Shown one piece after another: positions 1-64,000 of a DNA stretch of 64,000 nucleotides. The DNA lies in the NCBI GenBank assembly GCA_930633495.1, contig CAKNFJ010000002.1:186001-250000 (forward strand), given 5' to 3'. Source of the stretch: Hyphomicrobiales bacterium (GTDB taxonomy: Bacteria > Pseudomonadota > Alphaproteobacteria > Rhizobiales > Beijerinckiaceae). How positions within the stretch are numbered: position 1 is the first letter of the stretch; each line of letters starts with the position of its first letter. The notes beneath the pieces are model-generated. The model searched no databases and had not been told where the DNA came from. It saw only the letters and a program-made list of their open reading frames with translations. A program made the translations under genes and the position numbers.

Positions 1-849
1 GTCGACTGGCGCCCGGCGGATCCGCAGGGACGCAGCCGCGGCGGCCTGGTCACAGTCCGCCGCGCGCTCGAACAGAGCCGCAATATCCCCTCTGCCCGCC
101 TTTCGTGGACGCTTGGCCTGCAGGACGTTCAGGACGTCGCGCGTCGTCTCGGCATTTCCGGCTCGATGACCAACGCCGCGGCGCTCGGCGCTATCGAAGT
201 CACCCCGCTTCAGATGGCGATGGCGTACGGCGCTTTCGCGAATGGGGGTTCGCTTGTGCAGCCGCGCTATGTCAACGAGATCAGATCGCGCGAAGGGCAA
301 CTGATCCATCGCGAGCCTGTGCTATCCGCTCCCGCGATCGACCCGCTGGCTGCATCGCAGATGGCGTCGATCCTGAAGGGCGTCGTCGAGCGCGGCACGG
401 CGCGAACCGCCTTCTCAGGTTTCGGCCGGAACTTCGCCGGGAAGACCGGAACGACGAACTCCGCTCGCGACGTCTGGTTTGTCGGCTTTGCCGCGGATGT
501 CGTCGTCGCCGTTTGGATCGGCCGCGACGACAACAAGGTCCTCTTCCAGGGTGCCGGCGGCGGCCGGGTAGCCGCTCCGATCGTGCGTGACTTCCTCGAT
601 CACTCCGGGACTAGCTTCACGTTGAAGGAACCACCGGTGGCGCAGGGCCTCGTTCCGCTCGTTGTTGACCCGACGACGGGGCTTCCGTCTCGCTCCGGAC
701 AGACGGAGCTGGTGCGGGCCGACTCGCCGCTTCTGTCGTCAATCCCCGTTGAAAGCGGCCGGCCCGGAACACCGCGCCGGGCGCGGACGGCGCCAGCCTT
801 GCCGGTGGATCCCGTCACGCCGCCTGAATTCGTCCCTGAGGAGGACTGA
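1..849 (+). CDS. Penicillin-binding protein 1A, C-terminal part (5' end outside window)
   Basis: This is the C-terminal 282 residues of a class A penicillin-binding protein, a periplasmic peptidoglycan synthase anchored in the inner membrane. The frame is open from base 1. The transpeptidase SxN motif (Ser-Arg-Asn) lies at residues 26-28 of the fragment. The KTGT motif with its following Thr is at bases 442-456. The catalytic SxxK serine and the glycosyltransferase domain would lie upstream of the window. The tail after about base 660 is Pro/Arg-rich and poorly conserved, as is usual for this family. The stop is followed at once by the next gene, whose Shine-Dalgarno (AGGAGGA) overlaps the last codons. 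Family assignment is secure; whether the full gene is intact cannot be seen. Confidence 0.9.
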   Translation, partial: VDWRPADPQGRSRGGLVTVRRALEQSRNIPSARLSWTLGLQDVQDVARRLGISGSMTNAAALGAIEVTPLQMAMAYGAFANGGSLVQPRYVNEIRSREGQLIHREPVLSAPAIDPLAASQMASILKGVVERGTARTAFSGFGRNFAGKTGTTNSARDVWFVGFAADVVVAVWIGRDDNKVLFQGAGGGRVAAPIVRDFLDHSGTSFTLKEPPVAQGLVPLVVDPTTGLPSRSGQTELVRADSPLLSSIPVESGRPGTPRRARTAPALPVDPVTPPEFVPEED

Positions 850-850
850 T

Positions 851-1141
851 GTGACCGAGGATGGCGAAATGACGGATATCGAGCACATCGACCTCGAAGA
901 GTTCGATGGCATGAACGACGCCCAGATCGAGGAACGCCTTCGCCGGCGCGCGCTGGCCATGAAGCCCGAGGTCCTCTCGAACTATCTCTACGGGGTCGCT
1001 GCCACCGGAGATGAGGAGCATGAGGACATGATCTTCGATTACCTCACTCGGCGAAGAGCCGCGATCCAGCGAATGCGTACCCTCAGGGTCGAACTCGACA
1101 GCAGCCTCGCCCAGCTTCTCGGAGAGACGTCTCATGCGTGA
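851..1141 (+). CDS. Small acidic hypothetical protein, coupled to PBP gene
   Basis: A 96-residue protein of unknown function. I chose the GTG at 851 because AGGAGGA lies five bases upstream inside the end of the PBP gene; an in-frame ATG at 869 is the alternative. The N-terminus is very acidic (many Asp/Glu), the middle holds a short Arg/Ala helix, and the C-terminus looks helical. No signal peptide or membrane segment is visible. It overlaps the next gene by eight bases, so the two are probably translated together as part of one operon. No family was recognised. Confidence 0.7.
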   Translation: MTEDGEMTDIEHIDLEEFDGMNDAQIEERLRRRALAMKPEVLSNYLYGVAATGDEEHEDMIFDYLTRRRAAIQRMRTLRVELDSSLAQLLGETSHA

Positions 1142-1949
1142 GAACGTGGTCCACGAATATGTCGATGAAGTCGTCGAGACGCGCCGGCGAACGATCCAGA
1201 TCATCGAGGATGTCCACGCCGAGATTACAGCTTGGCATGGCGAACGCCATCTCTGCGACATTTCCGGCTGGACGTGTGTTGCAGCCGCGATCCAGGAGGC
1301 CGAGAAGCAGGCAAAGCGTTTCAATGTGGACAAGAGCGCGACGCTCGTCCTGCGTGTCAGCGAGAAGAAGACCCGTCGCTTCCAGGAAGCCGAACGCCCC
1401 GGCGGCAGGTACAACCCCAATGCGCACGTTCGGAATGACGAGATCATCAGCTTTCGTCATGTCTGGGACAGCCATGCCGGATCGCTCGACGCGAGCATCG
1501 AAAAGGCCGATTTCGACCTGGTGGTGCCGATTGGGATTCCCGATGGCAGCGATCCTGGTGACGGCCTAACGCACATCATACTCGGGGTGCGCGGAGATCT
1601 CTCAAAATTCAAGCCGTCGTTACTCTCTGGCTTCGGGATCGGCGAATACCGCATGGCGTCATGTCGGCGCGTTGGGCTGACCCAAATCCCTCCAGATGAA
1701 CGCCGGCGCCCCCTGAACTGGGCAGGGCTGCGCGTCCAGGGAACGCTTGATGTCTACGTCCCCGGCGGAATGCCGACGGTCAAGGTCCAGGAGTTTCTGG
1801 AGGATATCGAGCCCCAACCGATCTTTGATCGCACTATGACCACGAAGCTTTCGTCACTGGTGCTCTACGGCTGCCATCAGGACGAGAGCAAGGTGATCCA
1901 TTACCCAGCCGCGATCACCACTGCCTATCTGCCGGCTGTGCTGGCGTGA
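1134..1949 (+). CDS. Hypothetical protein, 271 aa
   Basis: Unrecognised soluble protein. The first 70 residues are charged and probably helical; the rest is mixed alpha/beta with several Gly/Pro turns. There is no signal peptide and no obvious catalytic motif. The ATG sits inside the end of the preceding gene (8-base overlap), and its own stop overlaps the GTG of the next gene (GTGA), so 851-2563 forms a tightly coupled three-gene unit behind the PBP gene. Function is unknown; linkage to a DEDDh exonuclease is the only contextual hint. Confidence 0.75.
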   Translation: MRENVVHEYVDEVVETRRRTIQIIEDVHAEITAWHGERHLCDISGWTCVAAAIQEAEKQAKRFNVDKSATLVLRVSEKKTRRFQEAERPGGRYNPNAHVRNDEIISFRHVWDSHAGSLDASIEKADFDLVVPIGIPDGSDPGDGLTHIILGVRGDLSKFKPSLLSGFGIGEYRMASCRRVGLTQIPPDERRRPLNWAGLRVQGTLDVYVPGGMPTVKVQEFLEDIEPQPIFDRTMTTKLSSLVLYGCHQDESKVIHYPAAITTAYLPAVLA

Positions 1950-2563
1950 AAAGGCTTCCCGTCCCACCAAGGCCAGGCGCCGTCCTGCGACCCGACTTTG
2001 CGTTCATCGACGTGGAGTCGTCGGCGCTCGTATCGGGATACCCGGTGGAGGTCGCGCTCTGCGATGACGCGCTCAACGTCTCCAATTGGCTTGTGCGGCC
2101 GCATGAGCGATGGGCGGGCCTCAACTGGAACGACGAGGCTCAGGCCATCCATGGTCTCTCGCAGGCCTATCTGCAGGCGGAAGGCATGCCAGCCGAGCAG
2201 GTCGCGGCCGAGATTGCAGGGCGGCTGAAGGACGTTCGCTTCATCTGGTCGGACAACCCCGCCTATGACGCGCACTGGCTCGGACATCTGGTGGCGCTGC
2301 ACCCGGCATCGGTATGGGATGGGCTTCTGATCTATCACGAGTCCGAAGCCCTCACGTTGGCATTGGGCGAAGCCCCTGCTGCCGCGGCCTGGGCGTCACG
2401 CAGCGCGGATGTCGTTGAGCTGGTCCGGGCGACTTTTCCGCATGTCCACCGAGCCGAACCTGACAGCCTCAGCCTGGCGTCTCGTTTCCGGCTTCTCGCC
2501 GACGAAGGCTATTTCGAGCAGTTGAAGACCTTCGTTGGGAGCTGGGTTGCACGCGCGCTCTGA
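1946..2563 (+). CDS. DEDDh-type 3'-5' exonuclease-like protein
   Basis: A 205-residue protein that looks like an RNase T/DnaQ-fold exonuclease. Exo I is the Asp-Val-Glu at residues 22-24, Exo II supplies Asp108 in a Ser-Asp-Asn-Pro-Ala-Tyr-Asp stretch, and Exo III gives His168 and Asp173 with the H-x4-D spacing of the DEDDh class. These residues would bind two Mg ions and remove 3' nucleotides from DNA or RNA. It starts with GTG overlapping the previous stop by four bases. The gene ends four bases before the convergent rtcR gene. Substrate cannot be told from sequence. The N-terminal 15 residues are Pro/Arg-rich and outside the fold. Confidence 0.7.
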   Translation: MKRLPVPPRPGAVLRPDFAFIDVESSALVSGYPVEVALCDDALNVSNWLVRPHERWAGLNWNDEAQAIHGLSQAYLQAEGMPAEQVAAEIAGRLKDVRFIWSDNPAYDAHWLGHLVALHPASVWDGLLIYHESEALTLALGEAPAAAAWASRSADVVELVRATFPHVHRAEPDSLSLASRFRLLADEGYFEQLKTFVGSWVARAL

Positions 2564-2567
2564 GCAC

Positions 2568-4172
2568 TCAGCCTCGCTGGTTATGAGCTAGGTCCTCAAA
2601 GGCCAGATCGAAGCGCGCGAGGTATTTCCGGACACGATCGGTGTCGTTCGAGCTGGCCTTCTTTCCGCGGGACACGGCGAAGAGCTCGCGCCCGGCAGCG
2701 CTCATCGTGTTGTGGCGCCGGCAGACGCCGACGACGTGCGCGAGCTGCACCCGATCGAACGGATCGATCTCCGCCGCCCTGTCGCCCAGAAGCTCCTCGA
2801 GGCTGTCTCCGCCCTGATCCACCGCCCAAAGCGCCTTGAGTCGGCGGATCTCTGATTGGACGGTCTCTTCGTCGATCCGTCCCTTCGGCGCCAGCGTCGC
2901 CATTCGTGTCGTGCTCGCGGTCAGGTCGCGGAAGTTCGCGCTCCAAGCGGCCGCAGGAGACGTCGCGAAGGAAAGAAATAGCTCGCGCGCCTCACGGGTC
3001 ATCCCGACTTTTCGACCTTCCCTGATGCTGAAGCGGTCGAGCTCGTGATCGAGGTTCGGCTCGATATCCTCCACACGCTCCCGCAGCGCTGGCAGCGCGA
3101 AGGTCCAAAGGTTCAGTCGGGCATAGAGATCCTCGCGGAAGCGCCCTGCCCTGACCTCCCTGCCGAGATCCTTGTTCGTGCCGGCGATAAGCAGGAAGTC
3201 CGAGGAGACGTCGCGATCGGATCCGAGAGGTAGGAAGCGCTTCTCTTCAATCGCCCTCAAGCACATTGCCTGTTCGTCCGCGCCGAGCTCAGCGATCTCG
3301 TCGAGAAAAAGCATTCCCTTGTCAGCGGCCTTCATGAGCCCCGGCCGATCGGCAAGCGCGCCAGTGAAAGCACCCTTGCGATGCCCGAATAGCGCCGACA
3401 TCGCCTGGTCGCCGCGCAGGGTCGCGCAGTTGACCTCGATGAACTGCCCGGACACCTGACCGCGCTTCTTGCGCAGCTCATAGATCTTGCTCGCGAGCTG
3501 GCTCTTGCCGGCTCCCGTCGGCCCGGTCAGCAACACGGGCGCACGCGAATTGATGGCAACCCGCTCGATCTCGTCGATCATCGTGTTGAAAGTGCGGTTC
3601 CGCGTGGCGATGCCGCCCTTCAAAACCGACGTCGACGCGAGACGCTCCACCGCGAAACGCGTCGTGATCGCGTTGTAGCGGGACAGGTCGAGATCGATGA
3701 TCGTGTGGCGGCCAACAGCCTCGGGCACGTCGGTGCCGCGCTTGGGCGGCGAAAGCTGGATGAGCTTTGCGGACGGAATGAAGCGTGCCTCCACCAGGAG
3801 GAAGAGGCAGATCTGCGCGACGTGCGTGCCGGTGGTCATGCTGACATAGACGTCCTCCTGCTCTGGCTTGAAGACGATCTCGTTCTCGATGACGGCGAGA
3901 AGCTTGCTGTAGACCTCCTCGAAATCCCAGGGGTCGCGCGCGTTGAAGGCGTGCCGATGAACCTCGGTCGCTGGTGCTACTTCAGCAATATCGGCCGTGA
4001 CCTGCCTGAAGAGCGCGTCGCTGTGGGTATCCACGAGCAGATGGAGGTCGTCGATGAACAGGCCTGGTTGCTGGCACATGCCGACAGTCGGGCGCCACTT
4101 GTTCCAGCGCTGCTCCTTCATCCCCGCATCGAGCTTGGTACCGAGGATGGCGATGCCAACACGTCGCTTCAT
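2568..4172 (-). CDS. rtcR: RtcR, sigma-54-dependent activator of RNA-repair operon
   Basis: A 534-residue bacterial enhancer-binding protein. The N-terminal 185 residues match the RtcR regulatory domain (CARF-like), thought to sense RNA-damage-derived ligands. A central AAA+ domain follows with Walker A GPTGAGKS (217-224), the sigma-54-contacting GAFTGA loop (267-272) and Walker B LFLDE (288-292). The C-terminal 90 residues are the likely DNA-binding part. It is divergent from rtcB and separated from it by about 300 bp holding a sigma-54-type promoter and two inverted repeats. Length and domain order are as expected for the family. Product assignment is strong; the ligand is not visible from sequence. 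Confidence 0.93.
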   Translation of the reverse strand: MKRRVGIAILGTKLDAGMKEQRWNKWRPTVGMCQQPGLFIDDLHLLVDTHSDALFRQVTADIAEVAPATEVHRHAFNARDPWDFEEVYSKLLAVIENEIVFKPEQEDVYVSMTTGTHVAQICLFLLVEARFIPSAKLIQLSPPKRGTDVPEAVGRHTIIDLDLSRYNAITTRFAVERLASTSVLKGGIATRNRTFNTMIDEIERVAINSRAPVLLTGPTGAGKSQLASKIYELRKKRGQVSGQFIEVNCATLRGDQAMSALFGHRKGAFTGALADRPGLMKAADKGMLFLDEIAELGADEQAMCLRAIEEKRFLPLGSDRDVSSDFLLIAGTNKDLGREVRAGRFREDLYARLNLWTFALPALRERVEDIEPNLDHELDRFSIREGRKVGMTREARELFLSFATSPAAAWSANFRDLTASTTRMATLAPKGRIDEETVQSEIRRLKALWAVDQGGDSLEELLGDRAAEIDPFDRVQLAHVVGVCRRHNTMSAAGRELFAVSRGKKASSNDTDRVRKYLARFDLAFEDLAHNQRG

Positions 4173-4229
4173 GAACTATCCAAAATTCTAATTTGCTATC
4201 CCTCTGTATAGCATCGACAAGCTTCAGGC

Positions 4230-4248
4230 AATCCTTGCTCCAAGGATT
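4230..4248. promoter_or_regulatory. Inverted repeat AATCCTTG/CAAGGATT in rtcR-rtcB gap
   Basis: AATCCTTG, three bases (CTC), then its exact reverse complement. It lies about 100 bp upstream of the sigma-54-type promoter and just upstream of rtcR on the other strand. It is the first of two copies here, so it may be an RtcR enhancer site or an rtcR operator. The same octamer recurs in unrelated gaps, which argues it may belong to a wider regulatory system. Confidence 0.6.
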
Positions 4249-4306
4249 CACGATCGTCCCTGATCGGGCATTTCATCAACATACTCAGTTACTTGACACC
4301 TGGTTC

Positions 4307-4328
4307 AACAATCCTTGCAAGGATTGTT
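4307..4328. promoter_or_regulatory. Perfect 22-bp palindrome upstream of rtcB promoter
   Basis: AACAATCCTTG followed directly by its exact reverse complement, a perfect 22-base palindrome. Its centre is about 78 bp from that of the copy at 4230-4248. It sits 8 bases before the -24 element of the sigma-54-type promoter, close for a classical enhancer, so it may act as an operator as well as an activator site. It is the longest symmetric version of the AATCCTTG motif seen in the window. Confidence 0.65.
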
Positions 4329-4336
4329 CGGTGAGT

Positions 4337-4352
4337 TGGCACGTCCCTTGAA
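4337..4352 (+). promoter_or_regulatory. Sigma-54-type (-24/-12) promoter of rtcB
   Basis: TGGCACGTCCCTTGAA matches the sigma-54 consensus TGGCAC-N5-TTGC in the -24 box and spacing, with GA in place of GC in the -12 box. It is on the rtcB strand with the matching activator gene rtcR divergent, the standard arrangement for rtc loci. The rtcB start is about 120 bases downstream, leaving a long 5' leader. Confidence 0.75.
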
Positions 4353-4430
4353 ATCCTCCTTCCCTTAACCGGCGGCGGAGAAAGCCCTCCCTCGCCACCC
4401 ATCCCCCGACACGACCGGCCTTCCAAGCCG

Positions 4431-4475
4431 GAACGAGGACGCATGCCGGCGCCAGGCCGGGAGCGAGGACGCATG
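4431..4475 (+). repeat. Duplicated start region of rtcB
   Basis: The 15-base stretch GARCGAGGACGCATG occurs at 4431-4445 and again at 4461-4475, exactly 30 bases apart and in the same reading frame. Each copy carries a GAGGA ribosome-binding site and an ATG. The result is two possible starts for RtcB differing by ten residues. Confidence 0.7.
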
Positions 4476-5858
4476 ACCATTACGATCTCGGGACAGGATC
4501 TCATTGATGCCGGACTGCGGCAGGGCCGCTGGTTCAAGCCGGCACTCGAAGCAGCCAACTCGGCCATCACCCAGGGCGAGACCTTCGATGCCGCTTTGGC
4601 GATCGCTGCGGGCTTTGCGCCGCCTCCGGCGCTGGCGCTGCGCGCGCCGGGCGCCCTGCCCTTCTACGCCAACATCGAGGCGGAAACGCCCGAGGAAGAG
4701 GCGAACGTCGAGGCCGTGAAGAAGACCATGACGGAGCTCCTGAGGACGCCGGTGGTGACCGCCGGCGCGATCATGCCCGATGCGTGCCCTTCCGGACCGG
4801 GATCGATTCCGGTAGGCGGGGTCGTGTCGAGCACGGGGATCCATCCCGGCTTCCACTCGGCTGACATCTGCTGCTCGATGGCGATCACCGTGGTCCCGGG
4901 CGTGTCTCCGGCCGCGCTGCTCGACGCCGTCCACAAGGTGACGCATTTCGGGCCCGGCGGGCGCGAGCGCGGGAAGCAGATACGGATGTCCGATTCCTTG
5001 CTTGAGTCCTTTGACAGCAACGAATTTCTGAAGGACCTCGTGTCTGTTGCTCGCGAGCATCATGGGACTCAGGGCGACGGGAACCATTTTTCCTACGTTG
5101 GTCGGATCAAGTCGACGGGCGAGACCGCACTGGTAACCCACCACGGTTCGCGCGCGCCTGGAGCGAAGCTTTATGGAAAGGGAATGAAGCTGGCCGAGGC
5201 CACGCGGCGCCGCGTTTCTCCGGAAACGTTGGGGAGCAACGCATGGATCGAGGCCGACACCCGCGAGGGCGAGGCCTACTTCGAAGCGCTGCAGATCCTG
5301 CGTCGGTGGACCAAGTCGAGCCACTACGCCATCCATGACCTGGCGCTGTCGGTTCTTGGCGTAGCGGCCGGTGACCGGTGGTGGAACGAGCACAACTTCG
5401 TCTTCAGGAAGCCGAATGGCCAGTTCTACCACGCCAAGGGCGCGACGCCCGCGTTCAAGGGCTATGCCGACGACGATATCGGCCTGACCATGATCCCGCT
5501 GAACATGGGTCAGCCGATCCTGATCGTACGCGGTAGCGATGCGGAACACGGTCTGGGCTTCTCGCCTCACGGCGCCGGCCGGAACCTGTCTCGGACGGCG
5601 CATAAGCGTTCGATGGGGGATCGTCCGGTCGAGGATATCGTCGCGGAGGAGACCCGCGGGCTCGACTGCCGCTTCTTCTGCGGACGTCCGGATATCTCCG
5701 AGCTGCCGAGCGCCTACAAGTCGGCGGCATCGGTGCGTCGCCAGATCGAGCACTTCGGACTGGCGAAGGTGGTCGACGAAGTCCTGCCCTACGGCTCGAT
5801 CATGGCCGGCGACTGGGAAGCCGATGCTCCCTGGCGCCGTCGGAAGAGGGTCGGATAA
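4473..5858 (+). CDS. rtcB: RtcB, RNA-splicing/repair ligase
   Basis: RtcB joins RNA 2',3'-cyclic phosphate (or 3'-phosphate) ends to 5'-OH ends using GTP and Mn. The 461-residue protein (ATG at 4473; an in-frame ATG at 4443 adds ten residues) keeps the active-site signatures: Asp131 and Cys134 for Mn, GDGNHF (201-206), HHGSR (223-227) and the guanylylated histidine in HGAGR (366-370). The usual DIGCGM signature reads DICCSM, with both flanking glycines replaced, so this is a divergent branch. Expression is probably RtcR/sigma-54 controlled. No rtcA is present. A hairpin and an unknown gene follow. Confidence 0.93.
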   Translation: MTITISGQDLIDAGLRQGRWFKPALEAANSAITQGETFDAALAIAAGFAPPPALALRAPGALPFYANIEAETPEEEANVEAVKKTMTELLRTPVVTAGAIMPDACPSGPGSIPVGGVVSSTGIHPGFHSADICCSMAITVVPGVSPAALLDAVHKVTHFGPGGRERGKQIRMSDSLLESFDSNEFLKDLVSVAREHHGTQGDGNHFSYVGRIKSTGETALVTHHGSRAPGAKLYGKGMKLAEATRRRVSPETLGSNAWIEADTREGEAYFEALQILRRWTKSSHYAIHDLALSVLGVAAGDRWWNEHNFVFRKPNGQFYHAKGATPAFKGYADDDIGLTMIPLNMGQPILIVRGSDAEHGLGFSPHGAGRNLSRTAHKRSMGDRPVEDIVAEETRGLDCRFFCGRPDISELPSAYKSAASVRRQIEHFGLAKVVDEVLPYGSIMAGDWEADAPWRRRKRVG

Positions 5859-5866
5859 AAACTGCT

Positions 5867-5896
5867 GATCTCGCCCGGGGCAACTCGGGCGAGATC
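5867..5896 (+). terminator. Hairpin after rtcB
   Basis: GATCTCGCCCG, eight-base loop, then the exact reverse complement; an 11-bp stem starting eight bases after the rtcB stop. There is no T-run directly after it, so it may reduce rather than end read-through into the next gene, or protect the transcript end. Confidence 0.55.
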
Positions 5897-5963
5897 ACTC
5901 AGCAAGAGTTGCCGGTTTCTTCTTTTCGATCGAGCATGGCTTTCGACCATGGAGAAGCCGGCG

Positions 5964-6614
5964 ATGACCAAGCATGATCTGAAAGCGCGAATCTGCTCGG
6001 ACGACGGCACCTGCGAGTGCACCATTTTCAACGGCGAAGGCTGCCAGCTGATGTGTGAAGCCTGCGGCGCGGTGCACGATCTGAACTTCTCATCGCTGAC
6101 AAGTGCCTGCCCGGGCGTGATGATGAGCGACGATCAGAAATCGAAGGTTGAGCAACGCGTTCTCGACTTTCGCGACGGAGAATGGCTCGATCTGCGACCG
6201 CCATTGACCGTGCAGCAGATGATCGCCCTATGCGATCAGCATACCCTCGACTCGGCCGGCTTCGATGTCATCCGTCTCGACGAGTTCAATTATTCCCCGC
6301 CGACCCTCGGCCTGACCGTCTGGCGTCGCAACGGCAAATCCTCCAGCCCGACCATCTTCCTGGATGTGACGATCCTCGCCGGGGATTACGACTACATGGC
6401 GGTCAGGACCGTCGAGGAGGAGGGGCTTGCGATGCCGGCCTTGATCACTCATCACGCGATCAATCCTTGGCTGAGCCGCTACGCGATGAAGCACCGGCTC
6501 AGGGAGGTGCAGATACGAGAGATCCTGGGCAACGACAGCTCGATCTCGGTGCGAACCAGCGCGGCCCCGCTGGTGGTCTACACCTCGAAAATGATCAAGA
6601 AGGCCGCTGCCTAG
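5964..6614 (+). CDS. Hypothetical protein with N-terminal Cys cluster
   Basis: A 216-residue protein of unknown function, downstream of rtcB. The ATG at 5964 is preferred because GGAGAA lies seven bases upstream; an ATG at 5949 has no such site. The first 40 residues contain seven cysteines, including C-E-C and C-E-A-C, suggesting a metal-binding knuckle. The remainder is mixed alpha/beta with no recognised motif. It may be co-transcribed with rtcB despite the intervening hairpin, which would make it a candidate RNA-repair accessory; that is only inference from position. It converges on the gene ending at 6625. Confidence 0.7.
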   Translation: MTKHDLKARICSDDGTCECTIFNGEGCQLMCEACGAVHDLNFSSLTSACPGVMMSDDQKSKVEQRVLDFRDGEWLDLRPPLTVQQMIALCDQHTLDSAGFDVIRLDEFNYSPPTLGLTVWRRNGKSSSPTIFLDVTILAGDYDYMAVRTVEEEGLAMPALITHHAINPWLSRYAMKHRLREVQIREILGNDSSISVRTSAAPLVVYTSKMIKKAAA

Positions 6615-6624
6615 CTCCGGAAGC

Positions 6625-6822
6625 TTAGCTGGTCTTCGCTTTTTCGACAGGCACGCAGGCGTAGCGCACAGACAGGGTTTGATCTGCCCAGGTCTTATGC
6701 CCCTTCGCCTCGGCGTGGCGTGCCGCCACAGCCATCGCGTTCTTGGCCGTCCAGATCGCTTCCGAGCCGTTGCAGTCGAAGCAACCGGCAATCACGTTGA
6801 CTGAGGTCGACCGTGTAAGCAT
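6625..6822 (-). CDS. C2H2-like zinc mini-protein
   Basis: A 65-residue protein translated from an ATG overlapping the folA stop by one base (TGATG). Cys14 and Cys17 plus His36 and His42 give a C-x2-C...H-x5-H pattern in a predicted helix, as in small zinc-finger proteins of phages and plasmids. It is the last gene of the thyA operon. DNA, RNA or protein binding are all possible; function unknown. Confidence 0.7.
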   Translation of the reverse strand: MLTRSTSVNVIAGCFDCNGSEAIWTAKNAMAVAARHAEAKGHKTWADQTLSVRYACVPVEKAKTS

Positions 6823-7319
6823 CAGCTCCTCCTGTGCCAAATCTCGTGTTTCAGCTCCCCAACCTCGTCGGAGATCTGGCATCGGAACGCGGGCGCCAGC
6901 GCTTCGAGGAAGACGTCGCATTGGTGCCGGCCCGGGATGCGGGTGGCGATGATGCGGTCGGTGTGAGGACGCGTCGATGCGTATATCTCGCCGCCGCCGG
7001 CAACGATTAGCTCCTCGGCACCGAGATCGATGGCCCTGGAATAGGCGGCGTCATAGCTCTGCTCGAAGAACACCCCATCGATGGCCTCAGGAGCCTGCCT
7101 AGTGAGAACGATGCTCGTCCGTCCTGGCAGCGGCTTCCCAATCGACTGGAAGGTGGCGCGTCCCATCAGGAGCACGCGCCCGAGCGTCATTCTCCGGAAG
7201 TAGGCAAGGTCCGAGGCATGGTGCCAGGCGAGCTTGCCGCTACGACCGATCCCCAGGTCTTCGTCGAAGGCGACGATCTGGGCGAGGGATAGCCCGCTCG
7301 GGGGGCTCGGGGCGATCAT
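6822..7319 (-). CDS. folA: Dihydrofolate reductase
   Basis: A 165-residue enzyme that reduces dihydrofolate to tetrahydrofolate with NADPH, recycling the folate that thymidylate synthase oxidises. Visible family features are the N-terminal strand with an Ile-Gly-Arg loop, catalytic Asp37 in the Ser-Asp-Leu helix, and the MGRATF cofactor segment starting at residue 52. The ATG overlaps the stop of the upstream gene (ATGA), setting the start at 7319. Gene order thyA, PP-loop gene, folA indicates one operon for dTMP synthesis. Trimethoprim sensitivity cannot be judged by eye. Confidence 0.92.
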   Translation of the reverse strand: MIAPSPPSGLSLAQIVAFDEDLGIGRSGKLAWHHASDLAYFRRMTLGRVLLMGRATFQSIGKPLPGRTSIVLTRQAPEAIDGVFFEQSYDAAYSRAIDLGAEELIVAGGGEIYASTRPHTDRIIATRIPGRHQCDVFLEALAPAFRCQISDEVGELKHEIWHRRS

Positions 7320-8152
7320 ACGGGCTCTCCAGCGCAGGACACGCCACATTCGGAATCCGATGGCTCCCACTCGTCCTCGAAGAAGGTCGGGGCGCGCTTG
7401 GCCTCGTCGACGAGCTTCTGCATCGAGTCACGGCGATCGAAACGCCCGAAGCGAGCCTCTTTGTCGAGCCACCAAGCCACGTCTTCGGGATGGATGCGGA
7501 TCCGATTGATCCGATCAGCGCGCGCCATGGCGAAGCAATGCGTGCAATTGCCAACTCCGCGCGGGAGCTGCAGGTCGAAATCCTGCTCGGCCCAGAACGC
7601 GTTGATATCGTCCTTGCGCATCTTCGCCTTGGCGAGTGGATAGATGACACGGCGGCCGTGCTTCTCAGCGTTCTCCAGGCCGTTCAGGATGCGAATGCCC
7701 TCATCATCCCGAAGGCCGATCGCTTCTAGATAATTGCCCGGCTCACCATGACCGAGCGAACGCATCAGCGAAAACATCGGGAGGACCTTCAGGAACTGGG
7801 TACACCAGCGCTCCTTCCAGTTTGGCACCCGCTTCTTCTTCTCGATCAGCGCGGCGAAGGGCTCACCATCCCGGCTCGCGGAATTGTAACCGACGATCTC
7901 GAAGCCCGGGGCCTCGGCGCACCATTCAATCCAGTAGATGTGGATCCCCCATCGCGTGCCGCACTCATGGACGAAACGAAGGGTTTCCTCGCGCTCCTTC
8001 CCCGTGTTGGCGAAGGCGACGACGATGTTTTCGGGAAGGCGGCCGCCATGGGCATCAATGATCGCCTTGAGCATTCGCGCGCTGGTGCGGCCTCCAGAGA
8101 AGCTGATCAGCGCGGTTCCCTGTAGCAGGAACGGGTTGGGTCTGATGGTCAT
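7316..8152 (-). CDS. PAPS-reductase-like PP-loop ATP pyrophosphatase family protein
   Basis: A 278-residue member of the adenine-nucleotide alpha-hydrolase (PAPS reductase/DndC-like) superfamily. The PP-loop SFSGGRTS is at residues 17-24, and a Trp-Cys-Thr stretch around Cys117 matches the cysteine that follows the core in PAPS-reductase relatives. A C-x2-C (203, 206) near the C-terminus could bind a metal or Fe-S centre. Such enzymes adenylylate a substrate before sulfur or thiol chemistry. It sits between thyA (eight-base gap) and folA (four-base overlap), which suggests a role in nucleotide or nucleic-acid modification rather than cysteine synthesis. True sulfate assimilation is an alternative, but no other such gene is near. 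Confidence 0.8.
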   Translation of the reverse strand: MTIRPNPFLLQGTALISFSGGRTSARMLKAIIDAHGGRLPENIVVAFANTGKEREETLRFVHECGTRWGIHIYWIEWCAEAPGFEIVGYNSASRDGEPFAALIEKKKRVPNWKERWCTQFLKVLPMFSLMRSLGHGEPGNYLEAIGLRDDEGIRILNGLENAEKHGRRVIYPLAKAKMRKDDINAFWAEQDFDLQLPRGVGNCTHCFAMARADRINRIRIHPEDVAWWLDKEARFGRFDRRDSMQKLVDEAKRAPTFFEDEWEPSDSECGVSCAGEPV

Positions 8153-8160
8153 GACGGATC

Positions 8161-8991
8161 TCAGACCGCCACGTCCATCTTGATTGCCGGATGCGGATCG
8201 TAATCCTCGATGACGATGTCCTCGAACCGGAACGCGAAGAGATCCTTCACGTCGGGGTTCAGCCGCAGCCTGGGCATGGGCCGCGGAGCCCGAGCAAGCT
8301 GTTCCCGCAGTGCCTTTTCGTGATTCCGATAGACGTGGACGTCGCCGAGCGAGTGAATGAATTCGCCGGCGATCCTGCCGGTGGCCTGCGCCATCATGGC
8401 GAGCAGGATGGCGTAGCTGGCGACGTTGAAGGCCCAGCCCAAGCCGGAATCACAGCTGCGCTGGGTCAGCATGAGGTGGAGCCGGTTGTCGCTGGTGCAA
8501 AACAGCTGGACCAGGCAGTGACAGGGCGCCAGGGCCATCTTCGGGATATCAGCCGGGTTCCAGGCCGAGATGATGGTCCGGCGCGAAGCCGGATTGTTCT
8601 TGATGTCGGCGACGGCGTTGGCGATCTGGTCGATCGTGCCGCCTTCGGGCGTTTCCCACCGCCTCCACTGCCGGCCGTACACAGGACCCAATTCAAGATC
8701 CTTGTCGGCCCACTCGTCCCAGATGGTGACACCGTTCTCCTTCAGATAGCGGATGTTGGTGTCGCCCTTGAGGAACCAGAGCAGCTCGTGGATCACCGAC
8801 TTGAGATGGATTCTCTTCGTAGTGAGCAGCGGGAAGCCGTCGGCGAGGTCGAAACGCAGCTGTTCGCCGAACAGCGCCTTCGTTCCGACCCCGGTGCGAT
8901 CCATACGCTCATCGCCCTTTTCGAGGATCTTCCGGATTAGCGCGGCATACTGGTTATCGACGTGGCGGGGATCGCTGCAAGGAATGGACAT
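8161..8991 (-). CDS. thyA: Thymidylate synthase
   Basis: A 276-residue ThyA that methylates dUMP to dTMP with methylene-tetrahydrofolate. Catalytic Cys157 lies in the Ala-Pro-Cys-His stretch; the substrate-binding Gln-Arg-Ser-Cys-Asp motif and the Arg-Arg pair at 137-138 are present. The ATG at 8991 has GGAG eight bases upstream; an upstream ATG at 9045 would add 18 non-family residues and is rejected. First gene of the thyA-PP-loop-folA-zinc-protein operon. A copy of the AATCCTTG motif lies at 9046-9053 in the divergent promoter region. Confidence 0.95.
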
Positions 8992-9045
8992 TGAATCGTC
9001 TCCGATCTTTCGTCGACGACAGTCCTCCGGTGGATTACAAGCCAC

Positions 9046-9053
9046 AATCCTTG
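9046..9053. promoter_or_regulatory. AATCCTTG motif in divergent thyA/9109 gap
   Basis: One copy of the recurrent octamer, 55 bases upstream of thyA and 56 bases before the GTG of the divergent gene. A GGTGGATT lies ten bases to its left, a pairing also seen near 14467. Confidence 0.45.
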
Positions 9054-9108
9054 TTTCGCACCTCGTCCACCGATTATCGTTCCTTCATTCAGAGAAAGGA
9101 ATCGCGAC

Positions 9109-9438
9109 GTGGCCAAGAACATCGAGCGCATGCGGCGACTGCTGGTGGTGGCATGCGACGCGGCGCACATCTCCGGTGCGCCGACCTATGATGCGAACGC
9201 CAAGCTCTTTCGGCTTCCGGGGAGCAGCGTCGAGATTGCGCTTGAGCTGGGCAGCAACGGCTACGTCTACCGGCTCCGGGAGATATACGAGGTTCCCGAC
9301 CTACAGGCTGGAGGCGCCCGGCCTGTTCGCAACGAGCTTGCGACTCTACCGGTCGGGAGTGAGGTCGAAGTGGCCCGCCGTGCGGTCGTCCATCTCGTCG
9401 GCAGCCGTGTCAACTCTGCGCTCGACGCTGCCGCCTAG
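9109..9438 (+). CDS. Hypothetical protein, 109 aa
   Basis: Small soluble protein of unknown family, starting with GTG behind a GAGAAAGGA ribosome-binding site. It is divergent from thyA and 36 bases ahead of the next gene, so probably first in a short operon. The sequence predicts an N-terminal helix followed by beta strands, with a slightly basic N-terminus. No motif recognised. Confidence 0.65.
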   Translation: MAKNIERMRRLLVVACDAAHISGAPTYDANAKLFRLPGSSVEIALELGSNGYVYRLREIYEVPDLQAGGARPVRNELATLPVGSEVEVARRAVVHLVGSRVNSALDAAA

Positions 9439-9474
9439 CCCTCAATCCAACCTGACACCCGCCTGAAGGAACGC

Positions 9475-10674
9475 ATGATGTCCGAAGCCACCCCGTTCGA
9501 TCTCAGCCGCCTCGAATTCCGCCTTGAGGCTGAGAACGGGCTCTCGACCCTGTCGGTCGCAGCTAAGGGCAGCGCAAAAAGCCACGCTCCCGTGATCCTT
9601 CGCGCGACGGGCAATCAAATCAACAGCAGCTTGAACCTTCCGCTTTATGGGGTTCTCGATCGCCCCTATACCGACTGGAGAGGCGTGGCGGTTCAGCCCG
9701 TTCCCGTCCCCGTCCCTCCTCAGCTTCGAAGCGATGCTTCGTCGCTCTTCGTCGAGCTGTACGGTCGAGCGGCCGGCACCGGCGAGATCAACGGTTTTCT
9801 CGAAGCCATTCGGAATGCCGCGACTTCATCCCCCATCGTCCGGAGCTGGGGTGAAGGCGTGATCGATTTCGATGCGCTTCATGCTCTGCCCTACGACAAC
9901 CGAGGCAGCGATCTGATGCCGCTGGAGCACTACAACTGGCTGGCCGAACCCACCGTCGGGGCCCAGGCCGTCAAGCGCTTCGTCCTCACCCATCCCATCC
10001 TCGCTGGCATCGCGATGAACGGTTCGGAATTGTTCGAGGTCGCCGATGGTCATGTCACCCCCGAGGCGGCATACGAGGCGATTCTCTCTTCGATCGAGAC
10101 CGTCGGCTTCACCGGTGAGGGCGGAGGCTGGAAGCGGAGGGTTGGGCCGATTTCGCGCGATATTCTAGCTCGTCTGGCCGATCTGCCGCAGACTTGCGCG
10201 ACTTTCGACGAAGAGGACCTCTTTTTCACAACCGACTGGCTTTCTCTCGCCCGCCGGCTCCTGCCGAGTTCCCTGCCTAGCTCGAAGGTCGGCCTGATCA
10301 ATCTCGCCGAGGCCGGCCGCTGCGTAGAGGGGTTCACCGAGAAGCTATCGGTTCGCGGGGCTCTTGAGGAAGGCGATGGCTTCGGGTTCCAGTTCAGCAA
10401 TGCCGAGATCCAGCAGATTTTCCGCAACGTCGATTTCGACAAGGCACTCGGGCTGATCACGACGCTGGACATGGGCGGCGCCCCCTTCTTGGGAGCGTAT
10501 GGCGCATTGTTGGAGGAGCGTTGGGATCTGGTGCGGGAACCGACCACTGATGCCGACGGCTTTGCATTCTCTGCGCTCCGCGAGGCCCTGCTCCGCGACG
10601 GATTCGTCTCTGTCTCCGAGAAGGCCAAGGAAGCCGTTCTCGAATTCGAGGGCCTGTCTTCGCCGCGACCGTAA
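9475..10674 (+). CDS. Hypothetical protein, 399 aa
   Basis: Unrecognised protein that appears cytoplasmic, with no signal peptide or membrane segment. An AAGGA lies upstream of two adjacent ATG codons (9475 and 9478); spacing favours the second slightly. The sequence is acidic and mixed alpha/beta, with a Pro-Val-rich linker near residues 74-82. The next gene follows after 63 bases. It shares no visible motif with the PcfJ-like proteins elsewhere in the window. Coding is supported by clean codon structure and flanking signals only. Confidence 0.75.
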   Translation: MMSEATPFDLSRLEFRLEAENGLSTLSVAAKGSAKSHAPVILRATGNQINSSLNLPLYGVLDRPYTDWRGVAVQPVPVPVPPQLRSDASSLFVELYGRAAGTGEINGFLEAIRNAATSSPIVRSWGEGVIDFDALHALPYDNRGSDLMPLEHYNWLAEPTVGAQAVKRFVLTHPILAGIAMNGSELFEVADGHVTPEAAYEAILSSIETVGFTGEGGGWKRRVGPISRDILARLADLPQTCATFDEEDLFFTTDWLSLARRLLPSSLPSSKVGLINLAEAGRCVEGFTEKLSVRGALEEGDGFGFQFSNAEIQQIFRNVDFDKALGLITTLDMGGAPFLGAYGALLEERWDLVREPTTDADGFAFSALREALLRDGFVSVSEKAKEAVLEFEGLSSPRP

Positions 10675-10737
10675 CAGCTCCGCTTGTTGCTTGCGCCGGC
10701 TCCGAGCATCCTCGGTGGAATCGATTGGAGATAAGGC

Positions 10738-12189
10738 ATGGCAACGGCGAACCAGGTACGAGCCCTTCGGTTTGAGGAAAGCACGCTGCGCCGGCTGTCC
10801 GCCGGCCTGCGCAGCGCGACGGCGCTCGTCATCGCGCCTCAGCGCTCGCCGTTCGACAATTTCGGCGTTCTCGCCGCTCGTAATCTCGCCCCGCGCAAGC
10901 GGCCGGCGCTCGATGCTGGCTTCACCATCAAGGACGCCCGGGAACGCATCACCGAGTTCCTCGACAACACTTTTCGTCCCGAGAGCCTGTTTGAGCTCGT
11001 TGGCTATCTCCGCCAGCGTCTGCTCCATATCGAGCATCGGCGTCAGCCCGACGGCGGCAGCGCGAACTACCTCATCGACGGGGTGACCAAGCAGAGCGTG
11101 CTCGCGGCTTCGGTCGATCGCCGTCTGTCTCGCCCCGGGCTTGCGCGCATGTTCGGTCGTACACTCGATGCCGAAGTCGAAGCGGCCGCGCGGATGCGCG
11201 TCCAGCAGGAGACCCCGGAGCAGACCGAGGCGCGCCGCCTGCGCTCCTTCAATGCGACCAGGCTGCGCGGGCGTGCCGGCGATCCGGACGCGCCGCCCTT
11301 CGGCGATTGGGACGACATGCGCTTCTCCGCGCAGTCGATGTTCCGCGGACGCGAGATCACCGTTCAGGGCAACGAGGTCTGGGCAGGCTTCGAGCTCGCT
11401 CGGGCGTCCGACGACCCGGCCGCGAACCTGCGCCTCTATCGGGATCTCCGTGCGCAGGGTCACAACGTCATCGTGCCCGCGAAGACGCGCGAGGATGCTG
11501 AGGCCGGCCGCTTCGTTCCCGGCATGCCTCTCGTGGCTCGCGACGGCGCCGTTCGCACGCGCCTGATCGCGAAGTCGCTGAGCTATGCCAAGCTGACCGA
11601 GACGTTCAAGCAGTCGCCATTCGCCTATTTCGAGGAGATGGCACGCCGCATGGGCCGGCAGACGCCTGCGCCGAACAAGGTGGTCGAGCTCGCGGCCTTC
11701 CGCGATCGCTTCCGTCGGGTCGAGTCGCCGGAGCCCATCCAGCCCGCTATTCGTCCGGAGGTCGTCCGCCAAGTTCTGATCCGCATCGGCGTCGAGCAGC
11801 TCACCGTGTTCGATCCCAGCACGGGGCACGAGCACCCGTTCGATCCGACGAAGCTTCCGGCCGGGCGCTACAACAAGGAAGACGGGTTCGGATTGCCTGC
11901 TGGTTTCGTCCTCGTGGACGCCGATGGCGGCTATGCGCACCTCGATGAGGATGAGCGCTACCACAACGCCTTCGGGCCCGCCCTGGTGCCTCCCAAGGGC
12001 TCTCAGGAGCCGCCGCGCTGGGCCATGAACGGCAAGTTCCTCACGAAGGTCGAATTCCAGGCTCGCACGACCTACGAGCGTCTTCTGGATCGGACGCCTG
12101 CACGGCCGGAGCCGGAGCCGGAACCTGATCTGGGGCCAAAGTTCCTCCCGGAACCGACGCCGCCGCGGCCCGGCGCCCGCAAACGCTAA
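10738..12189 (+). CDS. Hypothetical protein, 483 aa, Arg-rich
   Basis: Large unrecognised protein with GGAGATAAGG ahead of its ATG. It is rich in Arg and predicted helices through about residue 340, then changes to a Pro/Gly-rich stretch with several Asp-His-Tyr segments around residues 360-420. The tail is repetitive Pro-Glu and Pro-Arg. No nuclease, helicase or membrane signature was found. It probably belongs to the same unit as the two genes before it. A minus-strand open frame across this gene is a shadow. Confidence 0.75.
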   Translation: MATANQVRALRFEESTLRRLSAGLRSATALVIAPQRSPFDNFGVLAARNLAPRKRPALDAGFTIKDARERITEFLDNTFRPESLFELVGYLRQRLLHIEHRRQPDGGSANYLIDGVTKQSVLAASVDRRLSRPGLARMFGRTLDAEVEAAARMRVQQETPEQTEARRLRSFNATRLRGRAGDPDAPPFGDWDDMRFSAQSMFRGREITVQGNEVWAGFELARASDDPAANLRLYRDLRAQGHNVIVPAKTREDAEAGRFVPGMPLVARDGAVRTRLIAKSLSYAKLTETFKQSPFAYFEEMARRMGRQTPAPNKVVELAAFRDRFRRVESPEPIQPAIRPEVVRQVLIRIGVEQLTVFDPSTGHEHPFDPTKLPAGRYNKEDGFGLPAGFVLVDADGGYAHLDEDERYHNAFGPALVPPKGSQEPPRWAMNGKFLTKVEFQARTTYERLLDRTPARPEPEPEPDLGPKFLPEPTPPRPGARKR

Positions 12190-12192
12190 GGC

Positions 12193-12693
12193 CTACCAGT
12201 CAAGATCGCAGTACGGCACAGAGGGCGCCTTCCGGACCAACCGGGCGGCGCCCTTCTCCGTAAGGACGCCGAAGACCTGGGCACTTCGCGAGAGATCCTG
12301 GACATCCAGTCCGAGAAACTCTGCGTAGAGTTCGATCACCGCCAGGACGAAGCTCTCGCCATGTGCGGGCTCGCCACCGGCGACGGCGTCGAACGTCACC
12401 AGATGGGCAAGCTCGTGAAGGATGGTGTGCTTCGTTCGGCCCCAGTCCGCGATCGAGATCAGTCCGGCCGGCGTCGCATAGCAATCGCCCGTGGCGGTGA
12501 AGCGTAGAGACCTGACCGAGATGGGGCGGCTCCTGACAACCAATCGAATGAAGCTTGCGCACTGCTCTCGCGACATGATCTCCGGCCGCGCACGGCTGTC
12601 GACGCAGGCCCGCTCCCAGTCGTAGACGCGCTTTTGAAGCGGATCATCGTCGGGGCCGTAACTCCGCGGTGCGTTCCTGGTCGAGCTGCTCAA
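12193..12693 (-). CDS. HExxH zinc metalloprotease-like protein
   Basis: A 166-residue protein with the zinc-binding sequence HELAH at residues 93-97 and a further His111 in a His-Gly-Glu segment, the pattern of small SprT-like or minigluzincin proteases. The TTG at 12693 is chosen because AGGAG lies seven bases upstream; a TTG at 12735 lacks such a site. Family relatives cut DNA-bound or regulatory proteins, but the target here is unknown. It converges on the preceding gene with three bases between stops. It is one of three HExxH proteins in the window. Confidence 0.7.
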   Translation of the reverse strand: MSSSTRNAPRSYGPDDDPLQKRVYDWERACVDSRARPEIMSREQCASFIRLVVRSRPISVRSLRFTATGDCYATPAGLISIADWGRTKHTILHELAHLVTFDAVAGGEPAHGESFVLAVIELYAEFLGLDVQDLSRSAQVFGVLTEKGAARLVRKAPSVPYCDLDW

Positions 12694-12731
12694 AGGGGTT
12701 CTCCTGGGACCGCGACCGGGCGCTGCGGCTT

Positions 12732-12746
12732 CCAAAAATATTTTGG
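12732..12746. promoter_or_regulatory. AT-rich inverted repeat in divergent gap
   Basis: CCAAAA, ATA, TTTTGG, followed by GGTGGATT. It lies in the short gap between the HExxH gene and the divergent gene at 12822 and stands out as AT-rich in GC-rich surroundings. It could be an operator or promoter element for either gene. Confidence 0.35.
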
Positions 12747-12821
12747 TGGATTCTTGTTGTGCATTTCAAGGACCGCTCTCACGCTGCTTTGGACGAACTG
12801 CCGAAACGCGGAGACGAATCG

Positions 12822-13373
12822 ATGAACGGACGCCAGATCAACGTCGAGAAGGCGGAATACATGAAGGCGGTCAACGGCAGCATGGCGGCCAGCTTCGGCG
12901 TGGGCTTCATGAAGGTGCACAACGACATCGACCCGCATCTCGCGATCATGAGCCAGGCGCTCGCCGACGGAATCTTCGCCGATGACTTCGTCGACCGGCT
13001 GTCGAAGACCTACGGCTTCGTCCGCGCCGATGGGGACACCAGTCTCGAAAACGCGCGGGCCGAGAACCTCCGCATTGCGGCCCTTGCGAACTATGTGCGC
13101 GAGGATGAAGGCTGGGCGATCGGCGGCGACGGAGCGATCTATCGGGCCGGGGCCGGCGGCGTGTTCAAGATGGAGGCCGTCACCTCGCGGACCGGAAGCT
13201 GGGGCTTCGGCGCCTTCTTCTCCGAGGATGCCGAGATCACTCTCGATGACGAGGGCTTCGCGACCGTGACGGGAGGAACCTTCGACTTCCTCGGCGGTGG
13301 CGTCGACATCCACCACGCGGTCGCTCACTATGAAGCCCGCCTGGAGATGACCCAGGGCCCCGGTCTGCACTGA
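12822..13373 (+). CDS. Hypothetical protein, 183 aa
   Basis: Unrecognised acidic, glycine-rich protein. The ATG at 12822 begins a sequence with a helical first half and a strand-rich, Phe/Gly-rich second half that looks like a small beta domain. No signal peptide. It is divergent from the HExxH gene and convergent with the radical SAM gene, with a strong hairpin between the latter two. In-frame sequence upstream of 12822 is not used because it runs through the AT-rich promoter-like region. Confidence 0.65.
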   Translation: MNGRQINVEKAEYMKAVNGSMAASFGVGFMKVHNDIDPHLAIMSQALADGIFADDFVDRLSKTYGFVRADGDTSLENARAENLRIAALANYVREDEGWAIGGDGAIYRAGAGGVFKMEAVTSRTGSWGFGAFFSEDAEITLDDEGFATVTGGTFDFLGGGVDIHHAVAHYEARLEMTQGPGLH

Positions 13374-13381
13374 CCCGGAAC

Positions 13382-13418
13382 GCTCCGGCCTCGTGATTGC
13401 AAGTCACGAGGCCGGAGC
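13382..13418. terminator. 15-bp perfect hairpin between convergent genes
   Basis: GCTCCGGCCTCGTGA, a seven-base loop, then the exact reverse complement, followed on the plus strand by AAAAA. It starts eight bases after the plus-strand stop and includes the last codons and stop of the minus-strand radical SAM gene. It probably serves as a two-way terminator, though no T-run follows on either strand. Confidence 0.65.
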
Positions 13419-14387
13419 AAAAAGATCGCCCTGATCGGGGCCAACGACGCGGCTCGCCTTGTAGCCGCCATCGTAGGACTGCCACGGGACTGCTCGATAC
13501 AGCCCCGTCACGACCCAACGCTGGAACCTCTTAAGGTCTCTCCGGCTCTGGTCGAAAACCATCGGATAGGGACGGATCCCACGTGCGACCATGCGGTCGA
13601 ACCGATGGAATATGCGCTCCCAGGTTTCCTTCTTGTCGAAGCCGACCAGCATGAATGTCATCAGGTGGGAAGGCGGTACGCCGTGGCGTTCCAGCGTGTC
13701 AACGCCGCGGAAGAAGACCTCCTCGTCCTTGAGATTGTCCCAGGCGGTGTAGAGCCGGCGCTTGGTAAAGCCGTCATCGCGGTATTCAACCGACGCTAGC
13801 GCTGCAGCGACCTCGTCCGTCATCGCGCGGACATTGATCCCTTGCGTGAAGCTCACCTTGAAGCCGCCAGCGCGGATTTCGGACATCCGCTCCGCCCAGT
13901 CCGGCGCCCCGAAGAAGTCGTTGTCGAGCAGGTGAAGGTTCCGCGGCCATGGGTCGCCGCGCCAGATGTCAGTGATCGAAGCGACTGAACGCGGCTTACC
14001 CTCCTTTCCGGGCACGACACAGAATTTGCACGAAAGCCTGCAGCCGCGCTGGGTGAAGCCGATGCTGGCATTGAAATTCGGATAGAGCTCGTAATCGAGG
14101 CCACTTTCGACGAAGCCAGGGATATCCTCGACGGTGGCGAGGCGGCCGCTTCCCGTCCCGCCCAGCAGAGCGCCTGGCCATTCGGCCTCGAAGCGACGAA
14201 CCCGCTCCTCCGAGAACTTGAAGATCGCACCACCATAGACTGCTTCATAGGCAGGCTCGTCGAGATGACGGTATGGTGACCTAGTGAAGTGGATCACGTC
14301 GCCACGGGCGCGATGCCAGGCCGAGATCTTCATCAAGGCGAGGTTCGGCAGCTTTCCGTCGAGTTGTGTGATTCGGATATGGCGCAT
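13404..14387 (-). CDS. Radical SAM protein
   Basis: A 327-residue radical SAM enzyme. The [4Fe-4S] cluster motif C-x3-C-x2-C is at Cys116, Cys120 and Cys123. The preceding 110 residues resemble the N-terminal part of B12-binding-type radical SAM proteins but lack a clear cobalamin signature. Downstream TIM-barrel strands are visible around residues 150-260. Substrate is unknown; short relatives occur in phages and plasmids without assigned function. The stop lies inside the hairpin at 13382-13418. Confidence 0.82.
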   Translation of the reverse strand: MRHIRITQLDGKLPNLALMKISAWHRARGDVIHFTRSPYRHLDEPAYEAVYGGAIFKFSEERVRRFEAEWPGALLGGTGSGRLATVEDIPGFVESGLDYELYPNFNASIGFTQRGCRLSCKFCVVPGKEGKPRSVASITDIWRGDPWPRNLHLLDNDFFGAPDWAERMSEIRAGGFKVSFTQGINVRAMTDEVAAALASVEYRDDGFTKRRLYTAWDNLKDEEVFFRGVDTLERHGVPPSHLMTFMLVGFDKKETWERIFHRFDRMVARGIRPYPMVFDQSRRDLKRFQRWVVTGLYRAVPWQSYDGGYKASRVVGPDQGDLFAPAS

Positions 14388-14466
14388 CGATTCTTTCGCG
14401 GCCTGCTGGCATCAGATTGGAATCGACGATCGGATGTCCTTGCCCGGTTTGAAAGACCCGTCATGC

Positions 14467-14480
14467 AATCCTTTGGTGGA
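14467..14480. promoter_or_regulatory. AATCCTTT with GGTGGA in gap
   Basis: A near copy of the recurrent octamer directly followed by TGGTGGA, 65 bases before the gene at 14532 and 80 bases from the divergent radical SAM start. Suggestive only. Confidence 0.35.
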
Positions 14481-14531
14481 TAGCCAGATACAATTCGTGG
14501 CGCCGCTTTCTCCGACTGGTTAGTTTCATCG

Positions 14532-15161
14532 GTGTGGAAGTCCGATGGTGAGGCCAGAAGGTTGCTGCCGAGAACGCTCAGCGAGACATTGTCCAACGTG
14601 ATGGGGGTCCCCGCCTCGACGGCTGTGATCTTCATGCGTCAGCTGCGCGAGGCCAAGCTGCTTTCAAAGTCTGGCCGGGGCCGCGCAGCCGCCGATATGA
14701 CCCCACTCGATGCCGCACGCGCCATGGTGGCGATGGCGGCTACGCCTCGGCCATTCCATGCGGTCGAGGCTCATGACCAGTTCGCGAACACCAAGCTCGC
14801 TCAGCACTCCACCGGTGGTCTTCTGGATACCCTTCCCGAGACCGACGGGATCAGCGCCGTCGCTGCTCTCATCGAGCGATATGTGAACGGCCAGGTCGAC
14901 CAGCACTTCAAGACGACCGGAGTGACGTGGGAGGCGCGAGCCTCGGCGGTGGACCTCGTGTTCATGGTCACGCCGCCGGTTTCGATTCAGTTCCGGATTG
15001 TGGTCAATAACCAGCTCGTCGAGAGCCGCAATTACATCCAGGAAGGCGCCGTCGCGCCTCAGGCGGATCTTCGGGAGTATCGCAGACTCAGCGGGCGAAC
15101 CTTCATGGCGCTCTCTGACGCCTTCAACGCCTTCATGCGCGAGGATTTCCTCAGCGCTTGA
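14532..15161 (+). CDS. Hypothetical protein with N-terminal winged-helix-like region
   Basis: A 209-residue protein starting with GTG. Residues 14-60 read as a helix-turn-helix with a following wing (Ser-Lys-Ser-Gly-Arg-Gly-Arg), so DNA binding is likely. The C-terminal 110 residues are mixed alpha/beta and unrecognised and may bind a ligand or form dimers. Its end overlaps the convergent IalB-like gene by 11 bases. It may regulate neighbouring genes, but no operator was identified. Confidence 0.65.
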   Translation: MWKSDGEARRLLPRTLSETLSNVMGVPASTAVIFMRQLREAKLLSKSGRGRAAADMTPLDAARAMVAMAATPRPFHAVEAHDQFANTKLAQHSTGGLLDTLPETDGISAVAALIERYVNGQVDQHFKTTGVTWEARASAVDLVFMVTPPVSIQFRIVVNNQLVESRNYIQEGAVAPQADLREYRRLSGRTFMALSDAFNAFMREDFLSA

Positions 15162-15690
15162 CCTTCGTGGTCTCGGGCTTCGCCGCCGCCTCGGCAGCAG
15201 CCGGCTTCGCGCCGGGCTTCGGGCAAGCCGCATCGATCGTCTTCTTCGCCACAGGGAAGCCTTCCAGGCGATAGTTCTGGACGATCATGCCGTCCTTGCG
15301 CAGCCAGGTGACGCGGGCTTCTTTGCCCTGCTCCAGAGCCGAGACAAGGCGCTCCTCAGGCTCGCCTGATCGCACGAAGCCGGCGCCCTTGAAAATAAGC
15401 AGGCTGAACTCCTTGCCATCGATGTCGATGGTTCCTTCTTCGCCGGTGTCTTCGCCATAGCCGGAGACGATCACCACGCCGTTGAAGTTGTCGAGCTTGG
15501 GGGCGTTCTTGATGGCGATGTACGGGCGCCCAAGCGGGCGCACGGGCGCTTCGTTGTCCGCGGCCATGCCGAGCAGCGCGAAGCACTCCTCACCCTTCGT
15601 CCAGGTCTCCCAGCCCTTGGTCTGGGCCGAGGCGCCCGCGGCACCGATCAGGACGAGCGCGGCCGTCGCCAGGCTGGTCAGGATTTTCAT
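15151..15690 (-). CDS. Exported IalB-family (invasion-associated locus B) protein
   Basis: A 179-residue exported protein. The first 22 residues form a signal peptide ending in Ala-Ser-Ala. The mature part resembles the IalB family common in Hyphomicrobiales: a Trp-rich start, a Cys-containing strand, repeated beta strands and a Cys near the end (Ala-Cys-Pro-Lys-Pro-Gly), probably forming a disulfide. The tail is Lys/Ala/Pro-rich. The family is linked to host interaction in Bartonella, but most members are of unknown role in the periplasm. The stop region overlaps the convergent gene at 14532-15161. Confidence 0.75.
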   Translation of the reverse strand: MKILTSLATAALVLIGAAGASAQTKGWETWTKGEECFALLGMAADNEAPVRPLGRPYIAIKNAPKLDNFNGVVIVSGYGEDTGEEGTIDIDGKEFSLLIFKGAGFVRSGEPEERLVSALEQGKEARVTWLRKDGMIVQNYRLEGFPVAKKTIDAACPKPGAKPAAAEAAAKPETTKVKR

Positions 15691-15772
15691 CACGTCACTC
15701 CAACAAGATTCCTTCGACTCTCGAATGACTATCCATGGGACTGAAGGCGACGTCCACATTTCTCCTTGCCCG

Positions 15773-15844
15773 ATGATGGTGACTTTCATGGACTCGACGC
15801 AGATTCCCGTGGATGAGCTAATTCCGGTGCGGAGCATCCAATGA
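15773..15844 (+). CDS. Possible 23-residue leader peptide
   Basis: A short frame whose stop overlaps the ATG of the next gene (ATGA). It has two adjacent ATG codons but no clear ribosome-binding site. The arrangement would allow translational coupling. Coding is not proven; it may be chance. Confidence 0.3.
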   Translation: MMVTFMDSTQIPVDELIPVRSIQ

Positions 15845-16770
15845 AGATCGTAATGCAGCTGAGCCGCCCGCAGATGGGCGTGTACAAGGATCGCCCCTAT
15901 CTCTCGATCCTTGGTCGCTCGGATTCCGGCGAATGGATCAAGGCAATGGCCTGGGATTCGGTCGCGGAGGCTCTTTCCGCCAAGATCGAGAACCTGACCC
16001 AAGCCGACGAGGATCTCGCATCCCGCCGAGCTTTCATCGACTGCTCCGGCTACACCAAGTCGACCGACAAGGTGCGTCGCGACGGCACGGCGTACGTCGA
16101 GAACAAGTTCATCATCAAGTCCTTCAACTTCCTGAGTGGACCGAGCCTCGAGGCCGCGCGCACACGGCTGGATTGCGCCATCACCCTTGCTGCTGCGACG
16201 CGCGCTCGCGAAGCTGGCGATCTGGAAGGCGCTTTCCGAATGCTGGAAGGTCTCGCTGCGAGCATCGCTCGTATCCCGGCGCCCTCCCTGCGCGTGGAGA
16301 TGCCGGCTGCAGAGATGGATCCGCCGGCGGAACTCAATGGCGGGCCCGAGGAAGCGGCTGCGCAGCGCATTCGTGAGGCCGATGCCGCCCGTGGCGGTCC
16401 TGAGGCTGCAGTCTCCGCAGAGCCCGCCCCGGAAGTGCCCCCCGAGGCAAGCGTCGCCGCTGAAGTGCCTGCAGAAGCTGTCGAGGTCGAGGCGGTCGCC
16501 GAAGTCGAGTCCGAGCCGGAGGCTGTGGTCGAGGAGGCTAGCCTCATCGAGGCCAGCGCCGCGGCCACCGAGGACGACGAGCAGACCTTCGGCGACGCAC
16601 CTGACGCGGCCGCTGAAGCCAGCGAAGAGCCGTCGGCTCGCGAAGTTGCCGCCGCCGAGGAGAAGCCCTCCGCTGCGGCACCTCAGGCTCGCCCCGGCGC
16701 TCGCCCGCTGCCTGGCCGCGCAGCCCCGCCCCCGCCGCGTCGGGCGCCCGGTATGCGCCCGGGCATGTGA
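15841..16770 (+). CDS. Hypothetical protein, possible OB-like N-terminus and long acidic tail
   Basis: A 309-residue protein with GGAG six bases before the ATG. Residues 1-130 contain beta strands and a Gly-Tyr-Thr-Lys segment and end in a helix; the order loosely recalls an OB-fold single-stranded-DNA-binding domain, but I cannot confirm this. From about residue 150 it is a low-complexity Ala/Glu/Pro tail, closing with a basic Pro-Arg end. The layout (folded head, acidic disordered tail) is like SSB. It overlaps the next gene by four bases and precedes a RecD2-type helicase on the opposite strand. Confidence 0.65.
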   Translation: MKIVMQLSRPQMGVYKDRPYLSILGRSDSGEWIKAMAWDSVAEALSAKIENLTQADEDLASRRAFIDCSGYTKSTDKVRRDGTAYVENKFIIKSFNFLSGPSLEAARTRLDCAITLAAATRAREAGDLEGAFRMLEGLAASIARIPAPSLRVEMPAAEMDPPAELNGGPEEAAAQRIREADAARGGPEAAVSAEPAPEVPPEASVAAEVPAEAVEVEAVAEVESEPEAVVEEASLIEASAAATEDDEQTFGDAPDAAAEASEEPSAREVAAAEEKPSAAAPQARPGARPLPGRAAPPPPRRAPGMRPGM

Positions 16771-17399
16771 TCGTGATGGATCCCATCGCCAAGCCCCGCG
16801 CCATCGATGCCACCCTCGTTCTCGAAGGTGGCGTCATCCCGGCGCGGGGCTTTCTCTTTTCCGATGGCCGGTACGAGCTCGTTTCGCTCCCCTCCAACCC
16901 CTCCGCGATCGAGGATGGCGACATCGTCCTCGCCGAGCGCTTCGGTGAGCGCTTCTATACCTCAGCCATCGTCGGCGACGGGCGGCTGCGTGGGTTCCTG
17001 CGTTTGGCCAGCGGGCCCGAGATCCCCGTCGACCTCTCTGAACCGCTCCGGGTTCTGCCCAACGTCATCGAGGCCTCTGTCCATCTCAAGAACGGCACCA
17101 TCGTCGGTATCGATGTGACGGAAGAGGTCCTTGGCATGGACCACGCCGATTTCCTGGGGCTGAGCGACGCCCGTGTCTCTTCCGGCCAGACCGCCGTAGG
17201 TCGCGAGATCCGCGCCACCTATGGCGCTGATCAGATCGAACGCGTTGAGCTGGTTACGGCCGCTTCTGCTTTCTTTGGACGCCTGCCCGCGGCGGACGAT
17301 CGCGGATTGATCGCGACCCAAGATGTCGACGCGCTCGACTATGCGTGGCGCGTGGAACTCCATCAGCGCCTGGTCCCGGCGCCCTCTCCCGGTTTCTGA
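16767..17399 (+). CDS. Hypothetical protein, 210 aa
   Basis: Unrecognised protein coupled to the preceding gene (GTG overlapping its stop; an ATG at 16776 is the alternative). The sequence predicts repeated beta strands between residues 15 and 120, with a helical C-terminal half. No signal peptide. It ends 26 bases before the convergent recD2-type gene, with a hairpin between. Function unknown. Confidence 0.7.
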   Translation: MIVMDPIAKPRAIDATLVLEGGVIPARGFLFSDGRYELVSLPSNPSAIEDGDIVLAERFGERFYTSAIVGDGRLRGFLRLASGPEIPVDLSEPLRVLPNVIEASVHLKNGTIVGIDVTEEVLGMDHADFLGLSDARVSSGQTAVGREIRATYGADQIERVELVTAASAFFGRLPAADDRGLIATQDVDALDYAWRVELHQRLVPAPSPGF

Positions 17400-17400
17400 T

Positions 17401-17429
17401 TTGAAAGGGCGGTGATGCCGCCCTTCAAG
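17401..17429. terminator. Bidirectional hairpin between convergent genes
   Basis: TTGAAAGGGCGG, five bases, CCGCCCTTCAAG; an 8-bp core stem AAGGGCGG/CCGCCCTT. It overlaps the stop of the minus-strand helicase gene. No long T-run. Confidence 0.5.
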
Positions 17430-20052
17430 GCTCGTCGATCTGAAGGAAGCCGCCCGGAACCATCGCCGGGACCATATGATCGAGGCCCTCATCGAGCTCC
17501 GGCTCGATTGCCATCTCACTCTGCAGGCGTTTCGCCAGGCCGGTGTAGCGGCGGTCGAGATCAATCGTCGCAGCAGCCCGCTCGATGCACTCGTCAGCGC
17601 CGATCACGACGCATAGCTGCTTGGCGCGGGTGATTGCCGTGTAGAAGAGGTTCCGACGCAGCATGAACATCTGGCTGCGGTGTGCAGCGAAGATGACAAC
17701 GGGGGCTTCGCAGCCCTGGCTCTTGTGAACCGTCGTCGCGTAGGCGAGCTCGATGTCCTCGATATCCGATTTGCCGTAGGTCGCCTTGGCTTCCGGATAT
17801 TCGACCACAATGAAGGGCAGCGGCTTGCCGTTCTCCTCGTCGGGACGATGCCCGACATGGCAGACGAAGCCGACCTCGCCGTTGAAGATGCCCTTCGAGT
17901 AGTCGTTGCGCTGCTGCATGATGCGGTCGCCGACCGTATAGGTTGTCTTCCCGATCGTGACCGAATTCGGGTCATCCTCGATCGCCGGGTTCAAGGCCGC
18001 CTTGATCGCTTCATTGAGCTTGTCGACGCCGATCTCGCGCGGGCGCATCGGCGTCATCACATGCACGTCGCGCAGCGGGTCGACGCCGCGAGCCGGCAGA
18101 ACATCCTTAAGCAGGGAGATGACCTTGCCCAGGATCTCCTCCGGCTGCTCGATCGGCATCACCTTGAAGCCCTTGGCGGTATAGACGTCGGCCGGGAGCG
18201 GGGTGAGGCCATTGTTCACGCGGTGAGCAGCCGTCACGATCGCTGAGTCATTGCCCTGGCGGTGGACGACCTCCAGGCGCGACGTCGGAATCACCCCCGA
18301 ATCGATGAGATCTCGAAGAACCTGGCCGGCGCCCACCGACGGTAGCTGGTCGACGTCACCGACGATCGTCAGCCCGCTGTCGCTAGCGATCGCCTGGATG
18401 AAGCTGCAAGCGAGGTCGACATCCACCATCGAGAACTCGTCGACGATGAACCAATTGTTCGGAAAAGGATTGTGCGCGTCATGGACGAAGGCGCCTTCCT
18501 GGACCCGCAGCAGCCTGTGGCAGGTCGAAGCCTCGCGACCCGAGACCTCGGCAAGGCGCTTTGCGGCGCGCCCGGTGGGCGCAACGAGGGCGATGTCACG
18601 CTTGAAATTGCTGAGGGCCTGAACGATGACCTTTTGGGTTGTCGATTTGCCCGTGCCGGGGCCACCAGTGATAACGCTGACGGCGTGGGTCAGAGCATTG
18701 ACGGCCGCCTCACGCTGGCTCGGATCCAGCGTGATATGCATCTGCGTCTCGGCCAGCCGAATGGCCGCCAGCGCTTCGTCATGCTCGTAAGCACCGCAAT
18801 TCAGCAGGCGAGCGAGATCCCGAGCAACGCGCTGCTCGACGGCGCGCACCTTCAATGAGACAGCGAGCCCGGTCTCCTCGTCCAACACCGCAGCATGGCC
18901 ATCGAGCGCCAGGTCCAGGTATTTATGGACGATCGGCTTGGGATGCTGGAGAAGCATCGCTGCCTTCTCGACGAGGATGTCCACCGGAAGGCCGCAGTGA
19001 CCGTCTCGCTTCGCGGCGATCAGGGTATGACGAAGCCCCGCTCGCATGCGAAGCGGAGAATCCTTGGCATGTCCTTCGATAGCTCCGATCCGGTCAGCCG
19101 TCGCGAACCCAACGCCCTCGATGAGCTCGGAGAGGCTCCAGGGATTTTCGGCGATCTTCTGCCTCGCGGTTTCGCCCAGGACCTCCATCACATTCTTGAT
19201 CTGGCGGGAATTCAGACCGTGCTCGGCCAGGAAGGCGACGGTCTCGGGGCGCATGGCATTGGTCAGCCACGCCTCGGCGATCGCCTTTGCCTTTTCGAGC
19301 GGGATATCGGCCTCGATGAGAATCTCCGGCTGAGTGACGACGTCGATCAGGCGGACACCGAAGTGCTTCCCGAGCGCATCCGCCGTTGCGGCGCCGACCC
19401 CCGGAATCTTGCTCTTCTTGATCCAGTAGACGACGCCCATCGCGGACCGTGGCATTTCGCCGACGACCGCAACCGCATTGAAGACCCGCTCACCGCGGCT
19501 GGTGCCCCATTTTCCGCGGATCATCACCTCGTCACCGATCTCGGTGCCCTGGGCAAAGTTCGTGATGACCTTGAACTTGTCCTTGCCCTTCGTGACGAGC
19601 ATCACGCGATAGCCGTCCTCGGCCGAGTAGAGAACTCGGCGGATGCGCACCTTGGCTTCCAGGTCGGCTTCGACCTCTGCCTGCTTCGGGGCCTCCGAAA
19701 CCTCCGGGGCAGCATAGTCGTCGTCGTCGTAATCATCCGGCTCAGAAGAGCGCAGGGCGGCGAGGCCGGTCGCCGCCTTAGGCGGAAGGCGCGACGGCTG
19801 ATTCAGGACCGCGGCGGGCGATGTCTGTTGCATCACCGCGGGCGCCGGCGGCACAGCGCGTCGATCGCCAAACGAGGTTGATGGCGGACGCTGGCTGGGG
19901 CGCGCCGGCGGCGGCGAACGGCGAGCGGGTGAGGGCTGCGTCGGTTGGGGCAGCGCCGGGCCGGAGGCGCCAAAGAGCTCACCCTGCGAAGTCGCAGGGC
20001 GTGGCGCTGTCGGTCTGCGGGCCGCGGGCGGCGGCGGTGGGCGACGCATCAT
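17425..20052 (-). CDS. recD2: RecD2-type (RecD/TraA-like) 5'-3' DNA helicase
   Basis: An 875-residue superfamily 1B helicase. After a Pro/Arg-rich, likely disordered N-terminus of about 130 residues come an OB-like region, the helix-hairpin-helix region typical of RecD2 (around residues 210-330), and the helicase core: Walker A GGPGTGKST near residue 462, the DE of motif II in Val-Asp-Glu-Phe-Ser-Met, a Gly-Asp-x-Asp-Gln-Leu-Pro-Ser motif III, and a UvrD_C_2-like end with Thr-Val-His-Lys-Ser-Gln-Gly. RecD2 works without RecBC in repair or replication-fork rescue. The long N-terminal extension is unusual. A conjugative relaxase role is unlikely, as no relaxase domain is present. Confidence 0.88.
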   Translation of the reverse strand: MMRRPPPPPAARRPTAPRPATSQGELFGASGPALPQPTQPSPARRSPPPARPSQRPPSTSFGDRRAVPPAPAVMQQTSPAAVLNQPSRLPPKAATGLAALRSSEPDDYDDDDYAAPEVSEAPKQAEVEADLEAKVRIRRVLYSAEDGYRVMLVTKGKDKFKVITNFAQGTEIGDEVMIRGKWGTSRGERVFNAVAVVGEMPRSAMGVVYWIKKSKIPGVGAATADALGKHFGVRLIDVVTQPEILIEADIPLEKAKAIAEAWLTNAMRPETVAFLAEHGLNSRQIKNVMEVLGETARQKIAENPWSLSELIEGVGFATADRIGAIEGHAKDSPLRMRAGLRHTLIAAKRDGHCGLPVDILVEKAAMLLQHPKPIVHKYLDLALDGHAAVLDEETGLAVSLKVRAVEQRVARDLARLLNCGAYEHDEALAAIRLAETQMHITLDPSQREAAVNALTHAVSVITGGPGTGKSTTQKVIVQALSNFKRDIALVAPTGRAAKRLAEVSGREASTCHRLLRVQEGAFVHDAHNPFPNNWFIVDEFSMVDVDLACSFIQAIASDSGLTIVGDVDQLPSVGAGQVLRDLIDSGVIPTSRLEVVHRQGNDSAIVTAAHRVNNGLTPLPADVYTAKGFKVMPIEQPEEILGKVISLLKDVLPARGVDPLRDVHVMTPMRPREIGVDKLNEAIKAALNPAIEDDPNSVTIGKTTYTVGDRIMQQRNDYSKGIFNGEVGFVCHVGHRPDEENGKPLPFIVVEYPEAKATYGKSDIEDIELAYATTVHKSQGCEAPVVIFAAHRSQMFMLRRNLFYTAITRAKQLCVVIGADECIERAAATIDLDRRYTGLAKRLQSEMAIEPELDEGLDHMVPAMVPGGFLQIDEP

Positions 20053-20070
20053 TTGAGGGAACCATCCTTC

Positions 20071-20094
20071 AATCCTTCAGCACCATTAGGATTG
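20071..20094. promoter_or_regulatory. AATCCTTC/AGGATTG motifs in divergent gap
   Basis: AATCCTTC at 20071-20078 is followed ten bases later by AGGATTG, a loose inverted repeat with ATCCTTC also just upstream. It lies 19 bases upstream of the helicase start, in a 179-bp gap shared with the membrane-protein gene. Confidence 0.45.
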
Positions 20095-20231
20095 ACCATG
20101 CGAGTGTCAATGATCCATGCACCCTATCCATGACTTTGAGCGCCGACGATTCTTGCGTCGCACGCAACTTGCCTCTTATCCTTCGATTCTTGGATGAAAC
20201 CGCGATTCCAACCCGTCGCGAGAGGCTCATA

Positions 20232-21278
20232 ATGAAAAACGTGATCGCAGCCCTCGCCGCGATGGTTCTTGGTCTGGGCTCGATGGCTGCTGAGGCAGCG
20301 CAAGGATCGTGTTCGGGAATTCAGCTGCAGAAGCTCGTCTCGAACGCGAGCTTTCTCTCAGACAAGATGGTTCGCGTGGCCTCTCCTAGCCCCGACGCGA
20401 TCGCCTTCGTTCACCCCGATGATTCCCGGCTTTCTGTCGCCTTTGCGCTGCAGTCGGTCCCTGCTGAGGCGATTTCACGGGCAGATTTCGTGAAGGATCT
20501 TGAACGCCGACTCGATCGCGAGGTGGCGGCGCGCACCAAGCCTGGACTGGAGCTCCAGAGGGGTATCTTTCCGTACGATCCGGTGTCCTGGACGCTGTCT
20601 TCCCGTCAGCAGAGCAACGACGGTGTTCGGGTGCAAGGCAACATGACGGTGCGGCTCACCGCAGGCTGCCATCTTTTGGCATCATGGGAAGTGATCGAAA
20701 TCCCGGTTCTGATGAGCCGCATCGCCGGGATCACCAGCGCTCTCGACGCGGTCCGGCTGCGTGCGCCGACTGTGGTTGCCGCGTCCGAATTTCTTCCCGA
20801 TCGCCGCGTTCCCCAGGGGATGCAGGCGCTGGTCTACGGCCTGCTCGGACCCACCGCCGCGGCCTTGGCTCTCGTCTTTGGTCTGTCGGGCTGGCTCAAC
20901 CGGGGGCGCCCCAGTGTAATCAGCCGGGTGAGCCTTGCAGCCGGCGCGCTCGTCGGCCTCTACGGCCTGATGGTGGAGGCCCCGGTTCTCAAGCCCGCGC
21001 TGCAGGATCTCCGCTATCTCGACCATGTCCTCCTCGCCGTGGCTGCCATTCTGGCGATGACGGTCGGGGCGATCCTCGGCTCCCAACGCTCGGTTTTGAT
21101 CGCGTCGACTTTCGCGATTTGCGCCGGCCTTTCGATTGCCGTCTCGGCCGCGCTTGGATGGGCTCCTATCGATACCGTCGCTCCGACCCTTGCTCTAGCT
21201 TATATCGGCGCCGGTGTTGCCGGATTCGGGACCTGGAGCATCCGCCACATCGGCATGCCCAAGGCTCGGGCTCGCTGA
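20232..21278 (+). CDS. Exported/membrane protein with signal peptide and C-terminal membrane segments
   Basis: A 348-residue protein of unknown family. Residues 1-22 are a cleavable-type signal peptide. A periplasmic-looking domain of about 170 residues with two cysteines follows, then roughly five hydrophobic segments between residue 200 and the end. It overlaps the following dnaJ-like gene by one base (TGATG), so the two are co-translated. The pairing suggests a membrane-linked chaperone function, but no family evidence supports a specific role. Confidence 0.72.
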   Translation: MKNVIAALAAMVLGLGSMAAEAAQGSCSGIQLQKLVSNASFLSDKMVRVASPSPDAIAFVHPDDSRLSVAFALQSVPAEAISRADFVKDLERRLDREVAARTKPGLELQRGIFPYDPVSWTLSSRQQSNDGVRVQGNMTVRLTAGCHLLASWEVIEIPVLMSRIAGITSALDAVRLRAPTVVAASEFLPDRRVPQGMQALVYGLLGPTAAALALVFGLSGWLNRGRPSVISRVSLAAGALVGLYGLMVEAPVLKPALQDLRYLDHVLLAVAAILAMTVGAILGSQRSVLIASTFAICAGLSIAVSAALGWAPIDTVAPTLALAYIGAGVAGFGTWSIRHIGMPKARAR

Positions 21279-22255
21279 TGCTTCGAGGCCCGGATCCTTT
21301 CGCAGTCCTAGGCATCTCCAACGGCGCCGGCCGCGAGGAAGCCGAGGAGGCTTTTCGGCGGCTGGCGAAGCGACACCATCCCGACGCAGGCGGCGATCGC
21401 AATCGCTTCGAGGAGATCTCGGCCGCCATTGACCACATTCGACGCAATGTGGCCGCTGCACCGGCCGCGGCCCATCCGAATTTCAAAGGTGGTTTCGAGC
21501 ACGCATTCACGGGCGTCTTCGAGAGCATGCATCGCGCGAGCCGCCGGCAAGAGCATGTGCGTGCCGAACGGCTCCGGGTCGATCGCGAAATCAACCTGTC
21601 GTTGGACGAGGCCCATAGCGGTGGTTCGTTCCGCCTCGATCCGAAGGCGATCCTTTGCTCCGGTTGCAAGGGACATGGCCTCGTCGAGTGCAGCGGCCCC
21701 GTTGCCTGCCCCGGATGCGCGGGCGTCGGCGCCTACCGCCAGGGCAAGGGGATCGTTTCCGTTCAGACCTGGTGCCAGGATTGCTCCGGCACAGGCGCGG
21801 TCACCTGGGCCCAGTGCAGCGCTTGCGAGGGCCGCGGCGCTTTAGACGGACGCTACGGGCTTGTCACAATACCGAAAGGCGTCGACACCGGGTTCACCGT
21901 CTCCTGCCCCTATCGCGGCGGAAATCGCGATCTGCGCGTCACTGTATTCGTCCGGAATGGCCATCACCGCTCCCGCCGCGGAGACGATCTCTTCGTGGAT
22001 CTCATGATGCCGGTCTGGGACGCCGCGCTTGGTTGCGATGTCCCGATCGTCGGTCTCGCGGGAGAGGTCCTCAACATCAAGATCGCTGCGGGGACTCCGA
22101 GCGGCAAGTGCCTGAAGGCCAAAGGTAAGGGGATCAATCGGATGAGCGGGGGGCGAGGCGACCTCTTCGTCGTCCTGACGGTGGAGATACCCGATGCGAG
22201 CTCTGGTCCGTTGCGCAAAGCGTTTCAGGATCTGAAGGGCAAGTTCGGACGCTAA
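21278..22255 (+). CDS. DnaJ-type J-protein (class I, short)
   Basis: A 325-residue J-domain co-chaperone that would stimulate the ATPase of a DnaK. The HPD motif is at residues 34-36. Four zinc-binding C-x2-C-x-G-x-G repeats stand at 127-134, 144-151, 166-173 and 180-187, followed by the C-terminal substrate-binding domain. The Gly/Phe-rich linker of housekeeping DnaJ is missing; in its place is a Ala/His-rich segment. No dnaK or grpE is nearby, so it must use a host DnaK. Coupling to a membrane protein suggests a dedicated client or location. Confidence 0.88.
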   Translation: MLRGPDPFAVLGISNGAGREEAEEAFRRLAKRHHPDAGGDRNRFEEISAAIDHIRRNVAAAPAAAHPNFKGGFEHAFTGVFESMHRASRRQEHVRAERLRVDREINLSLDEAHSGGSFRLDPKAILCSGCKGHGLVECSGPVACPGCAGVGAYRQGKGIVSVQTWCQDCSGTGAVTWAQCSACEGRGALDGRYGLVTIPKGVDTGFTVSCPYRGGNRDLRVTVFVRNGHHRSRRGDDLFVDLMMPVWDAALGCDVPIVGLAGEVLNIKIAAGTPSGKCLKAKGKGINRMSGGRGDLFVVLTVEIPDASSGPLRKAFQDLKGKFGR

Positions 22256-22470
22256 TCCTCGTCAGGTAAATCCAGGAGCCGCCGTACACGCCTGCGCTCC
22301 TCGAAGGCGCGGAAGCGGGCGAGCATGAAGCCTAGCCAAAGCGCGCCGTTCTCCTCGAGGCAGTTGTCGTCGTCATTGGGCCTGGTCGGCTCCTGCTCGC
22401 CACGGCCGAACATCTTGCCTCCGCGGTGGAACGCAAGCGTCCAGGCATCAACAACGACGGCGCCGGTCAT
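22252..22470 (-). CDS. Hypothetical protein, 72 aa
   Basis: Small protein with an N-terminal hydrophobic stretch and a basic/acidic C-terminal helix. The ATG overlaps the stop of the upstream gene (ATGA), which supports real translation as the last gene of the minus-strand operon starting near 25855. Its end overlaps the convergent dnaJ-like gene by four bases. Function unknown. Confidence 0.6.
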   Translation of the reverse strand: MTGAVVVDAWTLAFHRGGKMFGRGEQEPTRPNDDDNCLEENGALWLGFMLARFRAFEERRRVRRLLDLPDED

Positions 22471-23081
22471 GCGCTCTCCGCGCAGGCTCGGATGCGGCGC
22501 GCTGCCTCCCGCAGGCGATCTTCAGCCTCGCGATGGGCAATGATCTTGGTCTCGTCGGTTTCGCGCATCGCAGCCACATCCGATCCATCGGCCATCAGCT
22601 CGACGATCTCGGCGGCAGCTTCACTGGCGGACGTGCGCGCGGTGTCCGACGCCCGGTCGGCAGCGCGCTTCTCCCTCTCTGCGAGGATTTCCGTCGCTGT
22701 GCCTTCCGTCAGCTGAAATCCGAGATCCGACAGCTCTCCGGGATCCTCCGGATCCAGCTCGCGCAGGCGACGGACAAAGATGCGGGGATCCGCATCGCAC
22801 TGCCTGAAGCGCTCTGAGCGAGCCTCCGCCACCGCTTTCGAGAAGCCATCCGCGCGCTCCTGTCTGAGCTCCTTAAGCTCGGTCAGTGCCGGTGATAGAT
22901 CCTTCCAGAGCCGCATGACCGCCTCGTCCAGATAGCTGCGCTGCAGAGGCGAGAGCCGATCGCGAGCGTCGCCGGACATCGGCGGCTGGGTGTTAAGGCT
23001 TAAGAGCGGTGCGAGGATCCTGCCCAGATAGTCCTCTGTGATCTCGGGCCGTGCCACTGACTGCTGCTGCGTCGCACCCAT
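22467..23081 (-). CDS. Hypothetical protein, 204 aa, helical
   Basis: Charged, almost wholly helical protein, rich in Glu, Arg and Ala, with probable coiled-coil segments around residues 60-100 and 125-200. No recognised family. Its ATG is one base after the upstream stop and its own stop overlaps the next ATG, so it is embedded in a tight operon with the PcfJ-like gene. A structural or adaptor role is possible but unsupported. Confidence 0.68.
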   Translation of the reverse strand: MGATQQQSVARPEITEDYLGRILAPLLSLNTQPPMSGDARDRLSPLQRSYLDEAVMRLWKDLSPALTELKELRQERADGFSKAVAEARSERFRQCDADPRIFVRRLRELDPEDPGELSDLGFQLTEGTATEILAEREKRAADRASDTARTSASEAAAEIVELMADGSDVAAMRETDETKIIAHREAEDRLREAARRIRACAESA

Positions 23082-23082
23082 G

Positions 23083-23682
23083 TCAGGCAGGTTCCTGCGT
23101 CTGGATGCGTGCTGCCTTCACGAGGGCGTCACAATACGCGCTCGATGCGGCCACGCCCTCGCGGAAACCCCGTAAATATTCATCGGGCTGCTTCAGGTCG
23201 CCAGCTTCGAGCTCGGGCTTGGCTGCATGGGACGCCACCTGTTTGGCGATCGCCCCCACTATGCGATCATTCAGGCCAGCATCCGCCTTCACGGCGTAGC
23301 TGAAGGCGCCAACGGCCGATGGCATCGTCGGATGGTGCCCCGGGCTTTCCGGTCCGACCGTGTATCGAAGATATGGCATGATGCGATCGGCGGCCTTTTC
23401 GAGGCTTTGGATACGTTTCTTCATCGCCACCATGGTTCCAATCAGTGGATCCGCCAGTGTCTGGGATTCAACCTTGGCGATGGCCTCGCAGTCGGTAGCG
23501 CCCTCGCCTCGCAGGTAGAGGCCACAGGGATGGGTGAAGAGCCAGACGGAGGTGCTCTTTCCGTTCGACCCGACCACGTCGCAGTGGGATGCGACGGTCC
23601 AGCCCTCCTGGCGGAGGCGGTCGAGGATCGGATTGGTAAAAATCGAGGTGGCCGTTGGCCCCGCGAGGGTATCATGCTGCAT
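23083..23682 (-). CDS. Hypothetical protein, 199 aa
   Basis: Unrecognised protein. The ATG at 23682 overlaps the end of the PcfJ-like gene by 11 bases. The N-terminal half has a strand-rich region with a Cys-Gly-Leu-Tyr segment; the second half is helical with an Ala-rich amphipathic run. It may interact with its operon partners, but nothing in the sequence gives a function. Confidence 0.68.
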   Translation of the reverse strand: MQHDTLAGPTATSIFTNPILDRLRQEGWTVASHCDVVGSNGKSTSVWLFTHPCGLYLRGEGATDCEAIAKVESQTLADPLIGTMVAMKKRIQSLEKAADRIMPYLRYTVGPESPGHHPTMPSAVGAFSYAVKADAGLNDRIVGAIAKQVASHAAKPELEAGDLKQPDEYLRGFREGVAASSAYCDALVKAARIQTQEPA

Positions 23683-25855
23683 GGAGAGGAGCTTCCCGTT
23701 GGAGGGCCACTGCGGCCCGTATTCTAGCGATGGCCGCTTCGCGTACGGCTGGCGTGCTGATCTCGGTGTTGATGAGGTCGCGCAGTTCCTGACCATCCAG
23801 CCGACGCCAGCTGCGGGGCAAGAAGGGGCGAACCCGGTCCATTGCCCGGCTTGCGAGCCAGGCCTTCATCTCGGGCGTCGGCGTTCCGACCGCCGCAAGC
23901 TCTTCACCCGCCTTGTGGGCTGCCTGGATGCGCACGAGAAGGGCTTCGAGATCCTCGATCTCGAATGACTTCGCGAACTCCACAACAGCAGGGACGTGGT
24001 CCACCGGCGGGTCACCGTTGTTGACGCCCTGGAGCTGTTGGACCGCAAGGCGGTAACCGGTCTGTTCGCAAAGATGCAGGACCAGCTCAAGGGTGCTCCG
24101 GCCCGCTGGCGATGAAAGCCCGAGGATCAGCGAGCGCCCGACTGCCGCGTCGCCGGCGTAGGTTGCAACGCAGTGGAGCATCTCCTTGCCCTCCGCGAAG
24201 AACTGCTCGGTCGTAACCAGCGGCGTGAAGGTCACCTCACCGAAGCGCTTCGGTTCCGCGATGAGATGCGGGTAAAGTTGCGCGGTCAGCTCCTCGATCA
24301 CTTCCGTGTCGGGCATGCACTGCGTCCGCGCCCAGTCATTGTCTCGTCTTTCGGCATCAGACAGGGACCGCGAAACCAGGTGCCAGTCCCGGTCGAGCTT
24401 ATCGAGCCCGTCGAGGTCGCGGTTTTCCGGGAAGACGACCTGCAGTCCAGCTTTGCGGGCCCAGATCAGCTCAATCCCTGTCGCCGTAGCGATCTGGCCG
24501 CTGATCCAGCGGAAGACGCTGGGCGCGTTGTTCGCTTTTGCGCTGCTGATCAGGCCCCGCTCATCGCGGTAGCATTTGACCACGCGGTTGAAGCCAGGTG
24601 CGTCGACCTCGCCGAAGTTGCTTGCCATCCAAGCGAGCGTTTTGAACTCGCGTCCGGATGGGACAGGCGCATGAGGGTTCGCTGACAGGAGCTTCTCGTA
24701 CGCATGTACGCCTTGCTCCAAGACTTCGTAGCGGAACCCGTCCCCGAGCCTGACCCCAACAAGCGCCTTCAGCGTCTTCCGGTGCAGTCCCTTCAGCCCG
24801 AACAGGGTGGGAATGAAGCTCGCCAGCGGTTTCCTGGCCCGGAAGCCGGCCTGGACCGGTTCATAGAGAAGATGGCGCCATTCCAGCCAAGGAAGCGTCT
24901 TTCTCAGCTCCTGGGCAAGCTGATAGTCAGTGGCGTTCCAGCCCGCTCTCGCCCTGAAGAAACCGACAGCGCCAAGCCTGTCGGCAAATGGGCGCTGACT
25001 ACGCGCGGCGTGCTCAATGATCGCGCTGGAAAATGACCGGCGGAAGCGTGCGAGCGCTGCGCGCTCCCCTCGCATCAGCATGACTTTGACCGTCTCGCCA
25101 AAGCCGGTGAAGCGTTCGATATCGAGTGGTGGCCTCATGCTCATGCCGAGGACGAACAGGTTCTCGTCCGGCGTCAGGTCCGGAAACTTCTCCTGCATAT
25201 TTTGGACAAGCGCTTGGCTGACAAGCGAGCGCAGCGCAGCGTCGCCATCATCGCTCAGGGGAACGGGCAACTGCTCAGCATCAGGCAGGTAGAGCTCGCG
25301 CGTGACGCTGCCGAGCTCATCCATCGCGACGAAAAAATGAAACCTGGTGCCATGCGTCTCGTCCGCACGCTGCGGAACGCGGACCACGAGGGCGCTATGC
25401 CAGGCGGCGCCCTGCCCCGCGACGAAGCGCAAGGACCAGGTCTGAAGAACGTTGCCGAGGTCCGTGGCGATGCGCTCGTGCTCGACAGGATCCTTCGAAA
25501 ACCGGCGATTGGAGACGCGCCGCAGGCCGGCGCGCGATGCAACTGCCTTCGGCATGTTGCCGAGAACGACAATCTTCTGTGACTTCCGATTGACGAGGGC
25601 GTGGGCGATGCCGATGGCCGAGAGTTTGTCGACCACTCTGTGCCCGACCGTCTTTCGATAGAGGTACATCGCCTCCACGCGGATCGGCTCAGAAGGAAAC
25701 GGATGGGCAGCGGCGACGGCGCGGCATTTGGCGATCAGCGGGTGTCCGACCTTCGAGGAAACATCCTCCAGCAGATTGTCGAGGTGCTCACGCAGGCCCA
25801 CCAGTCGCTCAAGGCGATGGGACGAGGGCGTGAGGATGGCGATTGACTCGCGCAT
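23672..25855 (-). CDS. PcfJ-like protein 1
   Basis: A 727-residue protein whose C-terminal third resembles the PcfJ-like family known from plasmids and phages. The diagnostic Leu-His-Cys-Val-x-x-Tyr-Ala is near residue 560, followed by a conserved strand pair, a Val-Gln-Gln-Leu-Gln-Gly segment and an Asn-x-x-Pro-Pro loop. The N-terminal two thirds are unassigned. The ATG at 25855 is taken because the in-frame sequence upstream runs through a promoter-like gap. It heads an operon with three unknown genes. A second family member lies at 29671-31482. The biochemical function of PcfJ is not known. Confidence 0.72.
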   Translation of the reverse strand: MRESIAILTPSSHRLERLVGLREHLDNLLEDVSSKVGHPLIAKCRAVAAAHPFPSEPIRVEAMYLYRKTVGHRVVDKLSAIGIAHALVNRKSQKIVVLGNMPKAVASRAGLRRVSNRRFSKDPVEHERIATDLGNVLQTWSLRFVAGQGAAWHSALVVRVPQRADETHGTRFHFFVAMDELGSVTRELYLPDAEQLPVPLSDDGDAALRSLVSQALVQNMQEKFPDLTPDENLFVLGMSMRPPLDIERFTGFGETVKVMLMRGERAALARFRRSFSSAIIEHAARSQRPFADRLGAVGFFRARAGWNATDYQLAQELRKTLPWLEWRHLLYEPVQAGFRARKPLASFIPTLFGLKGLHRKTLKALVGVRLGDGFRYEVLEQGVHAYEKLLSANPHAPVPSGREFKTLAWMASNFGEVDAPGFNRVVKCYRDERGLISSAKANNAPSVFRWISGQIATATGIELIWARKAGLQVVFPENRDLDGLDKLDRDWHLVSRSLSDAERRDNDWARTQCMPDTEVIEELTAQLYPHLIAEPKRFGEVTFTPLVTTEQFFAEGKEMLHCVATYAGDAAVGRSLILGLSSPAGRSTLELVLHLCEQTGYRLAVQQLQGVNNGDPPVDHVPAVVEFAKSFEIEDLEALLVRIQAAHKAGEELAAVGTPTPEMKAWLASRAMDRVRPFLPRSWRRLDGQELRDLINTEISTPAVREAAIARIRAAVALQREAPLHAA

Positions 25856-25882
25856 GGGCAAAACCAAGAACAAAATTCGGAC

Positions 25883-25890
25883 GATCCTTG
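25883..25890. promoter_or_regulatory. GATCCTTG motif upstream of PcfJ-like gene 1
   Basis: A one-mismatch copy of the recurrent octamer, 28 bases upstream of the ATG at 25855, in a 105-bp gap. Confidence 0.35.
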
Positions 25891-25960
25891 GTATCCGAGC
25901 GCGAGACAGGATTCGACTCGAATTTCTTTTTACGCCTGCGCCATCCACCATCTTGAGCCG

Positions 25961-26527
25961 TCAGGCCTGGGCGCGAGCCAGCTCATAGATTGAGCGCGCC
26001 CAGGCCGACTTCAGGTGTGCTTCCGCCTCATCGACAGTTGTCGCCCGGCTCGTTCGCCCTCCGAACTGCCACTCGAATCCTCCATCGCGTTCGGGCCGTA
26101 TCCATCCGACCTCAACGGCATCGAACGATACCGTCCATCCTTGAGCTCGCTCTTGAAAAACGAGGGCCTCAAGCACGGGCTGCCATCGCGTTTCCATCCT
26201 CGCGATCTCTTCGCGTGAGAAGGGGTTTCGAAGGTAGGTGTTGGGTATGGCGCCGGTGACCCAGCCGACGAACGTCATGAACGCCGTTGTGCCGTCGCCT
26301 TGGTCGTAGGTGTCGTCGTATAGAACGTGATAGGGACTGCTGCTCAGTTCGAGCGTCATCGTGTGCTTTTCGCCCTCCAGCCTGTCGCTGAGGTCGATAT
26401 GCCGTGTGACGACGGCTTTGCCGTCGAGCGTCAAGAAGGCAGAGCAGGCGATGTGAGCAGGAAGGCTCGCGATGGCCCTGCGAGATGCCAGCGGACGCTT
26501 GCGGGGGAGGTCATCGTCCCAGGTCAT
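25961..26527 (-). CDS. Hypothetical protein, 188 aa
   Basis: Unrecognised protein whose ATG overlaps the stop of the upstream gene (ATGA at 26524-26527). It is Trp- and Tyr-rich with alternating strands in the middle and a helical end. No signal peptide. It forms a two-gene unit with the RHH-like gene at 26524-26943 and is separated from PcfJ-like gene 1 by a promoter-like gap. Confidence 0.68.
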   Translation of the reverse strand: MTWDDDLPRKRPLASRRAIASLPAHIACSAFLTLDGKAVVTRHIDLSDRLEGEKHTMTLELSSSPYHVLYDDTYDQGDGTTAFMTFVGWVTGAIPNTYLRNPFSREEIARMETRWQPVLEALVFQERAQGWTVSFDAVEVGWIRPERDGGFEWQFGGRTSRATTVDEAEAHLKSAWARSIYELARAQA

Positions 26528-26943
26528 GCTGCGCTGACGGTGTTCCGCTCTCCCAGAAGCAGCATCATGCCTTCGTACCCCACCTGCTGAGAGGAGAGCC
26601 CGAGTTCTGCGCATGCCGAGGCCAAGAGCGCCGTTTCCTTCCGGTCGAACCAGCCGGCCATGACCTTCGTGCCCTGCCTGGCCGTCGTATGGCCCTCGAC
26701 CTTTCGCACGGCCGCTGCCTGCTGCTTGCGGACGAAATGCGAGATGCGGACCTCGCTGAGGATCGGGTTGAAACCATCCTGCTTGAGACGACGGTTGATC
26801 GCCTTTGCCACCGTCTCCTGCAGCGTCTCGCCAAGAGAAGCCGCGCGCACCCGGACCGCGTCTGCTTCAGCTTCCGGGAGATAGATGGTGACCTGGCGCT
26901 GCGAGAGGCGCAGCGACGGCTTTGAGATGACACCCACGGACAA
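26524..26943 (-). CDS. Putative ribbon-helix-helix-type protein
   Basis: A 139-residue protein. Near the N-terminus a strand (Arg-Gln-Val-Thr-Ile-Tyr-Leu-Pro) followed by two helices matches the ribbon-helix-helix pattern of small plasmid regulators, though this rests on pattern only. The TTG at 26943 is chosen because GGAGGAA lies six bases upstream. The rest is unassigned. It is divergent from gyrB, with two AATCCTTC motifs between them, so it might regulate itself or gyrB. Confidence 0.6.
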   Translation of the reverse strand: MSVGVISKPSLRLSQRQVTIYLPEAEADAVRVRAASLGETLQETVAKAINRRLKQDGFNPILSEVRISHFVRKQQAAAVRKVEGHTTARQGTKVMAGWFDRKETALLASACAELGLSSQQVGYEGMMLLLGERNTVSAA

Positions 26944-26988
26944 CGGAACTTCCTCCAATCGATGCGCGGATTGTCCGATAGAAGCGCG

Positions 26989-27007
26989 AATCCTTCAACA
27001 ATCCTTC
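26989..27007. promoter_or_regulatory. Two AATCCTTC motifs upstream of gyrB
   Basis: AATCCTTC at 26989-26996 and again at 27000-27007, 11 bases apart (one helical turn) in direct orientation, in the gap between the RHH-like gene and gyrB. ATTCCTTC occurs further on near 27062. Confidence 0.5.
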
Positions 27008-27059
27008 GATGCTCGTCCCCGGTTCAGTGCGCGGTGGATGGCGGTTCATTGATAATTGA

Positions 27060-29567
<2,508 letters not shown>

Positions 29568-29670
29568 GCCGCGCGGCGCGAAATCCCGGGTTATGGCGTC
29601 AGGCCTCAGTCCGGGTTTTCGAAGGCCCTGAACCCGAGCCTCCTGCTCCAATCGAACCACCCGCCCCCCT

Positions 29671-31482
29671 ATGCTCGTCAATCATCAGGAAAACCGACTG
29701 GCGGTCACGGACGGAGCTCTCGCTGAGATAGGCGTTTCCGCTGGTATCGTTGAGGGCGATGGTCGGATCGGCTTTTGGGTCGTCTATCCGGTCACTGAAG
29801 GGAAGTTTCGCTTCCTCATGGCCGCCGCGAACGACGACGGTATCATCGATATCCTGCAGTCCGATGCCCCTCCTCATCCCCATGACTTCGCGTTGGCGAC
29901 GCTCGCGGCCATGCCGACCAGCCGCGTGTCGGCCGACGACGAGATCTACCAGCTCCGCGCGCTCGGGGTTCTTCCAGACCGAATGCGGCCGTCTGGTGAT
30001 GTTAGCGTCGGGATCGGCATCGCGCTCTGCAAGCGCTTCGGCGGAAGTGTAGTCGAGCAGGAGGAGCGTTTCGAGGTCATCCGCCGCGTGGCAACCTGGC
30101 TCGATCAGCAAGGTCTCTCTCGGCTACGCCAGCTTGTCGGCGATGGACGGATCGCTCTCTGCGAGACAGCAATTGCTTTGGACGGCGGGTGGCAGGACAG
30201 TGGCCGCTTCGGGCTCAGAGCCCTTCGCTGGCCATCAGAATCGGTCTCTGATGTCCGCGCCGCTTTGGATGCCTTCCCAGGCCTTGCGTCGCTTATCTTC
30301 TGGTCCCCGGCCGTATCTGGGGCACCGAAAGCGGTCGCGATGGAGATGCTTGCGACATTCGATATCCCTCCGGCGAAACGCCAAGGCCTCCTGAGGCGGC
30401 TGGCGGGGGTTGAACTCGCTCCAATCGGCGTGAGCGCCTTGAACGCTGCAGTCGGGTTCCCTTTGGATTGGATACCTACGAGGCATGACGAACAGGGCTG
30501 GCGGCGTTTCTCCGGCGCGCTCTCGCTGTTCGTTCATCTCCGAGATGCCTTCGAGACCGCACCAATGGTCTCGGCCGGCGGCTTCGGAGGACGATGGAGC
30601 GAGCTCGATGAGCGGATCCATCGGATGACGGGACGCCGTCTCGACGATCTTTGCGTCCTTCCAGGCGCAGCGATGGCAGCGGAGCTCGTCGATTTCGTTC
30701 GCGGGCAAGCCTATGACGTCGCGTTCGATTTTTTCGAGACCGTTCTTTTGCCAATGATGGCTCGCGACGGTCATGGAGAAGCTCGGGCTTCGTTCCCGAC
30801 CTTCCGAAACGCGATCGGAAAATTCCTGTTTGGCGAGCGATCGTCGGTCGACGTCATCGAGACGGCAAAGCGCTGGCACGATAGGGGCGTTTTGATTCCC
30901 ACCAGACTCAACACGGCGCGCTCCTGGGAAGCGTGGCTGCCGGAATTCACGCTCTATGACCGCGTCTCAATCAGGCAATTAACCACCGGACGTGATCTCG
31001 TCGACGAGGGCAGGAATGGTCCTGACGAGAACGGCGTTCAAGGCTTAGCCCACTGTGTCGGTAGTTATGCCTCCCGCGCGTCCCATGGTGACTGCGCAAT
31101 CCTCTCGCTCCGGACGGTTGGCGGATCGAGGCTTTCAACTGCTGAGGTTCGCTGGAAGGAAGAGCAATTTGAGGTTCAGCAGCACTATGGAAAGGCGAAC
31201 ACTCCGCCGCCTCCTGAATGCGTGAGTGCCCTCAAGCGCTATCTCAGTTGCTTCCCCGAGGGCATTCTCTCCGTAGATCGACAGGCGCTGGCGCGCGTCA
31301 AGGCGAGCCGGAAGGAAGACGTCGCTGCAATCTGCGGCTACGACTGGACCGCCGAAGGTGCAATCGAAGGGATCCTCGATCTGTGGAGACCGTATCTCTC
31401 ACGGGACCGCGCGCATATCACGCTCGATGACCTCGCGGACCGGTTTTGCCTTTCACCCCCGCCGGGCATGATGATGCGGTAG
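29671..31482 (+). CDS. PcfJ-like protein 2
   Basis: A 603-residue protein related to the one at 23672-25855 in its C-terminal region: Ala-His-Cys-Val-x-x-Tyr-Ala near residue 461, then Ser-Leu-Arg, a Ser-Thr-x-Glu-Val strand, Val-Gln-Gln and Asn-Thr-Pro-Pro. The N-terminal 440 residues are unassigned. No clear ribosome-binding site precedes the ATG, so the true start may be further in. It lies 103 bases after gyrB and 28 bases before the next gene. Two divergent PcfJ-like proteins on either side of gyrB is an unusual arrangement. Confidence 0.7.
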   Translation: MLVNHQENRLAVTDGALAEIGVSAGIVEGDGRIGFWVVYPVTEGKFRFLMAAANDDGIIDILQSDAPPHPHDFALATLAAMPTSRVSADDEIYQLRALGVLPDRMRPSGDVSVGIGIALCKRFGGSVVEQEERFEVIRRVATWLDQQGLSRLRQLVGDGRIALCETAIALDGGWQDSGRFGLRALRWPSESVSDVRAALDAFPGLASLIFWSPAVSGAPKAVAMEMLATFDIPPAKRQGLLRRLAGVELAPIGVSALNAAVGFPLDWIPTRHDEQGWRRFSGALSLFVHLRDAFETAPMVSAGGFGGRWSELDERIHRMTGRRLDDLCVLPGAAMAAELVDFVRGQAYDVAFDFFETVLLPMMARDGHGEARASFPTFRNAIGKFLFGERSSVDVIETAKRWHDRGVLIPTRLNTARSWEAWLPEFTLYDRVSIRQLTTGRDLVDEGRNGPDENGVQGLAHCVGSYASRASHGDCAILSLRTVGGSRLSTAEVRWKEEQFEVQQHYGKANTPPPPECVSALKRYLSCFPEGILSVDRQALARVKASRKEDVAAICGYDWTAEGAIEGILDLWRPYLSRDRAHITLDDLADRFCLSPPPGMMMR

Positions 31483-31510
31483 CCGGCCGTCGCCGGCGAG
31501 AGGCATCGAC

Positions 31511-32305
31511 ATGTACAAGCTGACCCTTTCCAGCCGCGGCAACCCCGATTTCGGGCAGGACTCCACCCGGAGCTTGCCGGGTGTGGCCGATCTCACGATC
31601 GAGGTGGTCGACTTCGCTGAAGCCTCGCAGGAATGCAGGAGCTTCATCGAGCGGAATGGTCTGGGCGGAGGCAACTGGTCCGGCGGCTCGATCGTTGACG
31701 CTGAGGGCAAACTAGTCGGCCAGGTCAGCTACAATGGGAAGGTTTGGAAGGCGGGCGAGGATTTCAAGCTCGGAGCAACGCCGATCTTCAACCCCCATCC
31801 CGAAAAGTCCGAGCCGGCAGACAAGTTCGCATACGAGATCGCTCGGATCGAGGTTCCCGGGCTCGGCACGCTTGAGGCCCAGGGCTGCTTCCGCGCCGCG
31901 GTGATCAAGTCGATGCCGGGGAGCTTCAAGATCGACGGCCAGGACGTCGAATTCTATGTCAACGCGTCCTATAAGCCCAAAGGCAAGATCGCCTTCCATG
32001 GTCGCTCTTTGAGCGTCCTACCCGGCGGAGATCTACGGCAAAGCCAGCAAGCGCCGCAGGAGTTCTTCCTCGCCATCAAGGCTGCTCTCACCAAGTGGGC
32101 TGCCACGCCCGAGGCGCAGAAGCTCGTTATCCGAAACGACATCAAGGATCAGAACCGCTCCATCGGGTGGCACGATCACGCTATCGGTATCGCAAAGAAG
32201 CAGATCGCGGAGCACGAGGCCAACCAGGCAGCGATGCGAGAGCGCATCGCTGCCTATGAGCAGGAGCTTGAGCGGTTCGAGCGCGGCAGTTCGCCGAAAT
32301 TGTAG
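31511..32305 (+). CDS. Hypothetical protein, 264 aa, C-terminal coiled coil
   Basis: Unrecognised protein with GAGAGG before its ATG. Residues 1-190 are mixed alpha/beta, rich in Gly and Phe; residues 215-255 form a charged helix likely to be a coiled coil. No signal peptide. It is the last gene before the 1.1-kb non-coding repeat region. Probably co-transcribed with PcfJ-like gene 2. Confidence 0.68.
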   Translation: MYKLTLSSRGNPDFGQDSTRSLPGVADLTIEVVDFAEASQECRSFIERNGLGGGNWSGGSIVDAEGKLVGQVSYNGKVWKAGEDFKLGATPIFNPHPEKSEPADKFAYEIARIEVPGLGTLEAQGCFRAAVIKSMPGSFKIDGQDVEFYVNASYKPKGKIAFHGRSLSVLPGGDLRQSQQAPQEFFLAIKAALTKWAATPEAQKLVIRNDIKDQNRSIGWHDHAIGIAKKQIAEHEANQAAMRERIAAYEQELERFERGSSPKL

Positions 32306-32547
32306 CCCAGGCCATATTCTGCCTTCATGCGAGATTTGCCGCTCGCAAGAGGTAGGCCGCTAACCCTGGCAGCACGATGACGACCTCTATGGCGACAAAC
32401 AACGGTCGATATCCTGGCCACGTTGTGGAAATCGTCCGTGCCATCTCGCGGTACATCCACAACAGGATCTGTGCGAACTTCAAATCCAACGTCTAATCCT
32501 TCCTGCGTTTCCCACTCCGTAGAGTCTTAGTTCGAGGGGATATGGGT

Positions 32548-33244
32548 GTTATAGTGAACACCGTGACGCCATCCTCTCTCAAACCCGTATGCGGATTATA
32601 GGGGACAGCCCACGGCAACGAATGCGGCCCGTGTGCTTTGCTCAGATCTTCATTAGGCTCCTCCCCTCATTGATCTGCGTGATTGTCCTTGAGCGCCGTC
32701 TGTGGAGTATAGTGTACGGGCCTCGCAGCACCGCGGAGCACGGATGTCATGTCGACGTATGCCGATTCCATCTACGCCGTAGCTGGTGCCTTGCTTCTCC
32801 CGCACACCGGACTGGCTGAGATAGTGTACGCCTGAGGGACGACGGCTCATTCGTCTCCCCTGTGGTCTTCTTCGTTATGTTCTGGTGGCAAGTTCATTCC
32901 TCCTCACGCGGCGTAGAGCCGCGACTTGGGAACGATCTCACGGGAGAATATGAACGTTATAGTAGACGCCTGCTGGAGAGGCCCAAGCGTCTGGGCCCAC
33001 CGCTTGGGCCGAATGATTTCTCGTACCAAACCGCATCTCCTCACCCGGCGCAGTGCCGCTATCGGCGAACGATGCCGTTGGCGAGTATGTACTTTACAGA
33101 CGATACCTGGATGGATCTGATCCGCGGTCTCGGTCCATTTGTGGCTTTGGGTGCCGCTTTTTCCCACGGTCCTCACTCCTGAAGCGGGTAATGCCGCGTT
33201 CAGTGGCCATCTCATGCCGACGACTGCGAGTTATAGTATACAGC
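32548..33244 (+). repeat. Degenerate tandem repeats with TATAGT-NN-AC boxes
   Basis: A box reading TATAGT, two bases, then AC and usually (A/G)CC, occurs on one strand at 32550, 32597 (TATAGG), 32708, 32820 (GATAGT), 32958 and 33232; a decayed copy is at 33086-33099. Around the last three boxes the whole unit of about 130-145 bp is alignable: TCCTCAC at 32901, 33038 and 33170, then a GC-rich GGCGnAGnGCCG-like stretch. At 32936 and 33210 TCTCA stands exactly 17 bases before TATAGT, promoter-like spacing. Earlier units are more diverged. The array could be tandem promoters, small-RNA genes or protein-binding iterons. Confidence 0.65.
32980..33010 (+). other. Perfect 10-bp hairpin inside repeat unit
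   Basis: GGCCCAAGCG, 11 bases, then the exact reverse complement. It begins 17 bases after the TATAGT box at 32958, so it would lie near the 5' end of any transcript started there. Not repeated in the neighbouring units. Confidence 0.5.
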
Positions 33245-33319
33245 CGGCAAGGTGCGCCCATCCACCGATTCATGAATTGCGTCCTCATTCCTTGATGGAC
33301 CGCACGCCGCACTCGCCGT

Positions 33320-33327
33320 AATCCTTG
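33320..33327. promoter_or_regulatory. AATCCTTG motif upstream of 33388 gene
   Basis: Exact copy of the recurrent octamer, 60 bases before the GTG start. ATTCCTTG also occurs at 33287-33294. Confidence 0.45.
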
Positions 33328-33387
33328 TAGGTCCCTTCCCTAGCGCGGAATCGAATATCGACCGCCGGGCACCACAGGATCAGGCTC

Positions 33388-33738
33388 GTGACCACTCAGA
33401 CTGCCCCCACCGTCCGCCTCTTCATGAAGGAGCGCGAGATCATCCCGACCGAGGTGAACACGTTCTTCAATCGCCACCTCCGTCGCACCCTCGACAAGAT
33501 CAAGGCCCAGCAGATCAAGGCCTTTGGCCACCTTGTTCACCCGGAGAGTGGCGAGCGCCCGCAGATCTGGCTCGTCGTCAAGGACGTCCTCAAGGCTCAG
33601 GTCGAGGTTCGCCTGGTCACCGACTCCGAACCGCTCCGCGCGTGGCTGAAGGAGAAGGGCGCGCCGATCGGCGAGCTGATCCAGAAGGAAGGCGTCGACG
33701 CCCCCGTCATCCACGAGAATCAGCCCGACGCGGCCTGA
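33388..33738 (+). CDS. Hypothetical protein, 116 aa
   Basis: Small charged protein starting at GTG. A basic helical stretch (residues 15-45) is followed by strands and a helical C-terminus. No family recognised. It lies between the repeat region and the bactofilin gene, and has AATCCTTG upstream. A DNA-binding role is conceivable from its basic N-terminus and the adjacent repeats but is not supported by a motif. Confidence 0.65.
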   Translation: MTTQTAPTVRLFMKEREIIPTEVNTFFNRHLRRTLDKIKAQQIKAFGHLVHPESGERPQIWLVVKDVLKAQVEVRLVTDSEPLRAWLKEKGAPIGELIQKEGVDAPVIHENQPDAA

Positions 33739-33813
33739 ATTAACGCCGCATTCGTTGACCCATTCAAGGATCTCTCAATAGGGTTCTTTGAGTAAGGGAA
33801 GGATCGAATCGAG

Positions 33814-34551
33814 ATGCTTGCTCAATCCTTGGATACAGATGCCCGCGACGTCATCAGCCAGCCTGGGACCGTTCGCCTGGATCGCCCCTTCGAAGGAACG
33901 ATCAAGTGCCATCGCCTCATCCTCGAGGCTGGGGCTGCCGTGTCCGCGGATGTGCAGGTCAATCTCCTCGACATGCTCCCCGGCGCGCAGCTGACCGGTC
34001 CGGTTCGGGCTCGTGAGGTGCGCCTTCACCGTGAGACGGTGCTGCGCGGCGAGGTGCGCTCCGAGAAGATCACCACCTATGGCCAGATCATCGGCCTCTG
34101 TATCGCCGGCGAACTCCGCGGCGCGCGCTCGGCGACGTTCAGCGGTATCGTTGTCGCCGAATTCTTTGGCAGCGAGCCCGGATGCGAGATCAAGGGCGGC
34201 CTCCGCGCCGCGATCGGCCTCACCGCCCAGATCGAACGCCTCAATCGCGATCGCGAGAACATCCTTCGCTCGGGCCTGCTCGCCCCTGCCGATGTCTGGG
34301 CGACGCCAAGCGATCCGTTCGTCCTTTCGGATCAGGCGGCGCCGGCCGTTCAAACAGCGGTCCCGCCCGCTCCTCTGACGGTGGTTTCGCCTCAGGAGCA
34401 GCCTGCGCCTGTAGTGCAGAGCCCCACCGTGAAGCCATCGCTTCTCGACATTCGGCGCGTCTCGCTTGCGGCTGTCGCTTCCGCGGCGCCAGAGCAGCCC
34501 CGGCCCGAAACGGCAACGGTGCACGAGTTCAAGCCCCGCCTTTTCCCCTGA
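33814..34551 (+). CDS. Bactofilin-like polymer-forming protein
   Basis: A 245-residue protein. Residues 15-120 show the short periodic hydrophobic/Gly pattern (for example Gly-Thr-Ile, Gly-Ala, Gly-Pro-Val, Gly-Glu-Val, Gly-Glu-Leu) of a bactofilin right-handed beta-helix, which assembles into filaments without nucleotide. The rest is a Pro/Ala-rich disordered tail. Bactofilins organise cell-wall enzymes, morphology or, in some bacteria, chromosome segregation proteins. It sits 22 bases before gyrA, and AATCCTTG overlaps its first codons. The fit is by pattern, so moderate. Confidence 0.72.
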   Translation: MLAQSLDTDARDVISQPGTVRLDRPFEGTIKCHRLILEAGAAVSADVQVNLLDMLPGAQLTGPVRAREVRLHRETVLRGEVRSEKITTYGQIIGLCIAGELRGARSATFSGIVVAEFFGSEPGCEIKGGLRAAIGLTAQIERLNRDRENILRSGLLAPADVWATPSDPFVLSDQAAPAVQTAVPPAPLTVVSPQEQPAPVVQSPTVKPSLLDIRRVSLAAVASAAPEQPRPETATVHEFKPRLFP

Positions 34552-34573
34552 TTGACTGAGAGAAGACTGACCA

Positions 34574-37423
34574 ATGACCGATCAGAGCCCGCCTCCGAGT
34601 GACGGTGAAGGCATCGAGGTCTCCGAGCTGTCGGAGGTCTTCAAGCAGGACTTCCTGAACTACGCGATGAGCGTGATCGTTTCGCGCGCTCTCCCAGACG
34701 TTCGCGACGGCCTGAAGCCCGTCCATCGCCGCATCATCTATGGCATGGATAACGGCGGCTATCACTCCGACAAGCCGTACATGAAGTCCGCGCGCATCAT
34801 CGGTGACGTGATGGGTAAATATCACCCGCACGGCAACCTGGCGATCTACGACGCGATGGTCCGCCTCGCCCAGGACTTCAAGATGCGTCACCCCCTGATC
34901 GATGGTCAGGGCAACTTCGGCTCGCCGGACGGGGATGCGCCGGCCGCCGACCGTTACACCGAAGCCCGGATGACCCGGCTCGCGCATTTCCTGATCGAGG
35001 ACATCGACAAGTCGACCGTCGACTTCAAGCCGAACTACGACGGTAAGGAGCGCGAGCCTGTCGTGCTCCCGTCCCGCTTCCCGAACATCCTCGTCAACGG
35101 CAGCGCCGGCATCGCCGTGGGCATGGCGACGAACATGCCGCCGCACAACCTCACCGAGGTGATCGATGCGTGCCTCATCCTCCTCGATCGCCCGGAAGCT
35201 TCGCTCGACGACATCATGGAGGTCCTGCCTGGGCCGGATTTCCCGACACAGGGCGTGATCCTCGGTCGCAGCGGCATCCGGAAGGCCTACGTCACAGGCC
35301 GTGGCTCGATCATGATGTCGGGCGTCGCCGAGATCGAGACCGGCAAGCGCGGCAAGAACCACATCATCATCACGGAGCTCCCGTATGATGTGAACAAGGC
35401 ACTTCTGATCGAGAAGATCGCGGACTATGTGACCACGGTCTCCAAGGCCAAGCCTGGCGACCAGAAGGTCGCTCAGTATGCGGTCTTCGGTGGCATCTCC
35501 GACATTCGCGACGAGTCGAACCAGGAATCCGTTCGCGTCGTCATCGACCTCAAGGCCGATGCGGAGCCGGCCGTCGTGCTGAACGCGCTCAAGCGCTTCA
35601 CCGACTTCCAGACGACGTTCCCCTACAACGCGACCTGCCTGAACTCGCGCGGCAAGCCCGCCGAGATGGGGCTGATGACGATCCTGACGGAGTTCCTCGC
35701 GTTCCGGCGTGACTGCGTCCTGAAGCGCTCGATCCACGAACTTGACGTCGCCCGCGGCCGACAGCTGCGGCAGATCGCGCTCTACCTCGCTCTCGACCGC
35801 GTCGACCAGGTGGTCGCCCTGATCCGCGCGTCGAACAACGACGAAGACGCCGCTGCCAAGCTGATGGCGCTCGAATTCACCATCGACGACGAGCTTTCCC
35901 AGCTGCTGCTGGAGGCTGATCCTGACGCTACGCTCTCGGGGACGATGCGCCTGACGCTCGCCCAGGCGAAGGCGATCCTGGATGTCAGCCTGAAGCAGCT
36001 CAGCCGCATGGGCCGGGACAAGATCTCGGACGAGCTCCGGACGCTCGCCGGCAAGATCCGCGAGCTGCTGCCGATCATCAACGACCGTGTCGTTCGCGAC
36101 AATGTCGTGAGGAACGAGTTCATCGAGATCCGCGAGAAGTTCGGCAACAAGCGGGTCACCCGTATCGAGAGCGTCGAAGCCGACGAGATCGATGACGAGT
36201 CCCTGATCGAGCGCCGCGACATCGTCGTGACCCTGACCAACTCCGGCTACGTCAAGCGCACCGAGCTCTCGGCCTATCGGGCCCAGCGCCGCGGCGGCAA
36301 GGGCAAGACCGGCATGGATACGAAGGACGATGATTTCGTCACGTCCACGATCGTCTGCACCACCCGCACGCCGCTCCTCGCCTTCACCGCGCGCGGGCAT
36401 GCTTACAAGATCAAGGCTCACCGCCTGCCGGAAGCGAATGCGAACGCCAAGGGGCGTCCGATCGTCAACGTCATCGAGCTGAAGGACGGTGACACGGTTC
36501 AGTCGCTCGTGGCGCTGCCCGAGGACCGCACAGCGCTCGAAGACATGAGCCTGCTCTTCGTCACCGACTTCGGCGACATCCGGCGCAACAAGGCGACCGA
36601 CTTCTCTGACCTCAACCGTCGGGGCAAGGGCGCCATGAAGCTGGAGAACGAGGACGGGTCGACGAGCGGCCGCCTGGTTACCGTGTTGCCGGCTGGCGAG
36701 AAGGACGACGTCCTCCTGGCGACTGCCCTTGGGCAGGCGATCCGCTTCCCGGTCTCCGACATGCGGGTCATGCAGAGCAATTCTTCGACCGGCGTCCGGG
36801 GCATCGCTTTCAAGGACAAGGCAGGCGCCGACCGCGTCGTCAGCGCGACCGTGCTGCCGCACAGCGAGGCCTCAGTCATCGAGCGCAATGCCTATCTCGC
36901 CAAGGGCACGATCTTCATGAAGGAAGGCGAGCTCAAGGACGAAGCCGGTCAGTCGACCGCACCGGCCTCCGTGACGGTCACGCCGGCCAATGACCCCGAG
37001 CGCCCCGATCGCGTGAAGGTCAGCCTCAATGTCGATCGGATGGTGGAGCTCGCCAACGAGGAACGCTTCCTGCTGACGGTTACCGCCAACGGCTTCGGCA
37101 AGCGTGTCTCCAGCCACGAGTACCGGGTCACCGGTCGCGGCGGCAGCGGCATCTCGGCCGGCGTATTCAACGATACGACCGGCGACCTGGTTGCCTGCTT
37201 CCCCGTCGACGAGGCCGATGGCCTCGTGCTCGTCACCGACGGCGGTCAGGCTATCCGGACCAATGTCAACGACGTCTCCGTCTACGGACGCGATACCCGC
37301 GGCATGCGCGTCTTCTCGCTCCCTGAAGGTCACAAGGTGACGGGCGTCGCCCGCATCTCCGATGACACGGGTGAGGAGGAAGCCGCTCCGCTCACGACCT
37401 CCAATCAGGGAACTGAACAGTGA
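34574..37423 (+). CDS. gyrA: DNA gyrase subunit A
   Basis: A 949-residue type IIA topoisomerase breakage-reunion subunit. Catalytic Tyr128 lies in Asp-Arg-Tyr-Thr-Glu. The C-terminal beta-pinwheel carries the GyrA box Gln-Arg-Arg-Gly-Gly-Lys-Gly near residue 571, which marks it as GyrA rather than ParC. In the quinolone-resistance region the usual His-Pro-His-Gly-Asp-Ser reads His-Pro-His-Gly-Asn88-Leu89; Leu89 aligns with E. coli Ser83. The last residues are an acidic tail. It overlaps the next gene by four bases (GTGA). Confidence 0.93.
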   Translation: MTDQSPPPSDGEGIEVSELSEVFKQDFLNYAMSVIVSRALPDVRDGLKPVHRRIIYGMDNGGYHSDKPYMKSARIIGDVMGKYHPHGNLAIYDAMVRLAQDFKMRHPLIDGQGNFGSPDGDAPAADRYTEARMTRLAHFLIEDIDKSTVDFKPNYDGKEREPVVLPSRFPNILVNGSAGIAVGMATNMPPHNLTEVIDACLILLDRPEASLDDIMEVLPGPDFPTQGVILGRSGIRKAYVTGRGSIMMSGVAEIETGKRGKNHIIITELPYDVNKALLIEKIADYVTTVSKAKPGDQKVAQYAVFGGISDIRDESNQESVRVVIDLKADAEPAVVLNALKRFTDFQTTFPYNATCLNSRGKPAEMGLMTILTEFLAFRRDCVLKRSIHELDVARGRQLRQIALYLALDRVDQVVALIRASNNDEDAAAKLMALEFTIDDELSQLLLEADPDATLSGTMRLTLAQAKAILDVSLKQLSRMGRDKISDELRTLAGKIRELLPIINDRVVRDNVVRNEFIEIREKFGNKRVTRIESVEADEIDDESLIERRDIVVTLTNSGYVKRTELSAYRAQRRGGKGKTGMDTKDDDFVTSTIVCTTRTPLLAFTARGHAYKIKAHRLPEANANAKGRPIVNVIELKDGDTVQSLVALPEDRTALEDMSLLFVTDFGDIRRNKATDFSDLNRRGKGAMKLENEDGSTSGRLVTVLPAGEKDDVLLATALGQAIRFPVSDMRVMQSNSSTGVRGIAFKDKAGADRVVSATVLPHSEASVIERNAYLAKGTIFMKEGELKDEAGQSTAPASVTVTPANDPERPDRVKVSLNVDRMVELANEERFLLTVTANGFGKRVSSHEYRVTGRGGSGISAGVFNDTTGDLVACFPVDEADGLVLVTDGGQAIRTNVNDVSVYGRDTRGMRVFSLPEGHKVTGVARISDDTGEEEAAPLTTSNQGTEQ

Positions 37424-38337
37424 CCACTCTCCATGAACTGTTGGCGGAAGCCGACCGCATCGCTCTCGCTCGGTTGGATTTCGAGCCTCTGGTGGCCCCG
37501 CTTCGGCAGCAGGCCGACGCGCTGAAGGCACAGCTCGCGATCATCGAGGCCGAGATCTCGACCAAGCTCAAGGGCCGGCACTCGCTGGACGAGGAGTTCG
37601 AAGCTGTCGGTCGCAAGATCGAGAACCATGGTGTCGATCGTGACACCCTGGAGCAGCTCGTGGAGACCCGCATGCAGCTCCTGACGGGCGCAGGCATCGT
37701 CGTCATTCCGGCATCTCCCGCCCCCGCACCGGCGCCGTCGACCGCAGCGTCCGCCGCCCCGGAAGCGGGCGTTGCGGCGCAGGAGGAAGACAAGCAGAAC
37801 CCCGCTCGCCAGCGCCGGACTCGATCGACCCCGGTCGTGACCGCCGACACGAGCGCAGTGGCGCCGGCACCGGCGAAAGAGGAAACGCCCGCTCCCGACG
37901 CGGCGGCGCCCGCGGGCAACCAGCCGGCGAGCGCGGAGGAAGAGGCCGCAGGCGCGGTCACGCACTACATGGCCATCGAGCCGGAGAAGATCTCTTTGAG
38001 CCCGCAGGCCTTCCAGGGCGAGCATGCTGCAGAGCCCTCTCCTGAGGACGCTGCCGGCGAAGGCGCTGAGGACGCTACGGTCGACGGCGAGGAAGTTATG
38101 AGCCTCCCGGAGGCTGAGCCCGCCAATGACGATGCGCTGGCCGTGCTGACCGCTCGTGAGCAGGAGCCGATCAACATCCCGGAGACGCTGCGGTCCGATG
38201 CCCCGGCCGCGCCGGAAGGCGATCCTGAGATGCCGGCCTTCCTGATGTCGGCGGAACCGGCCATCTCTGCTCCTCCTGTCCCGGCCGCCGCGATGCCGCA
38301 GGACGAGTTCGTCCCGCCCTTCCTCGCCCACTCGTAA
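37420..38337 (+). CDS. Hypothetical acidic protein with N-terminal coiled coil
   Basis: A 305-residue protein coupled to gyrA by a GTGA overlap. Residues 15-90 form a long charged helix, probably coiled coil. The remainder is Ala/Pro/Glu-rich low complexity with a few short hydrophobic motifs and no folded domain that I can see. No signal peptide. It may be a gyrase-associated or scaffolding factor, but only the linkage supports that. Confidence 0.68.
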   Translation: MTTLHELLAEADRIALARLDFEPLVAPLRQQADALKAQLAIIEAEISTKLKGRHSLDEEFEAVGRKIENHGVDRDTLEQLVETRMQLLTGAGIVVIPASPAPAPAPSTAASAAPEAGVAAQEEDKQNPARQRRTRSTPVVTADTSAVAPAPAKEETPAPDAAAPAGNQPASAEEEAAGAVTHYMAIEPEKISLSPQAFQGEHAAEPSPEDAAGEGAEDATVDGEEVMSLPEAEPANDDALAVLTAREQEPINIPETLRSDAPAAPEGDPEMPAFLMSAEPAISAPPVPAAAMPQDEFVPPFLAHS

Positions 38338-38352
38338 TCCAGGAGCGTCCGC

Positions 38353-39144
38353 GTGCTGCGTCGATCCCATTCACTGCCGGCCGGGCTTGTCCTGATGACC
38401 ATGGTGCTGGCCGGATGCCAGACCACGGCCAAGCCGCCTGAAACGGGCTCGGTTCAGACTGCGGCCGCTGCTGTCGATCCAGACATTAAACGCATCCTGG
38501 CCGGCGGCGGCCTCGACCCCAGCGCACCGGCTGCCGTTGCCGGAGCTGCACCGTCTGTGAAAGCTGCCGGCATCGCTCCTGGCCTGGTACCGGTGGCGCC
38601 GCCTCCAGGCAGCGCTGCAGCGGCGGCATATGCAGCGCAGCAGCCTGCACAGGCGAACCCGCTGACCACCCCCGGTCAACCGTTGAATGTCACCCCGGCG
38701 CAGGCTGGTGTTTCCCCTGCTGCGACGCCGATCGCCGCCGCCATCGCTTCTGCCGGCCATGGCGCGAGGGGCAAGGGGGCTCGCAAGCGCGGTCGCGTTG
38801 ATGCGCCGCTACCCCAGATCGAGGTCACCCAAGGCGCTCCGGTTCAGGCTCACCCTGCTGTACCGGTCGTCGGCGCACCGCTTCTCGCAGCCGGCAGCGG
38901 CGTCCTTCCCGTACCTGTTCCTGGCGGCGTTCCGACTGCGGCCACTGCGCCGGCACTTCCTGCGGGCCTCACAACGTCGATGATCCCGGCGCCGCTTGCG
39001 CCCCAGATGATCGATATCACCGGCCCGAATGCACGCCCCAGAGCCGAAGCTCCTCGGGCGAAGGCTGCCTCTGTCGCCGAACCGGCTCCCGCGCCGGCGC
39101 CGGTCGCTCCGGAGCCCTACGTCCCGAAGATCAAGCGGTTCTGA
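38353..39144 (+). CDS. Putative lipoprotein, Ala/Pro-rich
   Basis: A 263-residue exported protein starting at GTG with AGGAG eight bases upstream. A signal sequence ends in the lipobox Leu-Ala-Gly-Cys (Cys at residue 22), so it should be lipid-anchored in a membrane. The mature part is Ala/Pro/Val-rich, low complexity, with a basic patch around residues 137-148. Downstream is a lytic transglycosylase. A wall- or envelope-linked role is likely, but no domain is recognised. Confidence 0.72.
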   Translation: MLRRSHSLPAGLVLMTMVLAGCQTTAKPPETGSVQTAAAAVDPDIKRILAGGGLDPSAPAAVAGAAPSVKAAGIAPGLVPVAPPPGSAAAAAYAAQQPAQANPLTTPGQPLNVTPAQAGVSPAATPIAAAIASAGHGARGKGARKRGRVDAPLPQIEVTQGAPVQAHPAVPVVGAPLLAAGSGVLPVPVPGGVPTAATAPALPAGLTTSMIPAPLAPQMIDITGPNARPRAEAPRAKAASVAEPAPAPAPVAPEPYVPKIKRF

Positions 39145-39151
39145 TCGCCAT

Positions 39152-39176
39152 CAATCCTTGATCGGATGAAGGATTG
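39152..39176. promoter_or_regulatory. Inverted repeat CAATCCTT/AAGGATTG before transglycosylase gene
   Basis: CAATCCTT, nine bases, then its exact reverse complement, directly after the lipoprotein stop and 33 bases before the transglycosylase start. One of the clearest inverted-repeat forms of the recurrent motif. Confidence 0.55.
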
Positions 39177-39208
39177 CATCGAAGGTCTTTCTGACGACTT
39201 GGATTGGT

Positions 39209-40198
39209 GTGATGACTCGATTCGCTTCCCGTTGGATTCTGGCCTGCGTCGCCGTTCTCACGATTGCGGCCGCTGACGTCTCTCCTGCCCTCGCCAACTG
39301 GCTGAAGGTCCGGGACGCGGCAATGACTCTGCGCGAAAGGGGCCGGTCTCAGGAAGCCTATGAACTCGTTGCCCAGACGGGCGTCACGACCGTCGCTCAC
39401 GAGGTCGATCGTAGCTTTATTGCCGGCTTCCTGGCCCTGCGCGTCCTTGGTCGCCATGACCTCGCGCTCGCCCATTTCAAAAACATGGCGGTCATGACAG
39501 CCAGGTTGCGCCCGAGCGACGATCCCGCTGGGCATCGTGCGATGGCCGGCTACTGGCTTGGCCGCACGTTGCAGGTCATGGGCCAGGCCGATGAGGCGAA
39601 GACGCTGTACACGACCGCGGCAATGTACAGGAACACCTTCTACGGGCTGCTGGCGGCCTCCCAGGCGGGACTATCCGACACCCGCGCCGCAATCGCGCCC
39701 GCAGCACCCGCTTATCCACGACCGCAGCTCTTCTGGCACGACCCGCGGATGAACAGCGAATTGGTGCTGGCTATCATCAAGACGGAGAGCAATTTCCGTA
39801 CGACGGCGGTCAGCTCGGCCGGCGCCCTTGGCGACATGCAGCTGATGCCCGGCACCGTCAAAGCGATCTCCCGGAAGACCGGCGTTCCGCTCGATCCGAG
39901 GATGGTTGCCAGCAACCGAAACTACAACGTCGCCGTTGGCTCCCACCACTTCGCGGACCTCTTGGCGAAATATGCTGGCAACGTCACCTTGGCCGCAGCG
40001 GCCTACAACGCCGGCTCTGGCGCCTCAGATGGCTGGATCGCCCGCTTCGGAGATCCTCGCACGAACAGCATCGACATCGTCGATTGGATCGAATTGATCC
40101 CGTTTCGGGAGACGCGAGGCTACGTGAAAAAGGTAGTCTCGAACTACGTGGCTTACCTCAGCACGGGGACATCCTCGGTCACGGCCAGCGCGCGCTGA
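39209..40198 (+). CDS. Exported lytic transglycosylase (SLT family)
   Basis: A 329-residue periplasmic enzyme that would cleave peptidoglycan glycan strands. It has a signal peptide (cleavage after Ala-Leu-Ala near residue 30), a helical middle resembling the superhelical part of Slt70, and a C-terminal SLT domain: catalytic Glu193 in Ile-Lys-Thr-Glu-Ser, the Gly-Asp-Met-Gln-Leu-Met-Pro motif, and Ala-Tyr-Asn-Ala-Gly. The start is GTG at 39209 or ATG three bases later. With the PBP and DUF882 protein this suggests the element alters the host wall, possibly for DNA-transfer or secretion machinery. Confidence 0.88.
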   Translation: MMTRFASRWILACVAVLTIAAADVSPALANWLKVRDAAMTLRERGRSQEAYELVAQTGVTTVAHEVDRSFIAGFLALRVLGRHDLALAHFKNMAVMTARLRPSDDPAGHRAMAGYWLGRTLQVMGQADEAKTLYTTAAMYRNTFYGLLAASQAGLSDTRAAIAPAAPAYPRPQLFWHDPRMNSELVLAIIKTESNFRTTAVSSAGALGDMQLMPGTVKAISRKTGVPLDPRMVASNRNYNVAVGSHHFADLLAKYAGNVTLAAAAYNAGSGASDGWIARFGDPRTNSIDIVDWIELIPFRETRGYVKKVVSNYVAYLSTGTSSVTASAR

Positions 40199-40231
40199 GC
40201 GTTCGGTTATGCTCGATATCGGGCAGTAAAA

Positions 40232-40246
40232 GCGCACAATGTGCGC
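40232..40246. promoter_or_regulatory. 15-bp palindrome GCGCACA-A-TGTGCGC
   Basis: Symmetric site in the 187-bp gap after the transglycosylase gene. It may be an operator for the following gene or part of a terminator. Confidence 0.35.
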
Positions 40247-40334
40247 CTTGCTCTAGCCTCTATGTTTGTGGATATAAGCTCCGCTTCACCGCCAGCTTTC
40301 TCGACTCCGATTTCTACCTGTCATAGGTAGGAAT

Positions 40335-40359
40335 CGCGGGCGGTTTTCCGCGCTTTTTT
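40335..40359 (+). terminator. Rho-independent-type terminator
   Basis: A GC-rich imperfect stem (GCGGGCGG, TTTT, CCGCGC) followed by TTTTTT, 136 bases after the transglycosylase stop and 26 bases before the next gene. It is one of the few hairpins in the window with a real T-run. Confidence 0.6.
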
Positions 40360-40385
40360 GTGGTGCGAATGCGTCGGGACAATCT

Positions 40386-42716
40386 ATGATTTCTGAGCAT
40401 CTCCTGCTTGATGAAATTCGTAGAAAGCCAGCCTCATTCGCCGAAATTTGCCGCCGCAACGGTCTCACGAGTGTTGGCGACAGAACCAAGTTCAGAACAA
40501 TACTTAATCGCCTCAAGTCCAGGGGCGTAATTGCTATCGTGACGTATCAAGGCCGCGCCTTTCCGAGCGGTGGAAGCCCGTTCTTATATATCACGACTGA
40601 GCCTAGAACTTTCAGAGCGGCCCTTGAGGCGGGGCTTGCCCTCGGATTCGATGTCGAGGTTGATACCGCGCCGCCTGAATATCAGTCGATGGAGACGCAG
40701 GCGGTCCTCAGAGGCGAAAGCCCGGAAGGCGAGCCGGTTCTCGAACGCCCGTCTATCCCTTCGCCAGAACGGATGTCTGAGGCGCAGGCCGGCGCCGGGT
40801 TCAAGCCTGAACCGGCAACCGCGTCAGCAAGCAGGAAGCCATTGTCTCCTGATGAGTGGCACTCCCTGGCGGATGTGGGCCGCTACTATGGCCTTTCCGG
40901 TTCCGAAGTGGTCGAGCGAATGCAGCGGGGGATCGCGAGCGGTGCGTTCCAGTGCATCGACCTGCTCGGGCGACCGACGACGCCTGATCAGGACGCCCGA
41001 ATAGGCGTGTCCGGCCTTGAACCGACCGTCCTCATCTCCCCTCCTTCCGAACGGACCGGAGAGGCCACATTCGCTTTCCTGGAGTTCATCAGGGTTCTCA
41101 AGGATGAAGTGGTGGCCATCCGGGATCTGCCCGAGAAGCTCGGCTCATCGGTCGAGACTGCGCATGAGTTTTTGTGTTTCGCAATCCGAGGCGAACGGGT
41201 CCTGTTGGGCGCGAGCTCTCCGCCTCGACCTACCGACCTGGTCAGCCTCAGCAAGAGCCGACACGTTCCGTTCCTCATCGCAGCAGACCTTCGCGGAAGC
41301 CTCATCGGCGACGTCGCGTTCAAAGTTAGCGATATCGCCCGCGTTCGACGCTGTAGCGATGACAAGGTCGTAAGCGCTGTCCGCATTCTCGCGTACCAGT
41401 CGGTGCCAGCTTTGGCGACCTGCTTTGCCAACGATTTCAGGCCGCTTTGGGCGAGTGAGGTGGGATCGGAGACGGTTATTCGTCCAGGCGACTTCCGCCC
41501 ACCTTCGAAGTCACGTCACGAGGCGAAGCCGCCAACGCCTCTTGAGGTCGACAAACTGTTTCCCCAAGCCCGGCCGGCGTGGCCACCCCCATTATCATCA
41601 GCAGACAGGGATCGTGCGGCTGGACGTCGGATATCAAACGCACCAGTATCGCCGTTCTTGCGAGAGCTCACGAACCTGCTTCAGCCGGGAGACGCCCCGC
41701 CGCCGCAGCTGCCTTCTCTCGAAAGAGAGACGCGAACCGCCGAAACTCCAAGGCGTGCGGCTGCCGACGAGACACCTCGCCTCCCTTTTACGATCGACGA
41801 CACGCGAGAGCTCCGTTCTGTAGCCAAGGCGACCAGATCCGGCGCGGCGCGCATAGAAGTCGTCGATGGATCGGCGGGCCCTGCGCTGCAGTCACGGGCT
41901 TCGACAGATGTCGCTCTTCCTGCTCTTCTAAAGGAGCCTCTCACGATCGAAGAGCTCGTTATGCGGTCAGGGAGGCGCCGCTCCGACGTGATATCCTCCC
42001 TTGAGGCGCTCGCCGCCGGCGGGGATCTCAGCCTTGCCAGTAAGGAAATGCCTCATCGCTATTTGCTTGGCCAGAGCGCACCAAGCGACGATCCGGAGGC
42101 TCTGACTACGGCAGAAGCGCTGATAGAAGATCGAGCAATCGATGATGACGATGGTACTCCCCCTGGTAAGGCGCTGAAACGGATTGAGGCTGCGCTTTGG
42201 TTCCCCCGGGATTTGATCGCGCTCTCAGCCGAGGTGCGCATGGCTCCTGGTGAGGTGCGCAAAGTCCTTGATGGAGCAATCGGCCGCACGATCCTTGCGA
42301 CCGGAACCCCCGGCGGCCGCGACGAGAGGTTCAGCGCAGGGCCTCAGGTCAAACAGAAGCTCGCCTCGCCCGAAGTGCTTTCGCTTTCCGACGCGGTGTA
42401 CCATAGCACGGCAGACGGCCCGGTCTTTCTGGCCGAATTGAGCACCCGGTTCGAGGAGCACGCCCAGCTTCTGCCCTTCGCTGTTGCTCGGCTGACAGGC
42501 CTCGGGCTCCTGGTCCGGGTCGGCAATGCGCTTCGCCGGCCAATCCTCGTCGGCGCAATTCTCGATTATTGCTGGATTCCGCGGACCCGCGTCGCGCTGG
42601 ATATCGAGTTCCCTCATATCGGGGAGGCTGCAATTTTAAGGGCGATCGAAATCGGAGCTATCCACCAAGCGGGCGGAAAGTATCTAGCGGGTAGCGGTAA
42701 AGCGACGCTGCCATAA
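40386..42716 (+). CDS. Multi-winged-helix hypothetical protein
   Basis: A 776-residue protein. The first 75 residues form a winged helix-turn-helix. Further winged-helix-like segments appear around residues 155-185, 530-575, 600-645 and 665-715, separated by Pro/Arg-rich linkers. Such serial modules suggest binding to a repeated DNA site or nucleoprotein assembly. The first 100 codons are less GC-rich than the rest of the window, hinting at a different history for that part. No enzyme motif was found. A replication initiator or segregation protein is possible but not shown. Confidence 0.65.
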   Translation: MISEHLLLDEIRRKPASFAEICRRNGLTSVGDRTKFRTILNRLKSRGVIAIVTYQGRAFPSGGSPFLYITTEPRTFRAALEAGLALGFDVEVDTAPPEYQSMETQAVLRGESPEGEPVLERPSIPSPERMSEAQAGAGFKPEPATASASRKPLSPDEWHSLADVGRYYGLSGSEVVERMQRGIASGAFQCIDLLGRPTTPDQDARIGVSGLEPTVLISPPSERTGEATFAFLEFIRVLKDEVVAIRDLPEKLGSSVETAHEFLCFAIRGERVLLGASSPPRPTDLVSLSKSRHVPFLIAADLRGSLIGDVAFKVSDIARVRRCSDDKVVSAVRILAYQSVPALATCFANDFRPLWASEVGSETVIRPGDFRPPSKSRHEAKPPTPLEVDKLFPQARPAWPPPLSSADRDRAAGRRISNAPVSPFLRELTNLLQPGDAPPPQLPSLERETRTAETPRRAAADETPRLPFTIDDTRELRSVAKATRSGAARIEVVDGSAGPALQSRASTDVALPALLKEPLTIEELVMRSGRRRSDVISSLEALAAGGDLSLASKEMPHRYLLGQSAPSDDPEALTTAEALIEDRAIDDDDGTPPGKALKRIEAALWFPRDLIALSAEVRMAPGEVRKVLDGAIGRTILATGTPGGRDERFSAGPQVKQKLASPEVLSLSDAVYHSTADGPVFLAELSTRFEEHAQLLPFAVARLTGLGLLVRVGNALRRPILVGAILDYCWIPRTRVALDIEFPHIGEAAILRAIEIGAIHQAGGKYLAGSGKATLP

Positions 42717-42836
42717 AGAACACCCGCCACCATCCTTAACGGAGTTCCTCCCCGCCGTTTTGAGGGGATCATCACCTTCAAGCAGTTGCGCTTGCCCATC
42801 GACGTTCTCTAGCCTCCGACTCAGGAGGCATGCCGA

Positions 42837-43106
42837 ATGACTGAGAAATCGGATTGGGTCGTACGTCTCTCCCGCGCCGGCAAGTTCGCGGGAACAGCGC
42901 GTGTCCGCGGCGACGACATGGCGGATGTCCTGGCGCGCGCGGCGCTAACCTTCCCCGGTTGTGTGATCCGGGGTATTCGCCAGGCGCACCCAGGCGAGTT
43001 CGAGGGGCAGTCGGCCCGATCTTCGGGAAGCGCTCTACCGGCCGAAACGGCGCTTGGCGCCGCGATGAAGCGAGCTCAAGATCAGGTTCGCCTGTCGCAA
43101 CGCTAG
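42837..43106 (+). CDS. Hypothetical protein, 89 aa
   Basis: Small protein with a basic N-terminal strand-rich half and a helical C-terminus. It overlaps the convergent gene at 43103 by four bases. Coding support comes from codon pattern only; no family is known. The 120-bp gap before it contains an ATCCTT but no clear inverted repeat. Confidence 0.55.
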   Translation: MTEKSDWVVRLSRAGKFAGTARVRGDDMADVLARAALTFPGCVIRGIRQAHPGEFEGQSARSSGSALPAETALGAAMKRAQDQVRLSQR

Positions 43107-44041
43107 GCTGCCATCGCTTTCCGGCAGATGTAGCTGCGGTTCTGCCGGGAGCCATCGAGCGGTGTGATGACACCGGCTTTGATCAGCTTGTCGATGATGA
43201 GACGAGCGCCGAAATCGCTCGACCCGATCGCGCCGGCGATATCCTGCGCTGTCTGGATGGGGCGCTGCAGGAACAGTTCGATTGTTGGGCCGCTTCGCGA
43301 CGTTTCGCGCTCACGCGGAAGCAGCGCGGATAGGTCGGCTTTGACCCGCGCGAGCGTGTTGAGCGCCTCATAGGTACGAGAGGCGCTTTCCTCGACGGCG
43401 GCGTAGAAGTGAAGGAGCCAGGCCTCCGGGTCGACAACTGCCTCGTTGGTGAGATCCGCGTCGCGCGCCAATGCCCTGGCAAGGCCGCATTGAACCAGAG
43501 GCGCCTTGAATGCTCGCTGGATCAAGAACGGCGCCAGGAGCAAGGCCATCCGTTTGCCGCGGCCGTCAAAGGCGTGGCCCACCCAGATCTGCCGGACGCA
43601 CTCGGCGACCACCTCCGGTGTGGCCGTGGTCAATGCGCTTCGGATCGGCGCGAGGATCTCGTTGATCGAGGCCTCATGTCGCCACTGGGCGGCACCAACG
43701 TCGCGATGGCGGTTCGATGTCTCAGACTCTCCCCAAACAGCGGCGATCCAGTCGAGCGGATCTTCTTCGCTGGCTGGGCCGGCGATGGAGCGGAGGATTG
43801 CGCTATGAATGCAGGGTGCGAGCCGTTGCTTCAGCGTCGAGAGCTCGTACAGGTCATCGATCAGCAGATGACACAACGTGACCTCCTGCAGCAGCTCGCC
43901 TTCGGAGGCCTGCATCACCGCAAGGGTCTCTGACCGCGCAAACCACGCTCGCGCGATCTCAGGGTTGCGGAAGTGCCTGGTGTATTCATCGAGCCGGGCC
44001 ATGGCCGCGAAGGCCGCGGCCAATGCATGGGCCTCGGTCAA
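43103..44041 (-). CDS. Hypothetical protein, degenerate Fic-like core with C-terminal winged helix
   Basis: A 312-residue protein. Around residues 154-171 the sequence His-Ala-Phe-Asp-Gly-Arg-Gly-Lys-Arg resembles the Fic motif His-Pro-Phe-x-Asp-Gly-Asn-Gly-Arg but lacks the Asn and spacing, so catalytic activity is doubtful. The C-terminal 55 residues read as the winged helix found at the end of Fic-type proteins. It starts with TTG, with GGAG six bases upstream; the TTG lies inside a copy of the AATCCTTG motif. It follows the gene at 44051-44899 after nine bases. A plasmid-type DNA-binding regulator is an alternative. Confidence 0.55.
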   Translation of the reverse strand: MTEAHALAAAFAAMARLDEYTRHFRNPEIARAWFARSETLAVMQASEGELLQEVTLCHLLIDDLYELSTLKQRLAPCIHSAILRSIAGPASEEDPLDWIAAVWGESETSNRHRDVGAAQWRHEASINEILAPIRSALTTATPEVVAECVRQIWVGHAFDGRGKRMALLLAPFLIQRAFKAPLVQCGLARALARDADLTNEAVVDPEAWLLHFYAAVEESASRTYEALNTLARVKADLSALLPRERETSRSGPTIELFLQRPIQTAQDIAGAIGSSDFGARLIIDKLIKAGVITPLDGSRQNRSYICRKAMAA

Positions 44042-44050
44042 GGATTGCTC

Positions 44051-44899
44051 CTAGTTCAGCGTCGGCGGAATCGAGTCCGTCGCTTCCTGGGAACGAGTCT
44101 CCACCGGAATTCCGATATTGACCAGCGTGTGAGCGATCGCGTCACGCACGAGGTTGGCCAACTCGACGAGGTCTAGCGCTTCAGGTGCCAGCTTGGCTCT
44201 CGTCTGGGTTTCGTTTGAGACGAGATCAGCAAGCGGGAACCAGGCCGGGTACTGCGTCGCGGTCTGCCCGGTCGCGTTCCAGCTACCGGCATGGATCGAT
44301 GCGAGCCCAGCAAAGCTGCGGGCAGCACAGCGTTCGACAAATTCATGATCGCCTGTTCGATGAATCGCGATCGACGCAGCGAGCTGCATCAACCACGGCA
44401 TCATATCGGCGAGATTTCCCGTGCATTGGATCGGAAACAGGCTCGCGACATAGTAGGCAAGGTCGGAGGCGACGACCTCGTCAAATTCCGCCGGCGAGCC
44501 GTCCCAGGCGACCATCGATGGGCCGAGGCCGATAATCAGGTCCATGGGGCTGAGCTCCCAGCCGATCTGATCGGCGAGCGCCCGCGACAATTCAGGCTCG
44601 AAGCCGGAGATCGTCAGCTGCCGCGGCGAGCGGCCTTCTTCGGCTCCAACCTGCGGGTCGTAATAGAAGCGCAGAGAGCTGGAGATCCCCACCAGCAATC
44701 GCTCTGCGGCCTCCCGGTACTGCTTGGCCACCTCTGAGGCGTGCGCGGCGATGTCGTGGCCGTCGCCGACGGCGGCTTCAGCGCGGTTCAGTTCGTGGTC
44801 GACTGTGACAGCAGGCAATCGATCCTGTTCTGATTGGCTCCCCGTCCAAAAGCTTGGATCCCGGCCTGCTGGCCTCTCGGCGTTATTCTCACGCGGCAT
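44051..44899 (-). CDS. Hypothetical protein, 282 aa
   Basis: Unrecognised protein with AGGAG just ahead of the ATG at 44899. The first 45 residues are polar and likely disordered, then mostly helical sequence with Trp-Pro turns. No signal peptide. It heads a two-gene unit with the Fic-like gene and is divergent from the tyrosine recombinase, sharing a 456-bp gap with inverted repeats. Confidence 0.65.
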   Translation of the reverse strand: MPRENNAERPAGRDPSFWTGSQSEQDRLPAVTVDHELNRAEAAVGDGHDIAAHASEVAKQYREAAERLLVGISSSLRFYYDPQVGAEEGRSPRQLTISGFEPELSRALADQIGWELSPMDLIIGLGPSMVAWDGSPAEFDEVVASDLAYYVASLFPIQCTGNLADMMPWLMQLAASIAIHRTGDHEFVERCAARSFAGLASIHAGSWNATGQTATQYPAWFPLADLVSNETQTRAKLAPEALDLVELANLVRDAIAHTLVNIGIPVETRSQEATDSIPPTLN

Positions 44900-44964
44900 T
44901 CTAGGCTCCTCGAACCGGCTCACACCTAGAAATGGTGCGGAAATTCCTGCCGGCAATCCTCAAC

Positions 44965-44988
44965 GCAAGTTAATCCTCATTAACTTGC
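44965..44988. repeat. dif-like inverted repeat, site 1
   Basis: GCAAGTTAA, six bases TCCTCA, then the exact reverse complement. Nine-base arms with TAA-N6-TTA at the centre match the geometry of Xer/dif and other tyrosine-recombinase core sites. It is 391 bases before the recombinase start codon. Confidence 0.6.
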
Positions 44989-45166
44989 CCTTCCTCGTAA
45001 CAAAACAATCCTCAAAACTCGGTGAATCCACCATGGATTGAGCGAGCCGATTTCCTTGCTATGTCCGATAATCCCCTCTTCTCGGTCCTCAATCCGTAGC
45101 CCCTCAAAATGCCCTCCGCAAGGTGCATTTTTGGCCTCCGAGACCGCTGTTTTCGTTGATAGCAAG

Positions 45167-45192
45167 AGCAAGCTAAGGCCAGTTAGCTTGCT
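45167..45192. repeat. dif-like inverted repeat, site 2
   Basis: AGCAAGCTAA, six bases GGCCAG, then the exact reverse complement. Its arms differ from site 1 by one base in the shared nine, but the six-base spacer differs throughout, so strand exchange between the two sites would not be expected. It may instead be a regulatory or accessory binding site. Confidence 0.6.
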
Positions 45193-45355
45193 TTCATCAA
45201 ATTTGAGGCATTTCTCACCCAAAACGTTCGCAGATGGCCAGGTAAAGGTGTCGCGTGGCCGCTGGGGCATTTCGGCCGCGCTTCCGGCAAGATCCTTCTT
45301 GCCGTGTGCAAGGAATTCTCCGATCCTTTCGGGCGATCCTTGGAGAGAAGCTGCT

Positions 45356-46378
45356 TTGGATACCCCTGGGAGCGCATTGGCACCCGTCACTTCCGCCGGC
45401 CTGCCAGCGGATCTGGGCGATGCCGTTCGGCGCATTCTCGAAGAAGGCAGTGCGGCCAGCACACGGCGCGCCTACGCGTCCGATCTTCGCTACTGGCTGG
45501 GTTGGGGAGACCTCAACTCGATCTCGGTGCTTCCGTGCTCGATCGAGCACGCGATGATGTTCGTCGTCCACCATGTCGACGAGATGCCGGCACAGATCGA
45601 TGTTGGCCTGGTCGAGCTTGGGGTGAAGAAGGCCTCTGGCTTGCCGGCCCTCTCGTCTCTTAGGCGCAAGATTGCGGCGATGTCAGCAGTCCACCGATCC
45701 CGCGGCTACGCGAACCCGTTCGAGGATCCGCGCTTTCGGATGCTGATGAGCAAAGCCGGCCGCGTCGCACTCAAGCGGACCGGCTACTCGACAAATCGGA
45801 AGACGGCCTTGGTCCTGGAGCAATTGGAGCCATTGCTGGCGACGTGCCAGGGGGATCTCCGTGGATTGCGAGATCGGGCGATCCTGCTGTTCGCCTTTGG
45901 AAGCGGCGGCCGCCGGCGGTCAGAAGTGGCGTCGGCGGTATGCGAGCGCCTTACCGGTCATGGCGAGGAATACGTCTACCAGCTCGGCGTGACCAAAACT
46001 CATCAGGATGGTGACGCTGGCTCTGTTCCCGTGGCCGGCCGGGCTGCGATCGCGCTGCGCGCCTGGCTCGAAGCGTCAGGGATCAGCAAAGGGCCGATCT
46101 TCCGAGGCGTTGGTCAGGATGGCGTGGTCCTCGATCGCGCCATCAGCGATCGCCAGATCAACCGGATCGTAAAGGCGCGCGCGAAGGCGGCTGGCTTCGA
46201 TCCGTCGGCGTTCGGTGCTCACTCCCTGCGGTCAGGCTTCATGACCGAGACCGGCCTGCAGGGGATCAGCTTGATGGAGGCGATGGAGCTGTCCACCCAT
46301 CGCGATGTTCGGGTTGCCGCCCGCTATCACCAGGCGGGGCGCGGTCTCCGGAACAAGGCCGCGCGCTTACTCGATTGA
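45356..46378 (+). CDS. Tyrosine recombinase/integrase
   Basis: A 340-residue site-specific recombinase. A SAM-like N-terminal DNA-binding domain precedes the catalytic domain: Arg in Gly-Gly-Arg-Arg-Arg near residue 186, a Val-Thr-Lys-Thr beta-hairpin lysine, His-x-x-Arg (His289, Arg292), a Thr-His-Arg-Asp segment and nucleophile Tyr324. The start is uncertain; I use TTG at 45356 with GGAGAG upstream because the longer frame runs through dif-like repeats. It could resolve multimers or integrate the element. The two flanking inverted repeats are good candidate sites. Confidence 0.85.
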   Translation: MDTPGSALAPVTSAGLPADLGDAVRRILEEGSAASTRRAYASDLRYWLGWGDLNSISVLPCSIEHAMMFVVHHVDEMPAQIDVGLVELGVKKASGLPALSSLRRKIAAMSAVHRSRGYANPFEDPRFRMLMSKAGRVALKRTGYSTNRKTALVLEQLEPLLATCQGDLRGLRDRAILLFAFGSGGRRRSEVASAVCERLTGHGEEYVYQLGVTKTHQDGDAGSVPVAGRAAIALRAWLEASGISKGPIFRGVGQDGVVLDRAISDRQINRIVKARAKAAGFDPSAFGAHSLRSGFMTETGLQGISLMEAMELSTHRDVRVAARYHQAGRGLRNKAARLLD

Positions 46379-46390
46379 GGCCGTCGTCGC

Positions 46391-47005
46391 TCACATGCCC
46401 ATAGCAGGCGCCGGCTCTTCGCTCAGCTGAAGATCGATCTTTCGGAGAGTATCCTCGCGCCACTCGCGCAGATCACCGACCACGCTAAGCACGTCGTCGA
46501 TGCCGGACGGCGCGAGCTTTGCGGCAACCGAGGCGACGGTCGTCGTCCTGTCGAACAAGCGGAACTCGAAGCCCGCGCCCGTCGAATTCACGCGGCAGGA
46601 AAGCCCTTCGACACAATCGTCCGGCGTGGCATCGGAGAATTCCGTCTGCGCCGAGTTGTGATAGCCTTCGAAGGTTCCCGCCGGCCGTTGATCATAGCCA
46701 GGCACGAAGGAAGCGCTGGCGATAGCGCCCAGGACAGCTTCTACCTGCCCAATATCGCTGCTGAACAGGATGAACTCCGGATGCGGCGCTGAGGCCGGAG
46801 TCGCTGACTGGTCCTCCTGCCGGGTGGCCTTGAGCCAGTAACTCTCAGTGGGTTCGCATCCGACTTCACCGTAGATGTCGGCTTCAACGAACAGCCCGAA
46901 GATGCGCTGCGGCGCAGCGCCGTTGGTCGCGAAGCCCAGAAGGCCCGCAGCCTCGTCGAATGCAACCGTCTTCGACGTGTTGAAGAAATGGGGCTCGTCG
47001 CTCAT
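46391..47005 (-). CDS. Hypothetical protein, 204 aa
   Basis: Unrecognised acidic soluble protein with GAGGA upstream of its ATG. Mixed alpha/beta, Phe- and Gly-rich first half, helical end. It lies 84 bases downstream of the ATPase/protease gene on the same strand and may share its transcript. Converges on the recombinase gene with 12 bases between stops. Confidence 0.65.
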   Translation of the reverse strand: MSDEPHFFNTSKTVAFDEAAGLLGFATNGAAPQRIFGLFVEADIYGEVGCEPTESYWLKATRQEDQSATPASAPHPEFILFSSDIGQVEAVLGAIASASFVPGYDQRPAGTFEGYHNSAQTEFSDATPDDCVEGLSCRVNSTGAGFEFRLFDRTTTVASVAAKLAPSGIDDVLSVVGDLREWREDTLRKIDLQLSEEPAPAMGM

Positions 47006-47089
47006 CGATCTTCCTCGTTATCTACGCCGATGCTATGGGCGCCCCTTGCAAGACAGAAATGCTGATGAGCCCCGATCAAGATGAGCGCA

Positions 47090-49513
47090 TCAGCCCATGG
47101 AAGGCCGCGCACCCTCCTGGTCGAGCCAAGCGGCGAATGTGCTTTCCAGCTCATCGATCCGCCCGCCATCCACCTCGCGGACGCCATCGGCGCGTAGCTC
47201 GACCGCCTCGCTTCGCGCGTCATCACTGAGCGAGTCGAGGAGACGCTCGGTTGGGCGTGAGCCGTTTCCCTTGTCGAGCGCCACGATCCGGGTGCGGCCG
47301 CGCCCATAAAGCCGGTCGATCAGCTGGATGGAGGCGTCCATTTCCTTGTGAATTTCGCGCAGGCGCTTCGGGGTCAGCCCCATGGAGATCTCGGTCAAAG
47401 CCTGCGCGAACGCCGAGTTATGGTCGGTAGGAGCGTAAATATGGGCGCATTCGTGAGCTGCGAGCGAAATGATCGCATGCCGATCCTCGGCATTGCCGGC
47501 GCTATAGCGGAGCTGGCACTCCTGATCGAGGGGATTGAGCAGAAAGTAGCGCAGATCCTCCTTCGCATCCGGTCTGTGGAAGACCGCCTCGGGGATGCTG
47601 TAGCCATAATCCCCCGAGAGGGACTGCCACTGGTGACGCGGCAACGCCAGTACCCAGCCCACTGAATATGGGAACGAAGGCGTCTTAGGCAGCCTCTCCG
47701 CGGCAATGGCGAGGCACTGCTGAACCGCGACCTGCCAGATCGCCAGCAGCTTGCGGGCCTGGAGCCCCTCACCGTTCGGCAGATCCCAATTTCGCGGGTC
47801 GAGACGCCTTCCCTGGGCATGGAAGGCCCGGGTCAATTTTTTCGCGAGAGCCGGATCGAGCTTCTCGTCAGCCTGCAGGTTCTCCTTATAGATGGGCACG
47901 TCGTGCAGGTCCGAGAGTTTGTCCCGGTTGAGCGCGGATTCAGCTTCGTCGGCGAGCGCCTGATGAAGCTTGATGGAGTTCACAAGGTGGCCGAGCAGCG
48001 GACCGGAAGCGACTTCCATCGCCTTCCGCGGTCCGTAGCGATCGAGAGCGGTAAGGAACGCCTCGCTCTGCTGCCGGCCGGAGAAGCGTTCAAGGATGGT
48101 GCCCTCGACGGAGCCGCGACCTTTCAGGCCCTCGAAGAGCTTGTGGAATTCGGCCGCAGGCACGTTCTCCAGGCCGTCTTTCACGAACCCATCGAACTGC
48201 CAGTCGCTGAACCAAATGCTCTGGCTCGCCTCAACCCGCTCTGCCAGGCGCTTGCTCCGGCTCGTCCTGAAGCCGGTGACCGCGGTCGGCGCCGCGAAAT
48301 CGATCTCGACTTTCTCAGGGCGAGAACTGAGCAGGCCTTTTCCACCCTGAAGAACCGTGAACTCGGTCTTCGGCTTGCCTCGGAGCGCAGCGTCCGTGTC
48401 GGTCGCCATGCGCTGTGAGAACTCCTCCAGCGCCGTTTTGTACTCATCCCGGAGTGCATCCCGGTTCGAGGTCATTACCTCTCGCGCGAGGGAGGGGTTC
48501 AGCTCCAGAATGAGAGTGTGCTCAGTGTTGCCGGAGCTCGTCTCGAACATCAGCGCGCCAGACGAACGCACCAGGATCTTGCCAGCAGGAAGACCGTGGT
48601 CCGATTTCGGATCCACGAGCTTCATTTCGCCGAATGCGATGTCGGACGCACCGTCCCCTGCGGGCAGGATCTCAATCTTGGGGTTTTCCCGCCAGCCGTC
48701 GTTGATCCGGTGATTTTCGACACGAGCCAGGATCTTGGCAGCGGGCTTGACCGCGACCTTCTTCGTCTCGATCAGCTCGCCGTTGAGCGTCACCTTCGCC
48801 TTGATCGCGCTCCGGCTGAGATAGGCGTGAAGCGTCTCCTTCATCCGCTCAACCGTTGGCCGGCGCTCCGCCGACTTTGCGTCCTGCGGATTGAGATCGA
48901 GCTCCACGCGGCAGCCCTTGGCCTTCCGCGGGCCCTGCGCAAGCGCCTCGTATTCCTGCTCCAGCAGGTCGATCTCGCGCTGGTGGAACAGCTGAGCCTG
49001 CGCATCGCCGGCGGCCGCCGCCTTGCGATCGCGAGCCTGATCGAGCCAGTGATCGATTTCCCGCAGAGCCTGGTCGCGCGATCGGAGCACATACTCGGCA
49101 CCGACGCCTTGGGCCCAGCGATCGCCGGTCCTGATCGAATAGCGTGGCTGTGAGAATGTCGTCATCAGGCGAGCCCGGCCGAATCCGCCGACCGATTCGC
49201 CGGAGCTCTTCGTGGAGCCGTGCAGCGAGAAATAGACGTCCTCCAGAACCTCAGGGGTCATGCCGACACCGTCGTCCTGGTAGGCCACCCGCGTTACGAT
49301 GGGGCATTCCGCTTCCCGCCCCAGAACGCCGCGTCCGAATTCGCTCGTAATCGAGATGTCGATGTTCCTCGCACCGCCATCGACGGCGTTCTGAATGAGC
49401 TCGCGATGGAGGCTTGCGGTCCAGTCCTCGTAGGCCCTGTCGCGCTCAGCGACAAAGAAGCTCCTGTTGGATCGGACCTGCGCAATCGTGCCGATGATAT
49501 CGCTGTCGCTCAT
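47090..49513 (-). CDS. GHKL (HSP90-like) ATPase fused to HExxH metalloprotease-like domain
   Basis: An 807-residue protein. The N-terminal 120 residues are a GHKL ATP-binding fold: Glu-Leu-Ile-Gln-Asn (38-42, N box), Asp-Asp-Gly-Val-Gly-Met (80-85, G1) and Gly-Glu-Ser-Val-Gly-Gly-Phe-Gly (105-112, G2). A charged helical stretch follows at 145-185, then a long unassigned middle. Near residues 684-688 is HECAH, a zinc-protease motif, with acidic residues downstream. ATP-driven conformational change coupled to proteolysis is plausible. It has an 87-residue gene nine bases upstream. I know no described system of this build; immune, quality-control and DNA-structure roles are all possible. Confidence 0.75.
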   Translation of the reverse strand: MSDSDIIGTIAQVRSNRSFFVAERDRAYEDWTASLHRELIQNAVDGGARNIDISITSEFGRGVLGREAECPIVTRVAYQDDGVGMTPEVLEDVYFSLHGSTKSSGESVGGFGRARLMTTFSQPRYSIRTGDRWAQGVGAEYVLRSRDQALREIDHWLDQARDRKAAAAGDAQAQLFHQREIDLLEQEYEALAQGPRKAKGCRVELDLNPQDAKSAERRPTVERMKETLHAYLSRSAIKAKVTLNGELIETKKVAVKPAAKILARVENHRINDGWRENPKIEILPAGDGASDIAFGEMKLVDPKSDHGLPAGKILVRSSGALMFETSSGNTEHTLILELNPSLAREVMTSNRDALRDEYKTALEEFSQRMATDTDAALRGKPKTEFTVLQGGKGLLSSRPEKVEIDFAAPTAVTGFRTSRSKRLAERVEASQSIWFSDWQFDGFVKDGLENVPAAEFHKLFEGLKGRGSVEGTILERFSGRQQSEAFLTALDRYGPRKAMEVASGPLLGHLVNSIKLHQALADEAESALNRDKLSDLHDVPIYKENLQADEKLDPALAKKLTRAFHAQGRRLDPRNWDLPNGEGLQARKLLAIWQVAVQQCLAIAAERLPKTPSFPYSVGWVLALPRHQWQSLSGDYGYSIPEAVFHRPDAKEDLRYFLLNPLDQECQLRYSAGNAEDRHAIISLAAHECAHIYAPTDHNSAFAQALTEISMGLTPKRLREIHKEMDASIQLIDRLYGRGRTRIVALDKGNGSRPTERLLDSLSDDARSEAVELRADGVREVDGGRIDELESTFAAWLDQEGARPSMG

Positions 49514-49522
49514 GACGCGCCC

Positions 49523-49786
49523 TTAGTTCACCAGATGCACGACGATCGTGCCCGTTCTCACAGGGCGCAGACCGTCCATCCTGACGATCATGGCTTCCGA
49601 TTGATCGATGACCTCCGCCCGCAGATCCTCCGGGATGATCTCCTCGATCTCCCGAACGGCCCCGCGCGCGAGCGCAAACAGGCACTGGCCTCCGGCGCGC
49701 TTCACAAAGAAGCCGGTAGCCTCATCGAGGGTCGGATCGTCGTGAACGATCGTGACCCCTGCCTGATTGAACGCGATATCGATCAT
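49523..49786 (-). CDS. Small partner of the ATPase/protease, 87 aa
   Basis: A compact alpha/beta protein of unknown family ending nine bases before the ATPase/HExxH gene, clearly in the same operon. It has no signal peptide or metal motif. By analogy with toxin-antitoxin and sensor-effector pairs it might regulate or be a substrate of the large protein, but this is inference. Another 87-residue protein precedes the HEIGH gene at 53415-54851. Confidence 0.65.
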   Translation of the reverse strand: MIDIAFNQAGVTIVHDDPTLDEATGFFVKRAGGQCLFALARGAVREIEEIIPEDLRAEVIDQSEAMIVRMDGLRPVRTGTIVVHLVN

Positions 49787-49943
49787 GGATTACGCCCTGA
49801 GATGAACTTCAGCGGGGGCAGCGAAAGGCACAATCCCCCACGCCGTCCTTTGCTGGATGACGAAATGGTAGACCGACTTCCGGGAATCTGGAAGGATTGT
49901 GATATCGGTCCTTTGTGTTGAATCGATTCTGGGTTCCTTTTGC

Positions 49944-50519
49944 ATGTCCGCTTCGACCTCCCGGCGACAATTTCTGATGGGACTCGGTCTCGGCGCGTCT
50001 GCGATTTTCGCAGGCTTGCCCAAGTGCCTTGCCCAGCCGGCTGTCGAGGCGGCGCAGAAGTCGATTCCTCTTCGCCTGCTCAATCCGAACACGCGTGAGG
50101 CCTACGACCTGGAGCTGTTCATCGGCGACCAGTGGAATCCGGTTGCCTTGCAGTGGTGCCATTGGCTGATGCGCGACTGGCGCCAGCAGACCGCTGTCGA
50201 ATGCGATCGCCGCCTCTATGCGGCCTTGTACGTCCTCCAGCGCTACTTCTCGGAGAACGGGCGGATCACCATCAACTCCGGCTTCCGCACCCAGAAAACC
50301 CAGGAGGCGCTGCGCGAGGCGGGTTATGGCCCGGCGGTGAACAGCTTGCATCTGCGAGCCAAGGCCGTCGATTTCACGCTCCCCGGCGTGAGCATGCGCA
50401 ATGTGGCTCGCGCCACTTGGGCTCTCAAACTCGGCGGCGTCGGCTATTACGAGGACATGAACTTCGTCCACATGGATTCCCGCGGCGCCCAGGCCCGCTG
50501 GGCTGACTCATTCCTCTGA
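49944..50519 (+). CDS. Exported DUF882 (YcbK-like, M15-type) peptidase-like protein
   Basis: A 191-residue protein with a Tat-type signal (Ser-Arg-Arg-Gln-Phe-Leu at 6-11). The mature domain matches DUF882/YcbK, related to M15 D-Ala-D-Ala endopeptidases: zinc ligands His136, Asp143 and His176 sit in His-Leu-Arg-Ala-Lys-Ala-Val-Asp and Val-His-Met-Asp. It probably trims peptidoglycan cross-links. ATG at 49944 is used, as the frame upstream lacks the signal-peptide pattern. AAGGATTG lies at 49892-49899 in its promoter region. Confidence 0.82.
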   Translation: MSASTSRRQFLMGLGLGASAIFAGLPKCLAQPAVEAAQKSIPLRLLNPNTREAYDLELFIGDQWNPVALQWCHWLMRDWRQQTAVECDRRLYAALYVLQRYFSENGRITINSGFRTQKTQEALREAGYGPAVNSLHLRAKAVDFTLPGVSMRNVARATWALKLGGVGYYEDMNFVHMDSRGAQARWADSFL

Positions 50520-50584
50520 CGGGCGCTTGAGGGTTTCAGGCGACGGCAATAGCCTCCCGGATACGACCTTTTGAGGGCCCCGCT

Positions 50585-51544
50585 ATGCCTCGCGTCATCG
50601 ATTTCAGCCACCGGAACCAGACCGAGTGGTCAGAGAGCCGTCTGCCTGAACCGGTCTATGGGGAGCGGGAGATACGCCCCGAAGAGCTCATTGCTCTCAG
50701 CGAGGCATTCAACAGCCCTGTGACGGGCTTCACGCCCCAGTTTTCGACCTATGGACGCTCGATTGACCTACGCTCGCGCGCCGAGCTTCCAGATGACGCT
50801 CACAAGTTCCTGTCCGAAAATATGACCGGGCCCTGGCTCTGGAGCGAGCACTGGGCCAATCACGGGCACTCGCTCGATCTGGCTGTCTACATTGAGCGAA
50901 GGCCCGACCAGGAACGTTTCCTCGCTGCGTTTGGGGAGACGTTCGGCTTCACCGAGCCCAGTTCATTTGACCTCGGATGCCTCGCGGTGAACCGGGGCGT
51001 GCTTCCGCCGCTGACGGCACTGGAGTCGTTCTCGAAGTGGGGAACGAAGCATTCCGGCTTTCGGTGGCTGCCAGCTGAGGACATCGGCCCGCGCGGTATG
51101 CGCGTTGCCTTCGATCACGCTGGCCTCGAGGCCGAATTTGTCGCGCGCTGGGGCGATCGAATGATCGTTCGTGAGACCGATGAAGGCCGCCTCTATGAGG
51201 CGGATCTGACCGGCACCTCCTGGCGCGACGATCCAAGTGGTTGGCTTGGAGCGAACTCGGCCGTCGGTTCGATCGCCGGGCGCTCATCAATTCCCGGCGA
51301 GCCATACAAGTGGGTCGTCGAGACACGCTTCGCCGACGTTGCCGCCGCGCTCAAGCGTGACTGGGGTCATTTTTTCAAGCCGGATGCAACTGGCCTCATC
51401 TTCAGCGCGGACGAATACCCACGCATCCCCGAGCGTGTCGTGCCCGATGACTTCCTCGCCTATCTGCGAGGCGAAGCGGAGGACTTCGCGGCCCCACACC
51501 TCTCCGCCATCGGCGGGGCAACTCCGGTCGGCCCCGCTCCTTAG
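50585..51544 (+). CDS. Hypothetical protein, 319 aa
   Basis: Unrecognised soluble protein, Trp/Phe-rich with many Asp/Glu, mixed alpha/beta. A Gly-Pro-Trp-Leu-Trp segment and a His-Trp-Ala-Asn-His-Gly-His stretch near residues 88-95 could bind metal. No signal peptide. It follows the DUF882 gene by 65 bases and converges on the parvulin-like genes. Function unknown. Confidence 0.7.
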   Translation: MPRVIDFSHRNQTEWSESRLPEPVYGEREIRPEELIALSEAFNSPVTGFTPQFSTYGRSIDLRSRAELPDDAHKFLSENMTGPWLWSEHWANHGHSLDLAVYIERRPDQERFLAAFGETFGFTEPSSFDLGCLAVNRGVLPPLTALESFSKWGTKHSGFRWLPAEDIGPRGMRVAFDHAGLEAEFVARWGDRMIVRETDEGRLYEADLTGTSWRDDPSGWLGANSAVGSIAGRSSIPGEPYKWVVETRFADVAAALKRDWGHFFKPDATGLIFSADEYPRIPERVVPDDFLAYLRGEAEDFAAPHLSAIGGATPVGPAP

Positions 51545-51553
51545 ACTGGCTCC

Positions 51554-52432
51554 TCAGCGGGTTGCGTCAGCAAAGAGGGAAGGTCGCTCGACCTTCCACT
51601 CGATCTTGGCGGTGCGAAGCACCTCGTTGAGGACGCTTTCCTGCTTCCAGGCTGCATACTCAGTCTTGAGCACTTCCAGCGCCGGCTCGGCGAGGCTCTC
51701 GAACTTCCGCCGCGGGCGATTGAGGACGCCTTCGACGATCCAAATTGACCAAGTCCCGCTCTTGGCCCGAACTGGGCCGCCGATGTCGCCCATTCGCGGT
51801 GTGCCTAGATCGATGCCTTGGCGCCACTTCCAAAGGAAGCCGGAGTCGACCCGCGCTTCCAGAGCGAAGGGGGCCCCCTCACCTTTCGGTCTGTTCTCGA
51901 TCGCGGCGAAGTCAAATGCATCCTTTGCCTGCGCTCTGGCTGCCCTGGCCTCTCCCTCGGTTGCGAAGGACAGGATCTTGACCTTGTAATCTGCCCCCTC
52001 GGTCAGGCGCGCCCAAAAGTCGCGAAGATCCCCTTCGGTCGATTTCAGAATGGCGTCCTGCCCAAGCTTCTCGTTCCAGAGGAAGGCGAGTAGCAAGTCT
52101 TCGTCGATCTCGCCGAGCTTGCCCTTTCTGGCTTCCTCCAGGCTCTGCTTGAGCCTGGGGTCGTCGGCGTATCCGGCGCGCCGCGCCGCCCGGGCGAACG
52201 CGACGCTCGATACAAGGTCGCCTAACGAGGCCGTTGCCACGTCCTGCTTAAGGCGATCGGGAATCGAAACACTGCTGCCCCGATCGCGTGAAAGCGCTTC
52301 GAGCTGCCGAGATACGAACTCGTCGACATGCTGGCGTTCGATCACCACGCCGTCGACAACCGCGAGCTCCTCGGCGGCAGCACAAGAAAACGCCGCGGTC
52401 AGGGCAATCGCGGCGAATAGGATACGCTTCAT
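51554..52432 (-). CDS. Exported parvulin/SurA-like foldase homologue A
   Basis: A 292-residue exported protein with a signal peptide (first 20 residues). The layout follows PrsA/SurA-like peptidyl-prolyl isomerases: an N-terminal helical chaperone segment starting Val-Asp-Gly-Val-Val-Ile, a central parvulin-like domain (Tyr-Lys-Val-Lys-Ile-Leu-Ser-Phe-Ala-Thr, Gly-Asp-Ile-Gly-Gly-Pro), and a C-terminal helix. Parvulin active-site residues are not clearly all kept, so it may be a pure chaperone. Nine bases separate it from its paralogue upstream. Confidence 0.7.
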   Translation of the reverse strand: MKRILFAAIALTAAFSCAAAEELAVVDGVVIERQHVDEFVSRQLEALSRDRGSSVSIPDRLKQDVATASLGDLVSSVAFARAARRAGYADDPRLKQSLEEARKGKLGEIDEDLLLAFLWNEKLGQDAILKSTEGDLRDFWARLTEGADYKVKILSFATEGEARAARAQAKDAFDFAAIENRPKGEGAPFALEARVDSGFLWKWRQGIDLGTPRMGDIGGPVRAKSGTWSIWIVEGVLNRPRRKFESLAEPALEVLKTEYAAWKQESVLNEVLRTAKIEWKVERPSLFADATR

Positions 52433-52441
52433 GGTGTTTCC

Positions 52442-53332
52442 TCAGAACTCGTTCGTGGGAATCGAGATTCGGCGTGCGAGATCGGTCCAGCTCTCCGGAG
52501 CGGGCTCCTTCCACTCGATCTTCGCCGCGGCCAAGGCCGTCGAATAGGCTGAGCGCATCTTCAGGAAGACGCTCATCCCTCGCAGTGAAGCCATCTGCTT
52601 TTCGTCGAGCTTATCGAAGGCCGGCGTCGGAGCCGTTTCGACCTTTTCGACGAGCCAGATCGAGCAGAGCGGCCATTCACAAAACGGACCGCCAATAGTG
52701 CCCGCGTCGGGAGCGTCGATCGAGAGCCCCTGCAGGCGCCATGCCCAAGCACTTGTCGCCTCCATCACGTCCTGGGTCTGCGACGTTGCGGCGTCCTGCT
52801 TGGAGCCGAACATCCGGACGGCCTCGGCATCGAAGCTGGCGCGATCCACGATGGTCTTCAGAGCCTCGGTCGCGGCCTGACGAGTGGGATAAGTGAGGAA
52901 GCGAAGAGAGTAGCGTGGCCCGGCACTCGCCTTTTCGTAGAAGACCTTCACGCGAGCGGTGTCCGTCTGTGTCCGCAGGTCGGCCTCGACCTTGGTCATC
53001 CACACCTCGCGCAATAGCCCATCACGCGAGGCAGGAGCCTCCTTGATCTGCTCCATCGTGACCGAGTTCTTGTCGAGACCGTCGCGCTCTGCGGCGGCGG
53101 CAAGCGCGGCCCGCTCGACAGCCTGGACAATCCCCGTCTGTCGAAGCCGGCCGTCCTGCCGAGCCTCCTCTCGATCATCGTCTTCCATCATCCCGTTCTC
53201 GATCAGAACGCTTTCGACCGAGCTCTGCGTGATGGCTCGCCCGTCGACCGTGGCGATGACGGGATCGGATTCGGCGAGCGCGGGAACGTTGGTCACGGCG
53301 ACGACAACCGCGGCGGCGAGGAATGCTCGCAT
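52442..53332 (-). CDS. Exported parvulin/SurA-like foldase homologue B
   Basis: A 296-residue exported protein, paralogue of the next gene. AAGGAG precedes the ATG at 53332. After a signal peptide come Val-Asp-Gly-Arg-Ala-Ile, a Tyr-Ser-Leu-Arg-Phe-Leu-Thr-Tyr strand and Gly-Thr-Ile-Gly-Gly-Pro, parallel to homologue A. Both end with Lys-Ile-Glu-Trp-Lys. The pair probably arose by tandem duplication and may help fold secreted proteins of the element. Inverted repeat AATCCTCGC is in the gap upstream. Confidence 0.7.
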   Translation of the reverse strand: MRAFLAAAVVVAVTNVPALAESDPVIATVDGRAITQSSVESVLIENGMMEDDDREEARQDGRLRQTGIVQAVERAALAAAAERDGLDKNSVTMEQIKEAPASRDGLLREVWMTKVEADLRTQTDTARVKVFYEKASAGPRYSLRFLTYPTRQAATEALKTIVDRASFDAEAVRMFGSKQDAATSQTQDVMEATSAWAWRLQGLSIDAPDAGTIGGPFCEWPLCSIWLVEKVETAPTPAFDKLDEKQMASLRGMSVFLKMRSAYSTALAAAKIEWKEPAPESWTDLARRISIPTNEF

Positions 53333-53378
53333 GGAAAGGCTCCTTGTTTCCAAGAAGCTTTACATCTTTCCTTGCTGG

Positions 53379-53402
53379 AATCCTCGCCGGGGAGCGAGGA
53401 TT
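53379..53402. promoter_or_regulatory. Inverted repeat AATCCTCGC-N6-GCGAGGATT
   Basis: Nine-base arms and a six-base spacer in the 82-bp gap upstream of the parvulin-like genes, followed by CGGTGGAT. It combines the AATCC half-motif with the arm and spacer lengths of the recombinase-linked sites. Confidence 0.5.
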
Positions 53403-53414
53403 CGGTGGATGAGC

Positions 53415-54851
53415 TCAGCGATGCTCAAGTTCTGCGCTGACGCCAGGGGCGCCGGAGACCTGATCTCGTTTCCAGCGGCCCTCCAGGGAAACGTCCGCCT
53501 GGCCACCGGAGAGCTCGACCTTGCCGGCTTGAACGACGCGGCCGGTCTGCTGGTCCTTGATCATGTAGCTGGATTGGTCAGCCGAGAAGCTGATCTGCTG
53601 AGTGTCCATTGCCCACCGAAGCACGCGATCGGAGACGACCCTGCTGGCGGAGAACTGTAGTGGGATCTTCGCGTCGTCCTTCATCTGCGCGACATACTCG
53701 CGCTTGAGCGATCGCGCACTTACGGGAGCCTCCAGGTCAATGGCCCGGCCGATGGCGATCGCGGTCGGGTCACCCCTTTTGGCCAAGGTCGCGATCGCTT
53801 CTCGCAGTGTTTTGCGATCAAGCTTCGGCGGATCGCCTGGGTCGGAGCCATCCATGATCGCGCGCGTCAGCTTCGTCAGCCGCTCGATGGGCGCCAATCC
53901 ACTGGCATGCAGCCAGCCAGCCAGGTCGGTAGGCTTCAGGCCGCCACCTGGCTCCGCGATGAAGTGCGCCTTCTTCGAGATGGCGACAGCGACCATCACC
54001 CGGATATCCCGGATCGCCAGCTTCTCGTCGACGGTGAAGTCCGCCCTCTGTGCAACCTGATTGGCGAGCGCAGCAATTCCGTCGACGCTCATCGACATGA
54101 ATTCCGGATCGGCGCGGAGTTTGTCCTCCATCCTGACGATTTGCCAGATGCCCTTCGAGACGTCGTGGTTGTCGTCGATCTCCCGCGCTTGAAGCTCAGC
54201 GCTCTCGCGCCACATCGCCCAGCGCAGCAGCATTCCGGGCTTTGGGGTATCCCGGATCGTCATCAAGGCCGCGAAGATGTCGGCTTTCATTTCACTGCCG
54301 CCAACGAGGCAGTGACCGATTTCGTGCCACGCCACCTGCCGGTGGAAATCCTGATCGGAGACATTCTCCCGGTTCGGATCGACGCCTGTGAGCTTGTTGA
54401 GGACATCGTCGATATTCACACGCGGCGCGAAGGGGCTGACCATGCAGATGCGGCCTCCCTTCTTCCGATCCAAGCCAAGTGCGATGCCGCCCTGCTCGAA
54501 CCCTTCTTTGACATAGCGGCGAGCCATCTTGTCCTGGGACGTCAGCTTCGCCAGGCGGTCAGCCTCGGCTTTCGCATTGCCGGCGAGGTCAACGAACTCG
54601 ATCGTATAGTTCGGATTTTCCGGAAGCTCAGCCTTCAGCCGGTCCTTGATGGCCCCGATCGTGCCCCGATAGGCCTCGATATCCGCAGATGACTTGGCGG
54701 TCATCTCGGCGGTGCGACCGGGCGCGCGTGCGGCAAGCGAACGAATGACGCCTTCCCGAACATCCGTCGGGGCGTCGGGCGCTTCAATGATGTAGGGGGC
54801 TGCCGCGACCTTGTTGAGAAGGGCGACGACGTCGACGGGAGGCATATCCAT
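53415..54851 (-). CDS. ImmA/IrrE-like HEIGH metalloprotease
   Basis: A 478-residue protein with HEIGH at residues 176-180 and, seven residues on, Glu187 with Ala-Asp at 190-191 (Glu-x-x-Ala-Asp-x-x-Ala), a pattern like ImmA/IrrE gluzincins that cleave repressors. The N- and C-terminal parts are unassigned. No signal peptide. An 87-residue gene ends two bases upstream, so they are co-translated. ImmA-type proteases switch mobile-element or stress genes by cutting a repressor; the small partner or an unlinked regulator could be the target. Confidence 0.7.
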   Translation of the reverse strand: MDMPPVDVVALLNKVAAAPYIIEAPDAPTDVREGVIRSLAARAPGRTAEMTAKSSADIEAYRGTIGAIKDRLKAELPENPNYTIEFVDLAGNAKAEADRLAKLTSQDKMARRYVKEGFEQGGIALGLDRKKGGRICMVSPFAPRVNIDDVLNKLTGVDPNRENVSDQDFHRQVAWHEIGHCLVGGSEMKADIFAALMTIRDTPKPGMLLRWAMWRESAELQAREIDDNHDVSKGIWQIVRMEDKLRADPEFMSMSVDGIAALANQVAQRADFTVDEKLAIRDIRVMVAVAISKKAHFIAEPGGGLKPTDLAGWLHASGLAPIERLTKLTRAIMDGSDPGDPPKLDRKTLREAIATLAKRGDPTAIAIGRAIDLEAPVSARSLKREYVAQMKDDAKIPLQFSASRVVSDRVLRWAMDTQQISFSADQSSYMIKDQQTGRVVQAGKVELSGGQADVSLEGRWKRDQVSGAPGVSAELEHR

Positions 54852-54853
54852 GG

Positions 54854-55117
54854 TCAGGCTCCCACGACAAGCTGGAAGCCGCGGCCGTGCTCGCCGGCCT
54901 TGTTCATCTCAATGACGAACACGGTGGCTCCGTCCTGGCACTTCTCCAGCGCGAGGGGGCCGTAGGTCTCATCGGAGATTGCGCCGTCTGTGTCCGAGAT
55001 CACGAGCCTGTCGTCGTGGCGGACGATCTTCGTCGGGGTTCGCGAAGTCGGGGGGATGAAGACGATTGTCTCTCCGCTGTTGCCGAGAACGGCGACACCG
55101 GTGATCGATTCGGACAT
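54854..55117 (-). CDS. Small partner of the HEIGH protease, 87 aa
   Basis: A beta-rich acidic 87-residue protein, ATG at 55117 chosen by an upstream GGAG. Its stop is two bases before the HEIGH gene. No family recognised. It has the same length and relative position as the protein at 49523-49786, though sequence similarity between them is weak at best. Confidence 0.62.
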   Translation of the reverse strand: MSESITGVAVLGNSGETIVFIPPTSRTPTKIVRHDDRLVISDTDGAISDETYGPLALEKCQDGATVFVIEMNKAGEHGRGFQLVVGA

Positions 55118-55214
55118 GGACAGTTTCTCCGTTTCTCCGAATATGACACCTCTCGATGAAAGAGGCGAAGGTCCGCTTGTGGCTTTCTTCCTGACGACGC
55201 TCATTCCAGGGATC

Positions 55215-55222
55215 ATTCCTTG
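55215..55222. promoter_or_regulatory. ATTCCTTG motif before 55234 gene
   Basis: A near copy of the recurrent octamer, 12 bases before the ATG, followed by GATTGG. Confidence 0.3.
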
Positions 55223-55233
55223 GATTGGGTGTC

Positions 55234-56454
55234 ATGAAGCGAGAGTTCCTGCTGGTCGACGACGAAGGGCGCAATGTCGACGTGGTCGCCACGTTCGATA
55301 AAGGCGAGAGGGGCTATTTCAGCCTGACCTGCAACAGCGGCTGTGACCACGAGCGCATCCTGGCATCTGCGACCGCCGAGGTTCGCGAAGACCTTGAGGT
55401 GCTGGCAGCCGTTCACCTCGCCGATCGCAATGGCACGCCAATGCATGCTATTGAAAACGCCGCCTATCATCTTCGCGAACATCGGTTCCGGGAGGCTGCT
55501 GACTTGCTCAATGTCGGCAGCGACATTCGCGAGATCTACGAGCTTCATGCTGCCTCGATCATGACCTTGATGGGCCCGTCGAGCGTGATCGAGAGCCGGA
55601 CCAGGCAGGTGATCGCGCAGCTTCAGGTCGTCCAACAGGCCAAAACGGAGTTCGAGCGGGATGAGAGGCTCCGTGAGCGCATCTTCGCGGCGCCGGACCG
55701 CCTCTACCGGGCGGTCAAGCGCCTTGAGGACCTACTCGCGGGCAATGAGCCCGGGCTCAGCCAACGGACGGCGCTGCACGAGCAGAAAAAGGCGATCGCG
55801 GCGTTCGAGAAAACTAATGCCGCGCTTCTGAAGAAGGAGCCCTACCAGCTGACATCCTATGTGAAGGATCGTCTAACGAACGTCCTAACGCATAAGGTCT
55901 TCCGCGACGCTGTTCGGCAGTACGCGCTCGAAAAGTGCGCACCGGTTTGGGCAGCGCGGGCGGAGGCCGCTTTCGCTGCTTTGGCGAAGCCTTCCTACCG
56001 GATGGAATCGCGGCCCGACCCGAGCGTGGATCCAAAGACGTTCGAAGGCTTCTGCGCGACCCACGGCATCAAGCTGGAGGTGGTCTCCCGTGGAAGCTCG
56101 AAGGAGGGCCCGCATTGGCGCTATCACTTCGACTGCACCTTCAAGAGCGCCAATGGGTCTTTCTCGACACCATTCTTCATGGGTCGCAATCAGAAGCCGG
56201 CCCTCGGCGACATCCTGGAGTCGCTTCAGAGCGAGTTCAGCAGCGTCGACGGCATGGACCGTGACTCATTCCTCTCGGAGATGGGTTACGACGGTTCGAT
56301 CAAGGACGTTCGAAAGGGCGAGGATATCTACGCTACGATCCAGAGTTCGCTCGCGAACTTCCAGACAGCATTCGGCGAGGACGTCTACAACGAGCTCCTG
56401 ACAACGGTCGGCGACAATCCTTCGCGTTTCGCTCCCCCGGCACCTCGGATGTGA
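55234..56454 (+). CDS. Hypothetical protein, 406 aa
   Basis: Unrecognised soluble protein. ATG at 55234; a TTG at 55225 is also possible. Residues 20-45 have Cys-Asn-Ser-Gly-Cys-Asp-His, a possible metal site. The middle (110-260) is helical and charged; the end contains an aromatic strand-rich domain. It lies just upstream of the hipBA operators: the first operator overlaps its stop codon. Function unknown. Confidence 0.68.
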   Translation: MKREFLLVDDEGRNVDVVATFDKGERGYFSLTCNSGCDHERILASATAEVREDLEVLAAVHLADRNGTPMHAIENAAYHLREHRFREAADLLNVGSDIREIYELHAASIMTLMGPSSVIESRTRQVIAQLQVVQQAKTEFERDERLRERIFAAPDRLYRAVKRLEDLLAGNEPGLSQRTALHEQKKAIAAFEKTNAALLKKEPYQLTSYVKDRLTNVLTHKVFRDAVRQYALEKCAPVWAARAEAAFAALAKPSYRMESRPDPSVDPKTFEGFCATHGIKLEVVSRGSSKEGPHWRYHFDCTFKSANGSFSTPFFMGRNQKPALGDILESLQSEFSSVDGMDRDSFLSEMGYDGSIKDVRKGEDIYATIQSSLANFQTAFGEDVYNELLTTVGDNPSRFAPPAPRM

Positions 56455-56622
56455 TGTCCGTCTTCGTGGACATTGCCAGGTTCTAGCCCCCGGTTACGAT
56501 CCAATGTCCATCAACGCGGACATTGGGATTGAAATTCGACCTCGGAGCGTGTATGTCCATCATCACGGACATTGAGACCTGTGCTCGGCCCTTACGCGCC
56601 GTATGTCCGCGATGATGGACAT
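56454..56622. promoter_or_regulatory. Four HipB-type operators, TGTCC-N8-GGACA
   Basis: Four sites at 56455-56472, 56505-56522, 56554-56571 and 56604-56621, each TGTCC, eight bases, GGACA, mostly flanked by A and T. Starts are 50, 49 and 50 bp apart, so all lie on about the same DNA face. E. coli HipB uses four TATCC-N8-GGATA sites, so this is the same architecture with a changed half-site. The last site overlaps possible upstream starts of hipB. Confidence 0.88.
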
Positions 56623-56626
56623 GATA

Positions 56627-57178
56627 ATGCGCTCATTCAGGGTCACCGATATTGCAGGCGTCGCCGCGGCATTGAAAGCCGCACGCGTCGAGCGTGGCCT
56701 GCGTCAGGACGACCTCGCTCTCGCGACGGGCATCAACCGAAAGACGCTGATGTCGATCGAAAGTGGTGTCAGCGGGGACGTGGGCGCATCCTATCTCATG
56801 CGGGTTCTACACCAGCTTGGCCTCGAACTTGTTCTGCAGCCGGCGCGGGCGATCAAGCCCGGCCTAGACGACCTCATGGCAGAGGCAGCTGCGCTTGGCT
56901 TGCGCCTTGAGCCGCGCACCGGCCCTGGGCGTTCGCTCGCCGATCTTGCTCGCGACGCCGGCGACCTTGGGTTCGAGCTCGTTGCCGACGGTGTCGACGA
57001 GGCACCGGATGCATCGGAGCTCGCCCTGGCTCGCCGTATTGCAGCCAAGCGGCGCGGCGCTCTTGCCCAGCTTCCTGATGATCCGGCGCCGGAGCCTAAG
57101 GAAGTCGAGCTCGATGTCGATGACGGCTATGGCTTCGGCGACGAGGGCGATGCCTACGCTCCGAGGGGAATGCGATGA
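56627..57178 (+). CDS. hipB: HipB-like antitoxin/repressor
   Basis: A 183-residue XRE-family protein. Residues 8-45 form the helix-turn-helix (Arg-Gln-Asp-Asp-Leu...Asn-Arg-Lys-Thr-Leu). E. coli HipB is 88 residues, so this has a C-terminal extension of about 100 residues, Ala/Asp/Glu-rich. ATG at 56627 is preferred because earlier in-frame ATGs (from 56603) lie within operator 4. It overlaps hipA by four bases (ATGA). It would bind the four upstream sites with HipA to repress the operon. Confidence 0.82.
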   Translation: MRSFRVTDIAGVAAALKAARVERGLRQDDLALATGINRKTLMSIESGVSGDVGASYLMRVLHQLGLELVLQPARAIKPGLDDLMAEAAALGLRLEPRTGPGRSLADLARDAGDLGFELVADGVDEAPDASELALARRIAAKRRGALAQLPDDPAPEPKEVELDVDDGYGFGDEGDAYAPRGMR

Positions 57179-58536
57179 AAGCCCGTGATGAAGTGATTGG
57201 TCGCCTCTCGGTCCGCATCAATGGGCAGCCATGCGCTGAGCTGCGAAGCCGGCGCGATGGTCAGCTGGAGCTTCAGTATCTTCCGGAGTGGGTTGCGCAG
57301 GTCGGCGTCGCTCGCCAGGCTTTGTCCGTCGCCTTGCCTGTTCGGGCCGAGCCTTTCGGTGACGACGTGGCGCACCCGTTTTTTGCTGGCCTCCTTCCTG
57401 AATCCACCAGCCATCGCCAGAGGCTCGGTGAGATCCTCCACATCAGCGGAGCCGACGACTTCTCTTTGCTTGGCGGGATTGGGCGGGACTGTGCGGGCTC
57501 GGTGTCCGTTGTCCCGGTTGACGCCCCTGTCATCCGCGAGGAGGATGTTCCGGAAGAGTTCGATCCCCTCGACGAAAAGCGCCTGGCTGAGCTGATCCGG
57601 GATCTGCCTGTTCGCCCACTCTTCATCGATGAAGACGGTGACAACCACCTGATCTCGTTGGCCGGGGTCAATGACAAGGCAGCGGTCATTGTCGTCGACG
57701 GCGTCATCGGCCTCCCCAAGAACGGCTATCCGTCGAGCCACATCCTGAAGACGGATATCTCGATCCTGAAGGACTCCATAAAGGTCGAGCACTTCGCAAT
57801 CCGTCTTGCCGGGGAGCTTGGAATGAAGGTTCCCCGATCGCGGATCATGACCGCGGAGGGGATCCCCTTCATGCTGGTCTCACGCTACGACCGGGTCGTC
57901 ACCCAGACGGGCGATCGCAAGCGGCTGCGCCGTATCCACCAGGAAGATTTCTGCCAGGCTCTGTCGCTCATGCCGGCCGCCAAGTTCGAAGCCCGCGGCG
58001 GGCCTGGGTGGAAGGACGCCTTCCAACTGCTCGATCATGTCGACGATCGCGCCGGCGCGCGGCTGGAGCTCTTGAGCCGTGCGTTCTACAGCTACCTGGT
58101 CGCGAACAGCGATGGCCACGCCAAGAACCTATCCCTGCTCCACAGAGGCGGGAAGACGAGCCTGGCACCGCTCTACGACGTTTCCTGTCAACGCGCCTTC
58201 GTCGCCGATTACAAGCGGCTGTCGCCCTACCTCACGATGAGTGTCGGCGGCGAGCACGACCCAACCAAGCTCACGGGCGACCACTGGGATCGGTTCGCGG
58301 CCGAGTGCGGCTTCCAGCCTGCCGCGGTGCGCAAGCTTTTGTCTTCGATGGCGGCGCTGATGCCCGCGAAGGCGGCGGCCTTGCGTGAGACGATGAGGGG
58401 GACGGCAGCTGACTCGCCGCGCCTCGACATTGTCGTCGCCGATGTCACGGCGCGGTGTCAGGCAGTCCCGGCGATGCTGAAGCGTGAGTTCGATCCTGAG
58501 GCTGTCGCGGAGGTTGCCGCCTTCGGGATCAGATAG
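57175..58536 (+). CDS. hipA: HipA-like serine/threonine kinase toxin
   Basis: A 453-residue type II toxin. HipA of E. coli phosphorylates glutamyl-tRNA synthetase and induces persistence. The N-terminal subdomain (1-110), the regulatory loop serine in Ser-Leu-Ala-Gly, the Ser-Arg-Tyr-Asp-Arg strand, catalytic Asp313 in Asn-Ser-Asp-Gly-His-Ala-Lys-Asn and Asp335 in Leu-Tyr-Asp-Val are all present. It overlaps hipB by four bases and the convergent GNAT gene by eight. Full length and motifs suggest activity. Confidence 0.9.
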   Translation: MKARDEVIGRLSVRINGQPCAELRSRRDGQLELQYLPEWVAQVGVARQALSVALPVRAEPFGDDVAHPFFAGLLPESTSHRQRLGEILHISGADDFSLLGGIGRDCAGSVSVVPVDAPVIREEDVPEEFDPLDEKRLAELIRDLPVRPLFIDEDGDNHLISLAGVNDKAAVIVVDGVIGLPKNGYPSSHILKTDISILKDSIKVEHFAIRLAGELGMKVPRSRIMTAEGIPFMLVSRYDRVVTQTGDRKRLRRIHQEDFCQALSLMPAAKFEARGGPGWKDAFQLLDHVDDRAGARLELLSRAFYSYLVANSDGHAKNLSLLHRGGKTSLAPLYDVSCQRAFVADYKRLSPYLTMSVGGEHDPTKLTGDHWDRFAAECGFQPAAVRKLLSSMAALMPAKAAALRETMRGTAADSPRLDIVVADVTARCQAVPAMLKREFDPEAVAEVAAFGIR

Positions 58537-58987
58537 GCGAAGGTCCGACCGGCGCCGTCCAGGCCGTTAGCCTTGCCTCGGCCTCATGATCGAAGGGCTT
58601 CGGCTTGCGAAGCATGTCTGAGGCCCCCCAACTGCCGGTAATCGCGAACCCATGCTTCGCATAGAAGCCCTCGAGGCGGCCCTGCATGTCGGGAAGGTCG
58701 TGATCGTCCTCTGAGGAGGCGTGCGCGCGGACGTAGATCGATAGGCCATGCTTGTCAGCCAGGTCGCAAGCTAGCTGCAGGACCTTCGATCCCCAACCTT
58801 CGCCTGGGCGGTCTGCCTCCATGCTGTCGAGGTCAACATCCCCTGCGTTCTCAGGCATGACACCAAAGCGCCGTTGCGCCGGCGCCAGGATCACTCCGCC
58901 TCCGGCTCGCAGCTCGTCGTTTTGCTCGATCAGGGCGTTGAACTCGCCGAGCATCATCGCGACGGCCGGCTTCGGTGCCTCGCTCAC
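58529..58987 (-). CDS. GNAT-family acetyltransferase-like protein
   Basis: A 152-residue protein. The C-terminal half has GNAT features: Gly-Glu-Gly-Trp-Gly-Ser-Lys as the acetyl-CoA loop near residues 62-68, an Ala-Cys-Asp-Leu-Ala helix, and Leu-Glu-Gly-Phe-Tyr-Ala-Lys-His-Gly-Phe near 107-116. The N-terminal part is short for the fold. The substrate is unknown. Its ATG overlaps the upstream stop by four bases, and its end overlaps hipA by eight. Confidence 0.72.
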   Translation of the reverse strand: MSEAPKPAVAMMLGEFNALIEQNDELRAGGGVILAPAQRRFGVMPENAGDVDLDSMEADRPGEGWGSKVLQLACDLADKHGLSIYVRAHASSEDDHDLPDMQGRLEGFYAKHGFAITGSWGASDMLRKPKPFDHEAEARLTAWTAPVGPSPI

Positions 58988-59283
58988 GGTTTTGGACCCG
59001 CCGCACCTAGTTCCGCGGCGATCTCGTAATAGGGTCGAATTGGCCCCCGTGCCTTGAACGCGGAAACAGTCTCGCTTCGATAGGGACTATTACGACTGCT
59101 CGCCGCGGCGCGCCGCGTCAGGACGTGAGCAACCGGATTGGTCTCATCGATTTCGCAGATGTTATGCGGCCATGACGGATGCCCGATCACTCGCTGAGCC
59201 ACCGCCTCCTCGATTGAATCGAAGAGCATCCAGGGAACGACCAGATTTTTCTTGGCCGTGAAGTCAACAAGGCAGGCCTTCAT
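58984..59283 (-). CDS. Hypothetical protein, 99 aa
   Basis: Small protein coupled to the GNAT gene (ATGA). ATG at 59283 has GGAG six bases upstream. A basic Arg-Arg-Ala-Ala-Ala-Ser-Ser-Arg segment near residue 58 and a Pro-Tyr-Tyr near the end are notable. No family recognised. Gene pair may form a modification module. Confidence 0.6.
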   Translation of the reverse strand: MKACLVDFTAKKNLVVPWMLFDSIEEAVAQRVIGHPSWPHNICEIDETNPVAHVLTRRAAASSRNSPYRSETVSAFKARGPIRPYYEIAAELGAAGPKP

Positions 59284-59368
59284 TTGGATCTCCAAGGGCG
59301 GCAGAGCACCCTCGCCGCCCTTGCTGAAACGGACAAGCCCACGCTCAGTCGCCGAGCAGCTGTGACCT

Positions 59369-59719
59369 TCAGTTGGGTCGCTCCGCAGCCTGCATTCCGT
59401 AGGTCATGCGGCGCCAGGCTGATGCGACACCCCTCGGATCCGTCGGATCGCTGCTCTGCCCCGACGCGTCCTCGCCGGACAGCGCGAAGCTGTCGGCCTT
59501 CTCGTCGTATTCTCCGGACAGGGTGATCACGATCGTCGAGGCGTCATCGCCGCTCAGTTCGACCAGGTCGGCCTGGATGTTCGCGCCGTTGAGCGTGAGC
59601 GTTGCGCGCCGGTGGCCATCTTCAAGGATGAGTTCGAAGCCACCGGGCTCGCCTGCCGCGATATCGACAAGCGAATTCAGCCCAAGCAGCTGATAGAGAT
59701 CTTCACGACCAACGAGCAT
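59369..59719 (-). CDS. Hypothetical protein, 116 aa, beta-rich
   Basis: Small acidic protein with strand-rich sequence (repeated Leu-Thr-Leu, Val-Ile-Thr-Leu) and an Asp/Ser-rich end. GAGG upstream of the ATG at 59719. The much longer open frame upstream runs antisense through the hydrolase gene and is not used. Divergent from the alpha/beta hydrolase. Confidence 0.5.
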   Translation of the reverse strand: MLVGREDLYQLLGLNSLVDIAAGEPGGFELILEDGHRRATLTLNGANIQADLVELSGDDASTIVITLSGEYDEKADSFALSGEDASGQSSDPTDPRGVASAWRRMTYGMQAAERPN

Positions 59720-59905
59720 CTCGACCTCGCGAAACAGCAAACATCCTGTTCCGGAAGCGCCTGTTATACAAGCGAGATATCGACTCCGAGTGAACCGCAT
59801 CCCGCGAAATGTCTGGACCCGCAGGGCCCTGGTCGGGTGCTCGGTCGGTTGACGGGATGCCATATCCAGCCGACGCTCTTTCCAGAACAATTGGCTCGGC
59901 GATTC

Positions 59906-60937
59906 ATGATCCACGGCACCAATCGAAGGACTGTCCTTGCAGCGCTTGCCGCCTCGGTTCTCCCTGGCAGCTTGCGTGCGGAGGAAAACTTGGTCATGCG
60001 CCGGTCGCCGATCCCCGGCGAGGATCCCCATTGGTATGCCTTCGGTCAGAACGGCCCTTGGAACCCCCATAGCGAGCCCTTCATTGTCCCCTACGAAGCC
60101 GCTCGCGTCGTCGTTCACGCCCCGCGCGGGGTGAAGACTGGGCGGCTGGTGGTGTTCTCGCATGGCGCTCTCACCGATCCGCTGGTCTACCGGCCGCTTC
60201 TGCAGCATTGGGCTTCGCACGGCTTCGTTGTCGCGGCGCCGGTGCATGACGACAGCATCTTCATGCGTGGGCTGCTTGCGAGACGCGCGGAAGCCAAGGG
60301 CGGATCATCCTGGGATGTCGATCGCGTCCTGAACGACGCCTTGGCCTGGGACGGGCGCTGCGAGGCTTGCCGACTTCCGCTGGAGCACGTCGACCGGATC
60401 CAGAAGGTCATCGGCTACTCCGTTAACACTGAGCGGCCGATCATCATCGGCCACGAGTTCGGCGCCTACGTCGTCCAGCTTCTCCTCGGGGCGAAGGTGG
60501 TTGCCGATATGGGCAAGCCCCTCAAGTTCATCGATCCGCGTTGGTACGCGGGCATGATGTTTTCTCCGCAGGGCGTCGGTGTGATGGGTTTGACCGAAGA
60601 CAGCTGGGGCGGCGTCTCCAAGCCGTTCATGGTCGCCCAGGCGGGCCTCGATGCCGACTTCACGGGCCAGACAGCCGAGCAGCGCCTCGATGCCTTCAAT
60701 CGCTCGGCGCCGGGCAACAAGCATCTTGCTTGGTTCCCGCAGGCGCGGCGAAATCTCCCCATTGGGCCAAGCGCCGGCGGCAGCCTGGCCGAGAAGACGC
60801 AGTTCGAGGATTTCCGGGCAATCACGACGGCCTTCCTCTACGCCTACAGCAACTACGACGAGGCAGTGTTTCATCAGCTGATCACGGATTGGCCGGAACG
60901 GGCCACACTGAAGCGCGTTCGGACAGCTTATCGCTAA
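59906..60937 (+). CDS. Exported alpha/beta-hydrolase-fold protein with altered nucleophile
   Basis: A 343-residue protein with a twin-Arg-type signal (Asn-Arg-Arg-Thr-Val, Ala-rich core). The fold resembles dienelactone hydrolase/PAF-acetylhydrolase-like enzymes: Ser-His-Gly-Ala oxyanion loop, a Trp-Ala-Ser-His-Gly-Phe-Val strand and the nucleophile elbow. The elbow reads Gly-His-Glu184-Phe-Gly-Ala where the family has Ser. Possible acid and base residues remain in Leu-Asp-Ala-Asp and Asn-Lys-His-Leu. It may be catalytically dead or use another mechanism. A GATCCTT hairpin follows the stop. Confidence 0.75.
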   Translation: MIHGTNRRTVLAALAASVLPGSLRAEENLVMRRSPIPGEDPHWYAFGQNGPWNPHSEPFIVPYEAARVVVHAPRGVKTGRLVVFSHGALTDPLVYRPLLQHWASHGFVVAAPVHDDSIFMRGLLARRAEAKGGSSWDVDRVLNDALAWDGRCEACRLPLEHVDRIQKVIGYSVNTERPIIIGHEFGAYVVQLLLGAKVVADMGKPLKFIDPRWYAGMMFSPQGVGVMGLTEDSWGGVSKPFMVAQAGLDADFTGQTAEQRLDAFNRSAPGNKHLAWFPQARRNLPIGPSAGGSLAEKTQFEDFRAITTAFLYAYSNYDEAVFHQLITDWPERATLKRVRTAYR

Positions 60938-60945
60938 GGCTGGTT

Positions 60946-60965
60946 GATCCTTGCGAAAAAGGATC
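60946..60965. promoter_or_regulatory. Inverted repeat GATCCTT-N6-AAGGATC
   Basis: Seven-base exact arms around GCGAAA, between the hydrolase stop and the next ATG at 60994. It matches the recurrent motif; it could also act as a weak terminator hairpin. Confidence 0.5.
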
Positions 60966-60993
60966 CGAGGCTTCTGAAACTCAGGAGCTAAGA

Positions 60994-61635
60994 ATGACCG
61001 AATCCAATCCACTTCCGTCGATCGACACGCCGTTCGGCTCGCTGCAGCTCGGGCAGAGCCCCTGGATCATGCAGGACCCTTACTCGTTCCGGACGGAGGA
61101 TCTCGCTCTGAAGACGGAGCTGGGCGAGGTTCATCTCAGCTTCCATCTCGACGTTTCAGAAAAGAGCGCTATCCCTTCCGGGCTGCGGTGCGTCTTCGCT
61201 GTCGGCAAGCTCACCCCTGTCGGCGATGATCGGCCGGCGCTGCAGTTGCCTGACGGGCGATCCGTTGGCTGGCTGGTTCACGCCATCATTCCGGATGCAT
61301 CCAGTCCAGAGATGGCATCGCCGAAGTCGGTGACGCTTTACGACTTCGCGACCGGTACCGACTTCAAGAGCACTCGTTTGCACGACGAGAAGCTCGACCG
61401 GCGGGTTCGCGGTTTCGTCAAGGACACGATCGAGAGCGCGTTTTCCGAAGATCCGACGTTTGCGCTCCGCATTCGGAAAGCGATGCTGGCCGAGCTCGTG
61501 GCTATCCGTGATGGCGAGATCGAAGATGCCGAGCGTGTCCTGGCCGCGGCGACGGTGGTCCGCGACCAAGCTAAGGCGCTTCTGGATGACGTCGACAGCA
61601 ACCTATCCCTGGCTGAGGCCCGTCCGAGCCTCTGA
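60994..61635 (+). CDS. Hypothetical protein, 213 aa
   Basis: Unrecognised soluble protein with AGGAG seven bases ahead of the ATG. The first 130 residues are strand-rich; the last 80 form a helical, probably coiled-coil tail. No signal peptide. Convergent with the exported gene ending at 61665. No motif found. Confidence 0.68.
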   Translation: MTESNPLPSIDTPFGSLQLGQSPWIMQDPYSFRTEDLALKTELGEVHLSFHLDVSEKSAIPSGLRCVFAVGKLTPVGDDRPALQLPDGRSVGWLVHAIIPDASSPEMASPKSVTLYDFATGTDFKSTRLHDEKLDRRVRGFVKDTIESAFSEDPTFALRIRKAMLAELVAIRDGEIEDAERVLAAATVVRDQAKALLDDVDSNLSLAEARPSL

Positions 61636-61664
61636 TGCAATCACTGGCGTGCGCCAGGGAAAGC

Positions 61665-62639
61665 TCACCGCTGGGACGCGATCGTCTCAGCGGTTTTGAA
61701 GGCGTAGCTGATGCCCGCATCGAAGCTCTGGAAGCCCTTGAAGGCGGAATAGGGCTCCGGCGGCATTCCGAGGACCGGGGCATTGGACCCAGGCTGGCCA
61801 TTGGTCCAGAGCCACAGGTTCCCGTCCGTCACTGTCCCCTTGGCGGCGCCACCCGTGGTGCTGACGCAGTCTTCGCCTTGCGGCAGCGTCATATCTCGCT
61901 GGAGCGAGTCGATTGCGAGGTTCTGGGAGGCGACGGCTTTCGCGTCACATCGGTTGCGGGCTGAGAGAGCCGCGACCGCTTCACCTTTCCACTGGTCGAG
62001 AAGAATGCGCTCGGCGACATTGACAGCCCAGCGCGTCGACTCGCCGAAGCGATAGAGGGCGAACTTGCGCGCGGGCGTGACGTCCCGTGCGGAGACGAAG
62101 GCGCCGTCGCCCTGGATCAAGGCGAGCGTCATGGCTGCGAAAGCGTCTGCGCGTTTTGCCTGCTGCTGATCCTCAGAGGTGTTGAGGCAGTTGGCGCCGT
62201 GCATCAGGGTGAGGAATGTCTCGGCCTCGGCGCTCGTGGGGAGCTCCTGCCAGGAATAGATGTTGCCACCCGAAAGCCCCGTGGCAACGTAGCCGGCCGA
62301 GACGCCGGTGTTGGGCGGCAGGATAACGCAGACCTTCTTCTCGGCCCCCTGTGGCGTGCGATAGGTCAGAACCCGCGACCAACCGATCGGGTTGGTGGTG
62401 TCACGCAGCGACGTCAGGTCGTCGTCACACCAGTTGTCCCCGGTCTTTGTGCAGAGCTTCTGCATCGCGCGGTACCAGAACTGCCCCGGGTCATCACCGG
62501 TGCGCTCCAGGAAGACAATCGGGAGGCCGGACATCTTCTCAAGGGACTCGACCGCGCGCTGAGCCGTCCCCGTCAGGTCCTGCGCGAAGGCCAGCCCCGG
62601 AAGAAGCAGAGCAAAAAGGGCAACGAGAAAGCGATTCAT
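61665..62639 (-). CDS. Exported hypothetical protein, 324 aa
   Basis: Periplasmic or secreted protein with a clear signal peptide (first 19 residues, ending Ala-Phe-Ala). The mature part has several cysteines, a Ser-Gly-Gly-Asn-Ile-Tyr-Ser turn and a helical C-terminus; no recognised domain. ATG at 62639 chosen by signal-peptide pattern. CAAGGATT lies 54 bases upstream. Confidence 0.7.
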   Translation of the reverse strand: MNRFLVALFALLLPGLAFAQDLTGTAQRAVESLEKMSGLPIVFLERTGDDPGQFWYRAMQKLCTKTGDNWCDDDLTSLRDTTNPIGWSRVLTYRTPQGAEKKVCVILPPNTGVSAGYVATGLSGGNIYSWQELPTSAEAETFLTLMHGANCLNTSEDQQQAKRADAFAAMTLALIQGDGAFVSARDVTPARKFALYRFGESTRWAVNVAERILLDQWKGEAVAALSARNRCDAKAVASQNLAIDSLQRDMTLPQGEDCVSTTGGAAKGTVTDGNLWLWTNGQPGSNAPVLGMPPEPYSAFKGFQSFDAGISYAFKTAETIASQR

Positions 62640-62692
62640 CGGGCACTCCGGAAGGTGAGCGCCAAAACGGTAGTGGGAGCATGCGACTCCCA

Positions 62693-62700
62693 CAAGGATT
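62693..62700. promoter_or_regulatory. CAAGGATT motif upstream of 62639 gene
   Basis: Exact copy (AATCCTTG on the gene strand), between two minus-strand exported genes. Confidence 0.45.
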
Positions 62701-62713
62701 GCGCTTGCGATTC

Positions 62714-63658
62714 TCAGGGACGGCGGAAGATTTCATCCTGAACACGGCGCCTGACAGCCTCCGCGTAGGCGATGTCGTAGGCGTTCTTCGATTCCATCGT
62801 GACGTCATCAGCGAGCTTCACCAAGATCGAAATCGTCTCCGGAGTGAAGCGCCGGATGAGAGCGGCCGCCTTGTTGAACCGTAGGATCATCTCTCGGGTC
62901 GTGCGCGAGGTCATCGTCGGCGGAATCACAGCGCCCGACTCGTCCTGAACGATGAGGTCTGACGGCCGCTTTTCCCAATCGCGCCACTCCAGCCGGCGCT
63001 TCAAGATGATCAGCGGCTTGTCCATGATCTTGTTAAGATGCTCTTTGCCCTGCGCCTCACGCCAACCCTTCACGGCCTGTGCGTAGTCCGGGACGAAAAG
63101 GAGACACTCGTTGACATACTGGATGGCCGCATTCAGGTCCTTGTCGCTCATAAGCATGAAGCTCTGACCGAACATCTCGGCAGACGAGTCCTTCATGCTG
63201 ACCGGGTCGATTTCGAATTCCAGCAGCTGCGAGCACTGCGGGAATTTGATCGCATCCTTCGCAAGGCCGGACGCGAACTCGTCGACCTGGATCGAACGCT
63301 CAGCCACAGGGAGGACCTTGTCTCGCGCACCTTCGATCATCGCTCGCCAGTTATTGCCGTCCACCATGGCACCCTGCTTCGAGTAGCCATGGCAGGCTCG
63401 TGCGAGGTCGATCACCTGCTGGTAGTCTTTTTCCGCCCAGCGGATGGCCGGCTTGCCGAAGACCGTCTTGAACTGGAGCAGGTTCAGCCGGGTGTCTCCG
63501 GCGCTGGTCTTCAAAAGCGGCGCACAGGCCTTGTCGTACTCTTCTGTGCTCCATTGCGATCCCGCCCGGGCCGGGCCCTGGTCCTGTGCCAGAGCTACGG
63601 CGCCGATCATCGAGACGCCGATGATTGCAGGGAGGGCGAGCCGGAGCAAACGATTCAA
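62714..63658 (-). CDS. Exported hypothetical protein, 314 aa
   Basis: Exported protein with a signal peptide (first 24 residues, ending Ala-Leu-Ala). The mature part is helical with spaced cysteines (Cys-Ala-Pro, Cys-His, Cys-Ser, Cys-Leu) that may form disulfides. The start appears to be TTG at 63658, which lies directly against a copy of AATCCTTG. No family recognised. Likely sister to the exported gene downstream. Confidence 0.68.
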   Translation of the reverse strand: MNRLLRLALPAIIGVSMIGAVALAQDQGPARAGSQWSTEEYDKACAPLLKTSAGDTRLNLLQFKTVFGKPAIRWAEKDYQQVIDLARACHGYSKQGAMVDGNNWRAMIEGARDKVLPVAERSIQVDEFASGLAKDAIKFPQCSQLLEFEIDPVSMKDSSAEMFGQSFMLMSDKDLNAAIQYVNECLLFVPDYAQAVKGWREAQGKEHLNKIMDKPLIILKRRLEWRDWEKRPSDLIVQDESGAVIPPTMTSRTTREMILRFNKAAALIRRFTPETISILVKLADDVTMESKNAYDIAYAEAVRRRVQDEIFRRP

Positions 63659-63664
63659 TCCTTG
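63657..63664. promoter_or_regulatory. AATCCTTG motif at start of exported gene
   Basis: Exact octamer on the plus strand overlapping the likely TTG start of the minus-strand gene, in the gap shared with the partial gene at 63723. Confidence 0.4.
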
Positions 63665-63722
63665 TGTCAGTCCAGAATTATCCTCATGATTCTTGCTCCT
63701 AGCAAGCTTCTGGAGACCTGCC

Positions 63723-64000
63723 TTGCTCGCACCCGCGCTCGCGGTCGTTCAAGCCGCTCGCGGCTTGAAGCTCTACCTCTCTGACGCAGGCCTTTGGCGT
63801 CTCGGCGCGGAGCCGCGCCACCACAAGGCCGTTCTCAAAGCCATTGGCGAGGCTCTCTCGGAATTCGACCGGGTTACAGGACAGTCGAAGGATCCTACCG
63901 GCGCTCTCGTTGCCATGATCCGGGCGCCGGGCTCTGAAATCGACATCAGCCGGCTCGTAGATGAGCTTCGGGCGGGCGGCCCCGGTGTCCGGGCGGAAGC
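63723..64000 (+). CDS. Partial hypothetical gene running off the window
   Basis: An open frame continues to the end of the window from TTG at 63723 (another TTG lies in frame upstream). It encodes an Ala/Leu-rich N-terminus, then mixed helical sequence. The frame has good codon structure. No ribosome-binding site is clear, and the C-terminal part is not available. Confidence 0.45.
   Translation, partial: MLAPALAVVQAARGLKLYLSDAGLWRLGAEPRHHKAVLKAIGEALSEFDRVTGQSKDPTGALVAMIRAPGSEIDISRLVDELRAGGPGVRAE

Follow-up and report, generated by a model that had tools for sequence, protein, structure and literature searches.

A clustered box array among the gyrase genes of a Bosea megaplasmid and its possible origin by amplification of a promoter-leader module

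Several described systems share features with the repeat array considered here, which lies on a Bosea megaplasmid. Ibs/Sib and Ldr/Rdl are tandem type I toxin-antitoxin loci. The array resembles them in its tiny hydrophobic ORF, its tandem units and the possible opposite-strand RNAs; it differs in that the intact ORF is beyond the reach of a box-driven antisense RNA and in that the organisms are distant. Tandem promoters before one gene also consist of repeated promoter-like elements in one orientation, but the related copies here include a leader, a ribosome site and a start codon and not the promoter alone. Symmetric -10 elements that fire both ways are described in PMC10268837, where bidirectional promoters are reported as especially frequent on Salmonella plasmids; for the present array this is no more than an analogy. 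The likeness is a -10-like reading on both strands at one site, a divergent gap and a plasmid location, whereas the present array repeats a longer shared box in as many as seven tandem copies, the related ones of which also have a leader. The anti-Shine-Dalgarno (anti-SD) sRNAs alpha-r14 / SmelA075 of Rhizobiales are, according to PMC10746234 and PMC3927594, defined by CCUCCUCCC in hairpin loops. They resemble the array in being multi-copy and in the UCCUC-rich plus strand. Unlike them, the array is without CCUCCUCCC, without a model match and without conserved RNA bodies, and most of its UCCUC motifs stand opposite ribosome sites of the other strand.

An earlier note on this DNA had described the boxes and suggested tandem small-RNA genes, a promoter array, or an origin or centromere with iteron-like sites. 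We put at roughly one half the probability that the array arose by tandem amplification, since partly decayed, of a promoter-leader module for a putative minus-strand small membrane-protein gene. The locus looks like a real but modest curiosity, and not like a row of sRNA genes or a replication origin.

Replicon setting and box cluster

The window, by which we mean the whole stretch of 64,000 nucleotides that was analysed, corresponds to bases 186001-250000 of contig C2 (758,792 bases) in a genome of 5.94 Mb. Its replicon is a repC-bearing Bosea megaplasmid of 759 kb. The repC gene (C2:11877-12380) is the one RP-C match in the genome, and the array, at C2:218.5-219.3 kb, is 206 kb away from it. 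The position between topoisomerase genes beside a bactofilin gene was confirmed, the array lying in a gap (32306-33387) within a gyrB ... gyrA cluster (Table 1). The region had been described as 1.1 kb and non-coding; the gap indeed measures 1082 bp, but it may hold a 54-codon minus-strand ORF with a likely counterpart on a sister plasmid, pANAM02.

The 116-aa protein encoded to the right of the gap has no Pfam or PHROG match, and its AlphaFold model is alpha/beta and of low confidence (pLDDT 66). It was found in three of 67 Bosea genomes and in one of 397 genomes sampled from the order, namely its own. A search for it gave two plasmid records and no phage record, and no relative was confirmed in genome_contigs or viral_contigs, where records near the window's genome may be missing. 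The two plasmid records, both Bosea, are pANAM02 (NZ_AP022849.1, 692,187 bases) and pBSY19_1 (NZ_CP016463.1, 708,738 bases).

Between 32550 and 33241, TATAGTNNAC occurs four times exactly, twice with one mismatch and once with two, in a single orientation and at spacings of 47, 111, 112, 138, 130 and 144 bp. The null model was 5000 Markov shuffles of the plus strand of 32506-33340, with means of 0.005 exact boxes and 0.17 boxes with at most one mismatch. Four exact boxes were reached by none of the 5000 shuffles, nor were six with at most one mismatch, and seven with at most two mismatches were reached by 45. Over the whole window, matches with at most one mismatch number eight where 3.9 are expected, a count attained by 9 of 100 shuffles; in the genome, the 12 exact occurrences of the box do not exceed the 17 of its backwards control. 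These totals are ordinary, and it is the clustering that is unusual: four of the 12 exact boxes fall in the array, and C2 has no further one. The repeat array is real and statistically secure, and the claim of at least six same-strand boxes is borne out by the seven found, a cluster above shuffles. The TCTCA reported exactly 17 bp upstream of two boxes is indeed there, at 32958 and 33232, and in the pANAM02 unit as well; these are exactly the three cases of ATCTCA-N17-TATAGT in three Bosea genomes.

Table 1. Window coordinates of the array, its putative leaders and the flanking genes (SD, ribosome site)
Feature	Position	Strand	Description
gyrB	27090-29567		
PcfJ-like	29671-31482		
264-aa protein	31511-32305		left flank of gap
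54-codon ORF	32325-32489	minus	TTG start at 32489; one hydrophobic segment; left of all boxes
SD AGGAAGG (u1)	32498-32504	minus	8 nt before TTG at 32489, small 54-codon ORF
box u1	32550-32559	minus	plus TATAGTGAAC, minus GTTCACTATAAC; exact; -10-like on both strands
box u2	32597-32606	minus	plus TATAGGGGAC, minus GTCCCCTATAAT; 1 mismatch; no ribosome site of tested kind below
SD GGAGG (u3)	32660-32664	minus	ATG at 32653, 3-codon ORF
box u3	32708-32717	minus	TATAGTGTAC; exact
box u4	32820-32829	minus	GATAGTGTAC; 1 mismatch; no ribosome site of tested kind below
module u5	32882-32982	minus	start codon, SD, GCGGC/GCCGC inverted repeat, TCTCA, box; homologous
SD AGGAG (u5)	32900-32904	minus	TTG at 32891, 14-codon ORF
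box u5	32958-32967	minus	TATAGTAGAC; exact
module u6	33020-33112	minus	homologous to u5, u7
SD AGGAG (u6)	33037-33041	minus	TTG at 33029, 41-codon ORF
box u6	33088-33097	minus	degenerate, 2 mismatches
module u7	33158-33256	minus	homologous to u5, u6
SD AGGAG (u7)	33176-33180	minus	GTG at 33167, 87-codon ORF, codon usage not gene-like
box u7	33232-33241	minus	TATAGTATAC; exact; position orthologous to single unit of pANAM02
116-aa protein gene	33388-33738	plus	divergent neighbour right of gap, then bactofilin and gyrA
bactofilin	33814-34551		
gyrA	34574-37423		

Homologous modules, strand and the small ORF

Clear homology is limited to u5, u6 and u7 (boxes 32958, 33088 and 33232) and covers about 100 nt of each period. 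Three units had been described as alignable over 130-145 bp; the last three are homologous, but not over the whole period. Pairwise local alignments of these three gave z values of 4.8-13.6 against shuffles, the pANAM02 unit joining them at 5.0-21.1, and all four align gap-free from TCTCA to the box. The local u5-u6 alignment extends about 40 nt right of the box. Units 1-4 (boxes 32550-32820) have little in common beyond the box. Their leaders showed no similarity to the u5-u7 leaders, and u2-u3 was the one other pair standing out among the 28 leader pairs tested (p 0.001). In unit alignments that include the box, u2-u7, u2-pANAM02 and u4-u5 reached z values of 3.6-4.1; scores between neighbouring units 1-4 were ignored because the segments overlap. 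Among the four sequences, no compensatory change is seen in the GCGGC-N5-GCCGC hairpin, and one sequence has breaks or gaps at three of the five pairs. A perfect 10-bp inverted repeat with an 11-nt loop lies right of box u5 (32980-33010) and is not listed for the other units; its fold is equalled at 1% of positions.

Similarity was then resolved by segment in the six pairs formed by the four related units (u5, u6, u7 and the pANAM02 unit). From the minus-strand start and SD to the hairpin, z was 2.3-6.7 in five pairs and -0.4 for u7-pANAM02; from the hairpin to the box it was 1.0-4.6 in all six, and over the box itself 4.3-6.0 for pairs without the degenerate u6, those with u6 being weak. Right of the box, z ranged from -1.0 to 2.6 at 14-44 nt and, at 44-90 nt, from -1.3 to 1.2 in five pairs, with 13.1 for the orthologous u7-pANAM02 pair. 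The first codons of the minus-strand ORF bodies were at chance level except for u5-u6 (z 4.4). The concentration of similarity left of the boxes suggests that the units share mainly a minus-strand leader and not plus-strand RNA genes. On the minus strand, five of seven units (u1, u3, u5, u6, u7) have a strong SD plus start codon 45-72 nt below the box, and on the plus strand none of seven does, the site type and distance window having been chosen after inspection of the sequence. The chance rate was 2-4% per box in shuffles, and over window positions it was 2.2% (minus) and 0.9% (plus). We counted u1 and u3 as separate cases because their leaders are unlike those of u5-u7. The plus-strand reading of the earlier note probably is wrong, and the minus strand appears to be favoured.

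The ORF led by u1 is most likely an unannotated gene for a putative single-pass small membrane protein. Behind its single unit, pANAM02 carries on the minus strand a 62-codon ORF (L044:9970-10158) with AAGGAG 6 nt before a TTG, absent from the plasmid's annotation, which is likely the counterpart of the 54-codon ORF. Relative to the end of the 264-aa gene, the 54-codon ORF stops 19 bp short and the 62-codon ORF 4 bp inside. Each has one TM-like segment, with maximum 19-residue hydropathy of 2.43 and 2.03, respectively. When the two were compared from their starts, the first 25 residues beat 20000 of 20000 shuffles and the best prefix had p 0.00025, in a test devised after seeing the sequences and applied to six ORF pairs. 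Among the other anchored pairs, p was 0.03-0.05 for pANAM02 with u6 and u7 and 0.01-0.02 for u6-u7, and u1-u6 and u1-u7 were not significant (0.12-0.5). Free local alignment of the 54- and 62-codon ORFs was weak, being matched by 91 of 3000 shuffles, and their identity is 25%, compared with 83-94% for neighbour genes between the two plasmids. Codon usage does not mark the small ORFs as coding: they score 0.07 and -0.04 bits per codon, where genes score 0.31 and off-frame DNA -0.33. The 87-codon ORF behind u7, whose frame contains the 41-codon ORF, scores -0.17. A small-ORF profile recovered its two training rows and otherwise nothing better than E 0.04, with some match at E up to 1 in 28 of 67 genomes, and tblastn of the pANAM02 ORF found its own record alone below E 0.3.

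Read on the minus strand, six of the eight boxes, pANAM02 included, are TATAAC, TATAAT or TATACT. The plus-strand sequence is TATAGT in five of the eight (four of seven in the array), and the other three in the array keep four of six consensus letters. Four of the five exact boxes, again counting pANAM02, end on the minus strand in C where -10 elements want T; the plus-strand TATAGT retains that T. No promoter-like site with a TTGACA-like -35 at 16-18 bp was found on either strand of 32300-33450 (0.9 expected), and ATCTCA stands 17 bp upstream of TATAGT on the plus strand in two of the seven array units. With no -35 on the minus strand and no usual one on the plus strand, there may be a dedicated activator, or a promoter that works in both directions.

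In the promoter-leader reading, each module would comprise a promoter (the box) and then, on the minus strand, a roughly 60-nt leader containing a short inverted repeat, an SD and a start codon. The box would act as a -10 element, with transcription running leftwards and perhaps both ways. Of the copies, the one closest to where the 264-aa gene ends would lead the tiny membrane protein, and the one farthest from it would sit in the divergent gap common to the 116-aa, bactofilin and gyrA genes. Copies may have arisen by unequal recombination, and the upstream ones may be decaying remnants or extra promoters feeding the small gene. If this is correct, a bacterial plasmid is able to amplify a promoter in one piece with its 5' leader and start codon, module copy number varies between sister plasmids, and a small unannotated membrane-protein gene is added beside plasmid-borne gyrase genes.

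Alternative explanations

The promoter array suggested earlier survives, most probably on the minus strand or on both strands and not on the plus strand alone, and the two-strand version is the likeliest of the alternatives, though itself unlikely. Each box would be a near-symmetric -10 firing left into membrane-protein leaders and right towards the 116-aa, bactofilin and gyrA genes, and short rightward RNAs would be antisense to the leader of the next module. Divergent start sites at a bidirectional promoter would lie about 18 bp apart. The -10-like appearance of the box on both strands, the single pANAM02 box in the divergent gap between small ORF and 116-aa gene, the plus-strand ATCTCA at 17 bp and the Salmonella plasmid precedent are all consistent with it. 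However, such symmetry belongs to every hexamer that has A at -11 and T at -7, so that the two-strand reading is weak evidence, and both the lack of a TTGACA-like -35 on either strand and the lack of conservation of RNA bodies right of the boxes argue against it. Tandem plus-strand sRNA genes with their own promoters and an anti-Shine-Dalgarno (UCCUC) seed, like the Rhizobiales anti-SD sRNAs, are improbable. They would fit the strand bias of TCCTC in the array (seven on plus, none on minus; reached by 3 of 3000 order-1 and 47 of 3000 order-2 shuffles), two terminator-like sites (0.7 expected), one of them canonical at 33141-33157, the ATCTCA-N17-TATAGT pair and the inverted repeat right of box u5. 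Yet four of the seven TCCTC (32659, 32898, 32901 and 33038) overlap minus-strand ribosome sites and another (33170) falls between a ribosome site and the start codon that follows it, the remaining two being elsewhere, so much of the bias is explained by ribosome sites on the opposite strand. It is mainly the segment-wise similarity that disfavours such genes, their putative bodies (44-90 nt right of the boxes) being unrelated between units except for the u7-pANAM02 pair. Only one of the eight predicted folds departs from the ordinary (the u1 stretch, z -2.15), and UCCUC is not consistently unpaired in them. Rfam gave no gathering-score match in the window and, at E up to 10 over 32300-33760, one match (E 2.1) outside the array; CCTCCTCCC is absent from both strands of the window. 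If the minus-strand reading is true, the case shows that repeated ribosome sites on one strand can look like a small-RNA array when their complement is read. Still more doubtful is a tandem array of whole translation-initiation cassettes, each made up of a two-way promoter, a leader, a ribosome site and a start codon. Every box would then drive a mini-mRNA to the left and, to the right, an RNA antisense to the cassette that comes next, so that sense and antisense leaders would overlap throughout the array, tuning the tiny membrane protein and the plasmid gyrase genes, with copy number differing between sister plasmids (seven boxes versus one).

We see a small chance that the array is a relic without present function, its copies descending from an old promoter-leader by neutral tandem duplication. 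The count of seven boxes to the single one in pANAM02 and the strong decay of most copies would agree with this, but u1 and u3 keep the spacing from box to SD and start though their leaders have otherwise lost similarity to u5-u7. The chance is slighter that the array is of type I toxin-antitoxin kind, with the small membrane peptide as toxin and opposite-strand box RNAs silencing the next leader. A putative small hydrophobic peptide gene with a ribosome site is present on both plasmids as the 54- and 62-codon ORFs, though codon usage does not mark them as coding, and the single-pass ORF with SD and leader on a plasmid, the tandem modules and the -10-like sites on both strands all match such a system; rightward box RNAs, however, would miss the intact small ORF, which is left of all boxes in both plasmids, though another promoter might supply an antisense RNA. 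An origin, iteron or centromere site, the remaining suggestion of the earlier note, is unsupported and scarcely credible. Same-orientation repeated boxes near topoisomerase genes on a plasmid would suit it, but repC is distant, the box spacing is irregular (47-144 bp), no exact DnaA box occurs in or near the array (the window's one match is at 10222), GC skew has no clear reversal in the window, pANAM02 has one exact box at the corresponding place, and a Pfam scan of 30 window proteins showed no replication initiator and no partition protein.

Related plasmids and neighbouring features

The plasmid pANAM02 has the same flanking genes as the window and a gap of about 400 bp with one unit. Starting immediately left of the box and continuing to the 116-aa gene, its sequence shares 81% identity with u7 and the stretch behind u7. 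At its ORF end this unit matches u5 at 11 of 16 positions and u7 at 8 of 16, at its box end it matches u7 at 19 of 20 and u5 at 14 of 20, and the middle is about equal, as would be expected of recombining copies. The simplest history would be that modules exchanged sequence, with one plasmid losing copies or the other gaining them. A second box match in pANAM02, at 55005, is inside an annotated reading frame and was taken as chance. The other plasmid, pBSY19_1, keeps gyrB, the 116-aa gene, bactofilin and gyrA, with other genes filling the gap and no exact box in it.

Conservation of the unit in relatives is limited to one finding, the single unit of pANAM02, and the covariance model of the unit places it in two of 67 Bosea genomes, its own included. 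In that search, run with stricter filters and 60 candidates scored per genome, only the four training units appeared at E up to 0.1. Beyond these, hits in three genomes had E of at least 1.19; three of those four reappeared in a smaller search space, which lowers E. Searching with the array DNA found pANAM02 only among plasmids and nothing among phages, and a literature search of titles and abstract openings found no paper naming this locus.

Window 2568-37423 includes the megaplasmid's own gyrB and gyrA as well as genes for thymidylate synthase, RtcR/RtcB, a RecD2-like helicase and two PcfJ-like proteins; this set is partly phage-like and sits on a repC-bearing replicon. PHROG matches were limited to three of ten window proteins scanned. 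A phage-like replicon was considered and dropped, as repC is present and icmT and ParM/StbA are annotated on pBSY19_1. On that plasmid, which is typed non-mobilizable, the ParM/StbA-family gene adjoins an icmT/traK-family gene (NZ_CP016463.1, 115349-116629, L078). The gyrA product is 97.9% identical in pANAM02 and 71.5% in pBSY19_1, and identity stays below 60% in the remaining 172 plasmid records found. Relatives of the 264-aa protein are encoded on two Microvirga megaplasmids and elsewhere on pBSY19_1; for its N-terminal part, a 628-kb Rossellomorea record and also a Nitrogeniibacter plasmid have relatives. Further along the window, 57175-58536 encodes a HipA-like protein (PF07804 and PF13657). 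On contig C1, five matches of one 14-mer at 366710-369674 are spaced by exactly 741 bp, a regularity that probably reflects a long tandem repeat, perhaps a coding one.
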